A DNA stretch of 64,000 nt from Idiomarina aquatica (GTDB lineage Bacteria; Pseudomonadota; Gammaproteobacteria; Enterobacterales; Alteromonadaceae): the NCBI RefSeq assembly GCF_003987185.1, contig NZ_PIPS01000005.1, forward strand, positions 1 to 64,000, given 5' to 3'. Both the position numbers and the translations under genes were made by a program. Below the pieces are notes generated by a model. The model ran no database searches. It had not been told where the DNA came from and saw nothing but the letters and a program-made list of their open reading frames with translations. Shown here piece after piece: positions 1-64,000 of this stretch (within the stretch, counting starts at the first letter, position 1; each line of letters opens with the position of its first letter).

Positions 1-518
1 GCAGGCGCTTCGACTCCATCATCCACAAGAATTGATGCGTAAAACTTACCTGTTTTACTCAAACTGACAGTAATGCTTTTTACTGCACCCGTAATTTCAC
101 GATGAATATTTGCCTTTACAGGCTGCACCTTGGGCAACTTAACAGCCCCATCCAGCACTTTAACACCCACACAGTGGTAACTCGACTGTTTGCCGTGCTT
201 GCGTTTAAATTGCGGGAATTTGGCTTTTAACTTCGGGTTGAAGAAGTTGTCAAAGGCTTGGTGAAGGTTGATGACCGCCTGCTGTAAGGCGATTGAATCA
301 TATTGTTTCAACCAGTGGTATTTTCGTGATGTCTTAGCAACGGCAAGCAGCGGTTTTATGTCTTTTTTGGGGTTCAGCGTAATCCTGCGCTTGCGATACA
401 TATGAGACTTTAAATGCAGAGCCTTGTTGTACGCGAAACGCACAGCGCCAAACTGAGCTATTAAAAACTCAGCCTGCTCTTGAGTTGGGTAAATGCGTAC
501 TTTTGTCGCTCTTAACAT
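1..518 (-). CDS. tnpB: TnpB (IS200/IS605 OrfB) family protein, N-terminal part, cut by window edge
   Basis: Read on the minus strand from ATG at 516-518, 172 codons are open to the window edge. The N-terminus (MLRATKVRIYPTQEQ) followed by FGAVRFAYNKAL is the typical TnpB/OrfB start. A central basic stretch (KLKAKFPQFKRKHGKQSSY) and the segment ITGAVKSITVSLSKTGKFYASI also fit the family. TnpB proteins are RNA-guided nucleases carried by IS200/IS605 and IS1341-type elements. The RuvC catalytic residues, zinc finger and downstream guide-RNA end lie outside the window, so it cannot be told whether the gene is intact. No tnpA is visible on this side, which would fit a tnpB-only element. Confidence in the family is high. 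Confidence 0.88.
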   Translation of the reverse strand, partial: MLRATKVRIYPTQEQAEFLIAQFGAVRFAYNKALHLKSHMYRKRRITLNPKKDIKPLLAVAKTSRKYHWLKQYDSIALQQAVINLHQAFDNFFNPKLKAKFPQFKRKHGKQSSYHCVGVKVLDGAVKLPKVQPVKANIHREITGAVKSITVSLSKTGKFYASILVDDGVEAP

Positions 519-581
519 TTAAATCATGAAACTGTATAGATAACCAGTATTCTCCTGATATAACTTTGCTTGTCAAGGAAG

Positions 582-630
582 TTGAGGCTTCACCTCAATC
601 GCTTTATACCCCCGCCCAATTGGGCGAGGG
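582..630. repeat. Two hairpins upstream of tnpB, candidate left end of the transposon
   Basis: Hairpin one pairs ttgagg (582-587) with cctcaa (593-598) over a 5-nt loop. Hairpin two is a near-perfect palindrome centred on cgcccaattgggcg (613-626), extended by three further pairs to 609-630. IS200/IS605 elements carry subterminal hairpins at their ends, and these lie 65-115 bp upstream of the tnpB start, where a left end is expected. The exact end and its cleavage tetranucleotide cannot be fixed without an empty-site comparison. The second hairpin could instead belong to the 3' end of the neighbouring gene, but no U-tract follows it. Confidence 0.45.
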
Positions 631-631
631 T

Positions 632-1345
632 TTACGGCGAAATTGCTAATGCTTCACGCATTAAAAACCGCGTCAGTGCCGGTCCGTTAACCTGAATAGT
701 ATCTGAACCTTGCCGCCATTGCCGCAATAGCTGTTCAATGATCGGAAAAATCAGTGCTTTAATTTCGGCGTCCGTGCTGTTGCTGCGATCAAGTTCCTCA
801 ATAATAAGCTCGGGTACATGCACACTGGCGATTGGTTCACCGCGATCGAACAGATTAATGGTGACATCGGTAAACTGCAGTTGCTCTAACTGCCAACTGA
901 CGGCCTCGTCGCTCGCCTGTGCCGGCTGATAGCGAGGTTTCTGTAATTGCTGCAGCTTATCCAACAGTTGGTGAAGATTAGACTGCCCAGTGCCATAGTA
1001 GGCCAGCGTTAACTGCGCTCCCGATAAACGCAACTGTTTGATCGCAACCCGCTGTTGCCCGAGTGACTGCCAGTCTCCGGCCAGTTCGATCTGGTCGGCA
1101 ATGATCAATTGATTCAAGGGCTCGGACAATTGTGCCACTCGGGTTGCCAGCCGCACCTGGCGTGCGCTCAGTTCATCGGTCAGTCCATTAACCGTCAGCT
1201 CGCCGAGGTGCAGATCGGCATTTAATTGCGTTGCCGCTGACTCGGTCAGTTGTTGAGACAGCCGCTGCGAAATACTTTGCTGGGCATGTCCGGCAAAGCT
1301 CAGCAAACTGACGAACAGAAAAAATAAGGAAGTCGCGTATCGCAT
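632..1345 (-). CDS. Secreted protein of unknown function (AsmA-like character)
   Basis: The 237-residue product begins with a clear signal peptide (MRYATSLFFLFVSLLSFAGHAQQ, cleavage after AHA), so it is probably periplasmic. The mature part alternates short amphipathic strands such as LHLGELTVNGL, KQLRLSGAQLTL and WQLEQLQFTDVTINLFDRG. This pattern recalls the strand repeats of AsmA/DUF748-type periplasmic proteins, but no motif fixes the family. The C-terminal third (KALIFPIIEQLLRQW) is predicted helical. The gene stands alone between the tnpB flank and the divergent S10 peptidase gene, whose start is 120 bp away. No function is assigned. Confidence 0.7.
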   Translation of the reverse strand: MRYATSLFFLFVSLLSFAGHAQQSISQRLSQQLTESAATQLNADLHLGELTVNGLTDELSARQVRLATRVAQLSEPLNQLIIADQIELAGDWQSLGQQRVAIKQLRLSGAQLTLAYYGTGQSNLHQLLDKLQQLQKPRYQPAQASDEAVSWQLEQLQFTDVTINLFDRGEPIASVHVPELIIEELDRSNSTDAEIKALIFPIIEQLLRQWRQGSDTIQVNGPALTRFLMREALAISP

Positions 1346-1465
1346 GGTCTGATTTACCTGTTAGTTGCCACGTATCGTAAAAGCCCGGGTAATAATCGCA
1401 TAATCTTTGACGCCTGCGCGTAAAAGTTTGTTAATCTGAGACAACAAAAACAAAGGAGAAGCTCA

Positions 1466-3004
1466 ATGAAAACATCTCTCGCGTTAGTTGCCGGGTTGTC
1501 ACTGCTGGGTTCAGTAGCAGCAGCGCCGGTCGCATACGCACAACAAAATCCCGCAGAACACTTGCGCCAAATCGCCATCGAAACCACCTCTGTTACGGAA
1601 CACAGCGTTGAAATCAATGGCGAAACGGTCGATTACACGGCAACCGCAGGCACCCTGCCGGTTTGGAATGACGAAGGGCATCCGACCGCAACGTTATTTT
1701 ACACCTATTATCAACGCGAGGACGTTGATAACCGAGCCGAGCGTCCAATTGTTTACTCCTTTAACGGCGGCCCGGGTTCAGCCTCGGTGTGGATGCATCT
1801 GGCCTATACCGGCCCTAAAGTCCTTAACTTAAGTGACGAAGGCTACCCAGTTCAGCCTTATGGCGTGCAGGATAACCCGCACTCTATCCTGGACGTTGCC
1901 GACATTGTTTTCATTAACCCGGTTAACACCGGCTATTCGCGGGTTTTACCCAATAAAAATGGTGAAATGCCGTCAAAACAACAGCAACAGGACATGTTTT
2001 TTGGTGTCAACGCGGATGTCCAGTATTTGGCCGAGTGGATGACAACCTTCACCAGCCGTTACAACCGCTGGCAATCGCCTAAATTCCTGATTGGTGAAAG
2101 TTACGGTACGACGCGAGTGTCAGGTTTGGCCAATGCGCTGCAAAACCGCCAATGGATGTACATTAATGGCGTTATTCTGGTCTCACCAACGGACATCGGC
2201 ATAGACCGTGACGGTCCAGTAAAAGACGCCAATCAGCTGCCTTACTTTGCCGCAGCGGCCTGGTATCACGATGCCCTGCCGGAAGACCTACAGAGCAAAG
2301 ATTTACTCGACGTTCTTGCCGAAGTTGAAGATTATACCTTTGACACCTACCTGCCGGCATTGGCGCAGGGAACCCGTCTATCCGAACAGCAACAGGATCA
2401 AGTCGCCACCGCCGTTGCCCGCTATTCTGGCTTGTCAAAAGAAGCGGTGTTATCCAATAACCTGGCACCCAGCACGTCTTACTTCTGGAAAGAGTTATTG
2501 CGTGACCGCGACCGTACCATTGGTCGTCTCGACTCGCGCTACCTTGGCATCGACGGCCGCCGTGCCGGTGACCGCCCTGACTATAACGCGGAGTTAAGTT
2601 CCTGGCTGCACTCGTTCACCCCAGCGATAAACTATTATCTGCGGGAAGAACTTAACTTCATTACCGACGTAAAATACAACATGTTTGGTCCGGTGCACCC
2701 ATGGGATCGCAGCAACAACAATACCGGTGAACAACTGCGCCAGGCAATGGCCGCTAACCCGTATTTGAACGTGCTGATTCAGGCAGGTTATTTTGACGGT
2801 GCAACGAACTACTTTGACGCCAAATACACGATGTGGCAACTGGATCGCAGTGGTCTGATGAAAGACCGCATTGGCTTTAAAGGCTATCGCAGCGGTCATA
2901 TGATGTACTTGCGCCGTGCTGATCTGGAAAAATCCAACGATGATTTGCGCGAGTTCATCCAGCAGTCGTTACCGGCTGCGGGTGTACCAGCGGAATATAA
3001 ATAG
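1466..3004 (+). CDS. Exported S10 family serine carboxypeptidase
   Basis: The 512-residue protein starts with a signal peptide ending near VAYAQQ (residues 1-27), pointing to a periplasmic or secreted enzyme. Family S10 features are in order: the oxyanion region YSFNGGPGSASVW (about residues 96-108), nucleophile Ser212 in GESYGT, the acidic residue Asp444 in YFDGATNYFD, and His478 in SGHMMY. S10 enzymes release amino acids from peptide C-termini, usually best at acidic pH. An aaggag ribosome site lies just before the ATG. It is monocistronic, and the trp promoter begins about 14 bp after its stop, with no obvious terminator between. Confidence 0.9.
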   Translation: MKTSLALVAGLSLLGSVAAAPVAYAQQNPAEHLRQIAIETTSVTEHSVEINGETVDYTATAGTLPVWNDEGHPTATLFYTYYQREDVDNRAERPIVYSFNGGPGSASVWMHLAYTGPKVLNLSDEGYPVQPYGVQDNPHSILDVADIVFINPVNTGYSRVLPNKNGEMPSKQQQQDMFFGVNADVQYLAEWMTTFTSRYNRWQSPKFLIGESYGTTRVSGLANALQNRQWMYINGVILVSPTDIGIDRDGPVKDANQLPYFAAAAWYHDALPEDLQSKDLLDVLAEVEDYTFDTYLPALAQGTRLSEQQQDQVATAVARYSGLSKEAVLSNNLAPSTSYFWKELLRDRDRTIGRLDSRYLGIDGRRAGDRPDYNAELSSWLHSFTPAINYYLREELNFITDVKYNMFGPVHPWDRSNNNTGEQLRQAMAANPYLNVLIQAGYFDGATNYFDAKYTMWQLDRSGLMKDRIGFKGYRSGHMMYLRRADLEKSNDDLREFIQQSLPAAGVPAEYK

Positions 3005-3017
3005 CCCGAACTGGGGG

Positions 3018-3051
3018 TTGACAAGCTGACCACAACTGGTTAGTTTGTCAG
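3018..3051 (+). promoter_or_regulatory. trp promoter with overlapping candidate TrpR operator
   Basis: A perfect -35 TTGACA (3018-3023) is followed after 17 bp by -10 tagttt (3041-3046). Overlapping the -10, positions 3032-3051 (acaactggttagtttgtcag) match the Escherichia coli trp operator at 13 of 20 positions, with the AACT...AGTT dyad kept. The geometry is that of enterobacterial trpPO, where TrpR-tryptophan blocks polymerase. The trpR gene itself is not in the window, so repressor control is inferred. Confidence 0.65.
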
Positions 3052-3075
3052 TCAATAAGTAACTATACAAGTTAG

Positions 3076-3168
3076 ATGAGAGCAATGCTGAATACGCAAA
3101 TCCAAACGACTGTACAACATTGGTGGTGGCACTTCTCGCAAGAGCGGGTCGTGACGTCGTGCGTATAA
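3076..3168 (+). CDS. trpL: trp operon leader peptide
   Basis: A 30-codon reading frame (in-frame alternative start at 3085) contains three consecutive Trp codons, TGG TGG TGG at 3121-3129, after VQH. It ends with TAA at 3166-3168, about 25 nt before the attenuator hairpin. Ribosome stalling at these codons when tryptophanyl-tRNA is scarce is the classic attenuation sensor. The segment 3142-3149 (gagcgggt), just after the Trp codons, is the likely antiterminator-pairing region. No strong Shine-Dalgarno is seen for either start. Confidence 0.85.
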   Translation: MRAMLNTQIQTTVQHWWWHFSQERVVTSCV

Positions 3169-3190
3169 TTTACTCATCGTAGTCAACAAA

Positions 3191-3217
3191 AACCCGCTCC
3201 ATCGAGCGGGTTTTTTT
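3191..3217 (+). terminator. trp attenuator (intrinsic terminator)
   Basis: Stem cccgctc (3193-3199) pairs with gagcggg (3204-3210) over loop catc, followed by seven T residues. The same 5' arm (acccgctc, 3192-3199) is perfectly complementary to gagcgggt at 3142-3149 inside the leader reading frame, giving the mutually exclusive antiterminator expected for trp attenuation. Confidence 0.88.
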
Positions 3218-3267
3218 ATGTCCTTCGATGGAGCAACCGACAAAAATTTCAGCTTGGAGTATGTAGG

Positions 3268-4896
3268 GTGAATAACGAACAAATCGAAGGACAGGTTGAC
3301 AGCTTACGGGTTGATCTCCCCTATCAGGCCGATACCGACAGGGTCTATCAGGCACTGTGCAGCAATGATGATGGCGCCGGCACAGGCCGCCACTTATTGC
3401 TCGACTCCGCCGATATTGGCACTAAACGTGCACTCAAAAGCCTGTTGCTTATTGATACCGCGCTGACCTTAACGTGCCGCGGCCAACGGGTCATGATCGA
3501 GGCCAACAGTGATAATGGTGCACAACTCCTGCCGTTTCTGGCCGCCACACTGACACCGTCGATACAGCGTGAACAAACAGCCACCACGCTGGAACTTGAG
3601 TTTCCGCAGCCGACCTTCGATCAAACCGAAGAACAACGTTTAAAAGCGTTATCCAATATGGAACCGCTGCGGCTATTACAGCAACGCCTGACAAAAGCTA
3701 ATGACGAAGCTCGCAACAACCCTTTTTCTATCTTCCTGGGAGGTGTGTTTGGCTACGACTACGTTGCCAGCTATGAGCAACTGCCGCCGGTAGCCGAGGG
3801 CGAAAACAACTGTCCCGACTATGTTTTTTATCTGGCGGAAACCCTCTTAGTCGTTGATCATGAGCAACAACGCAGCGAGTTAATTGCCAGCTTCTTCAGC
3901 CAGGGTGGTGCTCGCAACGACAGCGACCAACAGCGCTACCATCAACTGACACAGCGGATCGGTCAACTGGCTGCTCAATGCCAGTTACCGTCGCCGCCAA
4001 TGTCTACGACGGCACAACCGCCAGCCACACCGGCGATCACTGAAGTGAGTCCATCGGCTGACCGTTTCCGGCAGATAGTGATGCAGCTTAAGGAAAACAT
4101 TCTTGACGGTGACATCTTTCAGGTGGTGCCATCGCGTCGTTTTAAACTGCCCTGCAATAATCCATTAGCGGCCTATCAGCGACTGAAGCAGAACAACCCG
4201 TCTCCCTATATGTTTTTTCTTAGCCACCCGGATTTCTGTTTGTTCGGCGCCTCGCCCGAATCCGCGCTTAAATATCAACAGCAGAGTAATCAGGTTGAGC
4301 TCTACCCTATTGCCGGTACTCGTCCTCGCGGACGCAATGCGGATGGCTCAATTAACCTGGATATTGACGGCAGAATGGAGCTGGAATTACGGCTCGATGA
4401 GAAAGAGCTCTCCGAACACCTGATGCTGGTTGATTTAGCCCGTAATGACCTGGCGCGAATTTGCCAACCCGGCAGTCGTTATGTCGCCGATCTATTGAAA
4501 GTCGACCGTTATTCACAAGTGATGCACCTGGTATCACGCGTGGTCGGCCAATTGCGACAGGATTGCGATGCGTTACACGCTTACCGCGCCTGTATGAACA
4601 TGGGAACCCTGACCGGAGCACCGAAAGTCAGTGCTGCACGCCTGATCCGTGAGGTTGAACAACAGGGACGCGGTAGCTACGGCGGAGCGGTAGGTTATCT
4701 GGCCGGAAACGGTGACATGGATACCTGCATCGTTATTCGGTCAGCGTTTGTCAAGGATCAGCAGGCCATCGTGCAGGCCGGCGCCGGTGTGGTCTATGAC
4801 TCTGATGCCGATGCCGAGGTCGCAGAAACTGAAAACAAAGCCAAAGCGGTGCTGATGGCGATTCAGCAAACATACGCTGAGGAGGGAGCCTTATGA
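3268..4896 (+). CDS. trpE: Anthranilate synthase component I
   Basis: TrpE converts chorismate and ammonia (from TrpG) to anthranilate, the first committed step of tryptophan synthesis. The start is GTG at 3268, preceded by ggag with 8-nt spacing; the nearby ATG at 3261 runs straight into a stop. The 542-residue length is typical. Seen: the N-terminal regulatory stretch LLLDSADI, matching the LLxS tryptophan-feedback motif, and in the chorismate-binding domain DIFQVVPSRRF, PIAGTRPRGR, DEKELSEHLMLVDLARND, GTLTGAPKVSA and AGAGVVYDSD. It is the first structural gene after the attenuator and overlaps trpG by 4 nt (ATGA), suggesting translational coupling. Confidence 0.97.
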   Translation: MNNEQIEGQVDSLRVDLPYQADTDRVYQALCSNDDGAGTGRHLLLDSADIGTKRALKSLLLIDTALTLTCRGQRVMIEANSDNGAQLLPFLAATLTPSIQREQTATTLELEFPQPTFDQTEEQRLKALSNMEPLRLLQQRLTKANDEARNNPFSIFLGGVFGYDYVASYEQLPPVAEGENNCPDYVFYLAETLLVVDHEQQRSELIASFFSQGGARNDSDQQRYHQLTQRIGQLAAQCQLPSPPMSTTAQPPATPAITEVSPSADRFRQIVMQLKENILDGDIFQVVPSRRFKLPCNNPLAAYQRLKQNNPSPYMFFLSHPDFCLFGASPESALKYQQQSNQVELYPIAGTRPRGRNADGSINLDIDGRMELELRLDEKELSEHLMLVDLARNDLARICQPGSRYVADLLKVDRYSQVMHLVSRVVGQLRQDCDALHAYRACMNMGTLTGAPKVSAARLIREVEQQGRGSYGGAVGYLAGNGDMDTCIVIRSAFVKDQQAIVQAGAGVVYDSDADAEVAETENKAKAVLMAIQQTYAEEGAL

Positions 4897-5519
4897 ATAA
4901 CGTTAACTCATCCGCCACCGTTAACGCGCGCATCGTACTTATCGACAATATTGACTCGTTTTCATACAACTTAGTCGATGAGCTGTCGCAGCTGAATTAT
5001 CAACTGGTGGTGTATCGAAATACCGTACCGGCTGAAACTGTCATCGCTGACCTGCAACAATTCAACGGTCCACAAGTGGTCTGCCTGTCACCCGGCCCGG
5101 GCCACCCGCGCAGTGCCGGCAACCTGATGACGCTGCTTGAATTTTGCGCCGGGCGTTACCCGCTACTGGGCATTTGTCTGGGCTTTCAGGCACTGATTGA
5201 GTTCAGCGGCGGTCGGGTCGCCCGCTGCGGTGAAGTGGTACACGGCAAAACCGCCGACATGACCACCCGCGAACATCCGATCTTTACCGGTGTCAGCAGC
5301 AATAACCGCTGTGTTGTCGCGCGCTATCACTCCCTCAGCGGCTATGACCTGCCGGCCACCGTTAACGTTATCGGCGATGTTAATGGCATCCCGATGGCGG
5401 CCGAATTCAGCGCCTGTCAGGCGCTTGGTTTTCAGTTTCATCCGGAATCTCTGTTAACGCCCAAAGGCAAGCAGTTACTGGCCAACAGCATGACCTATTT
5501 ATTGTCACAACAGGTGTAG
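4893..5519 (+). CDS. trpG: Anthranilate synthase glutamine amidotransferase component
   Basis: This class I glutamine amidotransferase supplies ammonia to TrpE. The 208 residues show the N-terminal IDNIDSFSYNLVDEL, the oxyanion motif LSPGPGHP, the nucleophile-elbow Cys in LGICLGFQAL, and the catalytic His-Glu in FHPES. It is a stand-alone subunit, not fused to trpD as in Escherichia coli. It overlaps trpE by 4 nt and lies 10 nt before trpD. Confidence 0.97.
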   Translation: MNNVNSSATVNARIVLIDNIDSFSYNLVDELSQLNYQLVVYRNTVPAETVIADLQQFNGPQVVCLSPGPGHPRSAGNLMTLLEFCAGRYPLLGICLGFQALIEFSGGRVARCGEVVHGKTADMTTREHPIFTGVSSNNRCVVARYHSLSGYDLPATVNVIGDVNGIPMAAEFSACQALGFQFHPESLLTPKGKQLLANSMTYLLSQQV

Positions 5520-5529
5520 GAAAGACAGT

Positions 5530-6543
5530 ATGAAAAGTTTAGATCAACTTCTTAATGGACAAACCTTGTCGCAACAGGACAGCAAAGCGTTTTTCCAGCG
5601 CCTGGTAAAAGGCGAACTGAATGACACGCAGATCAGTGCCGCGCTGGTCGCCATGAAAATGCGCGGTGAAACACCGGCCGAACTAGCCGGCGCTGCGGAG
5701 GCGGTGCTGGAAGTGTGCAAACCGTTCCAACGTCCGCAACAAACCGTTGTCGACAGTTGCGGTACCGGTGGTGACGGCAGCAATACCATGAACATCTCCA
5801 CCACTGCCGCGTTGGTGGCAGCCTCAATGGGCGTTTGTGTGGCCAAACACGGTAATCGCAGCGTTTCCTCCCGCTCCGGCTCTGCCGACGTGCTGGAAAC
5901 TCTGCAACTGCGTACCAACCTGGATCCGCGTGATGCCGCACGTCAACTCGACGATAACCGTTTCTGCTTTCTGTTCGCTCCGCACTATCATCCCGGTATT
6001 AAATACGCCATGCCGGTGCGCCAGACACTAAAAACACGTACACTGTTCAACCTGATAGGACCATTGGTCAATCCGGCGCGTCCGGACGCTCAGTTGCTGG
6101 GGGTCTACAGCCCCGAGTGGGTGCGGCCAATGGCTGAAACCTTGCAACGGCTTGGTGTTAAACGAGCCATGGTGGTGCACGGCAGCGGCCTTGACGAACT
6201 GGCATTGCATGGCCCCAGCCAGGTGGTTGAATTAAAGGATGGCGAATTGCACGAGTACCCGTTGAGCCCTGCTGATTTTGGTTTACAGCAGGCCGACCTG
6301 AGTGAGCTAAAAGGAGGCGACGCTGACTGTAATGCGCGCATCTTAAAGCAGGTATTGGCCGGCGCCGGCAGTGTTGCCCAGCAACAGTCGGTGGCTATGA
6401 ACGTGGCCGCGTTATTGTGTCTGACCGAACAGTTTGACGATCGGAAACAAGCGGCCGCCGCCACTCTTGAACACATTCAAAGCGGTCAGGCATTAACCCA
6501 CTTAGAACAAATCCAACAAGCGCAGGAGACCTATCATGTCTGA
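5530..6543 (+). CDS. trpD: Anthranilate phosphoribosyltransferase
   Basis: TrpD joins anthranilate to phosphoribosyl pyrophosphate, giving phosphoribosylanthranilate. The 337 residues are standard for the unfused enzyme. PRPP and metal-binding motifs are visible: DSCGTGGDGSNTMNIST, AKHGNRSVSSRSGSADVLE, FLFAPHYHPG and RTLFNLIGPLVNP. A Shine-Dalgarno aggaaag precedes the ATG. The 3' end overlaps trpCF by 8 nt. Confidence 0.97.
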   Translation: MKSLDQLLNGQTLSQQDSKAFFQRLVKGELNDTQISAALVAMKMRGETPAELAGAAEAVLEVCKPFQRPQQTVVDSCGTGGDGSNTMNISTTAALVAASMGVCVAKHGNRSVSSRSGSADVLETLQLRTNLDPRDAARQLDDNRFCFLFAPHYHPGIKYAMPVRQTLKTRTLFNLIGPLVNPARPDAQLLGVYSPEWVRPMAETLQRLGVKRAMVVHGSGLDELALHGPSQVVELKDGELHEYPLSPADFGLQQADLSELKGGDADCNARILKQVLAGAGSVAQQQSVAMNVAALLCLTEQFDDRKQAAAATLEHIQSGQALTHLEQIQQAQETYHV

Positions 6544-7990
6544 GAACATCCTGGCAGGCATTGTCGCCGACAAAGTTGAGCAAAACCAACAGCAGGCACA
6601 GCGTTATCCGTTGGCGAGCTACCGCGAGCGGTTACAACCGAGTGATCGCAGTCTTTACGCGGCATTATCACAACCTCAGGCCGGCTTTATTCTCGAGTGC
6701 AAAAAAGCGTCTCCGTCAAAAGGCCTGATTCGTCCGGATTTCAACCCAGTGACCTTGGCACGAGCTTATCAGCCATACGCGGCGGCCATTTCCGTGTTAA
6801 CCGAACCAGCCCATTTTCAGGGTAGCCTGGATTATTTATCCGCCGTCCGCGCCAGTGTTCATCAGCCGGTACTGTGTAAAGACTTCTTTATCGATGAAGA
6901 ACAAGTGTACCGGGCGCGCTACTTTGGTGCTGATGCCGTTTTGCTGATGTTGTCGGTGCTGGACGACGACCAGTACCAACAGTTGGCTGCCGTCGCCGAA
7001 TCACTGCGGATGGATGTCCTGACAGAAGTGGCCAACGCTGACGAAATGCAGCGCGCCAGCGCGCTGGGCGCGCGTATTATCGGTATTAATCACCGTGATC
7101 TGACCAATTTAACCATCAACCCTGACCGCAGCGCCGAATTGGCTCCGCTGGCGCCTGCCGACGCTTTGCTGATTGCCGAGTCCGGTTTTTCCACACATCA
7201 GGATATTCGTCGGGTTGCACCTTATGTTAATGGCTTTTTGGTTGGCAGCGCATTAAGCGCCCACAATGATGTTGATGCGGCCTGCCGCACGCTCATTTTT
7301 GGCGACAATAAAGTCTGTGGCCTCACCCGCGCCGAAGACGCTCTGAATGCAGCAGCGGCCGGTGCACGCTACGGTGGGCTGATTTTTGCCAAACGTTCAC
7401 CGCGTTGTGTGTCACTGTCCCAAGCACGTGACATCATCCGTGCAACGGACACCCTTCGGTTTGTCGGCGTATTCGCCGATCAGCCGCTCAATGAAGTGGC
7501 ACAAACCGCATTAGAACTGCAACTGCACGCCATTCAATTACACGGACATGAGGATCTCGACTACCTCAGTCAATTGCGGCACAAACTGAAATTGGCGGGC
7601 GCCGAGCACATTCAGTTATGGCAGGCTATTCGCGTCGATGATGCGATGGATCTTGAACATTTACCCGGCGCTGACCGTATTGATCGACTGGTGCTCGACA
7701 ATGGTGCCGGCGGCACCGGCAAAACCTTTGACTGGAACGCGTTGGATAGGTTGCCGGTGAGCGCACGTCAACGCTGCCTGCTGGCCGGCGGTATCAGTCC
7801 GGAAAATGTTGCCGAAGCGGTTCAACACGGCATCGCCGGCGTCGACAGTAGCTCCAGATTGGAAGCCGCACCAGGCATCAAGGATGCCGCCAGAATACAA
7901 CAGCTATTTACTACGATTCGGGGTTATGGTCGCTTTGCCGGACAGACCTCTGCACAATCATCTTCAGACAGTTATCAGGAGGCAGTATGA
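6536..7990 (+). CDS. trpCF: Fused indole-3-glycerol phosphate synthase / phosphoribosylanthranilate isomerase
   Basis: One 484-residue chain carries two TIM-barrel enzymes. The N-terminal half (about 1-255) is TrpC, with [13 protein letters not shown] and [21 protein letters not shown]. The C-terminal half (about 256-470) is TrpF, with [10 protein letters not shown] (catalytic Cys) and GVDSSSRLE (catalytic Asp). It performs the isomerase and then the decarboxylating cyclisation step. The fusion is shared with enterobacteria and many gammaproteobacteria. It overlaps trpD by 8 nt and trpB by 4 nt. Confidence 0.96.
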
Positions 7991-9195
7991 GTCGCTCTCT
8001 CTCAGCCTATTTTGGCGATTTTGGCGGACAGTTCGTACCTGAAATTTTGTTACCGGCATTGGACCAGCTAGAACAGGCCTTTATCGACGCTCAGCAGGAT
8101 GAAGACTTCCAGGCCGAATTCCGTGGTCTACTAAAAAACTATCTCGGGCGCCCGACACCCTTGAGTTTATGTCGTAATTTGCCGTTAACATCACCGAATA
8201 ACACGAAAATTTACCTTAAACGTGAAGATCTGCTGCACGGTGGTGCCCACAAAACCAATCAGGTTCTGGGTCAGGCGTTACTGGCCAAACGTATGGGAAA
8301 AACTCGGATTATCGCCGAAACCGGCGCTGGCCAACATGGCACAGCCACCGCGTTGGCCTGTGCCCTGCTGGATTTAGAATGCATTATTTATATGGGTAAA
8401 AAGGACGCTGAACGGCAACAGCCGAACGTGTTCCGGATGGAACTCATGGGCGCTAAAGTGGTGCCTGTTGATACCGGTAGCGGTACCTTAAAGGACGCCG
8501 TTAACGAAGCCTTACGCGACTGGACGGCCAGTTATCCTAATACCCACTACCTGTTAGGTACTGCCGCCGGCGCTCACCCGTTTCCAACCATTGTGCGCGA
8601 ATTTCACCGCATGATCGGCGAAGAAGCCAAAGCGCAAATCATTGAGCAGGCCGGCCGTCTGCCGGATGAAGTTATCGCCTGTGTGGGCGGCGGTTCCAAT
8701 GCGATTGGTATGTTTGCCGATTTCATCGATGACGAAGACGTTGCACTGGTGGGCGTGGAACCAGCCGGCAAAGGCGTCGATACGCCACATCACGGCGCCA
8801 CCCTGACCGCCGGCAAACCAGGCATTCTGCACGGTTGCATCTCGTACCTGATGCAAACGGACGAGGGCCAGATCGAAGAGTCGTATTCCGTTTCGGCCGG
8901 TCTTGATTATCCGGGTGTCGGGCCGCAACATGCGCATTTAAAGGCCATTGGTCGCGCCCGTTATGAATCCGTGACGGATGACGAAGCATTAGAGGCCTTT
9001 CAGTTGTTATCCCGTCACGAAGGCATCATCCCAGCGTTAGAATCGGCCCATGCCCTGGCCTATGCGTTAAAACGAGCAGCCGAAGCGGATGCGCCGGAGA
9101 TCCTGCTGATCAACTTGTCCGGCCGAGGCGATAAAGACATTGACCACGTACGTCGCATATTTGCAGAACAACAAGCACAACAGGAGACCCCGTAA
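7987..9195 (+). CDS. trpB: Tryptophan synthase beta chain
   Basis: TrpB condenses indole with serine using pyridoxal phosphate. The 402 residues include the Schiff-base Lys in [10 protein letters not shown], the glycine-rich phosphate-binding loop [12 protein letters not shown], and the substrate region [12 protein letters not shown]. The N-terminal [10 protein letters not shown] is the usual TrpB start. It overlaps trpCF by 4 nt, and its stop shares one base with the trpA ATG, fitting equimolar alpha/beta production. Confidence 0.98.
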
Positions 9196-9995
9196 TGAGC
9201 CGTTATGACGCTATGTTCTCAGCTTTAAAGGAACGTCAGCAAGGTGCCTTTGTGCCGTTCGTTACCATCGGTGACCCCAACCCTCAGCAAAGTCTGAAGA
9301 TCATCAAAGCTTTGATCGATGGCGGTGCAGACGCACTGGAGTTGGGCTTGCCCTTTTCTGATCCGGTGGCTGATGGTCCAGTTATTCAACGCGCCAACTT
9401 ACGGGCATTAACGGCCAACACTAAATTTCAGGATATTGTCGACATTTTGCGTGAAGTACGGGCTTATGCGCCTAATATCCCAATTGGCTTGCTGGTCTAT
9501 GCAAACCTTATTTATGCTAAGGGCGCTGACAACTTTTATGCAAAAATGAGCGAAGTTGGTGTCGATTCGGTGCTAATCGCTGACGTTCCCACCAAAGAAG
9601 CCGCTCGTTTTGCCGATTTGGCCAAGCAGCACGACATCGATGCCGTGTTTATCTGCCCGCCGGACGCCAGTGACGCCTTGTTGCAAAAGGTTGCGCAGCA
9701 TTGCTCCGGTTATGTCTATCTGCTCAGCCGTGCCGGTGTAACCGGAGCGGAAACGCAAATGCAGGCACCGGCCGCTGAACTGGTCGAGAAATTAAAGACC
9801 TATGGCGCTCCTCCGGTGTTGCTCGGCTTTGGCATTTCTCAGCCCGCCCATGTCAGCAAAACCATCAGCGCCGGCGCACAGGGCGCTATCAGTGGCTCTG
9901 CGGTAGTTGCGATCATCGAGAAAAACCTCGACAATGAGCCCGCACAGTTGCAGCAGTTGCAACAATTTGTTGCCGAGATGAAAGCGGCAACCTAG
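9195..9995 (+). CDS. trpA: Tryptophan synthase alpha chain
   Basis: TrpA cleaves indole-3-glycerol phosphate and channels indole to TrpB. The 266-residue protein shows [17 protein letters not shown], holding the catalytic Glu and Asp, plus the phosphate-binding stretches [11 protein letters not shown] and [10 protein letters not shown]. It is the last biosynthetic gene of the operon. A 29-nt gap separates it from yciB, so co-transcription is likely. Confidence 0.97.
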
Positions 9996-10024
9996 ATTCG
10001 TTATTCACGTAGTAGGAGAAGTCG

Positions 10025-10567
10025 ATGGCCCTGATCTTAGAGTATTTGCCAATTATTGCGTTTTTCGTGTTTTACAAACTGGCAGATATTTATGTCGCAA
10101 CCGGAGTGCTTATGGCAGGTACGGTGCTACAGTTGGTCGGGCTAAAACTGCTAAAACACCCGCTGACAACCCGACACTGGATCATTTTGGCGGTGGTGAT
10201 GGTGTTTGGTGGTGTTACTCTGCTGCTCCGTGATGACTGGTTCATCAAGCTGAAAGTCTCTATCGTTTATCTGGCTATCGCAGTGATGTTATTGGGCGGC
10301 TTACTGTGGAAAAAACGCAGCCCGCTGCAGGCCATGCTCGGTAAAGACATTCAACTGCCGGCGCAAGCATGGAAGCGCCTTACTTACGCCTGGGTTATCT
10401 TTTGTGCCGCACTGGCGGCACTCAATCTCTACATTGCCGAATTCTGGAGCCAGGAAGCCTGGGTCAACTTTAAAGTGTTCGGCATTCTCGGTATCACACT
10501 GGTGTTTACCATTGGCACTGGTGTGTATATGTACCGCCATGCAGAACAAGAGGAAGCACGGCAATGA
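10025..10567 (+). CDS. yciB: Inner membrane septation protein YciB/IspZ family
   Basis: The 180-residue integral membrane protein has five to six hydrophobic segments. It opens with [26 protein letters not shown], the family signature, and includes [16 protein letters not shown] and LNLYIAEF. YciB homologues affect cell envelope synthesis and septation in enterobacteria; the molecular activity is not settled. The start has ggaga 3 nt upstream. Placement next to trpA and yciI follows the enterobacterial trp-yci neighbourhood. Confidence 0.92.
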
Positions 10568-10869
10568 TGTGGTTTGTCATTTTTGCGGAAGACCATGAAG
10601 ATTCACTGGCCGCCAGAAAACAGGCGCGGCCGGCTCATTTGGAACGTTTAAAAGCATTGCAAGCCGACGGACGTCTGTTGGTCGCGGGGCCATGCCCTGC
10701 CATCGCTGAAAAAGATCCCGGCGCGCTGGGCTTTACCGGCTCCGTCGTCATTGCCGAGTTTGATTCGCTTGAGCAAGCCCAACAATGGGCCAATGATGAC
10801 CCTTACTGGGCGGCTGGTGTCTACAAAAAAGCAACCGTAAAACCCTTTAACGCCGTGTTACCCGACTGA
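10564..10869 (+). CDS. yciI: YciI-like family protein
   Basis: A 101-residue ferredoxin-fold protein (YCII domain) with the characteristic start [13 protein letters not shown], then [22 protein letters not shown] and a C-terminal [10 protein letters not shown]. The conserved His (RPAHLER) and acidic residues are present. Family function is poorly known; some relatives act as small hydrolases or dehydrochlorinases. It overlaps yciB by 4 nt; an alternative ATG is one codon downstream. Confidence 0.9.
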
Positions 10870-10881
10870 CCAGCATCTTCT

Positions 10882-11730
10882 ATGCAAAGCATTGAGCTAA
10901 CGGCTGATCAACGCTATCTACATTGCGTTCGCTTTGAGCCGCAACAGCCGCCGTGTGCAACGCTGGTGATTGCCGCAGCGCTCGGGGTTAAGCAGCGCTT
11001 TTACCAGCCGCTGGCAAAATGGTTGTGTGAACAAGGCTACCGGGTCATCACATTTGACTATTACGGCATTGGTCAGTCGCTCGACAAACCCATTCAGCGC
11101 ATCGATACCGACATCATCCAGTGGGCAGAACAGGATATTAACCGCGTACTTGCGTACGCCATCGACTGTCAGGACGATGAACCGTTGCTTTATCTGGCTC
11201 ACAGCCTCGGCGGTCAAATCGTGGCGTTGGCAGATAATGCCGCCGCCATCGATAAAATGGTCACCGTCGCCAGCGGCACCGGTTATTGGCGTAACGCCAG
11301 CCAACAAGTGCGCCGAACCTCTTGGTTACTCTGGTATTTTGCGGTACCTATCTCCACCCCGATAGCCGGCTACTTTCCCGGCAAAAAACTTCGCATGGTG
11401 GGTGATATGCCGGCCAATGCCATGCGTCAATGGAGCCGTTGGTGCCGCAGTAAAGACTATTTATTTGACCACCTCGATGCACAACAACAGCAACGTTATG
11501 CGGCTTTTGACCGTCCCATAACCGCCTTTCATATCAGTGACGATGAGCTGTTAAAGCGTGATAACATCGAGAACTTACTGGCGCATTACCCCAATGCACC
11601 CTCAACACTCAATGACTTAACGCCGTCGATGACCCCGCACGAAGGGATCGGACACTTTAATCTGTTTCGCTCCGAATTTAAGCACAGTCTTTGGCAAAAT
11701 CACTTGCTTCCGGCCTTGCGCCTCGACTAA
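10882..11730 (+). CDS. Alpha/beta hydrolase (serine aminopeptidase S33-like)
   Basis: The 282-residue cytoplasmic protein has the alpha/beta-hydrolase layout: strand plus turn TFDYYGIGQS, nucleophile Ser108 in LAHSLGGQ, and a late His in HEGIGHFNLFR. The substrate cannot be told. It follows yciI by 12 nt and may be the tail of the trp read-through transcript. No terminator is seen before the next gene, 43 bp away. Confidence 0.8.
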   Translation: MQSIELTADQRYLHCVRFEPQQPPCATLVIAAALGVKQRFYQPLAKWLCEQGYRVITFDYYGIGQSLDKPIQRIDTDIIQWAEQDINRVLAYAIDCQDDEPLLYLAHSLGGQIVALADNAAAIDKMVTVASGTGYWRNASQQVRRTSWLLWYFAVPISTPIAGYFPGKKLRMVGDMPANAMRQWSRWCRSKDYLFDHLDAQQQQRYAAFDRPITAFHISDDELLKRDNIENLLAHYPNAPSTLNDLTPSMTPHEGIGHFNLFRSEFKHSLWQNHLLPALRLD

Positions 11731-11773
11731 AGTCATCATTCTGACGATGATTTTTACAATGTGAAGAGTGAGT

Positions 11774-13042
11774 ATGCACTACCAGCTCGAACTTGCACTA
11801 TCCCTTCTGGCGGCACTGGCGATTGGCTTGATGATCGGTATCGAGCGGGGCTGGAGTGGGCGTGACAGTGGTGACGGTGAACGTCTCGCCGGGGTTCGTA
11901 CCTTTAGCCTGATTGGTCTTTCGGGGGGTATTTTCGCAATACTGGGTCAACTGTTCGGCAACGCACTGATTGTCACCGGTTTTATCGTCACCAGCCTGCT
12001 GATCGCTGCCTCTTACATTGGTCACACACGACAGTCCGATGACTCTGGTATCACCACCGAATTCTCGATGCTCATCACCTTTGCCCTGGCAGTTTGGGCT
12101 GCGTCGGGAAATCCGTTACCGGCGCTGAGTGTCAGCGCGGTCGTCGTGGCGTTGCTCGGCCATAAGCAACGTTTGCATTTATTGTTAAAAAAAATCACCC
12201 CTCAGGCATTTTATTCCGGTATTACTCTGTTACTGATTTCGGTGGTGTTGCTGCCACTCCTTCCCGATAAAGGCTACGGTCCCTGGCAGACGCTCAATCC
12301 CTACTGGACCTGGTGGATGGTGGTGCTTATCTCGGGTCTGTCGTTTGTCGGTTATTTGCTGACACAGTTGCTGGGGCAACGACGCGGCACACTGTTAACC
12401 GCTATTGCCGGCGGCTTAGCCTCGTCCACCGCGGTTACGCTGACCATGGCTCGCTTTGCGCAAAAGCAACAGGGCAACGTGCTTTATGTTATCGCCATGC
12501 TACTGGCGTCCAGTATTATGTTTCCACGTGTCCTGATTGAAGTGTTTGTGGTCAACCGTCAACTGCTTGCATCACTGTGGTTACCGATTGCCCTGATGCT
12601 GGCCGGACTGATTCTGGTATTACTCTGGTTATATCGTTTACACCAACGCAACGGTCAACCTGAGTCGCCGGAGCTGGAGCTGAACAACCCTCTGCAGCTA
12701 TCGACGGCATTAAAGTTTGGCATATTCCTGGCACTCATCATGTTATTGGCCGAAGCCATGAAAACCTGGTTTGGCGATGCCGGTGTTTACACGCTGGCGG
12801 TTGTGTCCGGACTCATGGACGTCGATGCGATCACGTTGTCGCTGTCAAAATCAGCACAGAACGATCTGGCTGATCGAGTGGCAGCGCTGGCCATTGTCCT
12901 GGCCTGCGCCAGCAATACACTGTTGAAAGGCTTTGTCTTCGCGGCCATTGCTGGCTTCCGACAACACCTTCGCTACGCCTTGTTGATGTTACTGGGCATC
13001 ACACCGGGAGTGATCACAGCATTGATCCAACTTACCCTGTAA
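11774..13042 (+). CDS. MgtC/SapB family membrane protein with DUF4010 domain
   Basis: About 422 residues with ten or more hydrophobic helices. The N-terminal third carries the MgtC/SapB motif (LLAALAIGLMIGIERGW, ERLAGVRTFSLIGLSGGIF); the rest resembles DUF4010 (AGGLASSTAVTLTMAR, VSGLMDVDAITLSLS, NTLLKGFVFA). MgtC proteins are linked to magnesium and intramacrophage adaptation, but for these long two-domain members the transported substrate is unknown. ATG 11774 is preferred over GTG 11768 because gaagag sits 5 nt upstream. Confidence 0.85.
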   Translation: MHYQLELALSLLAALAIGLMIGIERGWSGRDSGDGERLAGVRTFSLIGLSGGIFAILGQLFGNALIVTGFIVTSLLIAASYIGHTRQSDDSGITTEFSMLITFALAVWAASGNPLPALSVSAVVVALLGHKQRLHLLLKKITPQAFYSGITLLLISVVLLPLLPDKGYGPWQTLNPYWTWWMVVLISGLSFVGYLLTQLLGQRRGTLLTAIAGGLASSTAVTLTMARFAQKQQGNVLYVIAMLLASSIMFPRVLIEVFVVNRQLLASLWLPIALMLAGLILVLLWLYRLHQRNGQPESPELELNNPLQLSTALKFGIFLALIMLLAEAMKTWFGDAGVYTLAVVSGLMDVDAITLSLSKSAQNDLADRVAALAIVLACASNTLLKGFVFAAIAGFRQHLRYALLMLLGITPGVITALIQLTL

Positions 13043-13061
13043 ACAGTAATAATTTAGTGAA

Positions 13062-13172
13062 TGGATTGTCGTATTTCTGTCACATAACTCTGGCAGACTG
13101 TTGCTCGTTAAAGACAATCCACTCCCTGGATTAGACCTTTTCGCCCCTTACCTTTTTGTAAGGGGCTTTTTT
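13062..13172 (+). ncRNA. Structured 3' UTR or small RNA candidate ending in a terminator
   Basis: Between the MgtC-like gene and the Pho box, tggattgtc (13062-13070) pairs perfectly with gacaatcca (13113-13121) over a 42-nt interior. An intrinsic terminator follows: stem gcccctta (13143-13150) with taaggggc (13159-13166), then six T. The terminator could simply end the upstream mRNA, but the 9-bp long-range stem is unexplained. No own promoter can be assigned with confidence. Confidence 0.35.
13143..13172 (+). terminator. Intrinsic terminator
   Basis: Eight-bp stem gcccctta/taaggggc with an 8-nt T-rich loop and a T6 tract, about 100 nt after the MgtC-like gene stop. It insulates the Pho-box promoter from upstream transcription. 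Confidence 0.85.
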
Positions 13173-13206
13173 ATTTCCGCGCGGATTTCATCACAGCATC
13201 ATTTAA

Positions 13207-13224
13207 CTGTCATGCGACTGTCAC
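13207..13224 (+). promoter_or_regulatory. PhoB box
   Basis: The 18-mer ctgtcatgcgactgtcac is two CTGTCA(T/C) repeats in 11-bp phase, matching the PhoB consensus in both half-sites. A possible -10 TAATAC follows at 13240-13245. It lies 48 bp before the chosen ATG of the metallophosphoesterase, implying induction under phosphate starvation. Confidence 0.75.
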
Positions 13225-13271
13225 CTTAGTCAGTGAAAGTAATACAGCGAGCACAGCAACGAGGAATGAGC

Positions 13272-14087
13272 ATGCCTTATTCAGCGCCAAAATACCGCGT
13301 CAACGCACTGTTTTTATCCGATTTGCACCTTGGTACTTCATCCTGTCACGCCGAATCGGCGATGGAATTACTGAATAGCATCGATTGCCGGCAACTGTAC
13401 TTGGTTGGCGATATACTCGACCTTTGGGTGATCAAACGCCGCAGCCTTGGACTGCCCGAAGCTCACCTGCAGGTAATAAAAAAGATTTTATCGCTAGCCC
13501 GTGACGGCACTGAAGTTATCTACATTACCGGTAATCATGACGAAGGCTTTCGCCATGTTCTTAAGGCCTACCCATTTGATTACGGCTTAACCAATATTAA
13601 GCTGTGCAATCGTCACGACTACGTCAGCCGTTGCGGCGCGCGTTACCTGGTTATTCATGGTGATCAGTTTGACAAGGACGTGCACTGTCACCCTTGGCTC
13701 AGTTGGCTGGGAGACTCAATTTACAGCGCCTTATTACGAATTAATCGTTGGTGGAATAAAGCCCGTACCCATAAAGGGCATGGCTACTGGAGCCTGGCAT
13801 CCGCGGTTAAGTCACGCTCGGCGCGTGCATTAAACTATATTAACGACTACGAACTCGCAGCCAGCGAATTTGCCAAACGCAAAGGTTACGATGGCATCAT
13901 CTGCGGCCACATTCACGTTCCGGCCGATAAACAGCTTAACGACACTCATTATTTGAATACCGGCGACTGGCAGGATTCCTGCTCTGCCGTGGTTGAACAC
14001 TGTAATGGTGAGTTCGAGTTGCTGTGCGCCCAAAGCTGGTTGCGCAGCCGCGCTAACCAAGAAGTCTTACTGGCGCGCGTGGTATAA
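13272..14087 (+). CDS. Metallophosphoesterase, PlcP-like phospholipase C / UDP-diacylglucosamine pyrophosphatase family
   Basis: The 271-residue calcineurin-type phosphoesterase shows all metal-binding blocks: FLSDLHLGT, LVGDILDLW, YITGNHDEGF, LVIHGDQFD, ICGHIHVP, and LNTGDWQDSC. It looks like LpxH at motif level. The NTGDWQDSC ending, the CHAES and HPWLSWLGDSIY segments and the length fit the PlcP group, which hydrolyses phospholipids during phosphate-limited lipid remodelling. The PhoB box upstream supports that role by inference. The start is ATG 13272, with gagga 6 nt upstream; GTG 13233 is open but lacks a ribosome site. No lipid glycosyltransferase partner is adjacent. Confidence 0.82.
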   Translation: MPYSAPKYRVNALFLSDLHLGTSSCHAESAMELLNSIDCRQLYLVGDILDLWVIKRRSLGLPEAHLQVIKKILSLARDGTEVIYITGNHDEGFRHVLKAYPFDYGLTNIKLCNRHDYVSRCGARYLVIHGDQFDKDVHCHPWLSWLGDSIYSALLRINRWWNKARTHKGHGYWSLASAVKSRSARALNYINDYELAASEFAKRKGYDGIICGHIHVPADKQLNDTHYLNTGDWQDSCSAVVEHCNGEFELLCAQSWLRSRANQEVLLARVV

Positions 14088-14113
14088 AAAAGCGGCCTGC
14101 GAAAGCAGGCCGC
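14085..14113 (-). terminator. Terminator between convergent genes, strongest for katG
   Basis: Perfect 9-bp stem gcggcctgc (14092-14100) / gcaggccgc (14105-14113) with a GAAA tetraloop. The A-run at 14086-14091 gives a U-tract for minus-strand transcripts from katG; the plus-strand side has only a weak T-run. Confidence 0.85.
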
Positions 14114-14137
14114 CGTTATGTTTTACCCGTTGCTTTG

Positions 14138-16459
<2,322 letters not shown>

Positions 16460-16645
16460 CTATAGACGACCGGTGGAAAAATGAGAGTGCAAAATTCATT
16501 GGAAAAACAGATTGTCCTAATCGACAGCTACTTCAAAATTTATTAAAAATTATTTCAATAAAAGCTCAATAAAAGATTGATTCAGCCGAAATGAATACTA
16601 TAGTGCAACAGTGATATGACATACATCAAAGGCGACTTGTAACAT

Positions 16646-18217
16646 ATGCGCAACAATCAACCGGTTACCCAAACGGAATATCGCTTCCCTGAAAACCAAC
16701 GCTTAATCTCTTCCACCGACCGACGCGGCAATATCGAATACGTGAATGATGCCTTTTTGGAAGTCAGTGGTTTTAGTCACAAAGAACTGATTGGCGCGCC
16801 TCACAATATTGTCCGTCATCCCGATATGCCACCGGCGGTTTATGAAAATATGTGGCAGACCATCAGTCAGGGCAAACCCTGGATGGGGCTGGTTAAAAAT
16901 CGCCGCAAGAATGGTGATTATTATTGGGTCAGTGCTTATGTCACCCCCATTTTCGAAGGCAACACCATCACCGGCTATGAATCGGTACGCGTGTTACCGA
17001 GCGAGGAGCAAAAGCAGCGGGCGGCACGGGTTTACGCGCGCATGCGCCAGGGCAAAAAGCCGTTCTCGTTGTTTGACTTTATCCGTTACTACACCCGTCA
17101 ATTAGCACCGGTTTGGTTACCCGCCCTAGTCGCTATCATAATCAGCCTGTTGCTGATTGGCTGGAGTGCGGCGGCCATCCTATTGGTGACGGCGATTGTA
17201 ACCTGCATAACCACCTGCTGGCATCACGAAAGCGCCTTCAAACAACTCATAGCGTTGCGCCCTGACGCCTTCACCAACAGAATTGTGGCATACACCTACT
17301 CGAAAGACGGTGGCGCCAAGGCACAGCTGGAAATGATGATACGCAGCGAGGCCGCGCGCTCACGCACCGCCATTACCCGCGTTGAAGACTCGGTTGAGAA
17401 ACTGGGCAGCATTGTCCGCGCCACCCGCGAGCAAGCCGCTGCCAGTAATGCACTAATTGAAGAACAGACCAGTAAAACCCAGGACGTTGCATCGGCGATT
17501 AACCAGATGTCCACGTCCATCCAGGAAGTGGCCGACAGTGTCGAGAATAATGCGGAAAAATCAGAAACCGCAGCCCGTAACGTTGACACGGGCGTCGCCG
17601 TTGCGGGACAGGCGTTGCAAGCCATTAACCGCTTAAGCGACTCGGTCGCTACCATCGCCAAGACCGTAGAAGAACTGTCGGGTTCCACCAACGAAATCGG
17701 TAAAGCAGCGGATCTCATCACCACCATTGCCGAACAGACCAATCTGCTTGCCCTAAACGCTGCCATTGAAGCGGCTCGGGCCGGTGAACATGGCCGCGGT
17801 TTTAGTGTGGTAGCCGATGAGGTACGTACACTGGCCACAAAAACCCGCAATTCAACCGAAAGCATTCATAAGATTATTGAAAACCTGATGCAAAAAGCTC
17901 AAAATGCGGTACGCGTTTCGCAGCAGGGCGAGGACGCAGCCAAAGAAGGCGTCGAAATGGTTGGCAAAACGGAAACCGCACTGGAAGAAATTCGCCGCGC
18001 GGTACAATCAATCAATGAAATGACCATCCAGATGTCATCAGCCGTTGAGCAACAAAGTAACGTGGCCGAACACATTAACCAACAAGTAACGGATATTGCC
18101 GACAGCTCTCGTACAGCGCGCGATAACGCGAACGAAACGTCACGCTCAAGTGAACGTCTGCAGCAAACAACGGATGAATTACACCAATTGATTCAACGAT
18201 TTAGCAGTAAACACTAA
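16646..18217 (+). CDS. Aer-like PAS chemoreceptor
   Basis: A 523-residue methyl-accepting protein for energy or redox taxis. An N-terminal PAS domain (about 20-120) includes [30 protein letters not shown] and [17 protein letters not shown], the Aer-type FAD-binding pattern. A membrane hairpin (about 155-195) follows without periplasmic domain. The cytoplasmic signalling domain has the hairpin tip [35 protein letters not shown]. It would report redox state to CheA/CheW. It is 3 nt ahead of the PAS-GGDEF-EAL gene, so the two are probably co-transcribed. The cofactor is inferred from similarity to Aer. Confidence 0.93.
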
Positions 18218-18220
18218 ACC

Positions 18221-20275
18221 ATGATGAAACGCAGTAGCTGGCCGGTATCGGCTGAACAGCTGTTACAACAGACCGAAGTCCTTACCGGCAGTGGCTCGTG
18301 GTGTTTAAACCTCGCGACGAATCAATTGCTTTGGAGCGAACAGACTTATCAATTATTCGAGCGCCCGCTTGATAATCCCATCAACCTCGATGACGCACTC
18401 GGCTATTACCCCGACCCCTTTCGCGCACAGGTACTGCAGGCAATCGATGAAGCGTTAACCGGTAAAGAGTCATGGCAGTTTGAGAGTAAAATCATAACCG
18501 CCAAGGGCCAGGTTAAGTGGGTAAAAAATAACGGCGCTCTGTATCGAACAGAAGCGGGAAGTCCCTATTTATTCGGTTCCGTGCAGGATATTTCGGTCAC
18601 CAACGATACCCTTAACCAGCTTAAACAAAGCTCAGCATCACTGAACACCGTTCTTGATAATATTCTCGATGGCGTCATCACCATCGACAGTTATGGCATT
18701 ATTCAAGGCTTCAGCCGTCCGGCCGAACGCATTTTTGGTTACCGGGCCGATGAGGTGCTGGGAAAAAATATTAAGCTGTTGATGCCAAACCCTTACGCCC
18801 GCGAGCATGACCAGTATCTGGCCAACTACCTCTCAACCGGTAAACGAAAGATCATCGGCACCGGTCGTGAAGTCAATGCTCGGCATAAAGACGGTACCAT
18901 ATTCCCTATTGATTTGGCGGTCTCAGAAACCGAAACTCATGAGGGTAAACGCTTTATCGGTACCGTCCGCGATATCACCCAACAAAAAAACACCGCCGAG
19001 CGAATCGAATTTCTTTCTTATTTCGATCGCCTGACCGGCTTACCCAATCGCGTGCGGCTGTTGGAACAACTTGAACAATGGCTGGCCGAGGCGGATGTAG
19101 CCGTTGGTTGCATTAACATCGACTACTTCCGCCGCATCAATACCGTATTGGGCGAACGCGCCGGCGATGAAGCGCTACAATATGTTGCCCGTACTATCCG
19201 CGAAATCGCCCTAAAAGAAGCTATCGTTGCCAAAGATCTCGGTGACCGTTTTATCGTTGCCTGCCGCGCCCCCTACTGCGAGCCTGAAAGTACTGTGGCA
19301 CGGATTCATGAGCTGTTAGCGACAATACGCGAACCCATTACCCTGAGTTGTGGTACCGATATCCATTTAACCATCAGTGTCGGTGTTGCCTTCGTCAGTC
19401 GTTACACCAAAGCTAATGACGCTTTGCTGAATGCGGAGTCGGCGCTGGAAAACGCGCGCCAATCAGGGCGTGACCAGGTGCAGCAGTACCGGGATAAAAT
19501 GATTTCTTCGATCCAGCAGGATTATCGCCTGGAGAACGCCCTGCGACGGGAACTGGCAAACATAAAAACCGGTAAAGCCAGCGGTTTTGAGTGCTGGCTA
19601 CAGTCCAAAGTCGACGACAGGTATCGCATCGCCGGAGCCGAGGCCCTGATCCGCTGGCGGCATGACAATGAGTTGATCAGACCCGATCACTTCATTCCGG
19701 TGGCGGAGCGGCTCGGACTTATTATTCCTATCGGTGAGTGGATGCTGCGGCAGGTAGCCCCGGTGATCAAGGCGACCGGATTACCGATTGCATGGAACGT
19801 CAGTCCCAAACAGTTCTTGCATGAACAGTTTGCCGACACCGTGTTAACGGTGATGCGTGAATACAATGCACCGCTGTCATTGTTATTTATCGAAATTACT
19901 GAAAATTTATTACTCCACGATCATGACAAAGTGCGCGCCATCATGCACCAGCTTAACAGTAAAGGTGTGAATTTTTCTCTGGATGATTTTGGCACCGGTT
20001 ATTCGAACCTTCGCCGGTTACAGTTGTTACCCGTCAGTGAGCTGAAGATTGATCGCGAATTCGTACAAAACGCCTTTGAAAGTCACCGCGACCGCAACCT
20101 CCTCGATTCAATGATTTTGATGGCCCGCCACATGCGTCTGTCGATCGTTGCTGAGGGCGTCGAAACGCAGTTACAGGCCGATTATCTACGTGACAGCGGC
20201 GTCGACTTGTTACAAGGCTTCCACTTTCACAAGCCCAGCCCGATCCCCGACTGGTTGCAAACCCTCGACAACTAA
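18221..20275 (+). CDS. PAS-PAS-GGDEF(degenerate)-EAL cyclic-di-GMP phosphodiesterase, FixL-like heme PAS
   Basis: The 684-residue cytoplasmic protein has PAS domain one (about 15-128), PAS two (about 138-258), GGDEF-like (about 265-425) and EAL (about 440-680). PAS two resembles FixL/DosP: MPNPYAREHDQYLANYL with His196 and IIGTGR with Arg216, exactly 20 residues apart like the heme-ligand His and oxygen-sensing Arg of FixL. The cyclase site reads LGDRF (340-344) instead of GGDEF, so cyclase activity is unlikely. The EAL domain keeps EAL (474-476), EITEN, DDFGTGYSN, LKIDREF and VAEGVET, so phosphodiesterase activity is expected. Probable role: oxygen- or redox-tuned cyclic-di-GMP breakdown alongside the chemoreceptor upstream. 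Confidence 0.9.
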   Translation: MMKRSSWPVSAEQLLQQTEVLTGSGSWCLNLATNQLLWSEQTYQLFERPLDNPINLDDALGYYPDPFRAQVLQAIDEALTGKESWQFESKIITAKGQVKWVKNNGALYRTEAGSPYLFGSVQDISVTNDTLNQLKQSSASLNTVLDNILDGVITIDSYGIIQGFSRPAERIFGYRADEVLGKNIKLLMPNPYAREHDQYLANYLSTGKRKIIGTGREVNARHKDGTIFPIDLAVSETETHEGKRFIGTVRDITQQKNTAERIEFLSYFDRLTGLPNRVRLLEQLEQWLAEADVAVGCINIDYFRRINTVLGERAGDEALQYVARTIREIALKEAIVAKDLGDRFIVACRAPYCEPESTVARIHELLATIREPITLSCGTDIHLTISVGVAFVSRYTKANDALLNAESALENARQSGRDQVQQYRDKMISSIQQDYRLENALRRELANIKTGKASGFECWLQSKVDDRYRIAGAEALIRWRHDNELIRPDHFIPVAERLGLIIPIGEWMLRQVAPVIKATGLPIAWNVSPKQFLHEQFADTVLTVMREYNAPLSLLFIEITENLLLHDHDKVRAIMHQLNSKGVNFSLDDFGTGYSNLRRLQLLPVSELKIDREFVQNAFESHRDRNLLDSMILMARHMRLSIVAEGVETQLQADYLRDSGVDLLQGFHFHKPSPIPDWLQTLDN

Positions 20276-21495
20276 TCGCTTGCTGCCTCAGCAAGCGATT
20301 TGCGCGCGGGTAATGCGCTCACGGCAATGGTGGAGCCCAAGAGTAATAGAACCGATACCCCGAGGCAGGCAACCAGCCCCCACTGTTGATAAATCCAGCC
20401 GGACAGTATCGTGCCCAGCAACCGCCCGGCGGCGTTGGCCATGTAATAGAAACCAACGTCCAACGAAACACCGTCGCTGCGTGAGTAGGATACGATCAGA
20501 TAACTGTGCAACGATGAGTTAACCGCAAACAGTGCTCCAAACAGACCCAGTCCAATAATGATGCTGGCGGCAACCGGTGCCGACTGCCACAACGCTATCG
20601 ACAGCAACAATGGGCTGAGTGTCAGCAAAGCCCCCCAGACAACCGCTTGACGATGGGGCGCGACACGCTGTGACTGAGTAAACCTTGGTGCGACACTTTG
20701 GACAACACCGTAACCAATTACCCACAGCGCCAGAAAGCTGCCAACCTGCCAGTGCGTCCAGTTTAGCTGGCTGGCAAGAAACACCGGTAACGCCACCACA
20801 AACCAGACGTCACGTGCACCAAACAGTAAAAAGCGTGCGCCCGATAAAATGTTGATGGGACGGCTTTTTGACAGTAAGTCCTTAAACTTGGGCTTAAACT
20901 TCGCCTTACCGGACTCTTTGCGTAAAAACACTAAACTGCCGATCCAGACCAGGCTCAACATGATCGCCATGGCCAGCACCGCGCCCTGAAAGCCAATCAC
21001 AGTTAACAACAACCCGCCGAGGAAGAAGCCAACGCCTTTGAGCGTGTTCTTCGAACCAGTCAGAATGGCTACCCACTTATAGAGCTGGCTTTGCTGGTCA
21101 TCCGGCACCAACAATTTAATGGTGCTTTTCGCACTCATTTTATTCAGATCTTTGGCAATACCGGACAGCGCCTGAGCCGCCATCACCCAGACCACCGTTA
21201 ACCAGGCAGCCGGCACCAGCAACATCGCTAACGCCACGATCTGCAACCCCAAACCGATGTTCATGGTACGGTTAAGTCCCCAGCGCGCGCCCAACCAACC
21301 GCCGAACAAGTTAGTAACCACCCCAAAAAACTCGTAAAACAGGAACAGCATGGCCACTTCCAGCGCACTGTAGCCAAGCTGGTGAAAGTGCAGCACCACC
21401 AGCATGCGCAGTGCGCCATCGGTCAGAGTAAACGCCCAGTAATTACCGGTAACCATTAAGTATTGGCGGATTGCCGGAGACAGTTTAGCCAGCAT
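20272..21495 (-). CDS. arsJ: ArsJ, organoarsenical efflux MFS permease
   Basis: The 407-residue permease has about twelve hydrophobic segments and the ArsJ-type opening YLMVTGNYWAFTLTDGALRMLVVLHFHQLGYS. ArsJ is described as exporting 1-arseno-3-phosphoglycerate, made from arsenate by a dedicated GAPDH, which confers arsenate resistance. Its ATG overlaps the stop of the GAPDH gene by 1 nt, which strongly supports the assignment. Last gene of the ars operon; its 3' end overlaps the convergent EAL gene by 4 nt. Confidence 0.9.
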   Translation of the reverse strand: MLAKLSPAIRQYLMVTGNYWAFTLTDGALRMLVVLHFHQLGYSALEVAMLFLFYEFFGVVTNLFGGWLGARWGLNRTMNIGLGLQIVALAMLLVPAAWLTVVWVMAAQALSGIAKDLNKMSAKSTIKLLVPDDQQSQLYKWVAILTGSKNTLKGVGFFLGGLLLTVIGFQGAVLAMAIMLSLVWIGSLVFLRKESGKAKFKPKFKDLLSKSRPINILSGARFLLFGARDVWFVVALPVFLASQLNWTHWQVGSFLALWVIGYGVVQSVAPRFTQSQRVAPHRQAVVWGALLTLSPLLLSIALWQSAPVAASIIIGLGLFGALFAVNSSLHSYLIVSYSRSDGVSLDVGFYYMANAAGRLLGTILSGWIYQQWGLVACLGVSVLLLLGSTIAVSALPARKSLAEAASD

Positions 21496-22490
21496 CAGCC
21501 CACCTTTTCGACCAGTTCAACAGCACGATTGGCATAGCCCCACTCATTGTCATACCAGGCATAAATCTTCACGTGAGTGCCATTAATGACTTTCGTTGAT
21601 AGTGCATCAACAATGCTGGAGCGAGGATCGGTTTTATAGTCGATAGAGACCAGCGGCCGCTCTTCATAGCCCAGAATCCCTTTTAGCTCGCCTTCAGCGG
21701 CTTCTTTCAGCCAGCCATTGATTTGTTCAGCAGAGGTTGGCTTTTCCACCTCAAACACACAGTCGGTCAGTGATGCGTTGGCCAACGGCACTCGCACGGC
21801 ATGGCCGTCGATCTTGTCCTTCAGCTCTGGGAAAATCTCTACAATCGCGGTGGCTGAACCGGTTGAGGTCGGAATCAAACTCATGCCACAAGCACGGGCA
21901 CGGCGCAGATCCTTATGCGGTGCATCCAGAATACTCTGCGTATTGGTCAGATCATGGATGGTGGTTATCGATGCGTGTTTGATACCAATGTTTTGCTGCA
22001 ACACTTTAACCACCGGCGCTAAGCAGTTGGTGGTGCAGGACGCCGCGGTTACGATCCGGTGCTGTTGCGGGTCGAACAAGTGATCATTCACACCCACCAC
22101 AATGTTTAACGCGCCCGGCTCTTTCACCGGCGCCGAGACCACCACTCGCTTAACTCCCTGGCTGAGGTAGTCATTCAGTACCTTAACTTGTTTCATTTTA
22201 CCCGAGGCCTCTAACACGACATCGCAACCGCTCCAGTCGTTATCAGCAATGCACTTATGCTGACTGAAACGAATACGCTCGGATCCGATCATGAGTGTTC
22301 CGTCTTCGCCCCGAGCCTCATAGCTCCAACGCCCGTGCACCGAGTCGAAATTAAGCAGATGCGCGAAGGTTTCCGCATCGGCACCGGGATCGTTCACCTG
22401 CACAATTTGCAATTCGGGATTGTCCCATGCCGCGCGCAGTGCCAAACGCCCGATACGCCCTAATCCGTTAATACCTACTTTTATCGCCAT
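21495..22490 (-). CDS. gap: ArsJ-associated glyceraldehyde-3-phosphate dehydrogenase
   Basis: The 331-residue enzyme shows [12 protein letters not shown] (NAD fold), the catalytic Cys in [12 protein letters not shown]-type sequence [13 protein letters not shown], and the C-terminal [16 protein letters not shown]. In arsenic operons this paralogue uses arsenate in place of phosphate, giving 1-arseno-3-phosphoglycerate for ArsJ. The start at 22490 has aaagagg upstream; the longer frame to 22538 would run into acr3. Position between acr3 and arsJ argues for the arsenic role over central glycolysis. Confidence 0.92.
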
Positions 22491-22500
22491 AATAGCCTCT

Positions 22501-23520
22501 TTATTTTGTGCTAAACCAATGCTGAGTGCGGTTAGCAAACCACACCAACGACAACATCACCGGAACTTCAACCAACACCCCTACAACCGTCGCTAACGCT
22601 GCGCCGGACTGCAACCCAAACAGCGAAACGGCGACCGCTACGGCTAATTCAAAGAAGTTTGAGGTACCAATAAGACAAGCTGGTGCGGCAATCCGATACG
22701 GCAGTTTAATCAACAGAGCAATGACAAATGCCAATGCAAAAATGCCATAGGTTTGTACCAGCAATGGGGTCGCAATCATGGCAATATCCAGAGGTCGCGT
22801 CAGCAGGATCTCCGCCTGAAAACCAAACAGCAACACCACTGTCATCAACAACCCGACGATAGACCAGGGCTTCATGCCTCGTTCAAAACCTTCCAGTGCC
22901 GTTTCACCGCGTTGTAATAACCTACGCCGGGTCATTAAACCGGCCAGCAGTGGCGCCACCACATACAAAACCACACTTAACAACAGCGTTTGCCATGGCA
23001 CCACAATATCGGTTACCCCCAACAACAGTGCGGCAATCGGTGCGAAAGCAAAAATCATGATCAAATCATTTACTGACACTTGCACCAGCGTATAGTTGGC
23101 ATCACCTCGGGTCAGTTGGCTCCAGATAAACACCATTGCGGTACAAGGCGCCACACCGAGCAGAATGACCCCGGCCAAGTATTCGTTAGCGGTTGACGGT
23201 TGAATGTAATCGGCGAAAACACCGTTAAAAAATAGCCAACCAACCAATGCCATCGTGAACGGCTTAACCAACCAGTTAATGATCACAGTCAGTATCAAGC
23301 CTTTGGGTTCCTTAGCGATTTGGCTGATGGATTCAAAGTTGACCTGCACCATCACCGGATAAATCATCAACCAGATCAATACGGCAATGACAAAGTTAAC
23401 CTGCGCAAACTCGAGCCCCGATAACCATTCAAACACGCCGGGGATAATATTTCCTAATACGGTACCGGCGAGAATCGCAATGGCGACCCATAACGACAGC
23501 CAGCGTTCAAATACACCCAT
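22501..23520 (-). CDS. acr3: Acr3-type arsenite efflux permease
   Basis: A 339-residue, ten-helix membrane carrier of the BASS superfamily. Acr3 signatures are present: [45 protein letters not shown] (with the conserved Cys), and [19 protein letters not shown]. It exports arsenite produced by the ArsC moiety encoded upstream. Its start overlaps the arsRC 3' end by 14 nt, and 10 nt separate it from gap. Confidence 0.94.
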
Positions 23521-24259
23521 TTGTTACGTCCTTGATCTGTTGTGGTATTTTTTGCACATGATACGCAGCACTGGTGGCAATCACTTTGGCCATCCAGTCC
23601 GGTAACGCCGGATTGATTCGATAGTAGACCCAACGCTGATCTTTCCTATCGGTCAGCAGGCCGTATTCACGTAGCTGGGCCAGATGCCGTGAGACTTTTG
23701 GCTGTGACATAGCGGTCGCCTCGACAAACTGACAGACACAGAGTTCACCGTAGTGGTGCAACATCAAAATCATTTGCAAACGTAACGGATCGGCCAGCAC
23801 TTTAAAAAACTCATGCGGCTCATCGAACAGTTGCGGACGAGTGCTTTGCTTACGCATGATCAGTAAAAACATTTTGATGCGCTCGGTCAGTTCGTGCGCC
23901 GTTTTCCGGAATGCATCCTGCTTTTTACTGGCAACCGGGTCGGCAAAATCCCAGGCAATAAAGCGGTGCTCACCGGCTAACGTCTGACACTCGGTGCGGG
24001 CTCGATCACACAAACTGATGACGTAATCAAAGTCATTGACGTCAACATCAGCCAACGCTGTCGAGTGCAATCCAGTACAGTCTATTCCGATCGCCTCCAG
24101 GGCTTTTAGCGCGCGTGGTTCCGGCTGTGAAGGATGAGTTCCGGCGGACGCCACCTGAAAACGGTCATCCGCCAGGTGGCGAAATATGGCCTCTGCCATC
24201 AACGAACGCGCCGAATTAGCAGTGCACAAAAATAACACACGACAGTTTGAGCGAGACAC
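23507..24259 (-). CDS. ArsC-ArsR fusion: arsenate reductase joined to arsenic-responsive repressor
   Basis: About 250 residues in two modules. The N-terminal half is a low-molecular-weight phosphatase-type arsenate reductase with the P-loop [10 protein letters not shown] and later ISLCDRART. The C-terminal half is an ArsR/SmtB winged helix, [19 protein letters not shown], with a Cys pair in [10 protein letters not shown] as the likely arsenite site and [18 protein letters not shown] as recognition helix. One protein would both reduce arsenate and repress the operon. GTG at 24257-24259 is chosen because ggag sits 6 nt upstream and the operator then lies outside the gene; an ATG at 24304 lacks a ribosome site and lies next to the operator. 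Confidence 0.85.
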
Positions 24260-24282
24260 CTCAGACTCCAATACATTCGAAT

Positions 24283-24298
24283 TACCATATATATGGTA
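24283..24298. promoter_or_regulatory. Candidate ArsR operator
   Basis: A perfect 16-bp palindrome, taccatatatatggta, lies 24 bp upstream of the preferred arsRC start. On the minus strand a -35 TTGCTG and a -10 TACCAT 17 bp later overlap it, so bound repressor would block polymerase. It is the only strong dyad between the divergent ars and sulP genes. Confidence 0.6.
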
Positions 24299-24590
24299 TT
24301 CCATATATTTAACACCAGCAAGATCATTTTACCGATCACTTACCGGTGAGTAATTATCATACAAAGTTTTACTTTCAGGGCTTATCCGTGTATTATCCGC
24401 GCAAATTTTGATTTTAGTCACTTTCCCATTTTTTATGAGCGCCCGAATTGCTAATAACAATTTGCTTACGCCACCCTAGCTGCTGACCCCCTGTAGCGCT
24501 CGGCGCCCCTGTGCGCCTGTCTGTAAAAAATTTCGCTGTATTCACGACTTCTCAAAGTAACTTTTAACGTTAGCTGGAACACGTCTGTCT

Positions 24591-26078
24591 ATGTTTAAGT
24601 ATTTAAAAGAACACTGGTTCTTTAACACCAAAAATGATCTGCTCTCGGGTATTGTTGTCGCACTTGCCCTTATTCCTGAGGCCATCGCCTTTTCTATCAT
24701 TGCCGGCGTTGACCCGAAAGTGGGTTTGTACGCTTCGTTCTGTATCGCAGTAATTATTGCCTTTGTCGGTGGCCGACCGGGCATGATCAGTGCCGCGACT
24801 GGCGCTATGGCGCTGCTCATGGTTACCCTGGTCAAGGAACACGGGCTCGAATACCTGCTGGCAGCAACACTGTTAACCGGCGTACTACAAATCGTCGCCG
24901 GTTATTTGAAACTGGGTGAATTGATGCGCTTTGTGTCACGCTCAGTTGTGACTGGTTTCGTGAACGCTCTCGCCATTTTGATTTTTATGGCGCAGTTACC
25001 GGAATTAACCGACGTGACCTGGCACGTTTACGCAATGACCGCTGCCGGACTGGCGATCATTTATGGTTTCCCGTATCTGCCGGTGATTGGGAAAGCCATC
25101 CCATCCCCCTTAGTTTGCATCGTTACCCTGACCATCGTCGCCGTAGCGCTGGGACTCGATATCCGTACCGTGGGTGATATGGGTCAACTTCCGGATACGC
25201 TACCGGTATTTTTGTGGCCGGACGTTCCATTAACCTTGGAAACACTGTGGATCATTTTGCCGTACTCAATTGGTCTGACCGTGGTTGGTTTGCTGGAATC
25301 GATGATGACCGCAACCATTGTTGACGACCTGACCGATACCTCCAGCGACCGCAACAAAGAGTGTCGCGGTCAAGGCATCGCCAACATTGGTGCCGGCTTA
25401 TTCGGCGGCATGGCCGGTTGTGCGATGATTGGTCAATCCATTATCAACGTCAAATCCGGTGGCCGAGGTCGCTTATCAACACTCACCGCAGGTGTGTTTT
25501 TGCTGATCATGATTTTGGTTTTAGACGAATGGCTCAAGATCATTCCAATGGCAGCGCTGGTTGCCGTGATGATCATGGTTTCGATTGGAACCTTTAGCTG
25601 GGGCTCCATTCGCGATCTGAAAAAGCATCCGCTTTCCACCAACATCGTCATGGTGACCACCGTTGCCATCGTTGTCGCCACCCATAACCTGGCGATTGGT
25701 GTTGCAGTTGGTGTGTTACTGGCCGCACTGTTTTTCGCCAACAAAGTCGGTCATTACATGCACGTGCGTTCAAGCATTGATAACGACGGCAAGACTCGTC
25801 GTTACGACGTCATTGGTCAGGTCTTTTTCAGTTCTTCTGAAAAGTTCATTGCCTCATTTGATTTGAAAGAAGCCGTTGATAAGGTCATTATCGACCTGTC
25901 TCATGCGCATTTCTGGGACATTACCGCGGTTAATGCGCTAGATCGGGTGGTCATTAAGTTTCGTCGCGAAGGCGCCGAGGTCGAAGTCATTGGTCTTAAC
26001 GAAGCCAGCGCAACCATCGTCGACCGTTTTGGCGTGCATGATAAAGCTGACGCCGAAGACATTTTAAGCGGCCATTAA
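24591..26078 (+). CDS. SulP family anion transporter with STAS domain
   Basis: The 495-residue carrier has an N-terminal membrane domain of ten or more segments ([77 protein letters not shown]). A C-terminal STAS domain follows ([23 protein letters not shown]). SulP members carry sulfate, bicarbonate or other anions with sodium or protons; the substrate here is not determined. It sits 24 nt before a universal stress protein gene with ggag ahead of its ATG, so the two form a likely operon. About 290 bp of AT-rich leader lies upstream, with no strong motif seen apart from the ars operator. Confidence 0.92.
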
Positions 26079-26102
26079 GCACTCAGTCATAAGGAGAACA
26101 AC

Positions 26103-26954
26103 ATGAGTAACGTAATCGCTTGTATCGACGGCTCGAGTGCGATGTCAGCGGTCGTTGAATCGGCCGCCTGGGCGTCAGCACAGTTAACCGCGCCGTTAAC
26201 ACTGTTGCATGTTATCGAAGAAGGTCATGCCGCAGCACGTCAGGATATGACCGGCCATATTGGCCTCGGTAGCCGTGAACGGTTGCTCGAAGAACTGGCG
26301 GAGCTGGATGCGCAAAAAGGTAAACTCCTGCTTGAGCACGGTCACCAACTGTTGGATGAAGCCAAACGTCAGGTGCTCGCTAACAGTAAGGTCACTGATG
26401 TTGCCATGCGCCAGCGTCATGGTGCGTTGGTCGAATCATTACTGGCATTAGCAGCTGAAACACGGCTGTTGGTGATGGGCGTTCATGGCGAAGATCATGG
26501 CGCTGGCTCACACATCGGCAGTCAGTTGGAAACCGTGTTGCGGCGGGTACATAAACCCATCTTATTGACGCCGGATAAGTTTACCGCACCGAATTCGGTC
26601 ATGCTCGCCTATGATGGCAGCGCATCAACCAAAAAAGCCATCGAACTGCTCGCTAAAAGTCCGTTATTTGCCGGCATGCCGGTGCATGTCGTGATGGTCG
26701 GTGCCGATTCCGATAGCAACAACGCAGCCCTTGACTGGGCGCGTGAAGCGTTGCAGCAAGGTGGTCATCAGGTCGAGACCGCTATTGTTGCCGGCGACGT
26801 TGAACCAGCATTGCATCAGTATCAGGACCAACACCAAATCGGCATGATGGTGATGGGCGCCTACGGCCACTCAAAAATCCGTCAGTTTTTGGTAGGCAGT
26901 ACCACCACGGCAATGATTGAAGCCAGTAAAACGCCGTTGCTGATTCTACGCTAA
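26103..26954 (+). CDS. Tandem-domain universal stress protein
   Basis: The 283-residue protein has two UspA folds. The first runs about 1-155 (VIACIDGSSAMSAVVESAAWA). The second runs about 160-283 (SVMLAYDGSASTKKAIELL) and ends with MVMGAYGHSKIRQFLVGSTTTAMI, matching the ATP-binding G-2x-G-9x-G(S/T) motif. Its placement directly after sulP suggests it modulates or responds to that transporter, an inference from the pairing only. Confidence 0.92.
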   Translation: MSNVIACIDGSSAMSAVVESAAWASAQLTAPLTLLHVIEEGHAAARQDMTGHIGLGSRERLLEELAELDAQKGKLLLEHGHQLLDEAKRQVLANSKVTDVAMRQRHGALVESLLALAAETRLLVMGVHGEDHGAGSHIGSQLETVLRRVHKPILLTPDKFTAPNSVMLAYDGSASTKKAIELLAKSPLFAGMPVHVVMVGADSDSNNAALDWAREALQQGGHQVETAIVAGDVEPALHQYQDQHQIGMMVMGAYGHSKIRQFLVGSTTTAMIEASKTPLLILR

Positions 26955-26964
26955 TCGACGAATG

Positions 26965-26985
26965 GCTCGCGCCTCTGGCGTGAGC
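26965..26985. terminator. Hairpin between convergent genes, REP-like sequence
   Basis: Stem gctcgcgcc (26965-26973) pairs with ggcgtgagc (26977-26985) through one G-T pair, loop tct, followed by tttgcgttttt. It probably ends the usp transcript. The stem closely resembles the REP hairpins at 36844 and 37363 but lacks their leading GTAG. Confidence 0.6.
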
Positions 26986-26994
26986 TTTGCGTTT

Positions 26995-27639
26995 TTACTC
27001 GAAACGCCTGCGTTTAAACAAAACCACGCGTTCACTGAGAACATGGCAGTCTAACTTAAATGCATGCGCTAACCACGCGATGGTTTGGGGGGAGTAAAAA
27101 CTGACGTGTGTTAGGTCATTTTTATAATGCCAATTCTTAAATTCTGCGATGCTAGCCTTGTTCATCAAGGCGGTCATCACCCCCAGCCAACCATCCGGCT
27201 TGACCAGCTCAACGAGTTCGCGCCAACTTTCAGCAGGCTGGCGAAAATGCTCAACCACTTCAGTCGCCGTCACAAAATCATATTGCGGCTGAAGTGTTGA
27301 CTTGTCCGGAAAATAGTACAGATCGTATAAATCCATCGACATGCCCTGCTCTTCCAACAGCAGATTCAGCGTAGGTCCAGGGCCGCAACCAAAATCCAAC
27401 CCTCGCATACCCGGCGATAAACGCTCGATTAATGGTGTCGATAGCTGCGCTAAAAAGCGACGATAGCCGGGATCGTTGGGGTCGTTCTCATGAAAGTCAT
27501 AGATAACTTTTTCATCGGCGGCGGTTAAGCGCGATTGAGGATCAGCAAACACCAGGTCGCAGCTGCCACAGCGAAAATAACGGCGCTTGCGATCCCGGCA
27601 GTATTCCACGGCCGTTGATGAACAAAGAGTGCATTGCAT
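26995..27639 (-). CDS. Class I SAM-dependent methyltransferase with N-terminal zinc ribbon
   Basis: The 214-residue protein begins with two CxxC pairs (CTLCS and CGSCDLVF), a likely zinc ribbon. A methyltransferase core follows with the SAM-binding motif GLDFGCGPGPTLNLL and FVTATEVVEHF. This is the methyltransferase_23-type arrangement. The substrate is unknown and the neighbours give no clue. Confidence 0.85.
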   Translation of the reverse strand: MQCTLCSSTAVEYCRDRKRRYFRCGSCDLVFADPQSRLTAADEKVIYDFHENDPNDPGYRRFLAQLSTPLIERLSPGMRGLDFGCGPGPTLNLLLEEQGMSMDLYDLYYFPDKSTLQPQYDFVTATEVVEHFRQPAESWRELVELVKPDGWLGVMTALMNKASIAEFKNWHYKNDLTHVSFYSPQTIAWLAHAFKLDCHVLSERVVLFKRRRFE

Positions 27640-27678
27640 TGGCGTATATTACGCTAACGCATTAATTACCGTCAAAGC

Positions 27679-29019
27679 CTAGTGCCCTGTTCGGTGCGCG
27701 ATCTTCATCTTATACATGGCGGCATCCGCTTCCGACAGTAATGCCTCACGCGATTTTTTACCATCGGAAAGCGCGAAGCCAACACTCAAGGAGGGGTAAA
27801 TAAGCTGGTCTTTATACGGCAACGGACTGCGCTCGATATTCGCTTTTAATGTGTCTACAAACTGCCTAACCGAGGCTTCTTCGGTTATTCGATTCAACAC
27901 AATAATGAACTCATCACCACCAATACGTGCCACCAGATCCGTCGCCCGAACCTGCATCAGCATGAGTTTTGCGATGTGTCTGAGTAACGCATCACCGGCA
28001 TCATGTCCTAACTCATCGTTCACTTTTTTGAAGTGGTTTAAATCGACATTAATGATGGCAAACTGTGGTGGTGCTCCCCGGCGCGAAATTAAGCCCTCGA
28101 TGTAATTCATGAGGAACCGACGATTGGGAAGCTTAGTCAGTTCATCATGAAGCGCATGTTGGCGAGCCGCATGGAAAGACCGAAACAGGGTTAGGATAGC
28201 GAGGTAAATTAACAGCGCTAACGCCGCGCTGGCTACCCACAAACCATAGAGCAGTGTTTGTTCGTTGCTATCGAGCGCCAGGTTATATTTTGCCGCCATT
28301 TGCCAACGACCCGAGGGAAGCGTGACGGGCAGCGTAAAGTCTGCCGTCTCAAAGGTTTCAGGACGACCAAAAAAGACACTCTGCTGTTGTTGGTCTTGAT
28401 CATGTCGCAGTGCCACTTCAACGCGCTCAAAATCGTTAAAGCCGGCTTCTTTCATGATGGCATCATAATCAATCACCACACTGACGACGCCCCAGTATTC
28501 CAGCGAAATCGGATAGTCACTGAAAATCGGAAAGCGGACGATCAAACCAATACCGCCCTGAATCAATTCGCGAGGGCCATCAATAACCACTTTACCGCTG
28601 CGCTGCGCGCGCTGCACATATTCAAACTGGTCGGGACGATCCTGATAACGAAAGCCGAGTGTTTGCTCATTCCCGGCTAACGGATAAATGTATTGAATGG
28701 TATTGTCAGGCGCCATGGCTACATTGCGAACATGTGAGGAATCGGCCATCAGCTTTTTGGAAATGGACTGCCAGTTATCGATGGCAAACTGAGGCTCAAT
28801 ATTGACGACGGTGGCAAGACTGTCTGCAAGATAAACGTCTTTGAACAGGATGGCTTCAAGGGTCGATTTCGCCAGCGAAACCTGTTGTCGAGCCTGCTCC
28901 TGCTGCGCAGAAAATCGCGATGAGACATAAGCATTGGCGGCATAATTGGTGACCAAAAACCACACCACAACATAAACGCACGATACGCTAAGCACTGCAA
29001 TTTTCGCACGTTTATTCAT
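27679..29019 (-). CDS. Membrane diguanylate cyclase with periplasmic sensor domain
   Basis: The 446-residue protein has a TM helix at about 7-28, a periplasmic sensor of about 220 residues resembling CHASE-type domains (VYLADSLATVVNIEPQFAIDNW, LGFRYQDRPDQFEYVQRAQ), a second TM helix near 255-280, and a GGDEF domain. The active site IGGDEFIIVLN is intact, and RATD sits five residues before GGDEF, the product-inhibition I-site. It should make cyclic-di-GMP, opposite to the EAL protein at 18221. The signal sensed is unknown. Confidence 0.92.
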   Translation of the reverse strand: MNKRAKIAVLSVSCVYVVVWFLVTNYAANAYVSSRFSAQQEQARQQVSLAKSTLEAILFKDVYLADSLATVVNIEPQFAIDNWQSISKKLMADSSHVRNVAMAPDNTIQYIYPLAGNEQTLGFRYQDRPDQFEYVQRAQRSGKVVIDGPRELIQGGIGLIVRFPIFSDYPISLEYWGVVSVVIDYDAIMKEAGFNDFERVEVALRHDQDQQQQSVFFGRPETFETADFTLPVTLPSGRWQMAAKYNLALDSNEQTLLYGLWVASAALALLIYLAILTLFRSFHAARQHALHDELTKLPNRRFLMNYIEGLISRRGAPPQFAIINVDLNHFKKVNDELGHDAGDALLRHIAKLMLMQVRATDLVARIGGDEFIIVLNRITEEASVRQFVDTLKANIERSPLPYKDQLIYPSLSVGFALSDGKKSREALLSEADAAMYKMKIAHRTGH

Positions 29020-29099
29020 GGCGTCGGCTACCTCATCGTCACTTAAGCTAACGTTAAACTAAAATTAACAGTTACGCAACAAATGAAGGTAACACAGCC

Positions 29100-29270
29100 C
29101 TAGGTTTGCGAAGACCTTCTGAATAGCCCGAACCAAAATAATAGTTCAAACAGCGCGCCCGCAAGCGCAAAACTGAGCGCCCCGCTTGCCATCCCGGCAC
29201 CATAAAAGAGCAATGCGACGATTAAACAAACCGTTAATGGTAGCCACCGCTTAAGCTTAACTGTGGACAT
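29100..29270 (-). CDS. Small two-helix membrane protein
   Basis: A 56-residue protein, basic at the start (MSTVKLKRW), then two hydrophobic helices (LPLTVCLIVALLFYGAGMASG and FALAGALFELLFWFGLF) ending RRSSQT. The start at 29270 has ggaggga at good spacing and overlaps the previous gene by 14 nt, arguing for a real coupled gene. Function unknown. Confidence 0.6.
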   Translation of the reverse strand: MSTVKLKRWLPLTVCLIVALLFYGAGMASGALSFALAGALFELLFWFGLFRRSSQT

Positions 29271-29733
29271 AATGTCCCTCCGTTTCAGTGCCATTAAGCT
29301 GCCGTAAATGCGAACAAAGACGCTGGTAATAAAGCAACTCAGCGACTACCGAAAAGCCAAACCCATACACCGTCAATTGATAGTGGCTATCGCCGTAGGT
29401 CATTGTGTGCAAAATGACGGCGAGCCAAGCAAGCAGGAACAACATCGGTAATATCCGCCAAAAAACGACCCATGACAATGAGATAAAGCGTTCCAGAAAC
29501 TGATCACCCTGCGAACCTCCGTTAGCACGATAAGCCATTACAGTACCACTAACCATAATCACCAGTAACGCCCAGAGTGAGGCCTGATCCCACGCGGTAG
29601 TACCATCACCCAACTGTCCGATGGGCAGATACCACAACACCAGTAGCGCAACCAGATAGCTGAGCGCATGAGCTTGAGTCAATTGTTTGTCGCGCAATTG
29701 CTGTTTTAGCGCCTCGATATTAAAAAAATACAT
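29257..29733 (-). CDS. Integral membrane protein of unknown function
   Basis: The 158-residue protein has four hydrophobic helices (LSYLVALLVLWYLPIG, LWALLVIMVSGTVMAY, VVFWRILPMLFLLAWLAVIL, LTVYGFGFSVVAELLYY). No family was recognised. It is translationally coupled to the small two-helix protein downstream; the pair may form a membrane complex. Confidence 0.7.
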   Translation of the reverse strand: MYFFNIEALKQQLRDKQLTQAHALSYLVALLVLWYLPIGQLGDGTTAWDQASLWALLVIMVSGTVMAYRANGGSQGDQFLERFISLSWVVFWRILPMLFLLAWLAVILHTMTYGDSHYQLTVYGFGFSVVAELLYYQRLCSHLRQLNGTETEGHYVHS

Positions 29734-29940
29734 GGCTATTTCCTTATACTGTCTATCCCATAACCAGCATAGAACAAATCGGCACTCGATCCACTGCTAA
29801 AATGTAAGAAGTCTTGAAAAACCAACCCTGGGTTATTTGCTCAGTGTCGGTTAAGCCAGACCAACAGTAGCTAGACGCAGGTATTGGCTGTTAGAATCCC
29901 AATACCATTAACAACAAGTTATCCCGTAGTTGAGAAACCG

Positions 29941-30936
29941 ATGAGCCTGAAGTTACCTACGTATAAAGACGTTGAAGCTGCCGCCGCGCGTATCGAGGGT
30001 TATACCCACCGGACACCGGTGATGACCTCGCGCACCGCAAATGAACTGTGTGGTGCTGAATTATTTTTCAAGTGCGAGAACTTTCAGCGCATGGGCGCTT
30101 TTAAGTTTCGTGGCGCCATGAACGCGCTTTTGCAGTTTACCGAAGAGCAGAAAGCGGCCGGCGTCATCGCCTTTTCCTCAGGCAACCATGCCCAGGCTAT
30201 TGCACTGGCAGCACAACGACTGAGTATCAAAGCAACCATTATTATGCCCGAGGACGCACCGACAGCAAAAGTTGCAGCCACCCGGGGCTACGGTGCTACG
30301 GTTATCAGCTACAACCGCTACACCGAAGACCGTGAACAAATTGGTCGTCAACTGGCCGAGCAACACGGCTATACCCTCATTCCACCTTACGACCATCCTC
30401 ACATTCTGGCTGGTCAGGGAACCGCCGCAAAAGAGCTGTTCGAACAAGCCGGTTCACTGGATGTTCTGTTTGTCTGCCTCGGTGGTGGTGGTTTACTCTC
30501 TGGTTCGGCGCTGGCAGCACGGCATTTTGATCCTGCCTGCAAAGTTTATGGGGTTGAGCCCGCCGCAGGTAATGATGGTCAGCAGTCGTTCCGGCGCGGT
30601 GAAATTGTCCGTATCGAAACACCAAAAACCATCGCTGATGGCGCCCAGACGCAGTTTTTAGGGGAGTACACCTTTCCGATCATACGTGACAATGTCGATG
30701 ATATTTTAACCGCCACGGACGACCAACTGATCGACGCCATGCATTTTTTCGCAGAGCGCATGAAAATGGTGGTTGAACCGACCGGCTGCCTGAGCTTTGC
30801 CGCAGCCCGTGCCATGCAGTCAGAACTGCAGGGAAAACGCGTGGGTATTATCGTCAGCGGTGGTAATGTCGACATCAACCGCTACGCCCAACTGCTCTCA
30901 TCCCACTCAGCAAGGAGCTCACTCAATGACCGCTAA
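29941..30936 (+). CDS. PLP-dependent threo-3-hydroxyaspartate (or threonine/serine) ammonia-lyase
   Basis: The 331-residue fold-type II PLP enzyme shows the Schiff-base Lys in GAFKFRGAMNAL, SSGNHAQAIALAA, and the phosphate-binding GGGGLLSG. It lacks the C-terminal ACT regulatory domain of biosynthetic threonine deaminase. That fits catabolic serine/threonine dehydratase, serine racemase or L-threo-3-hydroxyaspartate ammonia-lyase. The downstream gene encodes a D-threo-3-hydroxyaspartate/D-threonine-type enzyme, which favours hydroxyaspartate as substrate by inference. Start ATG 29941 aligns with the family; the frame extends to 29884 without support. Confidence 0.85.
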   Translation: MSLKLPTYKDVEAAAARIEGYTHRTPVMTSRTANELCGAELFFKCENFQRMGAFKFRGAMNALLQFTEEQKAAGVIAFSSGNHAQAIALAAQRLSIKATIIMPEDAPTAKVAATRGYGATVISYNRYTEDREQIGRQLAEQHGYTLIPPYDHPHILAGQGTAAKELFEQAGSLDVLFVCLGGGGLLSGSALAARHFDPACKVYGVEPAAGNDGQQSFRRGEIVRIETPKTIADGAQTQFLGEYTFPIIRDNVDDILTATDDQLIDAMHFFAERMKMVVEPTGCLSFAAARAMQSELQGKRVGIIVSGGNVDINRYAQLLSSHSARSSLNDR

Positions 30937-32053
30937 TCCTGCTTGGGTAAAAAACCTGGATACCCCCTATTTACTCATCGATGAGGCTAAGTTACAGCGC
31001 AACATTGATCGTCTCAGGGAGCGTATCAGCGCTTTGGGCTGTCAGTTACGGCCGCACCTGAAAACGCTACGCACATTAGAAGCCGCCGCTTATTTGTTGC
31101 CCGATAAAAACGCACCCGCCACAGTATCGACCCTGGCGGAGGCAGAAGCCTATGCACAAGCGGGTTATACCGATCTGCTCTATGCCGTTGGAATGGCTCC
31201 GGCTAAACTGCCAAGGGTCGCCGCAATACGCCAGCATGGCGTTAACTTACACATCCTGCTGGATACGCCCGAACAGGCAACAGCCGTGGTCGATTACGCC
31301 AGTAAAACACAACAGTCGTTTTCGGTATTTATTGAAATTGACAGTGACGATCACCGGGGCGGTATTAAACCTGACGCGCCTGAATTAACGGCGATCGCTG
31401 CACAACTGGGCAGTCATTTCAGCGGTTTAATGACACACGCTGGCGGCTCCTACGGTTGCTCAACACCTGAGGCTTTGAAAGACTTTGCAAAACAGGAATG
31501 CGATGCCGTGCGACGCGCCCGCGAGCGACTATTGCAAGCGGGTATTGAGTGCCGCATAAGCAGTGTAGGTTCAACACCAACGGCTCATTTTGGAGAGGAC
31601 TTTAGCGACATATCCGAAGTCCGCGCCGGTGTTTATACCACCTTTGATTTGGTGATGAAAAACATTGGCGTGTGCAACATTGAGGATCTTGCCATGTCGG
31701 TTGTTACCAGCGTCATCGGCTATAACAAAGAAAAGAACTGGCTGCTAACGGACAGCGGTTGGATGGCATTGTCGCGCGATCGCGGCACTGCTGGTCAGGC
31801 TCAGGACTATGGCTACGGACAAGTTTGCAGCATCGAGGGCGAGGTACTCGACGGGCTTTGTGTCAATAGTACCTCACAGGAGCATGGCGTCATCGAGCTG
31901 AGCGGGAATCACTCAATCAGCGACTTCCCGGTCGGTACAACATTGCGCATATTGCCGAACCACGCCTGCGCCACCGCCGCCATGCACAACGTCTATCATA
32001 TCGTTATGGCGGACGGTTCTCACAGTCAATGGCAACGGATCCAGGGCTGGTAA
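30926..32053 (+). CDS. Metal- and PLP-dependent D-threonine aldolase / D-threo-3-hydroxyaspartate dehydratase family
   Basis: The 375-residue fold-type III (alanine racemase-like) enzyme opens with LDTPYLLIDEAKLQRNI and has RPHLKTLRTLEAA, with the PLP Lys. The C-terminal PNHACATAAMHN provides the His and Cys that bind zinc in D-serine and D-threo-3-hydroxyaspartate dehydratases. Aldolase and dehydratase members cannot be separated by eye. The ATG at 30926 has aaggag 8 nt upstream and overlaps the ammonia-lyase gene by 11 nt, so the two are coupled and may treat both stereochemical series of one hydroxy-amino acid. Confidence 0.85.
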   Translation: MTANPAWVKNLDTPYLLIDEAKLQRNIDRLRERISALGCQLRPHLKTLRTLEAAAYLLPDKNAPATVSTLAEAEAYAQAGYTDLLYAVGMAPAKLPRVAAIRQHGVNLHILLDTPEQATAVVDYASKTQQSFSVFIEIDSDDHRGGIKPDAPELTAIAAQLGSHFSGLMTHAGGSYGCSTPEALKDFAKQECDAVRRARERLLQAGIECRISSVGSTPTAHFGEDFSDISEVRAGVYTTFDLVMKNIGVCNIEDLAMSVVTSVIGYNKEKNWLLTDSGWMALSRDRGTAGQAQDYGYGQVCSIEGEVLDGLCVNSTSQEHGVIELSGNHSISDFPVGTTLRILPNHACATAAMHNVYHIVMADGSHSQWQRIQGW

Positions 32054-32076
32054 AGGGTGACCTCAGTAAGCGGCGG

Positions 32077-32976
32077 TCACTGCCGCTCACTGATGTCCGT
32101 CAACGCCTCACGAAGGGTGGGATAATAAAACTCAAAGCCATGCTGCCGCAGTTTGTCAGGCACCACCGCCTGACCTTCCAATAGCATCGACGCCATCTCG
32201 CCCATTGCCATATTCAACACAAAGGCTGGCACTTTAAACACATGAGGTCGTTTCAGCACCGACGCCAGCGTGCGACTGAAGGCTTTATTGCTGACAGGAC
32301 CTGGTGCGGTCATATTAACCGGTCCGGACAATTCCGGTTCGGCCAACAAATAGTCAATACCCCGCACCATATCGTCAATATGAATCCAGGACATCATCTG
32401 CTCGCCGCTGCCAAGCGGACCACCAAGTCCCAGCTTATAAGGCAGCATCATTTTCGCCAAGGCTCCACCGTGCGGCGCCAGCACTACGCCGGTTCGTAGT
32501 AACACCACCCGAGTACTGTCCTTGGCAGCTAATGCCTTCTGCTCCCACTGCCGGCACAACTCGACCGCAAAGTCGACGCTATTGGCGGTGCCGTCCTCAT
32601 TCACCGGAGCCGCATCACGCGGACCGTAAACACCAATGGCAGAGCCACTGATAAACACCGTCGGCTTGGTTTGCGCCCGGTTAATCCTCTCGGCGAGCTG
32701 TTCGGTTATTTGCCAGCGGCTGTTCTGCAACACCTGTTTTCGGTGAGCACTCCAGCGCTTATCAGCAATACCGGCACCCTGTAAATTAATGACGGCATCG
32801 TAGCGGCCGATATCCTCAACCTCATCCAGCGACGCAATGACCTTAACCTTGTCACCTAATTGCTGTCGCGCTTTAGCAGGCGTTCGCGAGGTCACGGTAA
32901 GCTCATGTTTGTTGCCATATTTTTTAATGAAATACGAACCAATTAAGCCTGTACCACCGGTCATCAAGATGTTCAT
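32077..32976 (-). CDS. TIGR01777 family NAD(P)-dependent epimerase (YfcH-like)
   Basis: The 299-residue extended SDR protein has the nucleotide-binding MTGGTGLIGSYF at the N-terminus, NLQGAGIADKRWSAHRK, SGSAIGVYG and the characteristic MMSWIHIDDMVRGI. A C-terminal DUF1731-like tail (VLKRPHVFKVPAFVLNMAMGEMASMLLEGQ) completes it. Substrate unknown across the family. Confidence 0.92.
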   Translation of the reverse strand: MNILMTGGTGLIGSYFIKKYGNKHELTVTSRTPAKARQQLGDKVKVIASLDEVEDIGRYDAVINLQGAGIADKRWSAHRKQVLQNSRWQITEQLAERINRAQTKPTVFISGSAIGVYGPRDAAPVNEDGTANSVDFAVELCRQWEQKALAAKDSTRVVLLRTGVVLAPHGGALAKMMLPYKLGLGGPLGSGEQMMSWIHIDDMVRGIDYLLAEPELSGPVNMTAPGPVSNKAFSRTLASVLKRPHVFKVPAFVLNMAMGEMASMLLEGQAVVPDKLRQHGFEFYYPTLREALTDISERQ

Positions 32977-33029
32977 AATATCTCCTTGTTGCAGCCGCCA
33001 ACCTTACAACCAGGCCGGCGGACTGCGGG

Positions 33030-35540
33030 TTAGGCCAATTTGCGGATCAGTTGCGCGGTATTTCTGCGAATTAACCGAGCGCACGACAAACGTCCCAACA
33101 CACCTACAATAATAGCACCGCTCAGCGGTCCAACAAGCCATAACCGCCAGTGCCAGGTAGCGTCCATTCCAAATGCCTGGGTTTGTAAAATCAACAGCGC
33201 AATGTCCATCGCAATGGTGGCGATAAAGCCACTGATGGCCCCTAAGACCAGGAACTCATAAGTGATACTGCGACTCAGTAATTTACCCGGCGCTCCCAGT
33301 GTTCTCAGAATCACCAACTCTTTCTGGCGCTCATCCATACTCGCCTGAACTTGAGCAATCAACACCAAGGAGCCGGCAATAATCACCAGCACCAGCACAA
33401 ATAAAATCGCCAGACTGACCTGTGCAATCACCTCACGGATTTGATCAATGATCGCATCCAGGTCGATCAGCGAGGCTTCCGGAAAGGGCCGGAATAACTG
33501 ATACAACTCGTCCTTGCGCTCTTCATCGAGATGGAAACTGGTGATATAAGTGGCCGGAAAGTCTTTCAGGGTCGCTGTGTTGAATATCATGTAAAAGTTC
33601 GGCTGTAACGTGCTCCAGTCAGCTTCACGGAGACTGGTAACCGGTACCGTAAACTCCTCACCACCAATATTGAACGTCAGCTCGTCACCGACCTGAATAT
33701 CGAGACGCTCAGCAGCGTTCAACTCGACCGACACCTGCGGTTCAGCGTCCTCGCCCCACCAGGATCCAGCCACAATATCATTATTGGGTGGCAGCGTATC
33801 ACGCCAGGTCATCGACAATTCCCGGCCAAAACCTTCCCTGCCCTGCTCTTGCTCCTGCTGCGCTTCACGATCTTCTTTAGTGACTTCTGCCAGCAGTCGT
33901 TCACCGTTGTGATAGGTGACTCGTCCAGGCACAATTGGGTATTGGTCGGTTGAACGTATATTTTCCCGTTCAAACATCGCCTGCAATTCCGGCACTTTTT
34001 CTTCGGCAATATTGAGCGCAAAGTAATTCGGCGCATCCTCCGGCAATTGCCGCTGCCAGTCAGCCAACAAGTCGTTACGCAGCACAATGACCAGCAACAA
34101 CAACATGATCGCCGTGGAAAACGCCAGCATCTGCACACTGTTTGCGGCCGCGCGCCGTTGCAGTCCGGCCATCGCCAGACGCCACGCACTGCCCGCCTGC
34201 ATACCGGCTTGACGACTGGCCCGGATTAACAGACGACCAATCCCTAACAGCAGCAGCGCCGCAAAAGCACCACCGGCAAATAAGGCAGTGGACAACCACC
34301 ACTGTTGAGAATAGAGCACCAATAACGCATAGATGGTGCCACCGCTGAGCAACCATTGCAGCCAGCGCACCGCCTGCGCCCCCACCAGTTGCCGGTGCAG
34401 TACCCGTAAAGGAGGAATTTCCACCAACCGGAACAACGGATAGAGCGTAAACATCACCGCACTGATAACACCGGTTGCCGCCGCTAACGCATAAGGCTTC
34501 CAACTTGCCCCGGGCAATTCAGCGTCCAACTGCTGGGCAACCCAGTCTATTACAAACGACTGCACCAACCAGCCTAAGATCATTCCGATGCCGACACTGA
34601 GCGCGGTCAGCAGCAGTAAGTGAAGAATAAAAATACGGCGAATTTGCTGGCGGCTAGCACCTAAGGTTTTGAATATCGCCACCACATCATAATTGCGCTG
34701 ACAATAGCGCTGTGCAGCAACCGCAACCGCCGTTGCTGCCAGCACCACACCGAGCAAACTGGCCAGCATCATAAAACGCTCCGCCCGGTTTAACGAGCGC
34801 GCCAGTGGACTATCGCCGTCTTCAATACTACGCCAACTGTGGGTATCATCATTCAGCCGCGGCAACAGCCAACGTTCATAGTCTGCCAAAGCCTGCTGCG
34901 ATCCCGCCATCAGCACGTTATAACGAACACGACTACCCGGCTGAATCAAACCCGTTTGTTCCAGTTGAGAGTAACGGATGATGACATTAGGACTGTCGGT
35001 AAACACCGAAAAGCCCACATCGGGTTCGTAAGTCACCACCTTGGTAACTTTAAACTCGCTGTTCCCCACTTCGATGGAATCGCCCAACTCAATCTGTAGC
35101 GCCTGGAATAATGACGACGCGACCCAAGCTTCACCCGGTTCAGGCAAGCCTCGTGCAACCTCCCCTTCAACAAACGGTTGCTCCGCCACGCGCAGTTCTC
35201 CGCGCAACGGATAACCGTCGGAAACCGCTTTAACATCAATCAGTTGCAATGAGTCATTGGCAAACGCCATGGAATTAAACACCACCCGCCAGGCCGTTTG
35301 GATGTCACGACCTTGCGCTTCATCCAACCATTCCTGCGGAATGTCACGGCGTGAACTGAGCACCCGATCCGCCGCCAAAAACTCACTGCTGCGTTCAAGC
35401 AACCCCGACTGCAGGCGCTCACTGAACAACGATAACGACAGTACCGCGGTAACTGACAAAATAATGGCCAGCGCCATAATGGTCAGTTCACCTCGTTTCA
35501 GCTCCTGCTTTAACAACCGAAACGAAATTTTATGCCACAT
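33030..35540 (-). CDS. ybbP: ABC transporter permease of the YbbP/FtsX type
   Basis: The 836-residue permease has an N-terminal TM helix (LTIMALAIILSVTAVLSLSLF), a large periplasmic MacB-like domain, and two FtsX membrane blocks of several helices each, the last near the C-terminus (VLVLVIIAGSLVLIAQVQASMDERQKELVILRTLGA). It pairs with the ATPase YbbA, whose 3' end overlaps its start by 11 nt. YbbAP-type complexes act in envelope lipid or lipoprotein handling; the cargo is not known here. Confidence 0.93.
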   Translation of the reverse strand: MWHKISFRLLKQELKRGELTIMALAIILSVTAVLSLSLFSERLQSGLLERSSEFLAADRVLSSRRDIPQEWLDEAQGRDIQTAWRVVFNSMAFANDSLQLIDVKAVSDGYPLRGELRVAEQPFVEGEVARGLPEPGEAWVASSLFQALQIELGDSIEVGNSEFKVTKVVTYEPDVGFSVFTDSPNVIIRYSQLEQTGLIQPGSRVRYNVLMAGSQQALADYERWLLPRLNDDTHSWRSIEDGDSPLARSLNRAERFMMLASLLGVVLAATAVAVAAQRYCQRNYDVVAIFKTLGASRQQIRRIFILHLLLLTALSVGIGMILGWLVQSFVIDWVAQQLDAELPGASWKPYALAAATGVISAVMFTLYPLFRLVEIPPLRVLHRQLVGAQAVRWLQWLLSGGTIYALLVLYSQQWWLSTALFAGGAFAALLLLGIGRLLIRASRQAGMQAGSAWRLAMAGLQRRAAANSVQMLAFSTAIMLLLLVIVLRNDLLADWQRQLPEDAPNYFALNIAEEKVPELQAMFERENIRSTDQYPIVPGRVTYHNGERLLAEVTKEDREAQQEQEQGREGFGRELSMTWRDTLPPNNDIVAGSWWGEDAEPQVSVELNAAERLDIQVGDELTFNIGGEEFTVPVTSLREADWSTLQPNFYMIFNTATLKDFPATYITSFHLDEERKDELYQLFRPFPEASLIDLDAIIDQIREVIAQVSLAILFVLVLVIIAGSLVLIAQVQASMDERQKELVILRTLGAPGKLLSRSITYEFLVLGAISGFIATIAMDIALLILQTQAFGMDATWHWRLWLVGPLSGAIIVGVLGRLSCARLIRRNTAQLIRKLA

Positions 35541-36210
35541 CCTGAGTCGCCTCCGTTAATTTACCGGCGTCCATACGCAACACGCGCTGGCATTTCTCAG
35601 CCAGTTGATTGTCATGGGTGACCATGATCAGAGTCGTGCCATAATCTTTATTTAAGTCAAACAGCAATTGCTCGACTTTTTCACCCGTGTGGGTATCCAA
35701 ATTACCGGTCGGCTCATCGGCAAATAAAATTTTTGGCTGACCAACAAACGCACGGGCAATCGCCACACGTTGCTGTTCACCACCAGAAAGCTGATTCGGA
35801 TAATGATGCCAACGATCCGCCAGCCCCACTTTTGCTAACAGCTCCCGCGCCTCCTTCTCGGCACCTTTATGCCCGGCCAGCTCCGCCGGCAACATGACAT
35901 TTTCTAAAGCAGTCAGGCTGGGGACTAACAAAAACTGCTGAAAGATAAAGCCAATTTTATCCGCACGCACTTTTGCACGCTGCTCTTCATCCAATTCGCT
36001 GAGTTTTTCGTTCTCTATGAGAACGTCTCCGGCCGTTGCGAGGTCCAACCCTGCAAGTAATGACAATAAGGTGGATTTACCAGAGCCGGACGCACCAACG
36101 ATGGCAACGGTCTCGCCAGCGTTGATTGATACGTTAATTGGCTGCAGAATCTGTAGCTTACCTTCTGAGGTATCGACGATTTTTTCCAGTTGTTGGGCTT
36201 GAATGAGCAT
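35530..36210 (-). CDS. ybbA: ABC transporter ATP-binding protein (YbbA)
   Basis: The 226-residue LolD-like ATPase has Walker A GASGSGKST, Q-loop FIFQQF, signature LSGGEQQRVAIARAF, Walker B ILFADEPTGNLD and the H-loop IMVTHD. It energises the YbbP permease encoded next. Its ATG (36208-36210, minus strand) directly abuts the tesA start on the plus strand with no intervening base. Confidence 0.95.
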   Translation of the reverse strand: MLIQAQQLEKIVDTSEGKLQILQPINVSINAGETVAIVGASGSGKSTLLSLLAGLDLATAGDVLIENEKLSELDEEQRAKVRADKIGFIFQQFLLVPSLTALENVMLPAELAGHKGAEKEARELLAKVGLADRWHHYPNQLSGGEQQRVAIARAFVGQPKILFADEPTGNLDTHTGEKVEQLLFDLNKDYGTTLIMVTHDNQLAEKCQRVLRMDAGKLTEATQDVA

Positions 36211-36843
36211 ATGATGAAAAACTTCCTTTTTAAATTAAGTCTTGTAGTCGTTCTGTTACTGTCTATACGTACGGTTTCAGCAAATGTGTCACTGGTTGTA
36301 TTAGGAGATAGCCTGAGTGCCGGCTATGGCCTCTCCAGCCAACAAACCTGGGTCGCTGAATTACAACGTCGCTGGCAACAAAGCCACCCCGACTATGCCA
36401 TTATCAACGCCAGCATCAGCGGCGAAACCACCACCGGCGGCCTGCGTCGGCTAGAAGGCATTCTCGAACGTCATAAGCCCGATGCATTATTTATCGAACT
36501 CGGAGGCAATGACGGACTTCGTGGCTTTAACCTCAGCACAGTACGCGCCAATCTGGAACAAATTATCGACCAAGCTCGTGCAGAAGGCGTTAAAGTGGCC
36601 TTAAGCCAAGTGATGGTACCACCTAACTATGGCCAACGATTTGCACAACAGTTCACGGGTTTGTATGAGGACATCGCAAAAGAAAAAAACGTACCACTGA
36701 TCCCATTCTTCATGCAGCCCTTAATCGAAGAAAGTAGCGACTACGTACAAAACGATGGCATCCACCCCACCGCCGAAGCACAACCCAAAATAGCCGACTT
36801 CCTCGAGCCCCACCTACTCGAGCTACTGCAACGCGCGAAGTAG
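36211..36843 (+). CDS. tesA: Periplasmic GDSL esterase, thioesterase I / lysophospholipase L1
   Basis: The 210-residue SGNH hydrolase has a signal peptide (residues 1-24, ending RTVSA) and the catalytic blocks GDSLSAGYG (Ser34), SGETTTGG, GGNDGLRG and DGIHPT. Homologues hydrolyse acyl-CoA, lysophospholipids and aryl esters in the periplasm. Two adjacent in-frame ATGs (36211, 36214) are possible; both abut the divergent ybbA start, so the promoter must lie inside ybbA. The stop TAG is part of the GTAG of the following REP hairpin. Confidence 0.93.
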   Translation: MMKNFLFKLSLVVVLLLSIRTVSANVSLVVLGDSLSAGYGLSSQQTWVAELQRRWQQSHPDYAIINASISGETTTGGLRRLEGILERHKPDALFIELGGNDGLRGFNLSTVRANLEQIIDQARAEGVKVALSQVMVPPNYGQRFAQQFTGLYEDIAKEKNVPLIPFFMQPLIEESSDYVQNDGIHPTAEAQPKIADFLEPHLLELLQRAK

Positions 36844-36862
36844 CTCGCGCCTTCGGCGCGAG
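36840..36862 (+). repeat. REP-type hairpin, left copy
   Basis: GTAG (36840-36843) followed by stem ctcgcgcc / ggcgcgag with loop ttc. A GTAG tetranucleotide followed by a palindrome is the form recognised by REP-associated tyrosine transposases. An inverted copy lies at 37363-37384. The GTAG overlaps the tesA stop codon, and the hairpin may also end tesA transcription. Confidence 0.65.
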
Positions 36863-36871
36863 GGTTGGGTA

Positions 36872-37084
36872 TAGCTTAACAAACATAGCAGCATAGCGGC
36901 CCTTTGGAACGGACGAGCTTTATCAGGCTTTACGTCCTCGTTTTCAAAGGGACGCTGCAAGTACATCCATGTACGCTTGTTTCCGGCCATCCATGGCCTC
37001 CAACACCCTTTGAAAACGAGGACGCAAATCCTGACGCTAGCCCATACCAAAGGACCGCTATTATGGATTTTATTCGTTAAGCTA
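36872..37084. repeat. Large nested palindrome, unit 1
   Basis: Nested inverted repeats: tagcttaac (36872-36880 with 37076-37084), agcggccctttgg (36895-36907 with 37047-37059, one mismatch) and a perfect 19-bp stem (36933-36951 with 37006-37024). The 54-nt tip (36952-37005) folds into two small hairpins, gtacatccatgtac and ggccatccatggcc. The tip is the inverted homologue of the tip of unit 2, while the stems differ in sequence. No credible gene lies in it. Confidence 0.8.
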
Positions 37085-37111
37085 TCAGAGCGTTTCCGTA
37101 TTACAAAGGCT

Positions 37112-37356
37112 TGGCAGAGGATTAAATGGCGTTGGTAAAAAAATTGCAGCGATGCAATGGTATGGGCTAATTGCGTGGTAGGTATCGAGGGGGCTTTAGC
37201 CAGAAATGTTGGAGGCCATGGATGGCCGGAAACAAGCCACACGGATGTGCTTGGAGCGGTTTCTGGCTAAAGCCCCCTCGGTGCCTGCCAAAAGCAATTA
37301 GCCCATACCATTGCTTCAGCTCAACTTTGTGAGAGCAGCCATTTAATCCCCTGCCA
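37112..37356. repeat. Large nested palindrome, unit 2
   Basis: Nested inverted repeats: a 19-bp arm (37112-37130 with 37338-37356, one mismatch), a perfect 21-bp arm (37154-37174 with 37294-37314) and a perfect 21-bp inner stem (37186-37206 with 37260-37280). The 53-nt tip (37207-37259) contains ggccatggatggcc and a second small hairpin around cggatg. Relative to unit 1 the tip is inverted and nearly identical over its first 30 nt. Confidence 0.8.
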
Positions 37357-37362
37357 GGCCCC

Positions 37363-37384
37363 CTCGCGCCAAGGCGCGAGCTAC
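37363..37384 (-). repeat. REP-type hairpin, right inverted copy
   Basis: On the minus strand GTAG (37381-37384) is followed by stem ctcgcgcc / ggcgcgag with a 2-nt loop. Together with the left copy it brackets a block of about 545 bp, in the manner of a BIME (paired inverted REPs). Confidence 0.65.
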
Positions 37385-37395
37385 GGATTTTGGGC

Positions 37396-37421
37396 ACAAA
37401 AAAACCGCCGGATGGCGGTTT
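37396..37421 (-). terminator. Terminator of the tRNA operon
   Basis: Stem aaaccgcc (37402-37409) / ggcggttt (37414-37421), loop ggat. For minus-strand transcripts the A-run at 37398-37404 supplies a U-tract. It closes the Ala-Glu tRNA operon. Confidence 0.85.
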
Positions 37422-37429
37422 GTGCAGTA

Positions 37430-37492
37430 TGGCGTCCCCTAGGGGATTCTAACCCCTGTTGCCGCCGTGCCAAATAGGAGCGCGGTGTCCTT
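37430..37492 (-). pseudogene. Decayed tRNA-Glu copy
   Basis: The 3' two-thirds of tRNA-Glu is recognisable: acceptor 3' strand with encoded CCA (tgg at 37430-37432), T-arm, variable region and anticodon 3' strand. The T-loop TTCGAAT has become TTAGAAT, the anticodon loop is replaced by a longer unrelated sequence, and the D-arm and 5' acceptor strand are gone. It is the last member of the tandem array, just before the operon terminator. It cannot make a functional tRNA. Confidence 0.8.
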
Positions 37493-37548
37493 TGGACAAC
37501 GCCTCACGGCATGCGAGCTTGGGTAAGGATTTTTACTTGCAGAATTAG

Positions 37549-37624
37549 TGGCGTCCCCTAGGGGATTCGAACCCCTGTTACCGCCGTGAAAGGGCGGTGT
37601 CCTAGGCCTCTAGACGAAGGGGAC
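37549..37624 (-). tRNA. tRNA-Glu (TTC)
   Basis: 76 nt with encoded CCA; acceptor GTCCCCT pairs with AGGGGAC, anticodon stem CCGCC/GGCGG with loop CTTTCAC (anticodon TTC), T-loop TTCGAAT. Third Glu copy in transcription order. Confidence 0.97.
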
Positions 37625-37652
37625 CCGGACTGTGGTTTGATGCGTTACGAAG

Positions 37653-37728
37653 TGGCGTCCCCTAGGGGATTCGAACCCCTGTTACCGCCGTGAAAGGGCG
37701 GTGTCCTAGGCCTCTAGACGAAGGGGAC
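37653..37728 (-). tRNA. tRNA-Glu (TTC)
   Basis: Sequence identical to the neighbouring Glu copies over all 76 nt, anticodon TTC, CCA encoded. Middle copy of the tandem array. Confidence 0.97.
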
Positions 37729-37760
37729 GCAATCTCGTATTGCATCTGCTGTGGATGAAG

Positions 37761-37836
37761 TGGCGTCCCCTAGGGGATTCGAACCCCTGTTACCGCCGTG
37801 AAAGGGCGGTGTCCTAGGCCTCTAGACGAAGGGGAC
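37761..37836 (-). tRNA. tRNA-Glu (TTC)
   Basis: Identical 76-nt copy, anticodon TTC, CCA encoded. First Glu copy after tRNA-Ala, 32 nt away. Confidence 0.97.
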
Positions 37837-37868
37837 GCAGTTCATTCACAATACTGTCGCAGTAGGTT

Positions 37869-37944
<76 letters not shown>

Positions 37945-37982
37945 TCTACCTTGGCAGCAAAACTGCCCTGACAGCGGGGCGC

Positions 37983-38012
37983 ATTCTATTGCGAGGGGCG
38001 TTAATGTGTCAA
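37983..38012 (-). promoter_or_regulatory. Promoter of the Ala-Glu tRNA operon
   Basis: On the minus strand, TTGACA (38007-38012) and TAGAAT (37983-37988) are 18 bp apart, followed by a GC-rich discriminator (gcgcccc) typical of stringently controlled stable-RNA promoters. Confidence 0.8.
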
Positions 38013-38081
38013 CTGTTTTTTGAAAAAAACCATCTGTTTGATGAAAAATATCGCAATCTGCACAATTAACGTTCAAATTGC

Positions 38082-38735
38082 TTAACGAACGCCCTTTGGC
38101 AGGTTTTTATGGTAAACATGATAGACCTGTTCCAAACCTTCGCGGCTTGCAACAGAAACGTTCATGTCATTCACTAATCCATTATCAAGGCGATATACCC
38201 AGCCGTGGATATTCAGTTCCTGACCGCGGTCCCAGGCTTCCTGCACCATATTTGTTTTGGCCAGGTTTTTGACCTGTTCAATCACGTTCAATTCGCACAG
38301 ACGATCAATCTGAGCCTGTTCATCCAGCGCTTCGAGCTCCACCGCATGTTCACGGTAAATATCACGGATAGGATAAAGCCAGTGGTCGACTAAACCGTGA
38401 GGTTTGGATTCGATTGCTGCTTTTACCCCGCCGCAGCCGTAATGACCGACGACCAGTACGTGCTTCACTTTTAACGCTTCGATCGCAAACTGAATAACCG
38501 ACAAGCAGTTAAAGTCGGTTTGTATCACCTGATTCGCAACATTACGGTGCACAAACAACTCACCGGGATCCATACCAACGATTTGATTCGCCGGCACGCG
38601 GCTGTCAGAACATCCGATCCAAAGGTATTCCGGCGACTGTTGACCCACCAGTCGCTGGAAAAACTCGGGATCGCGCTCGACTTGCTGTCGAGCCCATTCA
38701 CGGTTGTTGTCAATTAAATGTTTTATGGTTGGCAT
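38082..38735 (-). CDS. can: Beta-class carbonic anhydrase
   Basis: The 217-residue enzyme interconverts carbon dioxide and bicarbonate in the cytoplasm. Zinc ligands and partners are at the same positions as in the Escherichia coli enzyme: Cys42 and Asp44 in CSDSRVPAN, His98 and Cys101 in HYGCGGV. HRNVANQV is also present. It lies 25 nt after gltX on the same strand, so partial co-transcription is possible. Confidence 0.96.
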   Translation of the reverse strand: MPTIKHLIDNNREWARQQVERDPEFFQRLVGQQSPEYLWIGCSDSRVPANQIVGMDPGELFVHRNVANQVIQTDFNCLSVIQFAIEALKVKHVLVVGHYGCGGVKAAIESKPHGLVDHWLYPIRDIYREHAVELEALDEQAQIDRLCELNVIEQVKNLAKTNMVQEAWDRGQELNIHGWVYRLDNGLVNDMNVSVASREGLEQVYHVYHKNLPKGVR

Positions 38736-38759
38736 GTGACCTCGGTTAGCCGCTACAGC

Positions 38760-40169
38760 TTAGCTGTTTGCTTCACGTTCAGAGATAAATTGTAAAGCAA
38801 GGTCGATACGCTGCAATACACTCTGTTGGGGTATAAGTTCCAGGGTCACATCTAACGACGGAGAGTTACCTCCTCCGGTTGCGGCTACCCGTAATGGCAT
38901 ACCCACTTTGCCCATACCCACTTCAAGCACTTCTGCGGTCTGGTTAATCGCGGCCTGGATATTGGCGGCATTCCAGTCGCTGACAGCGGCCAGCAGTTCT
39001 CTGGCTTTTTGCAACGGCTCTTTAGCAACCGGGCGTAGATGTTTTTTCGCGGCCTTTTCTTCAAACTCGGTCACGGCCTGGTAGAAATAACGGCTGATAT
39101 CCGCCATCTCTTTTAACGTCTTAACACGGTCAGCCTGCAGGCCAATCACTTTTTCCAGCGCTGGACCATTGCGAGTATCAATGCCGAGTTGATCAAACTG
39201 CCATTGCAACTGCGGCGCAATCTGCTCTGCTGGCAGGGTTTTCATGTAATGCTGATTCAGCCAGTTTAGTTTTTCGGTGTTGAACGCTGACGCCGCTTTA
39301 TTAACGTCGTCCAACTTAAAATATTGGATCAGTTCTTCAACACTGAAAATTTCCTGGTCGCCATGTGACCAACCCAAGCGCGCCAGATAATTGATCACCG
39401 CCTCCGGCAGATAGCCATCATCACGATACTGCATGACGCTGACGGCACCGTGGCGTTTGGACAATTTCTTGCCGTCGTCGCCTAAGATCATCGACACGTG
39501 TGCATATTCGGGTACCGGTGCACCGAGCGCTTTCAGGATATTAATCTGACGCGGTGTGTTGTTAATGTGATCTTCGCCGCGAACAACATGGGTAATGCCC
39601 ATATCCCAGTCGTCCACAACAACGCAGAAGTTGTAGGTTGGCGTACCGTCAGAACGGGCAATAATCAAGTCATCCAGCTCTTGGTTAGAAAACTCGATGC
39701 GACCGCGAATGTGATCATCAAATACTACGCTGCCTTGTTGCGGATTACGAAAACGCACCACGTATTTGTCACCACTGACATTCGGATTATCACGGCAATG
39801 GCCGTCGTAACGCGGTTTTTGTCCGGCGGCCATTTGCTCTTCGCGCATTTTTTCCAGACGTTCTGTGGAGCAATAACATTTATAGGCTTTATCTTCGGCA
39901 AGCAACTGATCGATCAATTCTTTATAACGATCGAAACGTTGAGTCTGATAGTAAGGACCTTTGTCCCAATTCAGACCCAGCCACTGCATTCCTTCTAAAA
40001 TGGCATCAATAGCCGGCTGCGTTGAACGCTCACGGTCGGTGTCTTCAATGCGTAATACAAATTCACCTCCTTGTGCCTTGGCGACTAACCAAGAATACAA
40101 GGCGGTACGAGCACCACCAACGTGTAAATACCCAGTCGGGCTGGGCGCGAAACGCGTTACCACACTCAT
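38760..40169 (-). CDS. gltX: Glutamyl-tRNA synthetase
   Basis: The 469-residue class I synthetase charges tRNA-Glu. It shows the HIGH-type motif [17 protein letters not shown], the KMSKS-type KLSKRHG, the zinc-site CYCSTERL, and the C-terminal anticodon-binding helices. The start at 40169 has aagga upstream and gives the standard N-terminus [13 protein letters not shown]; the frame runs 20 codons further without a ribosome site. It lies about 0.8 kb from three copies of its own substrate tRNA, all on the minus strand. Confidence 0.97.
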
Positions 40170-40318
40170 GCTAACTTCCTTTGAATTGATTCGTTCAGAA
40201 AAGACAATAATTGCCGCGAAGTTTAGCAAGAACTGGCGGCTAAAGCATCTGCCGAACAGCAGACAATCGCAAAAACGATTAAATTATCAGCACTTAAACA
40301 AAACTTTCAAAATTTTGT

Positions 40319-40346
40319 TTGACAGTTTTGTTCAGCTCCCTATAAT
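40319..40346 (+). promoter_or_regulatory. tRNA-Val promoter
   Basis: TTGACA (40319-40324) and a perfect TATAAT (40341-40346) with a 16-bp spacer, 38 bp before the first tRNA-Val. Confidence 0.85.
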
Positions 40347-40384
40347 GCCACCTCGCAACGACGCAGAAGTGTCACAGTGAAGAT

Positions 40385-40460
40385 GGTTGCTTAGCTCAGT
40401 TGGGAGAGCATCGCCCTTACAAGGCGAGGGTCACTGGTTCGAGCCCAGTAGCAACCACCA
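40385..40460 (+). tRNA. tRNA-Val (TAC)
   Basis: 76 nt; acceptor GGTTGCT/AGCAACC, anticodon loop CTTACAA (anticodon TAC), T-loop TTCGAGC, CCA encoded. First of two identical tandem copies. Confidence 0.97.
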
Positions 40461-40496
40461 CTCACTTCATCCCCATTCGTTGTAACCCTTTAGAGT

Positions 40497-40572
40497 GGTT
40501 GCTTAGCTCAGTTGGGAGAGCATCGCCCTTACAAGGCGAGGGTCACTGGTTCGAGCCCAGTAGCAACCACCA
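40497..40572 (+). tRNA. tRNA-Val (TAC)
   Basis: Identical to the copy 36 nt upstream, anticodon TAC, CCA encoded. A T-rich stretch (tttcttttttacc) follows and may end the transcript; the convergent LysR gene ends 8 nt downstream. Confidence 0.97.
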
Positions 40573-40580
40573 TTTCTTTT

Positions 40581-41471
40581 TTACCTTTGCAAGTTATCAA
40601 CGAGATAGTCAATCAGCACCCTAACTTTAGGTATCTGTTGCCGGCTTTCCGGGTACAGCGCCCAAATGCCGTCGTCGGGCTGTCGATAATCGGCCAGCAC
40701 TTCCTGTAACTGACCAGTTGCCAATGCATCCTGGACATAGTAATCGGGTAACATGGCCAGACCTAATCCTTTGAGCGCCGCGTCTCGCAAGGCAATACCG
40801 TTATTACAATGAATATGACTGACCGGGGTCAGCGCTTGTGCTTTGCCATTAACCATAAAACGCCACTGTCTTACCGTACCGGTAAAACAACGGTGTTGTG
40901 ACAAGTCTTCCAGTTGTAACGGCATCCCAAAGCGCTGAAAATAGCTGTCAGCACCGACCACAAAATGACGCCGGCTACCCAGTCGCCGGGCGCGTAACCT
41001 GGGGTTGCCTAAATGGCCCAGCCGAATCGCCAGGTCATAACTGCCTTCCACCAAATCGACCGTGTCATTGGTTAAATTCAAATCCAGCCGCAAGTCATCG
41101 TATTGCTGCATAAAATCGTTGAGCAACGGTGCAATAATTTGTTCACCAAAGTAAACCGGTGCGGTGACTCTTATCAGCCCCTGCGGTTGCTCATTGCGTT
41201 GCTGAATTAACTGGTTTGCTTCGCGCAGAGCCGCAACCAAGTGCTGACAGTGCGGCAGGTACAACTTGCCCTCTTCGGTTAAACTGACACTGCGGGTGGA
41301 ACGATACAACAACTGCATTTTGAGCCGACTTTCGAGGGCGGCAATGTTGCGACTGACTTGCGCCACCGACAGACCCAGACGCTGCGACGCCGCGGAAAAG
41401 CTGTTAGTTTCGGCCGTGGCCACAAATTCACTGATCCCTTGCCATTCTTTCACGCGCCAATCCTTTTTCAT
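40581..41471 (-). CDS. LysR family regulator divergent from the formaldehyde-detoxification genes
   Basis: The 296-residue protein has an N-terminal winged helix (FVATAETNSFSAASQRLGLSVAQVSRNIAALESRL) and a periplasmic-binding-protein-like effector domain (GLIRVTAPVYFGEQIIAPLL). It is divergent from adhC-fghA across a 123-bp spacer, so it probably regulates them and itself. The inducer is unknown; formaldehyde or an S-hydroxymethyl-glutathione product is a guess from context. Confidence 0.9.
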   Translation of the reverse strand: MKKDWRVKEWQGISEFVATAETNSFSAASQRLGLSVAQVSRNIAALESRLKMQLLYRSTRSVSLTEEGKLYLPHCQHLVAALREANQLIQQRNEQPQGLIRVTAPVYFGEQIIAPLLNDFMQQYDDLRLDLNLTNDTVDLVEGSYDLAIRLGHLGNPRLRARRLGSRRHFVVGADSYFQRFGMPLQLEDLSQHRCFTGTVRQWRFMVNGKAQALTPVSHIHCNNGIALRDAALKGLGLAMLPDYYVQDALATGQLQEVLADYRQPDDGIWALYPESRQQIPKVRVLIDYLVDNLQR

Positions 41472-41591
41472 TAATGCAAAAGTTATTTGTATAAAACCAA
41501 GATTACCTTTAAATCAGAAAAAGTTAAACTTTCGCTATTGTTATGCGTATAAACGACACAAGGCTAACAAGCCTCATTGACACGGGAGTAA

Positions 41592-42713
<1,122 letters not shown>

Positions 42714-42724
42714 TGGAGTCGAGC

Positions 42725-43555
42725 ATGAAAAAAGTGAGTGATGTGCGCTGCTTCGGCGGTCGCCAGATCCGCTTTGAGCACGATGCTAAAACACTGAACT
42801 GCGTTATGCAGTTCAGTGTTTATCTGCCTGAAGCGGCAACACAGCAGCCCGTACCAGCCGTTTATTTTCTGTCGGGACTAACCTGCACCGATGAAAACTT
42901 TGCCACCAAAGCCGGCGCTCAGCGCGTCGCCAATGAGCTCGGCATCGCATTGATAATGCCGGACACCAGCCCCCGTGGGGATGACGTCCCGGATGATCCG
43001 GAAGCCGCCTATGACTTTGGCAAAGGTGCCGGCTTTTATGTCAACGCAACACAAACGCCCTGGTCACAACATTATCAAATGTATGACTATATCGTCAGTG
43101 AGCTACCTGAACTGGTCGAGCGGGAGCTGCCGATAACTGACCGCCGTGCCATTGCCGGGCACTCTATGGGCGGCCACGGCGCATTGGTGATTGGATTACG
43201 AAACCCACAGCGGTATCGCAGTATTTCGGCCTTTTCTCCGATCACCCACCCGACGGATTGTCCCTGGGGTGAGAAAGCCTTCAGCAACTATTTGGGTGAC
43301 GATCGCCAAGAATGGGCGCAATACGATGCCGTGGAACTGATTAAAGCCCATGGCCAACCCTTACCTATCCGCGTCGACCAAGGGCTGGCGGACGGTTTTC
43401 TTGATGAACAGCTAAAACCACAGGCGCTACAGGCGGCTATCGCTGAGGTCAATGGCGACGCTGAAATTCATTTACACGAAGGCTATGACCACAGCTACTA
43501 TTTTATCTCGAGCTTTATTGAAGCGCAGTTGCGCTTCCATGCGCAGTATCTTTAG
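42725..43555 (+). CDS. fghA: S-formylglutathione hydrolase
   Basis: The 276-residue alpha/beta hydrolase releases formate and glutathione from S-formylglutathione, completing formaldehyde detoxification. Catalytic Ser is in AGHSMGGHGA; the late Asp and His are in VDQGLADGFLDEQ and HEGYDHSYYFI. ATG 42725 is chosen because ggag lies 6 nt upstream; an in-frame ATG at 42713 overlaps the adhC stop. Confidence 0.96.
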   Translation: MKKVSDVRCFGGRQIRFEHDAKTLNCVMQFSVYLPEAATQQPVPAVYFLSGLTCTDENFATKAGAQRVANELGIALIMPDTSPRGDDVPDDPEAAYDFGKGAGFYVNATQTPWSQHYQMYDYIVSELPELVERELPITDRRAIAGHSMGGHGALVIGLRNPQRYRSISAFSPITHPTDCPWGEKAFSNYLGDDRQEWAQYDAVELIKAHGQPLPIRVDQGLADGFLDEQLKPQALQAAIAEVNGDAEIHLHEGYDHSYYFISSFIEAQLRFHAQYL

Positions 43556-43569
43556 TGGTGTGTTTACCA

Positions 43570-43597
43570 GAGTGATGGCGCTTTGCCGCCATCACTC
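43570..43597. terminator. Hairpin between convergent fghA and chemoreceptor genes
   Basis: Perfect 11-bp stem gagtgatggcg (43570-43580) / cgccatcactc (43587-43597) with loop ctttgc. It covers the chemoreceptor stop codon. There is no long U-tract on either side, so it may end transcription weakly or protect 3' ends. Confidence 0.55.
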
Positions 43598-45434
43598 AAA
43601 TCCGGAATTTCATCACCGCCTCGTGTAACTTCTGCGTTTGTGCCGTGACTTGCTGCATGGCTTCGGCATTTAGCTTGGCATCATTAGCAGCCTCTATACC
43701 CGCATCTCGAACACGGGTGACGTTTTCTGCGGTTTCATCGACCACGGCCGATTGTTCTTCGACCGCCGTAGCAATCGAGGCCGATCGATCATTAATGTTC
43801 ATCAGTTCCTGATGGATTAATTTGAACAATTGATCGGATTCATCAGAGTGCTGTGCGCTTTCTTCGCCAAGCTCGTTGCAGTCTTTTAAGGTCGAAACAA
43901 TGATATCCGTCTGTTGATCCAGCTGTTTGGTGATGGATTCAATCTCGGCAATCGACTGCTGCGTTTTCGATGCCAGCGTTCTTACTTCATCGGCGACCAC
44001 CGCAAAACCGCGTCCTTGTTCACCGGCACGAGCCGCTTCAATCGCAGCATTCAGCGCCAGCAGATTGGTTTGCTCTGCGATGGCATTGATAACCGTAACA
44101 ATTTGTCCGATTGCGCCACTTCGCTCCGCCAAAATGTTGGCTTCATTAACACTGCCTCTCAACCGCTCTGATAAGGAGCGGACTTTTTCGACACCAATTT
44201 GCACGGATGTCCGGCCACTTTGCGCGCGAGTCGAAAGTTCATTGACTTGATTGGCCGTTTCTTCCGCATCATTTGCTATACCATGCGCGGTGGTGCCCAT
44301 TTCGTTCATAGCCGTCGCCACCTGGTCGACTTCCAGCGACTGGTTTTCCAGACTGGAAGAGGTGTGTGCCACGGTATCATTTACGCTCGCGGTCAATTCA
44401 TTCACTCGATCCACTGAACGATTAATGTGCTGTATCACTCCCTGAAAATACCCCAACAACTCGTTAAAGCTATCTACCAGCTCACCGAATTCATCGTCCC
44501 GGTATTTACTTGAACGCAAGGTAAGGTCGTGTTTACTTCTTACCTTTCTCATGTCAGTTCTCAGTTGCTGAAGTGGCTTGTTAATCGAACGGATAACCCA
44601 GATCAACAAGCCCATCACCATACAGCCAACAACAATAAACAAGGTTGCGGGTACCCAATTCATCTGTGCCCGACGCTTGGCCAGACGGTCATCGACTTCT
44701 TTATCCAGTTCAATCAGATCGTGCTCAATATTTGCAGCGGCCTGACGCAACTTAGCTTTCGCACCCTCGTTCTCGGTTAGTCCGATGCTTTTACTCAAAT
44801 CCACATAACGATTAAATTCCGTACGATAATCGTTAACGCGTTTCTGCAAGCTTCTGTCAGAACCCAATTGCTGGCTTAACTGTTGCAGTAACGCTTCCAC
44901 CTTGAGCGGGTACTTGTTATCAAACCGCAACATAAAATCTTTCTCACTACGGCGGATTTGCAACAGCGTAATCAACGCGTTGTCCTGACCGTTTGCGGCG
45001 ACTTCCCGTTCCAACTCATGAGTTGCCTTGCGTAACGCGCCATAAGCACCTTGGTTTTCATCCAGGCCGCGCTGTTCAAAGGCTGTTATCAGCTGATTAA
45101 AGGCTCGCTGATACCCGTCAATATCACGCTTCAGACTATTAATAAGGGTAGCCCCACTGGCTGAACCCAGCAGCAGTTGCAACTGCTCAAGCTGCTGTTC
45201 AACCTTCGCTGCGACGTTATTCAAGCGCTCTTGTTCTGAGCGATCTTTGCGCATCAAAAAGTTTTTTTCCGCACTGCGTAACTCAAGCAGGTTGGTATTC
45301 ACTTCCTGCCGTAACGCATTAGCCTGATGCAATTCACCAACCCGGGACTGAAATAACATCATTAATAACAACAGAGCAATAAAGGCGAGGCTGGTAGCGC
45401 CGCCGACCAATAGCAGTTTACTTCTAATCGACAT
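43596..45434 (-). CDS. Methyl-accepting chemotaxis protein with helical bimodular-type sensor
   Basis: The 612-residue receptor has TM1 (about 8-28), a long all-helical periplasmic domain, TM2 (about 258-280), HAMP, and a signalling domain with [36 protein letters not shown]. The sensor repeats the signature [12 protein letters not shown] and later [15 protein letters not shown], fitting the HBM family (McpS-like), which binds small organic acids or other ligands in two modules. The ligand here is unknown. Monocistronic. Confidence 0.93.
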
Positions 45435-45516
45435 CGTAGGGGGGACTCTCTTTACAAAACTGGCGGAATAATAGACAGTTTTGAGTGTTCAAACAATGAT
45501 CAATTTTGTTAAATGA

Positions 45517-46017
45517 TCACACCATTTTTTCACGCGTTGCCAAATGGTTACGGTAGAAACGCCAGTGTCTCGATTTGAGCAAATACCAGAGCGAAATAAA
45601 CCAACCCATGATGATACCCGCGCGCCCAAACGAGAAATGGCCTTGATGCTCAATGAACAGCCAAGCGATCAAAAAGGCATCCAGGAACAGCGAAAATAAC
45701 AGCAAAGGCTGTGCGATTGCCATAACCCGGTTGCCCCAGTTACGGTCGTCTTCCGCGGCAAAAGCACTGGCCAGCAACACCAGTAGCGACGGCAAACCGA
45801 CCAGTAGCATCAGGCCAAACTGCTCGGCATTGCTGTAAAACAAGTTTAACAACCGCGTACGGTCTTCCGAGAAGGTAAGTGAAATGATACCGGCAACGTA
45901 ACCGCGCATTTGGTACAAAATCACCAGCATCAACACCAGCGGTATACTTGCCCGCCCTTCTTTATCCAGATAGCGCACCTTCTCCACGAACGCTGTCGCG
46001 TTGCCAGATCTTTTCAT
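45517..46017 (-). CDS. DUF2919 (YfeZ-like) inner membrane protein
   Basis: The 166-residue protein opens with VEKVRYLDKEGRASIPLVLMLVILYQMRGYVAG, the DUF2919 signature, and has four hydrophobic helices. Function is unknown across the family. The 5' end overlaps the preceding small gene by 56 nt in another frame; a start further in is possible but no better ribosome site was found. Confidence 0.78.
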   Translation of the reverse strand: MKRSGNATAFVEKVRYLDKEGRASIPLVLMLVILYQMRGYVAGIISLTFSEDRTRLLNLFYSNAEQFGLMLLVGLPSLLVLLASAFAAEDDRNWGNRVMAIAQPLLLFSLFLDAFLIAWLFIEHQGHFSFGRAGIIMGWFISLWYLLKSRHWRFYRNHLATREKMV

Positions 46018-46156
46018 GGAAGTAATAACCTACCGTATTTACTAAGGGTTCAATCAGCGCTACTGCGCCTCCAAGCACAACATCACCCGTCATTATCCAA
46101 ACCACGCCAAAGGCAATGGTAAAGTGCATTACTGCGAACGAACATGTCTTTTTCAT
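45962..46156 (-). CDS. DUF2061 small membrane protein
   Basis: The 64-residue protein, MKKTCSFAVMHFTIAFGVVWIMTGDVVLGGAVALIEPLVNT followed by VGYYFHEKIW, matches the DUF2061 pattern of two hydrophobic segments with a conserved EP and HEK. Function unknown. It appears translationally coupled to the DUF2919 gene. Confidence 0.8.
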   Translation of the reverse strand: MKKTCSFAVMHFTIAFGVVWIMTGDVVLGGAVALIEPLVNTVGYYFHEKIWQRDSVRGEGALSG

Positions 46157-46256
46157 AACCTTATCCCTTAATGCTTCCTGTCTAAGAGATAATATTATCG
46201 ATTATTACAGCGATATCTAATTGTAAATATCGATTAACCTATTCGCTTTACCACGC

Positions 46257-48290
46257 TTACACAGCACGTTTAAGTTGTTCACGCATTTTGGCGACCTCGT
46301 CGCGTAGCTGCGCGGCCTTCTCAAACTCAAGGTTTTGGGCCGCTTCGTACATCGCCTTCTCTTTCGCCTCGAGCTCTTTCATCAATGCCTTGGTGTCTTT
46401 AACCACCGTCACCCGCGGATCATAGCCCGCCGCCACTTCCGCAATGGCGCTCGAGGATTTCGATTTCTTCTGGCGCGCCGGCCCCTGACCGAGATCCATA
46501 ACGTCAGTAATGGATTTATTCAGTCCTTTTGGCGTAATGCCGTGTTGTTGGTTAAATTCGATTTGCTTAGTACGGCGCCGATCGGTTTCTTCGATGGCCC
46601 GTTGCATCGAGCCGGTAATCCGATCTGCGTACAAAATGGCACGGCCGTTCACGTTACGGGCCGCCCGGCCAATGGTCTGAATTAACGAACGATCAGAACG
46701 CAGGAAGCCTTCCTTATCGGCATCAAGGATTGCCACCAGTGATACCTCCGGCATATCCAGACCTTCCCGTAGCAAGTTAATACCAACCAGCACATCAAAC
46801 TCCCCTAACCGCAAGTCACGAATGATTTCCATCCGTTCCACGGTATCGATGTCGGAATGCAGGTAGCGTACCTTAATGCCGTGCTCATCGAGGTAATCAC
46901 TCAAATCTTCCGCCATTTTCTTGGTTAGCGTGGTGGCCAGCACCCGCTCGCCTTTCTCGACCCGAATCCGTACTTCGGACATTAAATCATCGACCTGAGT
47001 CGCTACCGGGCGTACTTCGATAATCGGATCGACCAGTCCGGTCGGACGCACCACCTGCTCAACCACCTCACCGCTACTGCGTTCAAGCTCGTATTTACCC
47101 GGTGTTGCCGAGACATACAGCGTTTGCGGTGCAATGGCTTCAAATTCATCAAACTTTAGCGGCCGGTTGTCCAGCGCCGAAGGTAGCCGGAAACCGTATT
47201 CTACCAAATTCTCCTTGCGCGAACGGTCGCCCTTATACATGGCCCCCACCTGGGAAACGGTGACGTGCGACTCGTCGATGATCAACAAGGCATCATCGGG
47301 TAGGTAATCCATCAGCGTCGGCGGCGGCTCACCGGGCGCACGCCGTGACAGATAGCGAGAGTAGTTCTCAATTCCCGAACAGTAGCCGAGTTCGAGCATC
47401 ATCTCGATATCAAACTGTGTGCGCTGAGCAATTCGCTGTTCCTCAATCAATTTATTTTGTTTGATCAAAAACTCGCGCCGTCCCTTCAGCTCTTCCTTTA
47501 TGTGCTCAATGGCATCCACCAATACTTCGCGCGGTGTTACATAGTGCGTCTTAGGATAAATCGTGGTTCGCGCAACATCGGCATCGGTGACTTTGCCGGT
47601 TAATGGTTCAAAATAACTGATACGGTCGATTTCGTTGTCAAACAGTTCAACCCGCACTGCCATGGCTTCTGATTCTGCCGGGAAAATATCAATCACTTCC
47701 CCACGCACCCGATAAGTAGCGCGCTCGAACGCAGCATCGTTTCGTTTGTATTGCAGTTGCGCCAGACGCCGCAGAATATCTCGTTGATCAATGATGTCAC
47801 CGCGTCGCAGGTGCAGCATCATTTTCATATAAGACTCAGGGTCACCCAAACCATAAATGGCGGAAACCGACGCCACCAGCACCACGTCTCGTCGCTCCAT
47901 AAGGGCTTTGGTGGCGGATAATCGCATTTGCTCGATATGGTCATTTATCGATGCATCTTTTTCGATGAACGTATCGGTTGTCGGTACATAGGCTTCTGGC
48001 TGATAGTAATCGTAGTAAGACACAAAGTACTCCACCGAATTATTCGGAAAGTACTCTTTCATCTCGCCGTACAACTGCGCCGCCAGGGTTTTATTATGCG
48101 CCAGAATTAAGGTGGGTCGCTGTGACTTTGCGATCACATTGGCCATGGTAAAGGTTTTCCCGGAACCGGTAACCCCAAGCAAGGTTTGATGAGCCAGGCC
48201 GGCGTCCAGATTATCGAGAATTTTTTCGATCGCCGCGGGCTGATCACCCGCCGGTTGGTATTTAGAAACCAGTTCGAATGATTTACTCAC
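46257..48290 (-). CDS. uvrB: Excinuclease ABC subunit B
   Basis: The 677-residue DNA-repair helicase loads at lesions with UvrA and recruits UvrC. Seen: Walker A GVTGSGKT, the damage-verifying beta-hairpin region [13 protein letters not shown], helicase motifs LLIDESH and [10 protein letters not shown], and a C-terminal UVR domain ([22 protein letters not shown]). GTG 48290 is chosen, giving [18 protein letters not shown] as in other UvrB proteins, with ggagg just upstream. It overlaps the MATE gene by 8 nt. Confidence 0.97.
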
Positions 48291-49641
48291 CAAACCTCCT
48301 CAATTCACGCGAGAACCAAAAGTACGCAATGCTGGCCGTGATCAGGTTGGCGAGCACGCCGCCCATGAACAACCCTGTTAAGTCGGCCAACAGACTGCCC
48401 AAGTACGATAGTGGTACGAAAAACACAAACAAGCGGATGATACTCAGCCATAATGCCCGCATCGGTTTGTGAATGGCATTGAAGCTGGAGTTGGTTAGAA
48501 TAATCCAGCCCTGCAGACCATACCCCAGAGGCATGATGTAAATAAACAGCTCGACGATTTCCGCAACTTCCTGCTCCTCAGCAAACGCCGCGGCGATCCA
48601 GGGTGCCGTTAACACCAGCAACAGGTAAATGCCCGCCTGAATTAACAGCACTGCTTTTAGCGCGGTGTTGTAGGCGTAACGAACCCGGGTAATTTTATCG
48701 GCACCAAAGTTTTGACTGATCAGTGGTGGCAGCGACATCGAAAGTGCCAAAATGATGATGCTGGCCAATGACTCTAACCGGGTCCCCACACCGAATGCGG
48801 CGACCGCCGGAGCACCATAGGCGGCAATGATTGCCGTCATCACTGACATTGCCAGCGGCGTCAGCATATTCGCACCCGCTGCCGGCATGCCGATTTTTAA
48901 AATTTCGCGGGCTGATTTTAGCCAGGCGGCAGCAAAGCTGAGGCCATTAGCGGGACGAAACGCGACCAGCTGTTTACGTTTCAGCAGCCAGAAAATCAGC
49001 AGCAGTCCACTCGCCCATGAAATCACACTGGCAAGCGCCGCTCCCTGTACCCCCATGGCCGGGATAGGCCCCCAGCCGAAAATCAAGATGGGGTCAAAAA
49101 TGGCGTTGGCCAGTCCTCCCGTAGCCATAATGATCGAGGGCGTACGGGTATCTCCTGAGGCTCGCAATACCGCGTTGCCTACCATCGGTGTCACCAGCAT
49201 CACGCAGCCGGCATACCACAACGACATGTAGTCACGGATCAACGGCATCAATCGCTCATGAGCCTGTAACAAACTGAATATCGGTTCCATTAACAGGTAG
49301 CCAATGAATGCCAGTATCAGCACCAATAATGCCGACACGGACAACGCCCCGAAGGCATCAAAGTGAGCCTCCGCGGGTCGGTCACTGCCATATTTACGGG
49401 CGATAACCGCTGAGGTACCAATGCCCAAACCAATGGTTAAACTGACCACCGTGAAGGTGACGGGAAAGGTGAAACTGACCGCTGCCAGTGGGTCGGTGCC
49501 GAGTAAACTGATGAAGAAGGTATCGACAACATTAAAGCTGATTAATGTTGCCACGCCAAAAATGACGGGCCATGTCATTTCCCATAGGGTTTTTCCAACC
49601 GGCGCATGAATTAAGCTACGTGAAGCGTCGGCTGATGACAT
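48283..49641 (-). CDS. MATE family efflux transporter
   Basis: The 452-residue protein has twelve hydrophobic helices in two repeats, with MATE features [38 protein letters not shown] and the second-half equivalent [20 protein letters not shown] pumps expel cationic drugs and metabolites using sodium or proton gradients. The substrate is not determined. It overlaps uvrB, which is probably coupled to it. Confidence 0.92.
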
Positions 49642-49774
49642 GAATACCTCCTCTAAAAATGAGCGTTATAGTCTACCTTATCTGCCCGTCTCTTGGCTAT
49701 GCCGATAGACTTTCGTTGACCGCGTACGTATTATAGAGAGCTCATACGAACCTACTTTGATAAAAGGATGTGCC

Positions 49775-50968
49775 GTGGATTATCAACTGTCGGATCGCGT
49801 CAATTCGATCCAACCTTCGCCGACCCTCGCTGTCACTCAAAAAGCCAATGAACTGAAGCAACAGGGTCATGATGTGATTGGGCTTGGTGTGGGTGAACCG
49901 GACTTTGATACCCCTCAGTTTATCAAAGATGCCGCCATCAAAGCGATTCAGGATGGCCACACTAAGTACACTGCTGTTGATGGCATCAGTGAACTGAAAC
50001 AAGCCATCATTGATAAATTTAAGCGTGACAACCAACTGACTTATCAGGCTGATGAAATCATTGTTTCGGCCGGCGGCAAACACAGCATTTTTAATTTGCT
50101 CAGCGCCTGGCTTAACCCGGGCGATGATGTCGTGATCCCGGCACCTTACTGGGTTTCTTATCCGGACATGACCAAACTGGTCGGTGCCAACCCAATCATT
50201 GTCAGTGCCGGTATTGAGCAACGTTTTAAAATTAGCCCACAGCAGTTGCGCGACGCCATTACCCCTAAAACACGGTTAATGTTCATCAATAGCCCTTCAA
50301 ACCCGAGCGGTACAGCTTACACGGCAGAAGAGTTAAGCGCGTTAGCTGACGTCTTGCGTGATTTCCCGCACGTTCTTATCGCCACTGACGACATGTATGA
50401 ACACATTTTATGGCCGGAAAACACCTTTGCGAATCTGGCCATGGTTGCGCCCGACTTAAAAGACCGTATCGTTATTTTGTCGGGTGTTTCCAAAGCTTAT
50501 GCCATGACCGGATGGCGAATTGGCTACGCAGCAGGTCCTAAAACCATTATTGCGGCAATGAAAAAAATTCAGTCGCAGAGCACCTCAAACCCAACCAGCA
50601 TCAGCCAATACGCTGCGGCAGCAGCTCTCAACGGTGACCAATCCTGTATTGACACCATGATCACTGAGTTTAAAAAGCGCCATGACTATCTGGTCAATGC
50701 CCTCAATGACATTGACGGCATTCGCTGTGTCGCCGGTGACGGAACGTTTTATGCCTTTGCCCACATTGAAGAACTGATGGCAAAAGCCGGTGTCAGTACC
50801 GATGTTGCTCTTTGTGAAAAGCTATTAACGGAAGCGAAAGTGGCATTAGTACCGGGTTCAGCTTTTGGTGCCGACGGCTACTGTCGTTTATCGTTTGCGA
50901 CCAGCCTGAGCGTGCTACAGGAAGCGGTTAAGCGGATCAGTCAGTTTGCCGCTGCACAGGCCGGTTAA
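49775..50968 (+). CDS. PLP-dependent aspartate-type aminotransferase
   Basis: The 397-residue fold-type I enzyme resembles the AspB/subgroup Ib aspartate aminotransferases: LGVGEPDFDTPQFIKDAA, PAPYWVSYPDM, NSPSNPSGTAY, ATDDMYEHI, and the PLP Lys in LSGVSKAYAMTGWRIGY. GTG 49775 is chosen because aaagga is 6 nt upstream and MDYQLSDRVNSIQPSPT is the usual N-terminus. Substrate range (aspartate, glutamate or prephenate) is not resolved. Confidence 0.93.
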   Translation: MDYQLSDRVNSIQPSPTLAVTQKANELKQQGHDVIGLGVGEPDFDTPQFIKDAAIKAIQDGHTKYTAVDGISELKQAIIDKFKRDNQLTYQADEIIVSAGGKHSIFNLLSAWLNPGDDVVIPAPYWVSYPDMTKLVGANPIIVSAGIEQRFKISPQQLRDAITPKTRLMFINSPSNPSGTAYTAEELSALADVLRDFPHVLIATDDMYEHILWPENTFANLAMVAPDLKDRIVILSGVSKAYAMTGWRIGYAAGPKTIIAAMKKIQSQSTSNPTSISQYAAAAALNGDQSCIDTMITEFKKRHDYLVNALNDIDGIRCVAGDGTFYAFAHIEELMAKAGVSTDVALCEKLLTEAKVALVPGSAFGADGYCRLSFATSLSVLQEAVKRISQFAAAQAG

Positions 50969-50997
50969 GTCTGAGAAAACAAGATAAAATACTCATG

Positions 50998-51033
50998 ATA
51001 GGCAGTTAAGACGATTAACTGCCTATTTTTTTG
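50998..51033 (+). terminator. Terminator of the aminotransferase gene
   Basis: A perfect 12-bp stem ataggcagttaa (50998-51009) / ttaactgcctat (51015-51026), loop gacga, followed by a run of T to 51033. Confidence 0.93.
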
Positions 51034-51414
51034 TGTTTAATTTAAGCTTCGCAGACGAAAAGAAGCATTTTATCCGCCGTTTTCTTGCGACATTTTTATT
51101 ACAATTTAACAATTTATTTTCATCGTTTCGTTTTCGTTAACGCTTCCTTCAGCACCCGCCCATCGCATTTATACGACGCTCCTAATGGCATAATCAGCGG
51201 TTAGAAAAACAACAGTTTTTATAAGAAATACACAAGTTGCTGAAACTTCATGCTATCTAGCCGGAGTCCGCGAGTTGTCAATAGCGAATTCCAGAAAAAT
51301 AATCTAACTAATTGTTTTACAAGCATATATTTTAATTAAGCCAAAATCTAACCAGACCAAAATTATCGCTGCATCCCGCATCAAACATACTCTTTCACAG
51401 AGTTAAACACAGGG

Positions 51415-51484
51415 TTATCCACAGAATCCGTGGATAAGATCCTGTAGGCTATTGCTGACAAAGGATTCAGCGAACTGTGGATAA
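51415..51484. promoter_or_regulatory. Cluster of three DnaA boxes
   Basis: TTATCCACA at 51415-51423 (perfect), an inverted TTATCCACG at 51429-51437 (8 of 9), and an inverted perfect TTATCCACA at 51476-51484. The first two form an 8-bp dyad with a 7-bp spacer. Two overlapping GATC sites (tgatcatgatca) follow near 51506-51517. The surrounding 0.77-kb gap (50969-51737) is AT-rich and holds no gene that I can see besides the aminotransferase terminator and the tRNA-Asn promoter. Confidence 0.65.
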
Positions 51485-51688
51485 TAAACATCCAACAGCC
51501 TATATGATCATGATCATAGTCAGCTTTGTGACAGAACATTGACATTGTCTATTAATCGGATTAATAGAGGCTACGATACAAAACCCATCTTTTTGTAGCT
51601 TAAAGTAGACATAACAACGTCTGGGCTTTAGTAACGGAGAAATATTCGCCAATCAAACCAAAAGCAGCAAAAAATCCATTGCTAGTAG

Positions 51689-51717
51689 TTGACACCCCCG
51701 CCCAACCTCTTTAATAT
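51689..51717 (+). promoter_or_regulatory. tRNA-Asn promoter
   Basis: TTGACA (51689-51694), 17-bp spacer, TAATAT (51712-51717), 20 bp before the first tRNA-Asn. Confidence 0.85.
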
Positions 51718-51737
51718 TCGCAGCCGTTGAGAGTTGT

Positions 51738-51814
51738 TCCCCAGTAGCTCAGTTGGTTAGAGCGGTGGACTGTTAATCCATGTGTCGTTGGTTCGAATCC
51801 AACCTGGGGAGCCA
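51738..51814 (+). tRNA. tRNA-Asn (GTT)
   Basis: 77 nt; acceptor TCCCCAG/CTGGGGA, anticodon loop CTGTTAA (anticodon GTT), T-loop TTCGAAT, CCA encoded. First of two identical copies. Confidence 0.97.
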
Positions 51815-51843
51815 ATCACTCCCGACATCATCTCAATAGCGAT

Positions 51844-51920
51844 TCCCCAGTAGCTCAGTTGGTTAGAGCGGTGGACTGTTAATCCATGTGTCGTTGGTTC
51901 GAATCCAACCTGGGGAGCCA
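51844..51920 (+). tRNA. tRNA-Asn (GTT)
   Basis: Identical to the copy 29 nt upstream, anticodon GTT, CCA encoded. Its 3' three-quarters overlap the end of the convergent glycosyltransferase reading frame. Confidence 0.97.
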
Positions 51921-52945
51921 CTCCAAAGTGTATTACACAAATCCTGTTTAGATTGCTTGGCACCATCGGCAAGCCACTCAGCGACGGCTTTATCGACATA
52001 ACTCCACTGTAATGCCGCAGGCGCAGCTTTATGATTTATTTGTGCTAACCAATCACCAATCACCGTATCGTCTATCCGTGTTAAAATCTGTGCGCGATGA
52101 TCCTGCGCTAACAGCCTTGCATTCCAGGCTTGCTCAAATTGTCCGGCTAATGGCTTAACCGCTAATTGCTTCCCTTGATTTAACGCCTCACAGGTGGTTT
52201 CAAAGCCCGCATTGGCAATAACTCCTGACGCCAGCGCCAGTTGCTCTGCGAAGGTTTCGCGAGATCCCGGAAACCCCATAATATGGTCACTGGCGAAATA
52301 TTTTGCCCGATGAATGGCAGGATGAAATACCGAAAACGAGTAATCGGTATAGGGCAATAAGGCGTCAATCACCTGATACAGATCCTCGAACGGTAAATAA
52401 ACCAAGATCTGCTTTTCTGATACCGGCGCCTGCTCATGACGACGCACCACCGGCGGTAAACAATCGCCCAAAGGTTGCCAATGCATACCTAACCACTCTG
52501 AGGCCGGAGCAAAGTAATCAATGATGCTGCGATGCCAGGGTTTTAACTGGCGATACAGAGCCGCTTCGCGAAACGCATACTGCCGACCCAAACCAATACA
52601 ACGTTTATGCTGCAGCTTTGCTGCCCAAGCCGTTACCGGCTCAAAATCAGAAACCACCAGATCATAAGCCGAGAGGTCCAACTGGCGCACTTCGCTCATG
52701 AATTGTGGCAATGAATTACTCATTAGCGTTTTCATCGGCCTTAAACGTCCGCGCTCAGTTGCAAAGGTCAGCCCCCGACGGTGACTGAAGTGACCAAAAA
52801 CTTCGGTACTGAAAAGCCGCGATGGCTTGCGTCCGGAAATCAAATAATCAACGTCGACCGGCAAATCTTGTAGCTCGGTTGCAATTCGATGGCAGCGGCT
52901 CAAATGGCCGTTTCCTGTTCCCTGGATGCCAAATAGGATGCGCAT
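51863..52945 (-). CDS. MJ1255/VC2487-type glycosyltransferase, 3' end running through tRNA-Asn
   Basis: The 360-residue protein resembles UDP-glycosyltransferases of the MJ1255/VC2487 group: N-terminal ILFGIQGTGNGHLSRCHRIATEL, and the donor-binding region IANAGFETTCEALNQGKQLAVKPLAGQFEQAWNA. Sugar donor and acceptor are unknown. The last 18 residues (from SPGWIRTND to NSPPL) are the antisense translation of the tRNA-Asn gene at 51844-51920, so the native C-terminus has probably been replaced or extended. It lies 18 nt after the PAP2 gene and may be co-transcribed with it. Confidence 0.82.
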   Translation of the reverse strand: MRILFGIQGTGNGHLSRCHRIATELQDLPVDVDYLISGRKPSRLFSTEVFGHFSHRRGLTFATERGRLRPMKTLMSNSLPQFMSEVRQLDLSAYDLVVSDFEPVTAWAAKLQHKRCIGLGRQYAFREAALYRQLKPWHRSIIDYFAPASEWLGMHWQPLGDCLPPVVRRHEQAPVSEKQILVYLPFEDLYQVIDALLPYTDYSFSVFHPAIHRAKYFASDHIMGFPGSRETFAEQLALASGVIANAGFETTCEALNQGKQLAVKPLAGQFEQAWNARLLAQDHRAQILTRIDDTVIGDWLAQINHKAAPAALQWSYVDKAVAEWLADGAKQSKQDLCNTLWSGSPGWIRTNDTWINSPPL

Positions 52946-52963
52946 AGCAACTCCGTCGGTTGG

Positions 52964-53512
52964 TTAGAACAATGGGTAGGTAGCGATAATGAACAAGGTG
53001 AATTCAGCAATTGCCGTACCGAGGCAGGCTCCGGCGACAACATCGGTCGGGTAATGTACGCCAACAGCGACCCTTGAAATGCCGATGGCGGTCGCCCATA
53101 TCCATAACAATGGCGCAGCGTCGGGAAAATGGAGCGCACTGACCGTTACAAAGACAAACGCGGCGCAGGTGTGTCCGGAAGGAAAGCTAAAGCGGTCGTG
53201 GGCATTGAATAATGCCTTTACCGGTAGTGCATGGGCTGAGGGACGGTCGCGTTTAAAACTGTTTTTCAGTACCCAATACAACGGGCGCTCAATCGCGAAC
53301 GCTAAGGCCAGCGTCAGAAAGTACTGCCAGCTCAATTGCAGCGACAGCGTAATGACCAGTGCCAATATCCCATACCAGTAGCCATCGCCGGTTGCTGATA
53401 ACAGTCGAAACGCACCGGCGCCAAAGCGGCGGGTTCGCCAGCGTGAGACGCGAAAAAACAGGCGTTGATCCCACTGATGAACACGACGTTGCAACGTCAA
53501 TAACATCAACAT
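52964..53512 (-). CDS. PAP2 family membrane phosphatase
   Basis: The 182-residue membrane protein carries the lipid-phosphatase motifs KNSFKRDRPSAH, SFPSGHTCAAF and SRVAVGVHYPTDVVAGA. It has about five hydrophobic helices. Likely substrates are undecaprenyl pyrophosphate or phosphatidic/phosphatidylglycerol phosphates. With the adjacent glycosyltransferase, a role in envelope lipid or glycolipid metabolism is plausible. Confidence 0.9.
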   Translation of the reverse strand: MLMLLTLQRRVHQWDQRLFFRVSRWRTRRFGAGAFRLLSATGDGYWYGILALVITLSLQLSWQYFLTLALAFAIERPLYWVLKNSFKRDRPSAHALPVKALFNAHDRFSFPSGHTCAAFVFVTVSALHFPDAAPLLWIWATAIGISRVAVGVHYPTDVVAGACLGTAIAEFTLFIIATYPLF

Positions 53513-53697
53513 GATGATTCCTCGAATTGCACGTTCGTAACGGTACTATGCGAGGCAGATATTGCATTAGGGCGACACTTTGTTGACAAAATCGTGACAA
53601 ATCCACAAAAAACCCGGTAGCGCGGCGTTCTGTCTGTTGTTTATCCGCGTTAAAACACCGATAATACGCACTGTTTTTTAACCATTCGGAAGGAGCC

Positions 53698-54282
53698 ATG
53701 ACCGACTATCTACTGCTATTGGTTGGGACCGTACTCGTCAATAACTTCGTGTTGGTGAAGTTTTTGGGATTGTGTCCGTTTATGGGGGTTTCTAATAAAC
53801 TCGACACCGCTATTGGGATGTCGGCCGCCACGACCTTCGTATTAACCCTGGCTTCGGTCTGCAGTTATCTGGTCAACCAATATTTATTGGAGCCATTGGA
53901 TCTGATGGCGCTGCAAACACTGAGTTTTATCTTGGTCATTGCCGTTGTGGTGCAATTTACCGAAATGGTTGTGCATAAAACCAGTCCTACATTGTATCGC
54001 CTGTTGGGCATTTTTCTTCCACTCATCACCACCAATTGTGCGGTACTGGGTGTCGCTCTCCTGAACATCAACGAACAACACAATTTTGTCCAGTCCATTG
54101 TTTACGGTTTAGGGGCTGCGTTGGGTTTTTCACTAGTTCTTGTTTTATTTTCTGCATTGCGCGAACGCTTGGCAGCAGCGGATGTGCCTCAGGTGTTTAA
54201 AGGGTCTGCCATTGCCATGGTAACAGCGGGATTAATGTCACTGGCATTTATGGGCTTTAGTGGTTTGGTGGTTAGTTCATGA
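53698..54282 (+). CDS. rsxA: Electron transport complex subunit RsxA/RnfA
   Basis: The 194-residue membrane subunit of the Rnf/Rsx ion-translocating NADH:ferredoxin-type complex has six helices. It shows the family stretches [20 protein letters not shown] and [17 protein letters not shown]. Homologous to NqrE. First gene of rsxABCDGE-nth, with ggagg ahead of the ATG; its stop overlaps rsxB by 4 nt. In enterobacteria the complex also keeps SoxR reduced. Confidence 0.97.
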
Positions 54283-54863
54283 GTATTGTCGTGGGATTGA
54301 TAGCGATCGGTGTTCTGGCACTGATCTTTGGCATTATTTTAGGCTTTGCGGCGGTTAAGTTTAAGGTCGAAAGCGACCCCATCGTCGATCAGATCGATGA
54401 GATTTTGCCGCAGACACAGTGTGGCCAATGTGGCTACCCCGGCTGCCGTCCCTACGCTGAAGCTATTGCCAATGGCGATGACATCAACAAGTGTCCACCC
54501 GGTGGTGAGGCAACCATTAAACAACTTGCCGATCTCATGGGCGTGGAAGCAAAACCCCTCGACGCTGCACACGGTACCGAGGACGTGAAAAAAGTAGCCG
54601 TGATTCGGGAAGATGAATGCATTGGCTGTACCAAATGCATTCAAGCCTGTCCGGTCGACGCCATTCTTGGTGCGGCCAAGCAAATGCACACCGTCATTGA
54701 ACACGAATGCACAGGTTGCGACCTTTGTGTTGAACCCTGCCCGGTTGACTGTATTGACATGGTACCGGTAAAAGCGAAGCCGGAAACCTGGCAATGGGAT
54801 CTCAAGTCAGTGAAAGCTAATGTATCGATGGCAGATAACATTCCGGTCAAAATGGTGGAGTAA
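54279..54863 (+). CDS. rsxB: Iron-sulfur subunit RsxB/RnfB
   Basis: The 194-residue membrane-anchored ferredoxin-like subunit has an N-terminal TM helix, a Cys-rich Fe4 domain ([16 protein letters not shown], then INKCPPGG), and two 4Fe-4S clusters ([16 protein letters not shown] and [16 protein letters not shown]). It passes electrons within the Rsx complex. Overlaps rsxA and precedes rsxC by 9 nt. Confidence 0.97.
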
Positions 54864-54872
54864 CGGAACGGT

Positions 54873-56501
54873 ATGCGAGATATAAAGTCATTTGTCGAAG
54901 CCGGCTTGATCGGACAATTCCCGGGCGGCATTCACCCGCCGGAACGCAAATCACCGGCCAACCAGCAACCCCTGCGACGCCTGCCATTACCGGCCGAACT
55001 GGTGTTACCACTGCGTCAGCACATCGGTCCTTCCGGTCAGTGTTTGGTCAAGGTGGGCGACAACGTCTTAAAAGGACAGCAACTGACCGAAGCAAAGCTC
55101 AGCCAGGGATTGCCATTGCACGCACCGACCTCCGGCACCGTCAGCGCCATTGAAGAACGTCCGACGGCCCATGCATCGGGGTTACCGGAAATGGCGATAG
55201 TGATCACGCCCGACGGTGACGACCGCTGGGGACCCAAACAGCCGTTGCCGGACTTTCGGCAACAGGATCGTGCCACCCTCATAGAACATATTCAGGCTGC
55301 AGGCATTGCCGGCCTCGGTGGCGCCGGCTTTCCGACGGCACAAAAACTGGCGTCGCAAAAGCCTATCCAATACCTCATCATTAACGGTGTTGAGTGTGAA
55401 CCCTATATTTGCGCTGATGACCGGCTGATGCGTGAACAGGCCGACGAGATTGTCAGCGGCATTCAGATTCTGCAATACATCAGTAATGCGGAACAGGTTT
55501 TGTTAGCCATCGAAGACAACAAACCGGAAGCGATCGAGAGCATGCGTAATGCCATTACCGGCATCGACGATATTAGCTTGCGCGTGGTGCCGACAAAATA
55601 CCCTTCAGGCGGTGAGAAGCAATTGATCGAACTGCTTACCGGTGCTCAAGTGCCGCACAATCAGCTGCCCCTCGATGTCGGTCTGTTGATGCAGAACACC
55701 GGTACCGCCTACGCCGTAAAACGCGCAATCATTGACGGCGAACCCTTGCTGGAACGCGTGGTGACCCTAACCGGTGAGTGCATGCATAATCCAGGTAATG
55801 TCTGGGCTTTGTTAGGTACCCCCATCGACCACCTGTTGCAACAGGGTAATTTTCAGGCCGAGGAAGAAACCCGCGTTATCATGGGCGGGCCTATGATGGG
55901 CTTTACGCTTCCGGTGACGGCTGTTCCGGTGATTAAAACCACCAACTGCATTCTGACACCAACGCTGGAGGAATTACCGCCGGCGCAAGCGGAAATGGCC
56001 TGCATTCGCTGTGGCGCCTGCGCTGAAGTCTGCCCTGCTACGCTGCAACCGCAGCAGTTGCAATGGTTAGCCAAAGCCAAAGATTACGATGCGCTTGAGC
56101 AGCATAATCTGTTTGACTGTATCGAATGCGGTGCCTGTGCCTATGTTTGTCCCAGCGAAATTCCGCTGGTGCATTACTACCGCAAAGCGAAAGCGGAGAT
56201 ACGCAACATTGCCCGTGAAAAAGCCAAAGCAGAACTGGCCCGGCAACGTTTTGAACGCCGTCAGCAACGGCTTGAACGGGAAAAACAGGAGCGTCTTGAA
56301 CGCCACCGTAAAGCCGCCGAAGCGCGTAAAAAAATGCAACAGGAAAAGGCACAACAATCTGCGCCAGCCGCAGACCAACCTGCCGCTACCAAGCCAGCGC
56401 AGGATAAATCCAGCGCGGTAGCCGCGGCCATTGCCCGCGCTAAAGCGAAAAAAGCGGCACAGCAAGCCGCTCAGCAAGAATCCAGTGATAAGGACACCTG
56501 A
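54873..56501 (+). CDS. rsxC: NADH-binding subunit RsxC/RnfC
   Basis: The 542-residue subunit has the NqrF/Nuo51-like flavin/NADH region (GLGGAGFPTAQKLAS, NGVECEPYICADDRLM, GGEKQLIELLTG) and two 4Fe-4S motifs (CIRCGACAEVCP, CIECGACAYVCP). A basic Ala/Lys/Gln-rich coiled C-tail of about 100 residues follows. It is shorter than the Escherichia coli protein, whose tail is longer; tail length varies widely, so truncation is not implied. Confidence 0.96.
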   Translation: MRDIKSFVEAGLIGQFPGGIHPPERKSPANQQPLRRLPLPAELVLPLRQHIGPSGQCLVKVGDNVLKGQQLTEAKLSQGLPLHAPTSGTVSAIEERPTAHASGLPEMAIVITPDGDDRWGPKQPLPDFRQQDRATLIEHIQAAGIAGLGGAGFPTAQKLASQKPIQYLIINGVECEPYICADDRLMREQADEIVSGIQILQYISNAEQVLLAIEDNKPEAIESMRNAITGIDDISLRVVPTKYPSGGEKQLIELLTGAQVPHNQLPLDVGLLMQNTGTAYAVKRAIIDGEPLLERVVTLTGECMHNPGNVWALLGTPIDHLLQQGNFQAEEETRVIMGGPMMGFTLPVTAVPVIKTTNCILTPTLEELPPAQAEMACIRCGACAEVCPATLQPQQLQWLAKAKDYDALEQHNLFDCIECGACAYVCPSEIPLVHYYRKAKAEIRNIAREKAKAELARQRFERRQQRLEREKQERLERHRKAAEARKKMQQEKAQQSAPAADQPAATKPAQDKSSAVAAAIARAKAKKAAQQAAQQESSDKDT

Positions 56502-56503
56502 AC

Positions 56504-57574
56504 ATGAGTTTTCGCATTGCCGCCGCCCCGCACGGGCATAGCCAGCAAAGCACCAGCGGAATGATGCGTTGGGTATGCTATGCCCTGCTGCCGGGCCTTT
56601 TAGTACAAAGCTATTTTTTCGGTGCCGGTGTTTGGTTTCAGTTGATCCTTGCCATCGTCACCGCTTATCTTGCTGAAAGCTTGTGCATGATGGCACGCAA
56701 TCGTGATGCACGCTCAGCGCTGCGCGATAATACCGCGCTGGTCACCGCCGTACTGTTGGCCATCTCCATTCCTTCCCTCGCCCCCTGGTGGATCATCGTC
56801 ATCGGTACCGCCTTTGCGATCATCGTCGTAAAACAGTTATACGGAGGAATGGGACAGAACTTGTTTAATCCGGCAATGGCCGGCTATGTGTTGCTGTTGG
56901 TATCCTTCCCCGTACAAATGACCAATTGGCTGCCGCCTGCAACCATCAGCAGCCACGACTTAAGTTTATGGCAGACACTGCACACCATCTTGTTTGAATA
57001 CACGCCGGCGGGCTACAGCGTCGAGCAACTGCGCACCAACATCGACGGAGTGACCATGGCAACCCCGCTCGACAGCGTCAAAACCGCTCTCTCGCAAAGC
57101 TATACGTTGGACGAAATCTTTCAACGCCCGCAGTTTGGTGTGCTCGCCGGTGTCGGCTGGCAATGGGTGAACTTGGCCTTTCTGCTTGGCGGGGCAATCC
57201 TGCTGCAACGGCGGATCATCAGCTGGCATATTCCGGTCGGCTTGCTGGCCGGCTTATTAATCCCGGCTTTCGTTGCTCACCTGTTGGCCCCATCGGTGAT
57301 GCCCGGAGTGCTGTTTCACGCGCTCAGTGGCGCCACCATGCTTGGTGCGTTTTTTATTGCGACCGATCCGGTCTCAGCGGCTACCTCACCGAAAGGACGC
57401 CTGGTGTTTGGCCTGTTGATTGGTTTCCTTATCTGGGTGATTCGAAGCTGGGGCGGCTATCCTGATGCCGTTGCCTTTGCCGTCCTGCTGGCGAACCTGA
57501 GTGTGCCGCTGATCGATCGTTACACTCGGCCAACGGTCTATGGTCATGCGCGGGGAGATCATAATGGCAACTAA
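56504..57574 (+). CDS. rsxD: Membrane subunit RsxD/RnfD
   Basis: The 356-residue subunit has about nine helices, related to NqrB. FMN is expected to attach covalently to the Thr of HALSGATMLGAFFIATDPVSAATSPKGR. The stretch QLYGGMGQNLFNPAMAGYVLLLVSFP is typical. It overlaps rsxG by 11 nt. Confidence 0.96.
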   Translation: MSFRIAAAPHGHSQQSTSGMMRWVCYALLPGLLVQSYFFGAGVWFQLILAIVTAYLAESLCMMARNRDARSALRDNTALVTAVLLAISIPSLAPWWIIVIGTAFAIIVVKQLYGGMGQNLFNPAMAGYVLLLVSFPVQMTNWLPPATISSHDLSLWQTLHTILFEYTPAGYSVEQLRTNIDGVTMATPLDSVKTALSQSYTLDEIFQRPQFGVLAGVGWQWVNLAFLLGGAILLQRRIISWHIPVGLLAGLLIPAFVAHLLAPSVMPGVLFHALSGATMLGAFFIATDPVSAATSPKGRLVFGLLIGFLIWVIRSWGGYPDAVAFAVLLANLSVPLIDRYTRPTVYGHARGDHNGN

Positions 57575-58223
57575 AACAATGCAAAAAAATGGGCTGTTAT
57601 TAGCGCTATTTGCGATTATAGCGACGTTTTTGGTGTTGGCAGTAGAAGCACTCACCGAGGATCGTATAAAGGCACAGCAGCGCGCTCAGACGCTTCGTAG
57701 TCTTAATGAAATTATTCCATCAACCTTACACGATAACGATCTTTATCAGTCTTGCCGGCTGATCCAAGAACCGGCGTTGGGCACATCAGAGCCTACCGCT
57801 CTGTATCGTGCATTTAACGATGACCGACGCAGTGCGTTGGCCGCTGAAATTATCGCCCCTAACGGTTATTCAGGGGCTATTCGTTTGCTGTTGGCTATCG
57901 ATCCCAATGGCACCGTGCTGGGCGTTCGCACGTTAGAGCATCAGGAAACGCCGGGACTGGGTGACAAAATAGAAACACAAAAAAGCGATTGGATCCGTTC
58001 CTTTAGTGGTAAACGGGTTCGTTCGGCCGACGATAAACGTTGGGCAGTGCAACGTGACGGTGGCATGTTTGACCAATTTACCGGTGCCACCATCACACCT
58101 CGTGCCGTCGTTCAGGCGGTTAAGCGGGCAACATTATTTTTACAGCAAAACAGCGACACGCTGTTTGCCGCCGACTTGCCCCGCTGTCAGCAGGAGCAGG
58201 TAATGGAGGTCAGCGATGAGTGA
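57564..58223 (+). CDS. rsxG: FMN-binding subunit RsxG/RnfG
   Basis: The 219-residue protein has one N-terminal TM helix and a periplasmic FMN domain with ETPGLGDKI and the flavinylation site [18 protein letters not shown] 57564 is chosen, with ggggag upstream; it overlaps the rsxD stop. Related to NqrC. Confidence 0.96.
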
Positions 58224-58908
58224 ATTTAGAGAACTTACCCGCCAGGGGCTGTGGGAAAATAACCCGGCGCTGGTGCAACTGCTGGGGTTATGTCCACTGC
58301 TGGCGGTCACCGCTTCAATCACCAACGCCATGGGCTTGGGCTTAGCCACCTTGTTCGTACTGGTCGGCTCGAATATTACCGTGTCGCTGGTACGCCAATG
58401 GGTACCACAAGAAATTCGAATTCCAGTATTTGTGATGGTCATCGCAACCTTTGTTACCATCATCCAACTGCTGATGAACGCCTACGTTTACGAGTTGTAC
58501 CAGTCACTTGGCATCTTCATTCCATTGATTGTGACCAACTGTGCGATCATTGGTCGTGCTGAAGCCTACGCCTCGAAAAATCCATGGCCCAAAGCAGCCT
58601 TTGACGGTTTGGTTATGGGCGTCGGTTTTGCCTTAGTGTTGATGTTACTGGGTGGAATGCGGGAGATTATCGGCAACGGCACCCTGTTTGATGGTGCTGA
58701 ACTGTTGCTTGGCGACTGGGCAGCGCAGCTGCGTATTGAATTATTTGAAGTCAATTACCCGTTGCTGCTGGCGATCTTACCACCGGGAGCCTTTATCGGG
58801 CTGGGTTTTATTATTGCCGGTAAGAACTGGATTGATGCCAAACGTGAGGCTAAAGCAGAAAAAATTGAGAAAACGGTCACTCGTGCACGAGTCACCGCAG
58901 AGTCGTAA
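58216..58908 (+). CDS. rsxE: Membrane subunit RsxE/RnfE
   Basis: The 230-residue, six-helix subunit is homologous to NqrD and RsxA. It shows [27 protein letters not shown] and [25 protein letters not shown]. It overlaps rsxG by 8 nt and is followed 4 nt later by nth. Confidence 0.96.
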
Positions 58909-58912
58909 CAGT

Positions 58913-59548
58913 ATGAATAAAGAAAAACGCTATCAAATTTTAAGTCGCTTACGGGAACACAACCCAAACCCCACCACCGAGCTGGAATACGAAACGCCAT
59001 TTCAGTTGCTGATTGCGGTGTTATTGTCGGCGCAGGCAACGGATGTCGGTGTTAATAAAGCCACCCGTAAATTATTTCCAGTCGCGCCAACCGCCGAGAA
59101 AATGCTGGCATTAGGCGTTGATGGCATCAAGGAACACATTAAGACCATCGGCTTGTTTAACTCGAAAGCCGAGAATGCCTATAAGACTTGCAAGATCCTG
59201 GTGGAAAAGTATCAGGGCGAGGTACCAGAAAGCCGCGAGGCACTCGAAGCACTGCCCGGTGTCGGGCGTAAAACCGCGAATGTCGTTCTCAATACCGCTT
59301 TCGGCTGGCCCACTATCGCCGTTGACACGCATATTTTCCGCGTGTCGAACCGTACCCGACTGGCTCCGGGTAAAAACGTCAAAGACGTTGAAGAAAAGCT
59401 GATAAAAGTAGTGCCCAAAGAATTTAAAGTGGATGTGCACCACTGGCTGATCTTACATGGCCGTTACACCTGTGTCGCGCGGAAACCCCGCTGCGGCTCG
59501 TGCGTGATCGAAGACCTCTGCGAATTTAAACAGAAAACCAGCGACTAG
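58913..59548 (+). CDS. nth: Endonuclease III (DNA glycosylase/AP lyase)
   Basis: The 211-residue base-excision repair enzyme removes oxidised pyrimidines. Seen: helix-hairpin-helix LPGVGRKTANVVLN with catalytic Lys, the catalytic Asp in VDTHIFRV, and the 4Fe-4S cluster C-x6-C-x2-C-x5-C (CVARKPRCGSCVIEDLC). Start ATG 58913 gives the normal N-terminus. The rsx-nth linkage is common in gammaproteobacteria. Its TAG stop overlaps the motY stop on the other strand. Confidence 0.97.
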   Translation: MNKEKRYQILSRLREHNPNPTTELEYETPFQLLIAVLLSAQATDVGVNKATRKLFPVAPTAEKMLALGVDGIKEHIKTIGLFNSKAENAYKTCKILVEKYQGEVPESREALEALPGVGRKTANVVLNTAFGWPTIAVDTHIFRVSNRTRLAPGKNVKDVEEKLIKVVPKEFKVDVHHWLILHGRYTCVARKPRCGSCVIEDLCEFKQKTSD

Positions 59549-60468
59549 AGCTGCACCCCGGTAGGTTTTGACAGCCGCACCACCACGCGGCGGTTTTTCG
59601 CCCGATCCAGCGCATTGGCATTGCCGGCTATTGGCCGGTCTTCGCCATGCCCAACCGTTTCGATGCGTTGTTCCGCGATGCCACGTTCGACAAAGAAATT
59701 TTTAATTTCTTCCGCGCGTTTCTCTGACAATTCCTGATTGGGTTCTCGGGCGCCAAGGGCGTCGGTGTAGGCATTCACCAGTACCAGCTCCAATTCGTCG
59801 TCTACGGCGAGATACTGACTGATCTGTTCCAGTTTACGCTGCGACGCCGGCGTCAGTTTTTCACTGTCATCTTCATGATTCAACACCGTGTAAGCAATGT
59901 CTTCAAAACTGAACGGCAGTAACGCGTTAATGCAACTGCGAAAGGCATCATAGGCATCTCGGAAATTAACCGAGGACAAAGCCACCGCTACGGTATCAGT
60001 TTGGTTATACCAATCTTGATAATAGAACGTGGGGTAGCGTCCTTTTTCCAATTCAGACAACAGTGTCCACGCCATTTGCTTTTGTATCTCACCGTCAAAC
60101 TGTTTGTAAAACTGCATATCACCGAGCGCGTAGGTCGCTTGTCCTGGCTGCCAACGCGGCGCTACCGACTCAATTTTTGCAACCCCATAACCATCCGGCA
60201 GTTGCTGCATATCCAGTTGCATACGCAGATTGAGCTGCTTACCCGCTTCGCTGTTAAATTCTACTTTGCCATACCGCGGAATGGTGTGCTCAAGACCACA
60301 CTCAAGACGGCTGTTTTCGGCCAGATACCACATAGAGTTGTCGAGGTTAGCGCTATAATGGCGTACCGCGTTTGCCGAACCTGCAGGAACAGTCAGCAAC
60401 CCCAGCACCGCAACAACCGTGTTGGCGACCAGAGTGTGTTTGAGGCGACAGTTTTTAATTACTGGCAT
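59545..60468 (-). CDS. motY: MotY-like sodium-type flagellar motor T-ring protein
   Basis: The 307-residue exported protein has a signal peptide (to about residue 33, GSANA), a MotY-type N-terminal domain (WYLAENSRLECGLEHTIPRYGKVEFNSEAG) and a C-terminal OmpA/MotB-like peptidoglycan-binding domain (NAYTDALGAREPNQELSEKRAEEIKNFF). MotY forms the periplasmic T-ring that anchors sodium-driven PomAB stators in Vibrio relatives. It suggests a polar, possibly sodium-driven, flagellum. Convergent with nth. Confidence 0.9.
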   Translation of the reverse strand: MPVIKNCRLKHTLVANTVVAVLGLLTVPAGSANAVRHYSANLDNSMWYLAENSRLECGLEHTIPRYGKVEFNSEAGKQLNLRMQLDMQQLPDGYGVAKIESVAPRWQPGQATYALGDMQFYKQFDGEIQKQMAWTLLSELEKGRYPTFYYQDWYNQTDTVAVALSSVNFRDAYDAFRSCINALLPFSFEDIAYTVLNHEDDSEKLTPASQRKLEQISQYLAVDDELELVLVNAYTDALGAREPNQELSEKRAEEIKNFFVERGIAEQRIETVGHGEDRPIAGNANALDRAKNRRVVVRLSKPTGVQL

Positions 60469-60626
60469 ATTGGTTCCTACCGTACAAATTAAATGCTTAA
60501 GCTCACCGGTTTTCTATCAGTGCTATCGGCCGTCACCGCGAATCCTTTAACGGTTAAGGCGACAACCACCGGTGGTTTTTGGCATACTATGGCAACTTTC
60601 GTAATTACCAGGCAAATGGAGCGCGC

Positions 60627-61262
60627 ATGTCCGACTCAACAGAGTCTTTAATGAAACAGCGATTTAGAGGTTATCTACCGGTTGTTATTGATGTCGAGAC
60701 CGGCGGTTTTAACCCCCGCCAGGATGCGTTACTGGAGATCGCCGCGGTGTTGCTGGACTTCGACGATGACGGTTGGTTAAAACCAACGGAAACGTTGCAT
60801 TACCATATTGAGCCCTTTGCAGGTGCCAACATCGAACAGGCAGCCATTGATTTTAACGGTATCGACCCTCACTCACCGCTGCGCGGCGCCATCGCCGAAG
60901 ATGTGGCATTAAAAGAAATGTTTAAACCCATTCGTAAAGCGCAGAAAGCGGCAGGTTGCCAACGTTCAGTACTGGTCGGTCACAACGCCAACTTTGACCA
61001 CAGTTTTATGATGGCAGCCGCTGAGCGGAGCAACATTAAACGCAATCCATTTCATCCCTTTGTGAGCTTTGATACCACCTCGTTGGCAGCTTTAACCCTG
61101 GGCCAGACGGTGCTGGTAAAGGCGTGCAAAGCGGCAGGCATTGCCTTTGATCAACAACAGGCTCACTCGGCCATTTATGACACCGAGCGCACTGCAGAGC
61201 TGTTCTGTTGGATGGTCAATGAGTGGAAAGTGCTGGGTGGTTGGCCACGCGCCAACGACTAG
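60627..61262 (+). CDS. rnt: Ribonuclease T
   Basis: The 211-residue DEDDh 3'-5' exonuclease trims tRNA and other stable RNA 3' ends. Catalytic blocks: [24 protein letters not shown] and [17 protein letters not shown] 60627 is chosen with ggag 5 nt upstream; the frame extends upstream to 60579 without homology. Ends at a strong terminator. Confidence 0.96.
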
Positions 61263-61266
61263 ACAT

Positions 61267-61294
61267 AAAAAAACGCCGCTCATCAGCGGCGTTT
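61267..61294. terminator. Bidirectional terminator between rnt and the peroxiredoxin gene
   Basis: Ten-bp stem aaacgccgct (61271-61280) / agcggcgttt (61285-61294), loop catc. A-run on the left and tttctt on the right serve both convergent genes. Confidence 0.88.
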
Positions 61295-61314
61295 CTTATC
61301 AACTCAACGCTAAC

Positions 61315-61920
61315 TTACAGTTTGTCAGCGTTCTTCGACAGGTAAGCAGCAACACCTTCAGGGTTGTCTTTCATACCTTCTTTACCTTCTTCCCAGCCTG
61401 CAGGGCAAACTTCACCGTGCTTCTGATGGAAGTTCAGAGCATCGACCATGCGCAGCATTTCGTCGATGTTACGACCTAATGGAAGATCGTTAACAACCTG
61501 GTGACGCACAACGCCGTCTTCGTCGATCAGGAATGAACCACGGAAAGCAACACCGGCTTCTGGGTGCTCAACATCGTACGCTTTGCAGATGCTGTGACGA
61601 ACGTCAGCAACCAGTGGGTACTTAACCTGACCGATACCGCCAGCGTCAGTTGAAGTGTTACGCCATGCGTTGTGAGTAAACTGAGAATCGATAGAGACAC
61701 CGATTACTTCCACACCACGTTTGTTGAATTCTTCTAAACGCTTGTCGAATGCGATCAATTCTGAAGGGCATACGAACGTGAAGTCCAGCGGGTAGAAAAA
61801 GATTACCGCTTTTTTGCCTTTGATGTGGTCAGACAGTTTGAAATTCTCAACGATTTCGCCTGAACCCAATACTGCTGCGGCAGTGAAATCAGGTGCTTTA
61901 CGACCTACTAATACAGCCAT
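61315..61920 (-). CDS. Typical 2-Cys peroxiredoxin (AhpC/Prx1 type)
   Basis: The 201-residue thiol peroxidase reduces hydrogen and organic peroxides. Peroxidatic Cys51 is in FTFVCPSE and resolving Cys172 in GEVCPAGW. A GGIG motif and a longer C-terminal tail resemble the overoxidation-sensitive Prx1 class. A gagag site precedes the ATG. No ahpF is adjacent, so reduction probably comes from thioredoxin. Confidence 0.95.
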   Translation of the reverse strand: MAVLVGRKAPDFTAAAVLGSGEIVENFKLSDHIKGKKAVIFFYPLDFTFVCPSELIAFDKRLEEFNKRGVEVIGVSIDSQFTHNAWRNTSTDAGGIGQVKYPLVADVRHSICKAYDVEHPEAGVAFRGSFLIDEDGVVRHQVVNDLPLGRNIDEMLRMVDALNFHQKHGEVCPAGWEEGKEGMKDNPEGVAAYLSKNADKL

Positions 61921-62036
61921 TGATTCTCTCCATTTGTTGATATGAAAGTAGCTTAACTAAAGCGTTAAATCAGTACAGTACGAGGATGGGGGTCAGTTGG
62001 ATCGATTTCAAGACCCGCCCCAACCTGTTTGCTGAT

Positions 62037-62378
62037 TTATTCCTTTTCTGTTGGCTCCGGGTGGCGCTCAGCAACTTCTGTGATCAATTGTTGTAGTTCG
62101 CCATTCTGGAACATCTCAATAATGATATCACATCCGCCAATTAACTCACCCTCTACCCACAGCTGTGGAAACGTTGGCCAGTCAGCGTACTTCGGTAATT
62201 CGGCGCGAATGTCCGGATTTTGTAGAATGTCGACATAGGCAAACGGCTGACCACAGCCCATCAGCGCCTGTGAAGCTTGCGATGAGAAGCCGCAGCTTGG
62301 TAGCTTAGGCGAACCTTTCATGTATAAAAGAATTGGGTTCTCAGCAATTTGCTGTTTAATCTTATCGATGGTTTCCAT
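62037..62378 (-). CDS. grxD: Monothiol glutaredoxin Grx4
   Basis: The 113-residue protein has the CGFS active site (residues 29-32) in GSPKLPSCGFSSQ, plus the glutathione-binding WPTFPQLWVEGELIGGCDII. CGFS glutaredoxins carry and deliver 2Fe-2S clusters. Divergent from sodB across about 200 bp; both are iron- and oxidant-related. Confidence 0.96.
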   Translation of the reverse strand: METIDKIKQQIAENPILLYMKGSPKLPSCGFSSQASQALMGCGQPFAYVDILQNPDIRAELPKYADWPTFPQLWVEGELIGGCDIIIEMFQNGELQQLITEVAERHPEPTEKE

Positions 62379-62579
62379 AGGACCTCTATTTCTAACGTCT
62401 CGGTGACTGCTAATGGTTGATTAAAATACTCAAGTATTATAGCAGACGCAAGTTACAATTTCTGCCTTGAAAATGAAACCAATCGTCCCTATATATCGTA
62501 GTGAGTACTACTAATGAGCTTGCACTTTCGCTATTGTGTAAGTTGCTTTTTGCAAAAAGAAAACTATGGAGAGGACATT

Positions 62580-63161
62580 ATGGCATTTGAACTTCCCGCT
62601 CTTCCCTACGAGAAGAACGCCCTGGAACCGCACATCTCTGAAGAAACGCTTGAATACCACTATGGCAAGCACCACGCTACTTATGTAAGCAAGCTCAACG
62701 ATGCCGTTAAAGGTACTGATTTAGAAAGCAAATCACTGGAAGACATCATCAAATCTGAAAAAGGTGGTCTGTTTAACAACGCCGCACAGGTTTGGAACCA
62801 CACCTTTTACTGGAACTGTCTGTCGCCAAACGGCGGTGGCGCTCCTACTGGCGCAATCGCTGATGCGATCAATGCCAAATGGGGTTCTTTCGAGAAGTTT
62901 CAGGAAGAATTCAACGCCAGCGCGGCCGGTAACTTCGGTTCAGGCTGGACGTGGTTAGTGAAAAAATCTGATGGCTCTGTTGACATCTTGAACACCGACG
63001 ATGCCGACACCCCAGTGGCTCATGACGGCGTAGAAGCGCTGCTGACGGTTGATGTTTGGGAACACGCTTATTACATCGACTATCGCAACTCACGCCCTAA
63101 CTATCTGGAAGCGTTCTGGAAACTGGTTAACTGGGACTTCGTGAACAAAAACTTCGCGTAA
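62580..63161 (+). CDS. sodB: Superoxide dismutase [Fe]
   Basis: The 193-residue enzyme shows the metal ligands His27 (EYHYGKHH), His in [11 protein letters not shown], and Asp/His in [32 protein letters not shown] fits the iron form. ATG 62580 has ggagagg upstream; the frame extends to 62514 without support. A small dyad gtagtgagtactac (near 62499) lies in the leader and could be a regulator site. Confidence 0.95.
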
Positions 63162-63171
63162 TCCCCATACC

Positions 63172-63199
63172 GTAACTTGCGCCGCCAGGCGCAAGTTAC
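63172..63199. terminator. Hairpin between convergent sodB and fadR
   Basis: Perfect 12-bp stem gtaacttgcgcc (63172-63183) / ggcgcaagttac (63188-63199) with loop gcca. No U-tract follows on either strand. It could be a 3'-end-stabilising or repeat-derived element. Confidence 0.55.
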
Positions 63200-63227
63200 C
63201 TATACCGCGCAGCCTAAAGCGCAAAGC

Positions 63228-63938
63228 CTAATCGACCAAATCTTCCGGCATATCACCACGTAAGCTGTGCCAAATTTCTGCCGATTCGTAACCGTAACGA
63301 CGCACCAGATTAACTGACTCGTTGTAATCACCACGTTTGGCCACCGCCGCCAAATTCGCGTAATAATCGCGGGCGAGCTGACGCGCTTCCGGCGAGGAAA
63401 AATAATATTGACCAATGCGCGAATAAAGCCCTTTAAAGCCATTAAGGATAAGTACGTAAATCGGATTATCAGCCGCCATGGCCATGTCGTGGTTCAACTG
63501 ATAATCAAATTCCGCAAATACGGTTTCGTCATCATCCAGATCCGCGGCCTGCTCTAACAATGCCAGAGCCCGTGCCGGGTTATGACGAATTGCAGCACGA
63601 ATGTAAATAGCACTGATGTTGGTGCGTGCAGATAACAGTTGATCAACCAGTTCCGGCATGCCGTCTTCGTCCAGCCGTGCCAGCGTTTCCAAAATATTAA
63701 GGCCGGACGTTTCCCAGAAGTTATTCACCTTGGTCGGTTTGCCGTGCTGAATGGTCAGCCAACCGTCACGGGCTAACCGCTGTAATACCTCGCGCAACGT
63801 GGTTCGAGTAACACCAATCAACTCTGACAGCTCGCGTTCGGCCGGCAAAATGGTGCCCGGTGCAAAATGACCATTCCAAATTGATTTAACAATATATTCT
63901 TCAGCAAACCCCGCGGGGCTTTTTGCTTTTATAATCAT
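63228..63938 (-). CDS. fadR: Fatty acid metabolism regulator FadR
   Basis: The 236-residue GntR-family protein has an N-terminal winged helix ([55 protein letters not shown]) and the all-helical acyl-CoA-binding domain. In enterobacteria and vibrios FadR represses beta-oxidation genes and activates fabA/fabB, and is released by long-chain acyl-CoA. Length and sequence are typical of the gammaproteobacterial protein. Confidence 0.95.
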
Positions 63939-64000
63939 TCTTTTGCCTGTCTGCGAAACAATACCTGAATTCTACCAGCCTTCTATGAGGTCGGACAAGC

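Follow-up and report, generated by a model that had tools for sequence, protein, structure and literature searches.

The gap between tesA and the tRNA-Glu/Ala cluster in the window, which is the whole analysed stretch of 64,000 nucleotides from Idiomarina aquatica (contig NZ_PIPS01000005.1), is filled by two long quasi-palindromes, referred to here as unit 1 and unit 2. The features of the locus are given below, where R1 is the covariance model described further on and TwoAYGGAY is the Rfam family RF01731.

36840..36862, left of the unit pair: small GTAG-footed, REP-like hairpin with 14-nt arms, an inverted copy of the right one
36865..37090, minus (GGA-loop strand): unit 1, long hairpin; R1 match at 36929-37029 minus, 108.3 bits; TwoAYGGAY 29.1 bits, minus
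36961..36998, minus: tip of unit 1, read directly from the sequence; motif also found by pattern search
36961-36974, minus: tip hairpin 2 of unit 1, GUAC-AUGGAU-GUAC
36985-36998, minus: tip hairpin 1 of unit 1, GGCC-AUGGAU-GGCC
37108..37360, plus (GGA-loop strand): unit 2, long hairpin; R1 match at 37183-37282 plus, 102.5 bits; TwoAYGGAY 30.0 bits, plus
37214..37249, plus: tip of unit 2, read directly from the sequence; motif also found by pattern search
37214-37227, plus: tip hairpin 1 of unit 2, GGCC-AUGGAU-GGCC
37238-37249, plus: tip hairpin 2 of unit 2, CAC-ACGGAU-GUG
37363..37384, right of the unit pair: small GTAG-footed, REP-like hairpin, an inverted copy of the left one
37398..37422, plus: terminator-like hairpin, directly 3' of tesA in empty sites

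Folding spans about 36871-37085 in unit 1 and about 37108-37360 in unit 2. The inner arms are 29 nt long with 93% complementarity in unit 1 (36923-36951/37006-37034) and 31 nt long with 90% complementarity in unit 2 (37176-37206/37260-37290); the inner stem of either unit pairs without mismatch over a core of about 20 bp, and outer arms follow beyond it, which in unit 2 measure 67 nt with 78% complementarity. The two tips are identical over 31 nt in opposite orientation (36975-37005 and 37207-37237), and the inverted match reaches 91% over 53 nt. The sequence-only reading had described two long foldbacks between tesA and the tRNA genes, perfect inner stems of 19-21 bp with further arms outside, and a nearly identical tip of about 54 nt in opposite orientation, and this description holds, with coordinates accurate to a few bases. 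None of 200 dinucleotide shuffles equalled the fold stability of either unit, and the folding z-scores were -12.4 for the minus strand of unit 1 and -17.0 for unit 2 with RNA energies, and -10.2 for the plus strand of unit 1 with DNA energies. Small hairpins of the GTAG type also adjoin other units. To the right of the pair, 37430-37510 holds an extra decayed copy of tRNA-Glu, which shares 40 nt at 95% with a true tRNA-Glu and received no ARAGORN call. As well, the 12-mer TAGCCCATACCA is common to unit 1 (37038-37049) and unit 2 (37299-37310), while the matching places in G013 deviate from it in both units; this looks like exchange between the two units.

Among the 18 genomes with tesA that were compared at this locus, G000, G013 and G010 carry units between the stop codon and the terminator, while in the remaining 15 this gap is short and holds no tip. 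Because these 15 sites are empty, the unit pair at tesA is an insertion. Relative to the small GTAG hairpins that flank it, the window pair is inverted as a whole in G013; G010 carries a different unit pair. At other loci, two units stand opposite one fused unit, or different stems occupy the same place, and one unit of G008 faces a 19-nt gap in G014.

The tip recurs on other stems within the genome of the window, where 14 covariance-model matches were found, and it is commoner still in the sister genome G013. Folded copies of the tip stand mostly on long stems of their own, with few exceptions. A pattern search of genus loci revealed 55 cases of two A-N-GGA-Y loops on stems, with a spacing that is always 23-25 nt. 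The covariance model R1 was built from 39 of 56 loop-pattern copies and, since its training copies carried ANGGAY loops, it is biased to such loops. At an E-value of 1e-3, R1 found 8-32 copies in each of 14 of the 19 genus genomes, and five genomes were without elements. At 1e-4, 62 of 295 order genomes (18 of 100 genera) and 46 of 274 class genomes (41 of 222 genera) were positive; as 13-14 candidates were scored per genome in these two scans, their copy numbers are lower bounds. When 150 candidates were scored, nine of 12 chosen genomes were positive, with 12 to 66 copies. The sequence-only reading had suggested a covariance-model search of relatives and had named a lack of other copies and of conserved pairing as an outcome that would speak against it; copies with conserved pairing were found. 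Moreover, a loop-pattern scan of named genomes returned at least 117 stretches; 42 of the 80 matches listed, counted by hand, belong to Marinobacter, and the other carriers among the matches listed include Halomonas, Stenotrophomonas, Pseudomonas, Shewanella, Oceanisphaera, Alloalcanivorax and Pectobacterium. One viral contig carries the loop pattern. In three genomes (loci L314, L315 and L316), copies cluster within about 15 kb, surrounded by housekeeping genes, rpmA, ispB and mdh among them, as named by eye.

Structure is kept more than sequence in this family, and the sequence of the stem is almost free. In a 39-row alignment, 91.6% of the pair cells are paired, versus 61.0% in shuffled and 39-50% in slid controls, and changes on both sides occur in 23 of 23 stem pairs and four of eight tip-hairpin pairs. 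For the 39 elements compared from G000 and G013, the mean identity is 82% in the tip versus 39% in a 24-nt arm, and in six copies of G013 the 53-nt tips are identical but the arms diverge past the innermost bases. At the tesA locus, the stems are largely preserved between the sister species G000 and G013, with 79 of 86 pairs unchanged in unit 1 and 78 of 105 in unit 2. The altered pairs comprise five double changes and nine single-side changes that keep the pair, 15 pairs broken by substitution, of which unit 1 has three and unit 2 has 12, and five that lost one side; given these broken and lost pairs, the outer-arm pairing is not tightly held at the scale of sister species. It is puzzling that different stems carry an identical 53-nt tip within one genome, yet sister species largely retain the stem at a given locus. 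In L054, two copies 1.3 kb apart have a common stem, and one subfamily has part of the stem in common, which favours descent with paired change over foldback-primed copying of the flank, but leaves the different stems under the identical tips of the six copies unaccounted for.

The two strands of the stems are not equivalent. With G-T and A-C penalised equally, mismatches on the GGA strand of the genus set amount to 151 G-T versus 25 A-C, and the ratio of G-T-richer to A-C-richer elements is 50:8 in the genus, 32:3 in the order and 51:25 in the GTDB set. Counted by bases, the GTDB set shows a weak excess of G-T (123:87, p 0.016), and since the copies are related, the p-values of these mismatch counts are not strictly valid. 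For the innermost 22 pairs summed over six sets, the counts are 166 G-T versus 43 A-C. The asymmetry indicates that it is the GGA strand that functions in folded form, and it fits RNA and single-stranded DNA alike, as folded DNA also tolerates G-T better than A-C. Together with the double changes in stem and tip pairs, this one-sided excess bears out the proposal of the sequence-only reading that selection acts on structure.

The loops of the tip resemble binding sites of the regulator CsrA. In CsrA sites, the N of A(N)GGA is free or absent, and the small RNAs CsrB, CsrC and RsmX/Y/Z present GGA in hairpin loops fitting CsrA. Both the A(N)GGA motif of CsrA sites and the GGA hairpin loops of CsrA-binding small RNAs are discussed in PMC4333381. 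In a set of 163 elements that was not fetched by loop pattern, though the training of R1 leans to such loops, 147 show A(N)GGA in each of the two loops, with 3 bp or more of stem below, and thus the two or more hairpin-loop sites expected of a CsrA-sequestering RNA; most of the remaining 16 hold A(N)GGA on a shorter stem, and a few are without the motif. Any of T, G, C and A can stand for the N, with T and G prevailing in loop 1 and T, G and C in loop 2; the position is missing from loop 1 in 15 cases and from loop 2 in two. The units share the GGA hairpin loops with CsrB, CsrC and RsmX/Y/Z, but differ from them in having two sites on one long stem, many dispersed copies and no promoter signal. 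The csrA gene is present in all 19 genus genomes, with or without elements, so co-occurrence of csrA and elements is uninformative; the genome of the window (about 3 Mb) has three csrA-family matches (C2:12750, C4:160527 and C2:146025). CsrB was found above its cut-off in none of the 19 genus genomes, and the one weak match lies in the element-free G017, at a GGAT-rich CsrB-like stretch (L257 1450-1860, 31.7 bits, below the Rfam cut-off) whose DNA has no match in the other genus genomes. With this single weak match and no pattern, a trade-off between CsrB and the elements was discarded.

The sequence-only reading knew of no named element with this build, a statement that does not stand, as TwoAYGGAY (RF01731, clan CL00106) has the same build, though the window units score below its cut-off. 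Shared features are two A-Y-GGA-Y-like hairpins, a variable outer stem, many copies per genome and, in some genomes, neighbours in (-)(+) arrangement as in the window family. The RF01731 loops are present on an outer stem in both units (AUGGAU and AUGGAU in unit 1, AUGGAU and ACGGAU in unit 2). At a relaxed threshold, RF01731 matched the GGA strands of unit 2 (30.0 bits, E 0.011) and unit 1 (29.1 bits, E 0.018), short of the gathering score of 43 bits, at which it found no match in 16 loci. In a table from 2010 (PMC2864571), TwoAYGGAY is given as a probable RNA for which a cis-regulatory role is improbable, and its sources are human gut, gamma-proteobacteria and Clostridiales. In 2014 it was proposed to bind CsrA, with a tandem GA noted in a stem (PMC4333381). 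The portions of the literature covered by our search name the family nowhere outside the TwoAYGGAY papers.

RF01731 was positive in 17 of 274 class genomes, 13 of them above the cut-off, and in none of 14 control genomes, and many of its loci fold as the same fork on a long stem. R1 gave 10 matches in nine of 30 RF01731 loci, and five loci (L287, L290, L291, L304 and L306) are both over the Rfam cut-off and matched by R1 at E 2e-11 or better. The genomes positive for R1 (46) and for RF01731 (17) overlap in three (G385, G497 and G529), and 60 of the 274 are positive with either model; R1 found no match in the RF01731-positive G337, G469 and G579. The R1 family and RF01731 are treated here as sister clades of one kind, so that an orphan Rfam RNA gains a large sister clade in gamma-proteobacteria, whose pairs have a fixed geometry, whose empty sites are clear and whose copies number 8-32 per genus carrier and up to 66 elsewhere.

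Neighbouring elements are arranged in a preferred geometry. Within 1 kb, the (-)(+) arrangement, in which the 5' ends of the GGA strands face each other, was counted 18 times in the genus, nine times in the order and 22 times in the GTDB set, compared with zero, three and zero for (+)(-) and one, four and two for tandem neighbours. An overlapping genus set gave 16, zero and four, respectively. RF01731 matches in G469 and G579 are also (-)(+) neighbours, and one class locus has (+)(-) units about 820 nt apart. The units lie near gene ends, and 31 of 58 classified genus units are between convergent genes.

Signals of autonomous transcription were sought in 121 single units with simple consensus scores, which revealed no promoter (median score 5.2 versus 5.1 on the mirror side), while T-runs are rarer on the expected side (7% versus 14%); the promoter and terminator of its own that a CsrA-sequestering RNA would have were thus not seen in these units, and an autonomous small RNA with sigma-70 promoter and terminator was set aside. 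For single units between tandem genes, called from open frames and not from curated annotation, the sense to antisense counts in three sets were 13:18, 8:2 and 6:9. Since this sense bias is inconsistent, a simple sense 3'-UTR element was also rejected. The sequence-only reading had considered a hairpin-specific transposase; for the Y1/RAYT family of such enzymes, PF01797 genes fail to track the elements within the genus, as seven of 14 carriers are without a match and four of five element-free genomes have one, and a RAYT/Y1 transposase was dropped as the mover.

The units are hairpins of TwoAYGGAY-like build whose two loops are of the CsrA type; the family is dispersed, and its members frequently stand as inverted pairs. 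We give an even chance to the explanation that they form a divergent clade of TwoAYGGAY-like candidate CsrA decoys, dispersed as paired hairpins. Each unit would be a structured RNA of the TwoAYGGAY kind, from a clade scored below the Rfam cut-off here, whose long stem of almost free sequence would present two small A(N)GGA-loop hairpins fitting CsrA, and a single CsrA dimer could hold both. The elements are gained, lost and rearranged as DNA, and their frequent 5'-to-5' pairing would mean that transcription from either side yields one unit with its GGA strand as RNA; a distributed decoy, or sponge, that titrates CsrA would be the likely outcome. The broken pairs between G000 and G013 (15 plus five one-sided, versus five double changes), the weak GTDB base count, the five element-free genomes, the 16 loci below the Rfam cut-off and the training bias of R1 on loops count against this RNA decoy. 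Moreover, no promoter, terminator or consistent sense bias was seen, so that transcription of the units is presumptive, and the alternative is a mobile DNA hairpin that acts in a strand-specific way. Such mobile palindromic DNA, whose GGA strand would fold single-stranded and whose tip would be the site for a putative recombinase or transposase, is conceivable if somewhat unlikely. Recognition of a single folded strand is seen in attC sites and IS200/IS605 ends, and attC sites of integrons, as folded single strands, have conserved structure and variable sequence like the units, which differ in their forked A(N)GGA tip. The presence, absence and rearrangement at the same loci speak for mobile DNA, as do the absent promoter and inconsistent sense bias, the fixed 5'-to-5' pairs, some of them around genes, and the identical tips on different stems, and the G-T asymmetry is compatible with it; the failure of Y1/RAYT genes to track the elements weighs against it, and so does the N of the A(N)GGA loops, whose freedom or absence resembles CsrA sites and for which we know of no reason in a DNA site.

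The location of the units near gene ends, frequently between convergent genes, would also suit REP-like 3'-end hairpins that block exonucleases or transcription and carry their loops incidentally, but protection needs a stem only, whereas here the A(N)GGA loops are preserved and the tip is far more conserved than the stem, which makes such a role improbable. REP, BIME and REPIN sequences are described in PMC2817692 and PMC8266576 as dispersed extragenic palindromes, often in inverted pairs. The units are like these RAYT-associated repeats in being dispersed, extragenic and paired, and unlike them in their long stems of free sequence, conserved forked tip and lack of Y1 association. An intra-transcript switch, in which read-through RNA would form kissing contacts between AUCCAU loops in one unit and AUGGAU loops in its partner, could draw on the complementarity of the loops of units 1 and 2 on one strand and on the frequency of pairs, but as many units are single, it is very improbable. 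A combination of the preferred CsrA decoy with DNA mobility, namely a self-dispersing genome-wide decoy that spreads as strand-specific DNA hairpins, whose inverted pairs are kept because they give CsrA-binding RNA either way and whose stems are renewed or diversify between sites while the tip stays fixed, is an unlikely extension. If CsrA binds the tips, the dose of a global regulator might partly be set by the number of dispersed hairpins, and regulator wiring could shift through the gain and loss of repeats.

Some wide pairs enclose frames that were named by eye, without search, as OsmC-like, DUF1415-like and PilZ-like. In two genomes, a relBE-like toxin-antitoxin (by eye) lies inside a wide pair (L314 16608-17768 and L315 16787-17843), and an IS110-like transposase frame (by eye, L316 7669-8781) lies inside the pair 7498 minus / 9145 plus. 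In L315 (2385-2500), the palindrome GTAGCCTGA..TCAGGCTAC splits the tip of an apparent second unit, and an end motif similar to this palindrome borders the IS110-like frame of L316.
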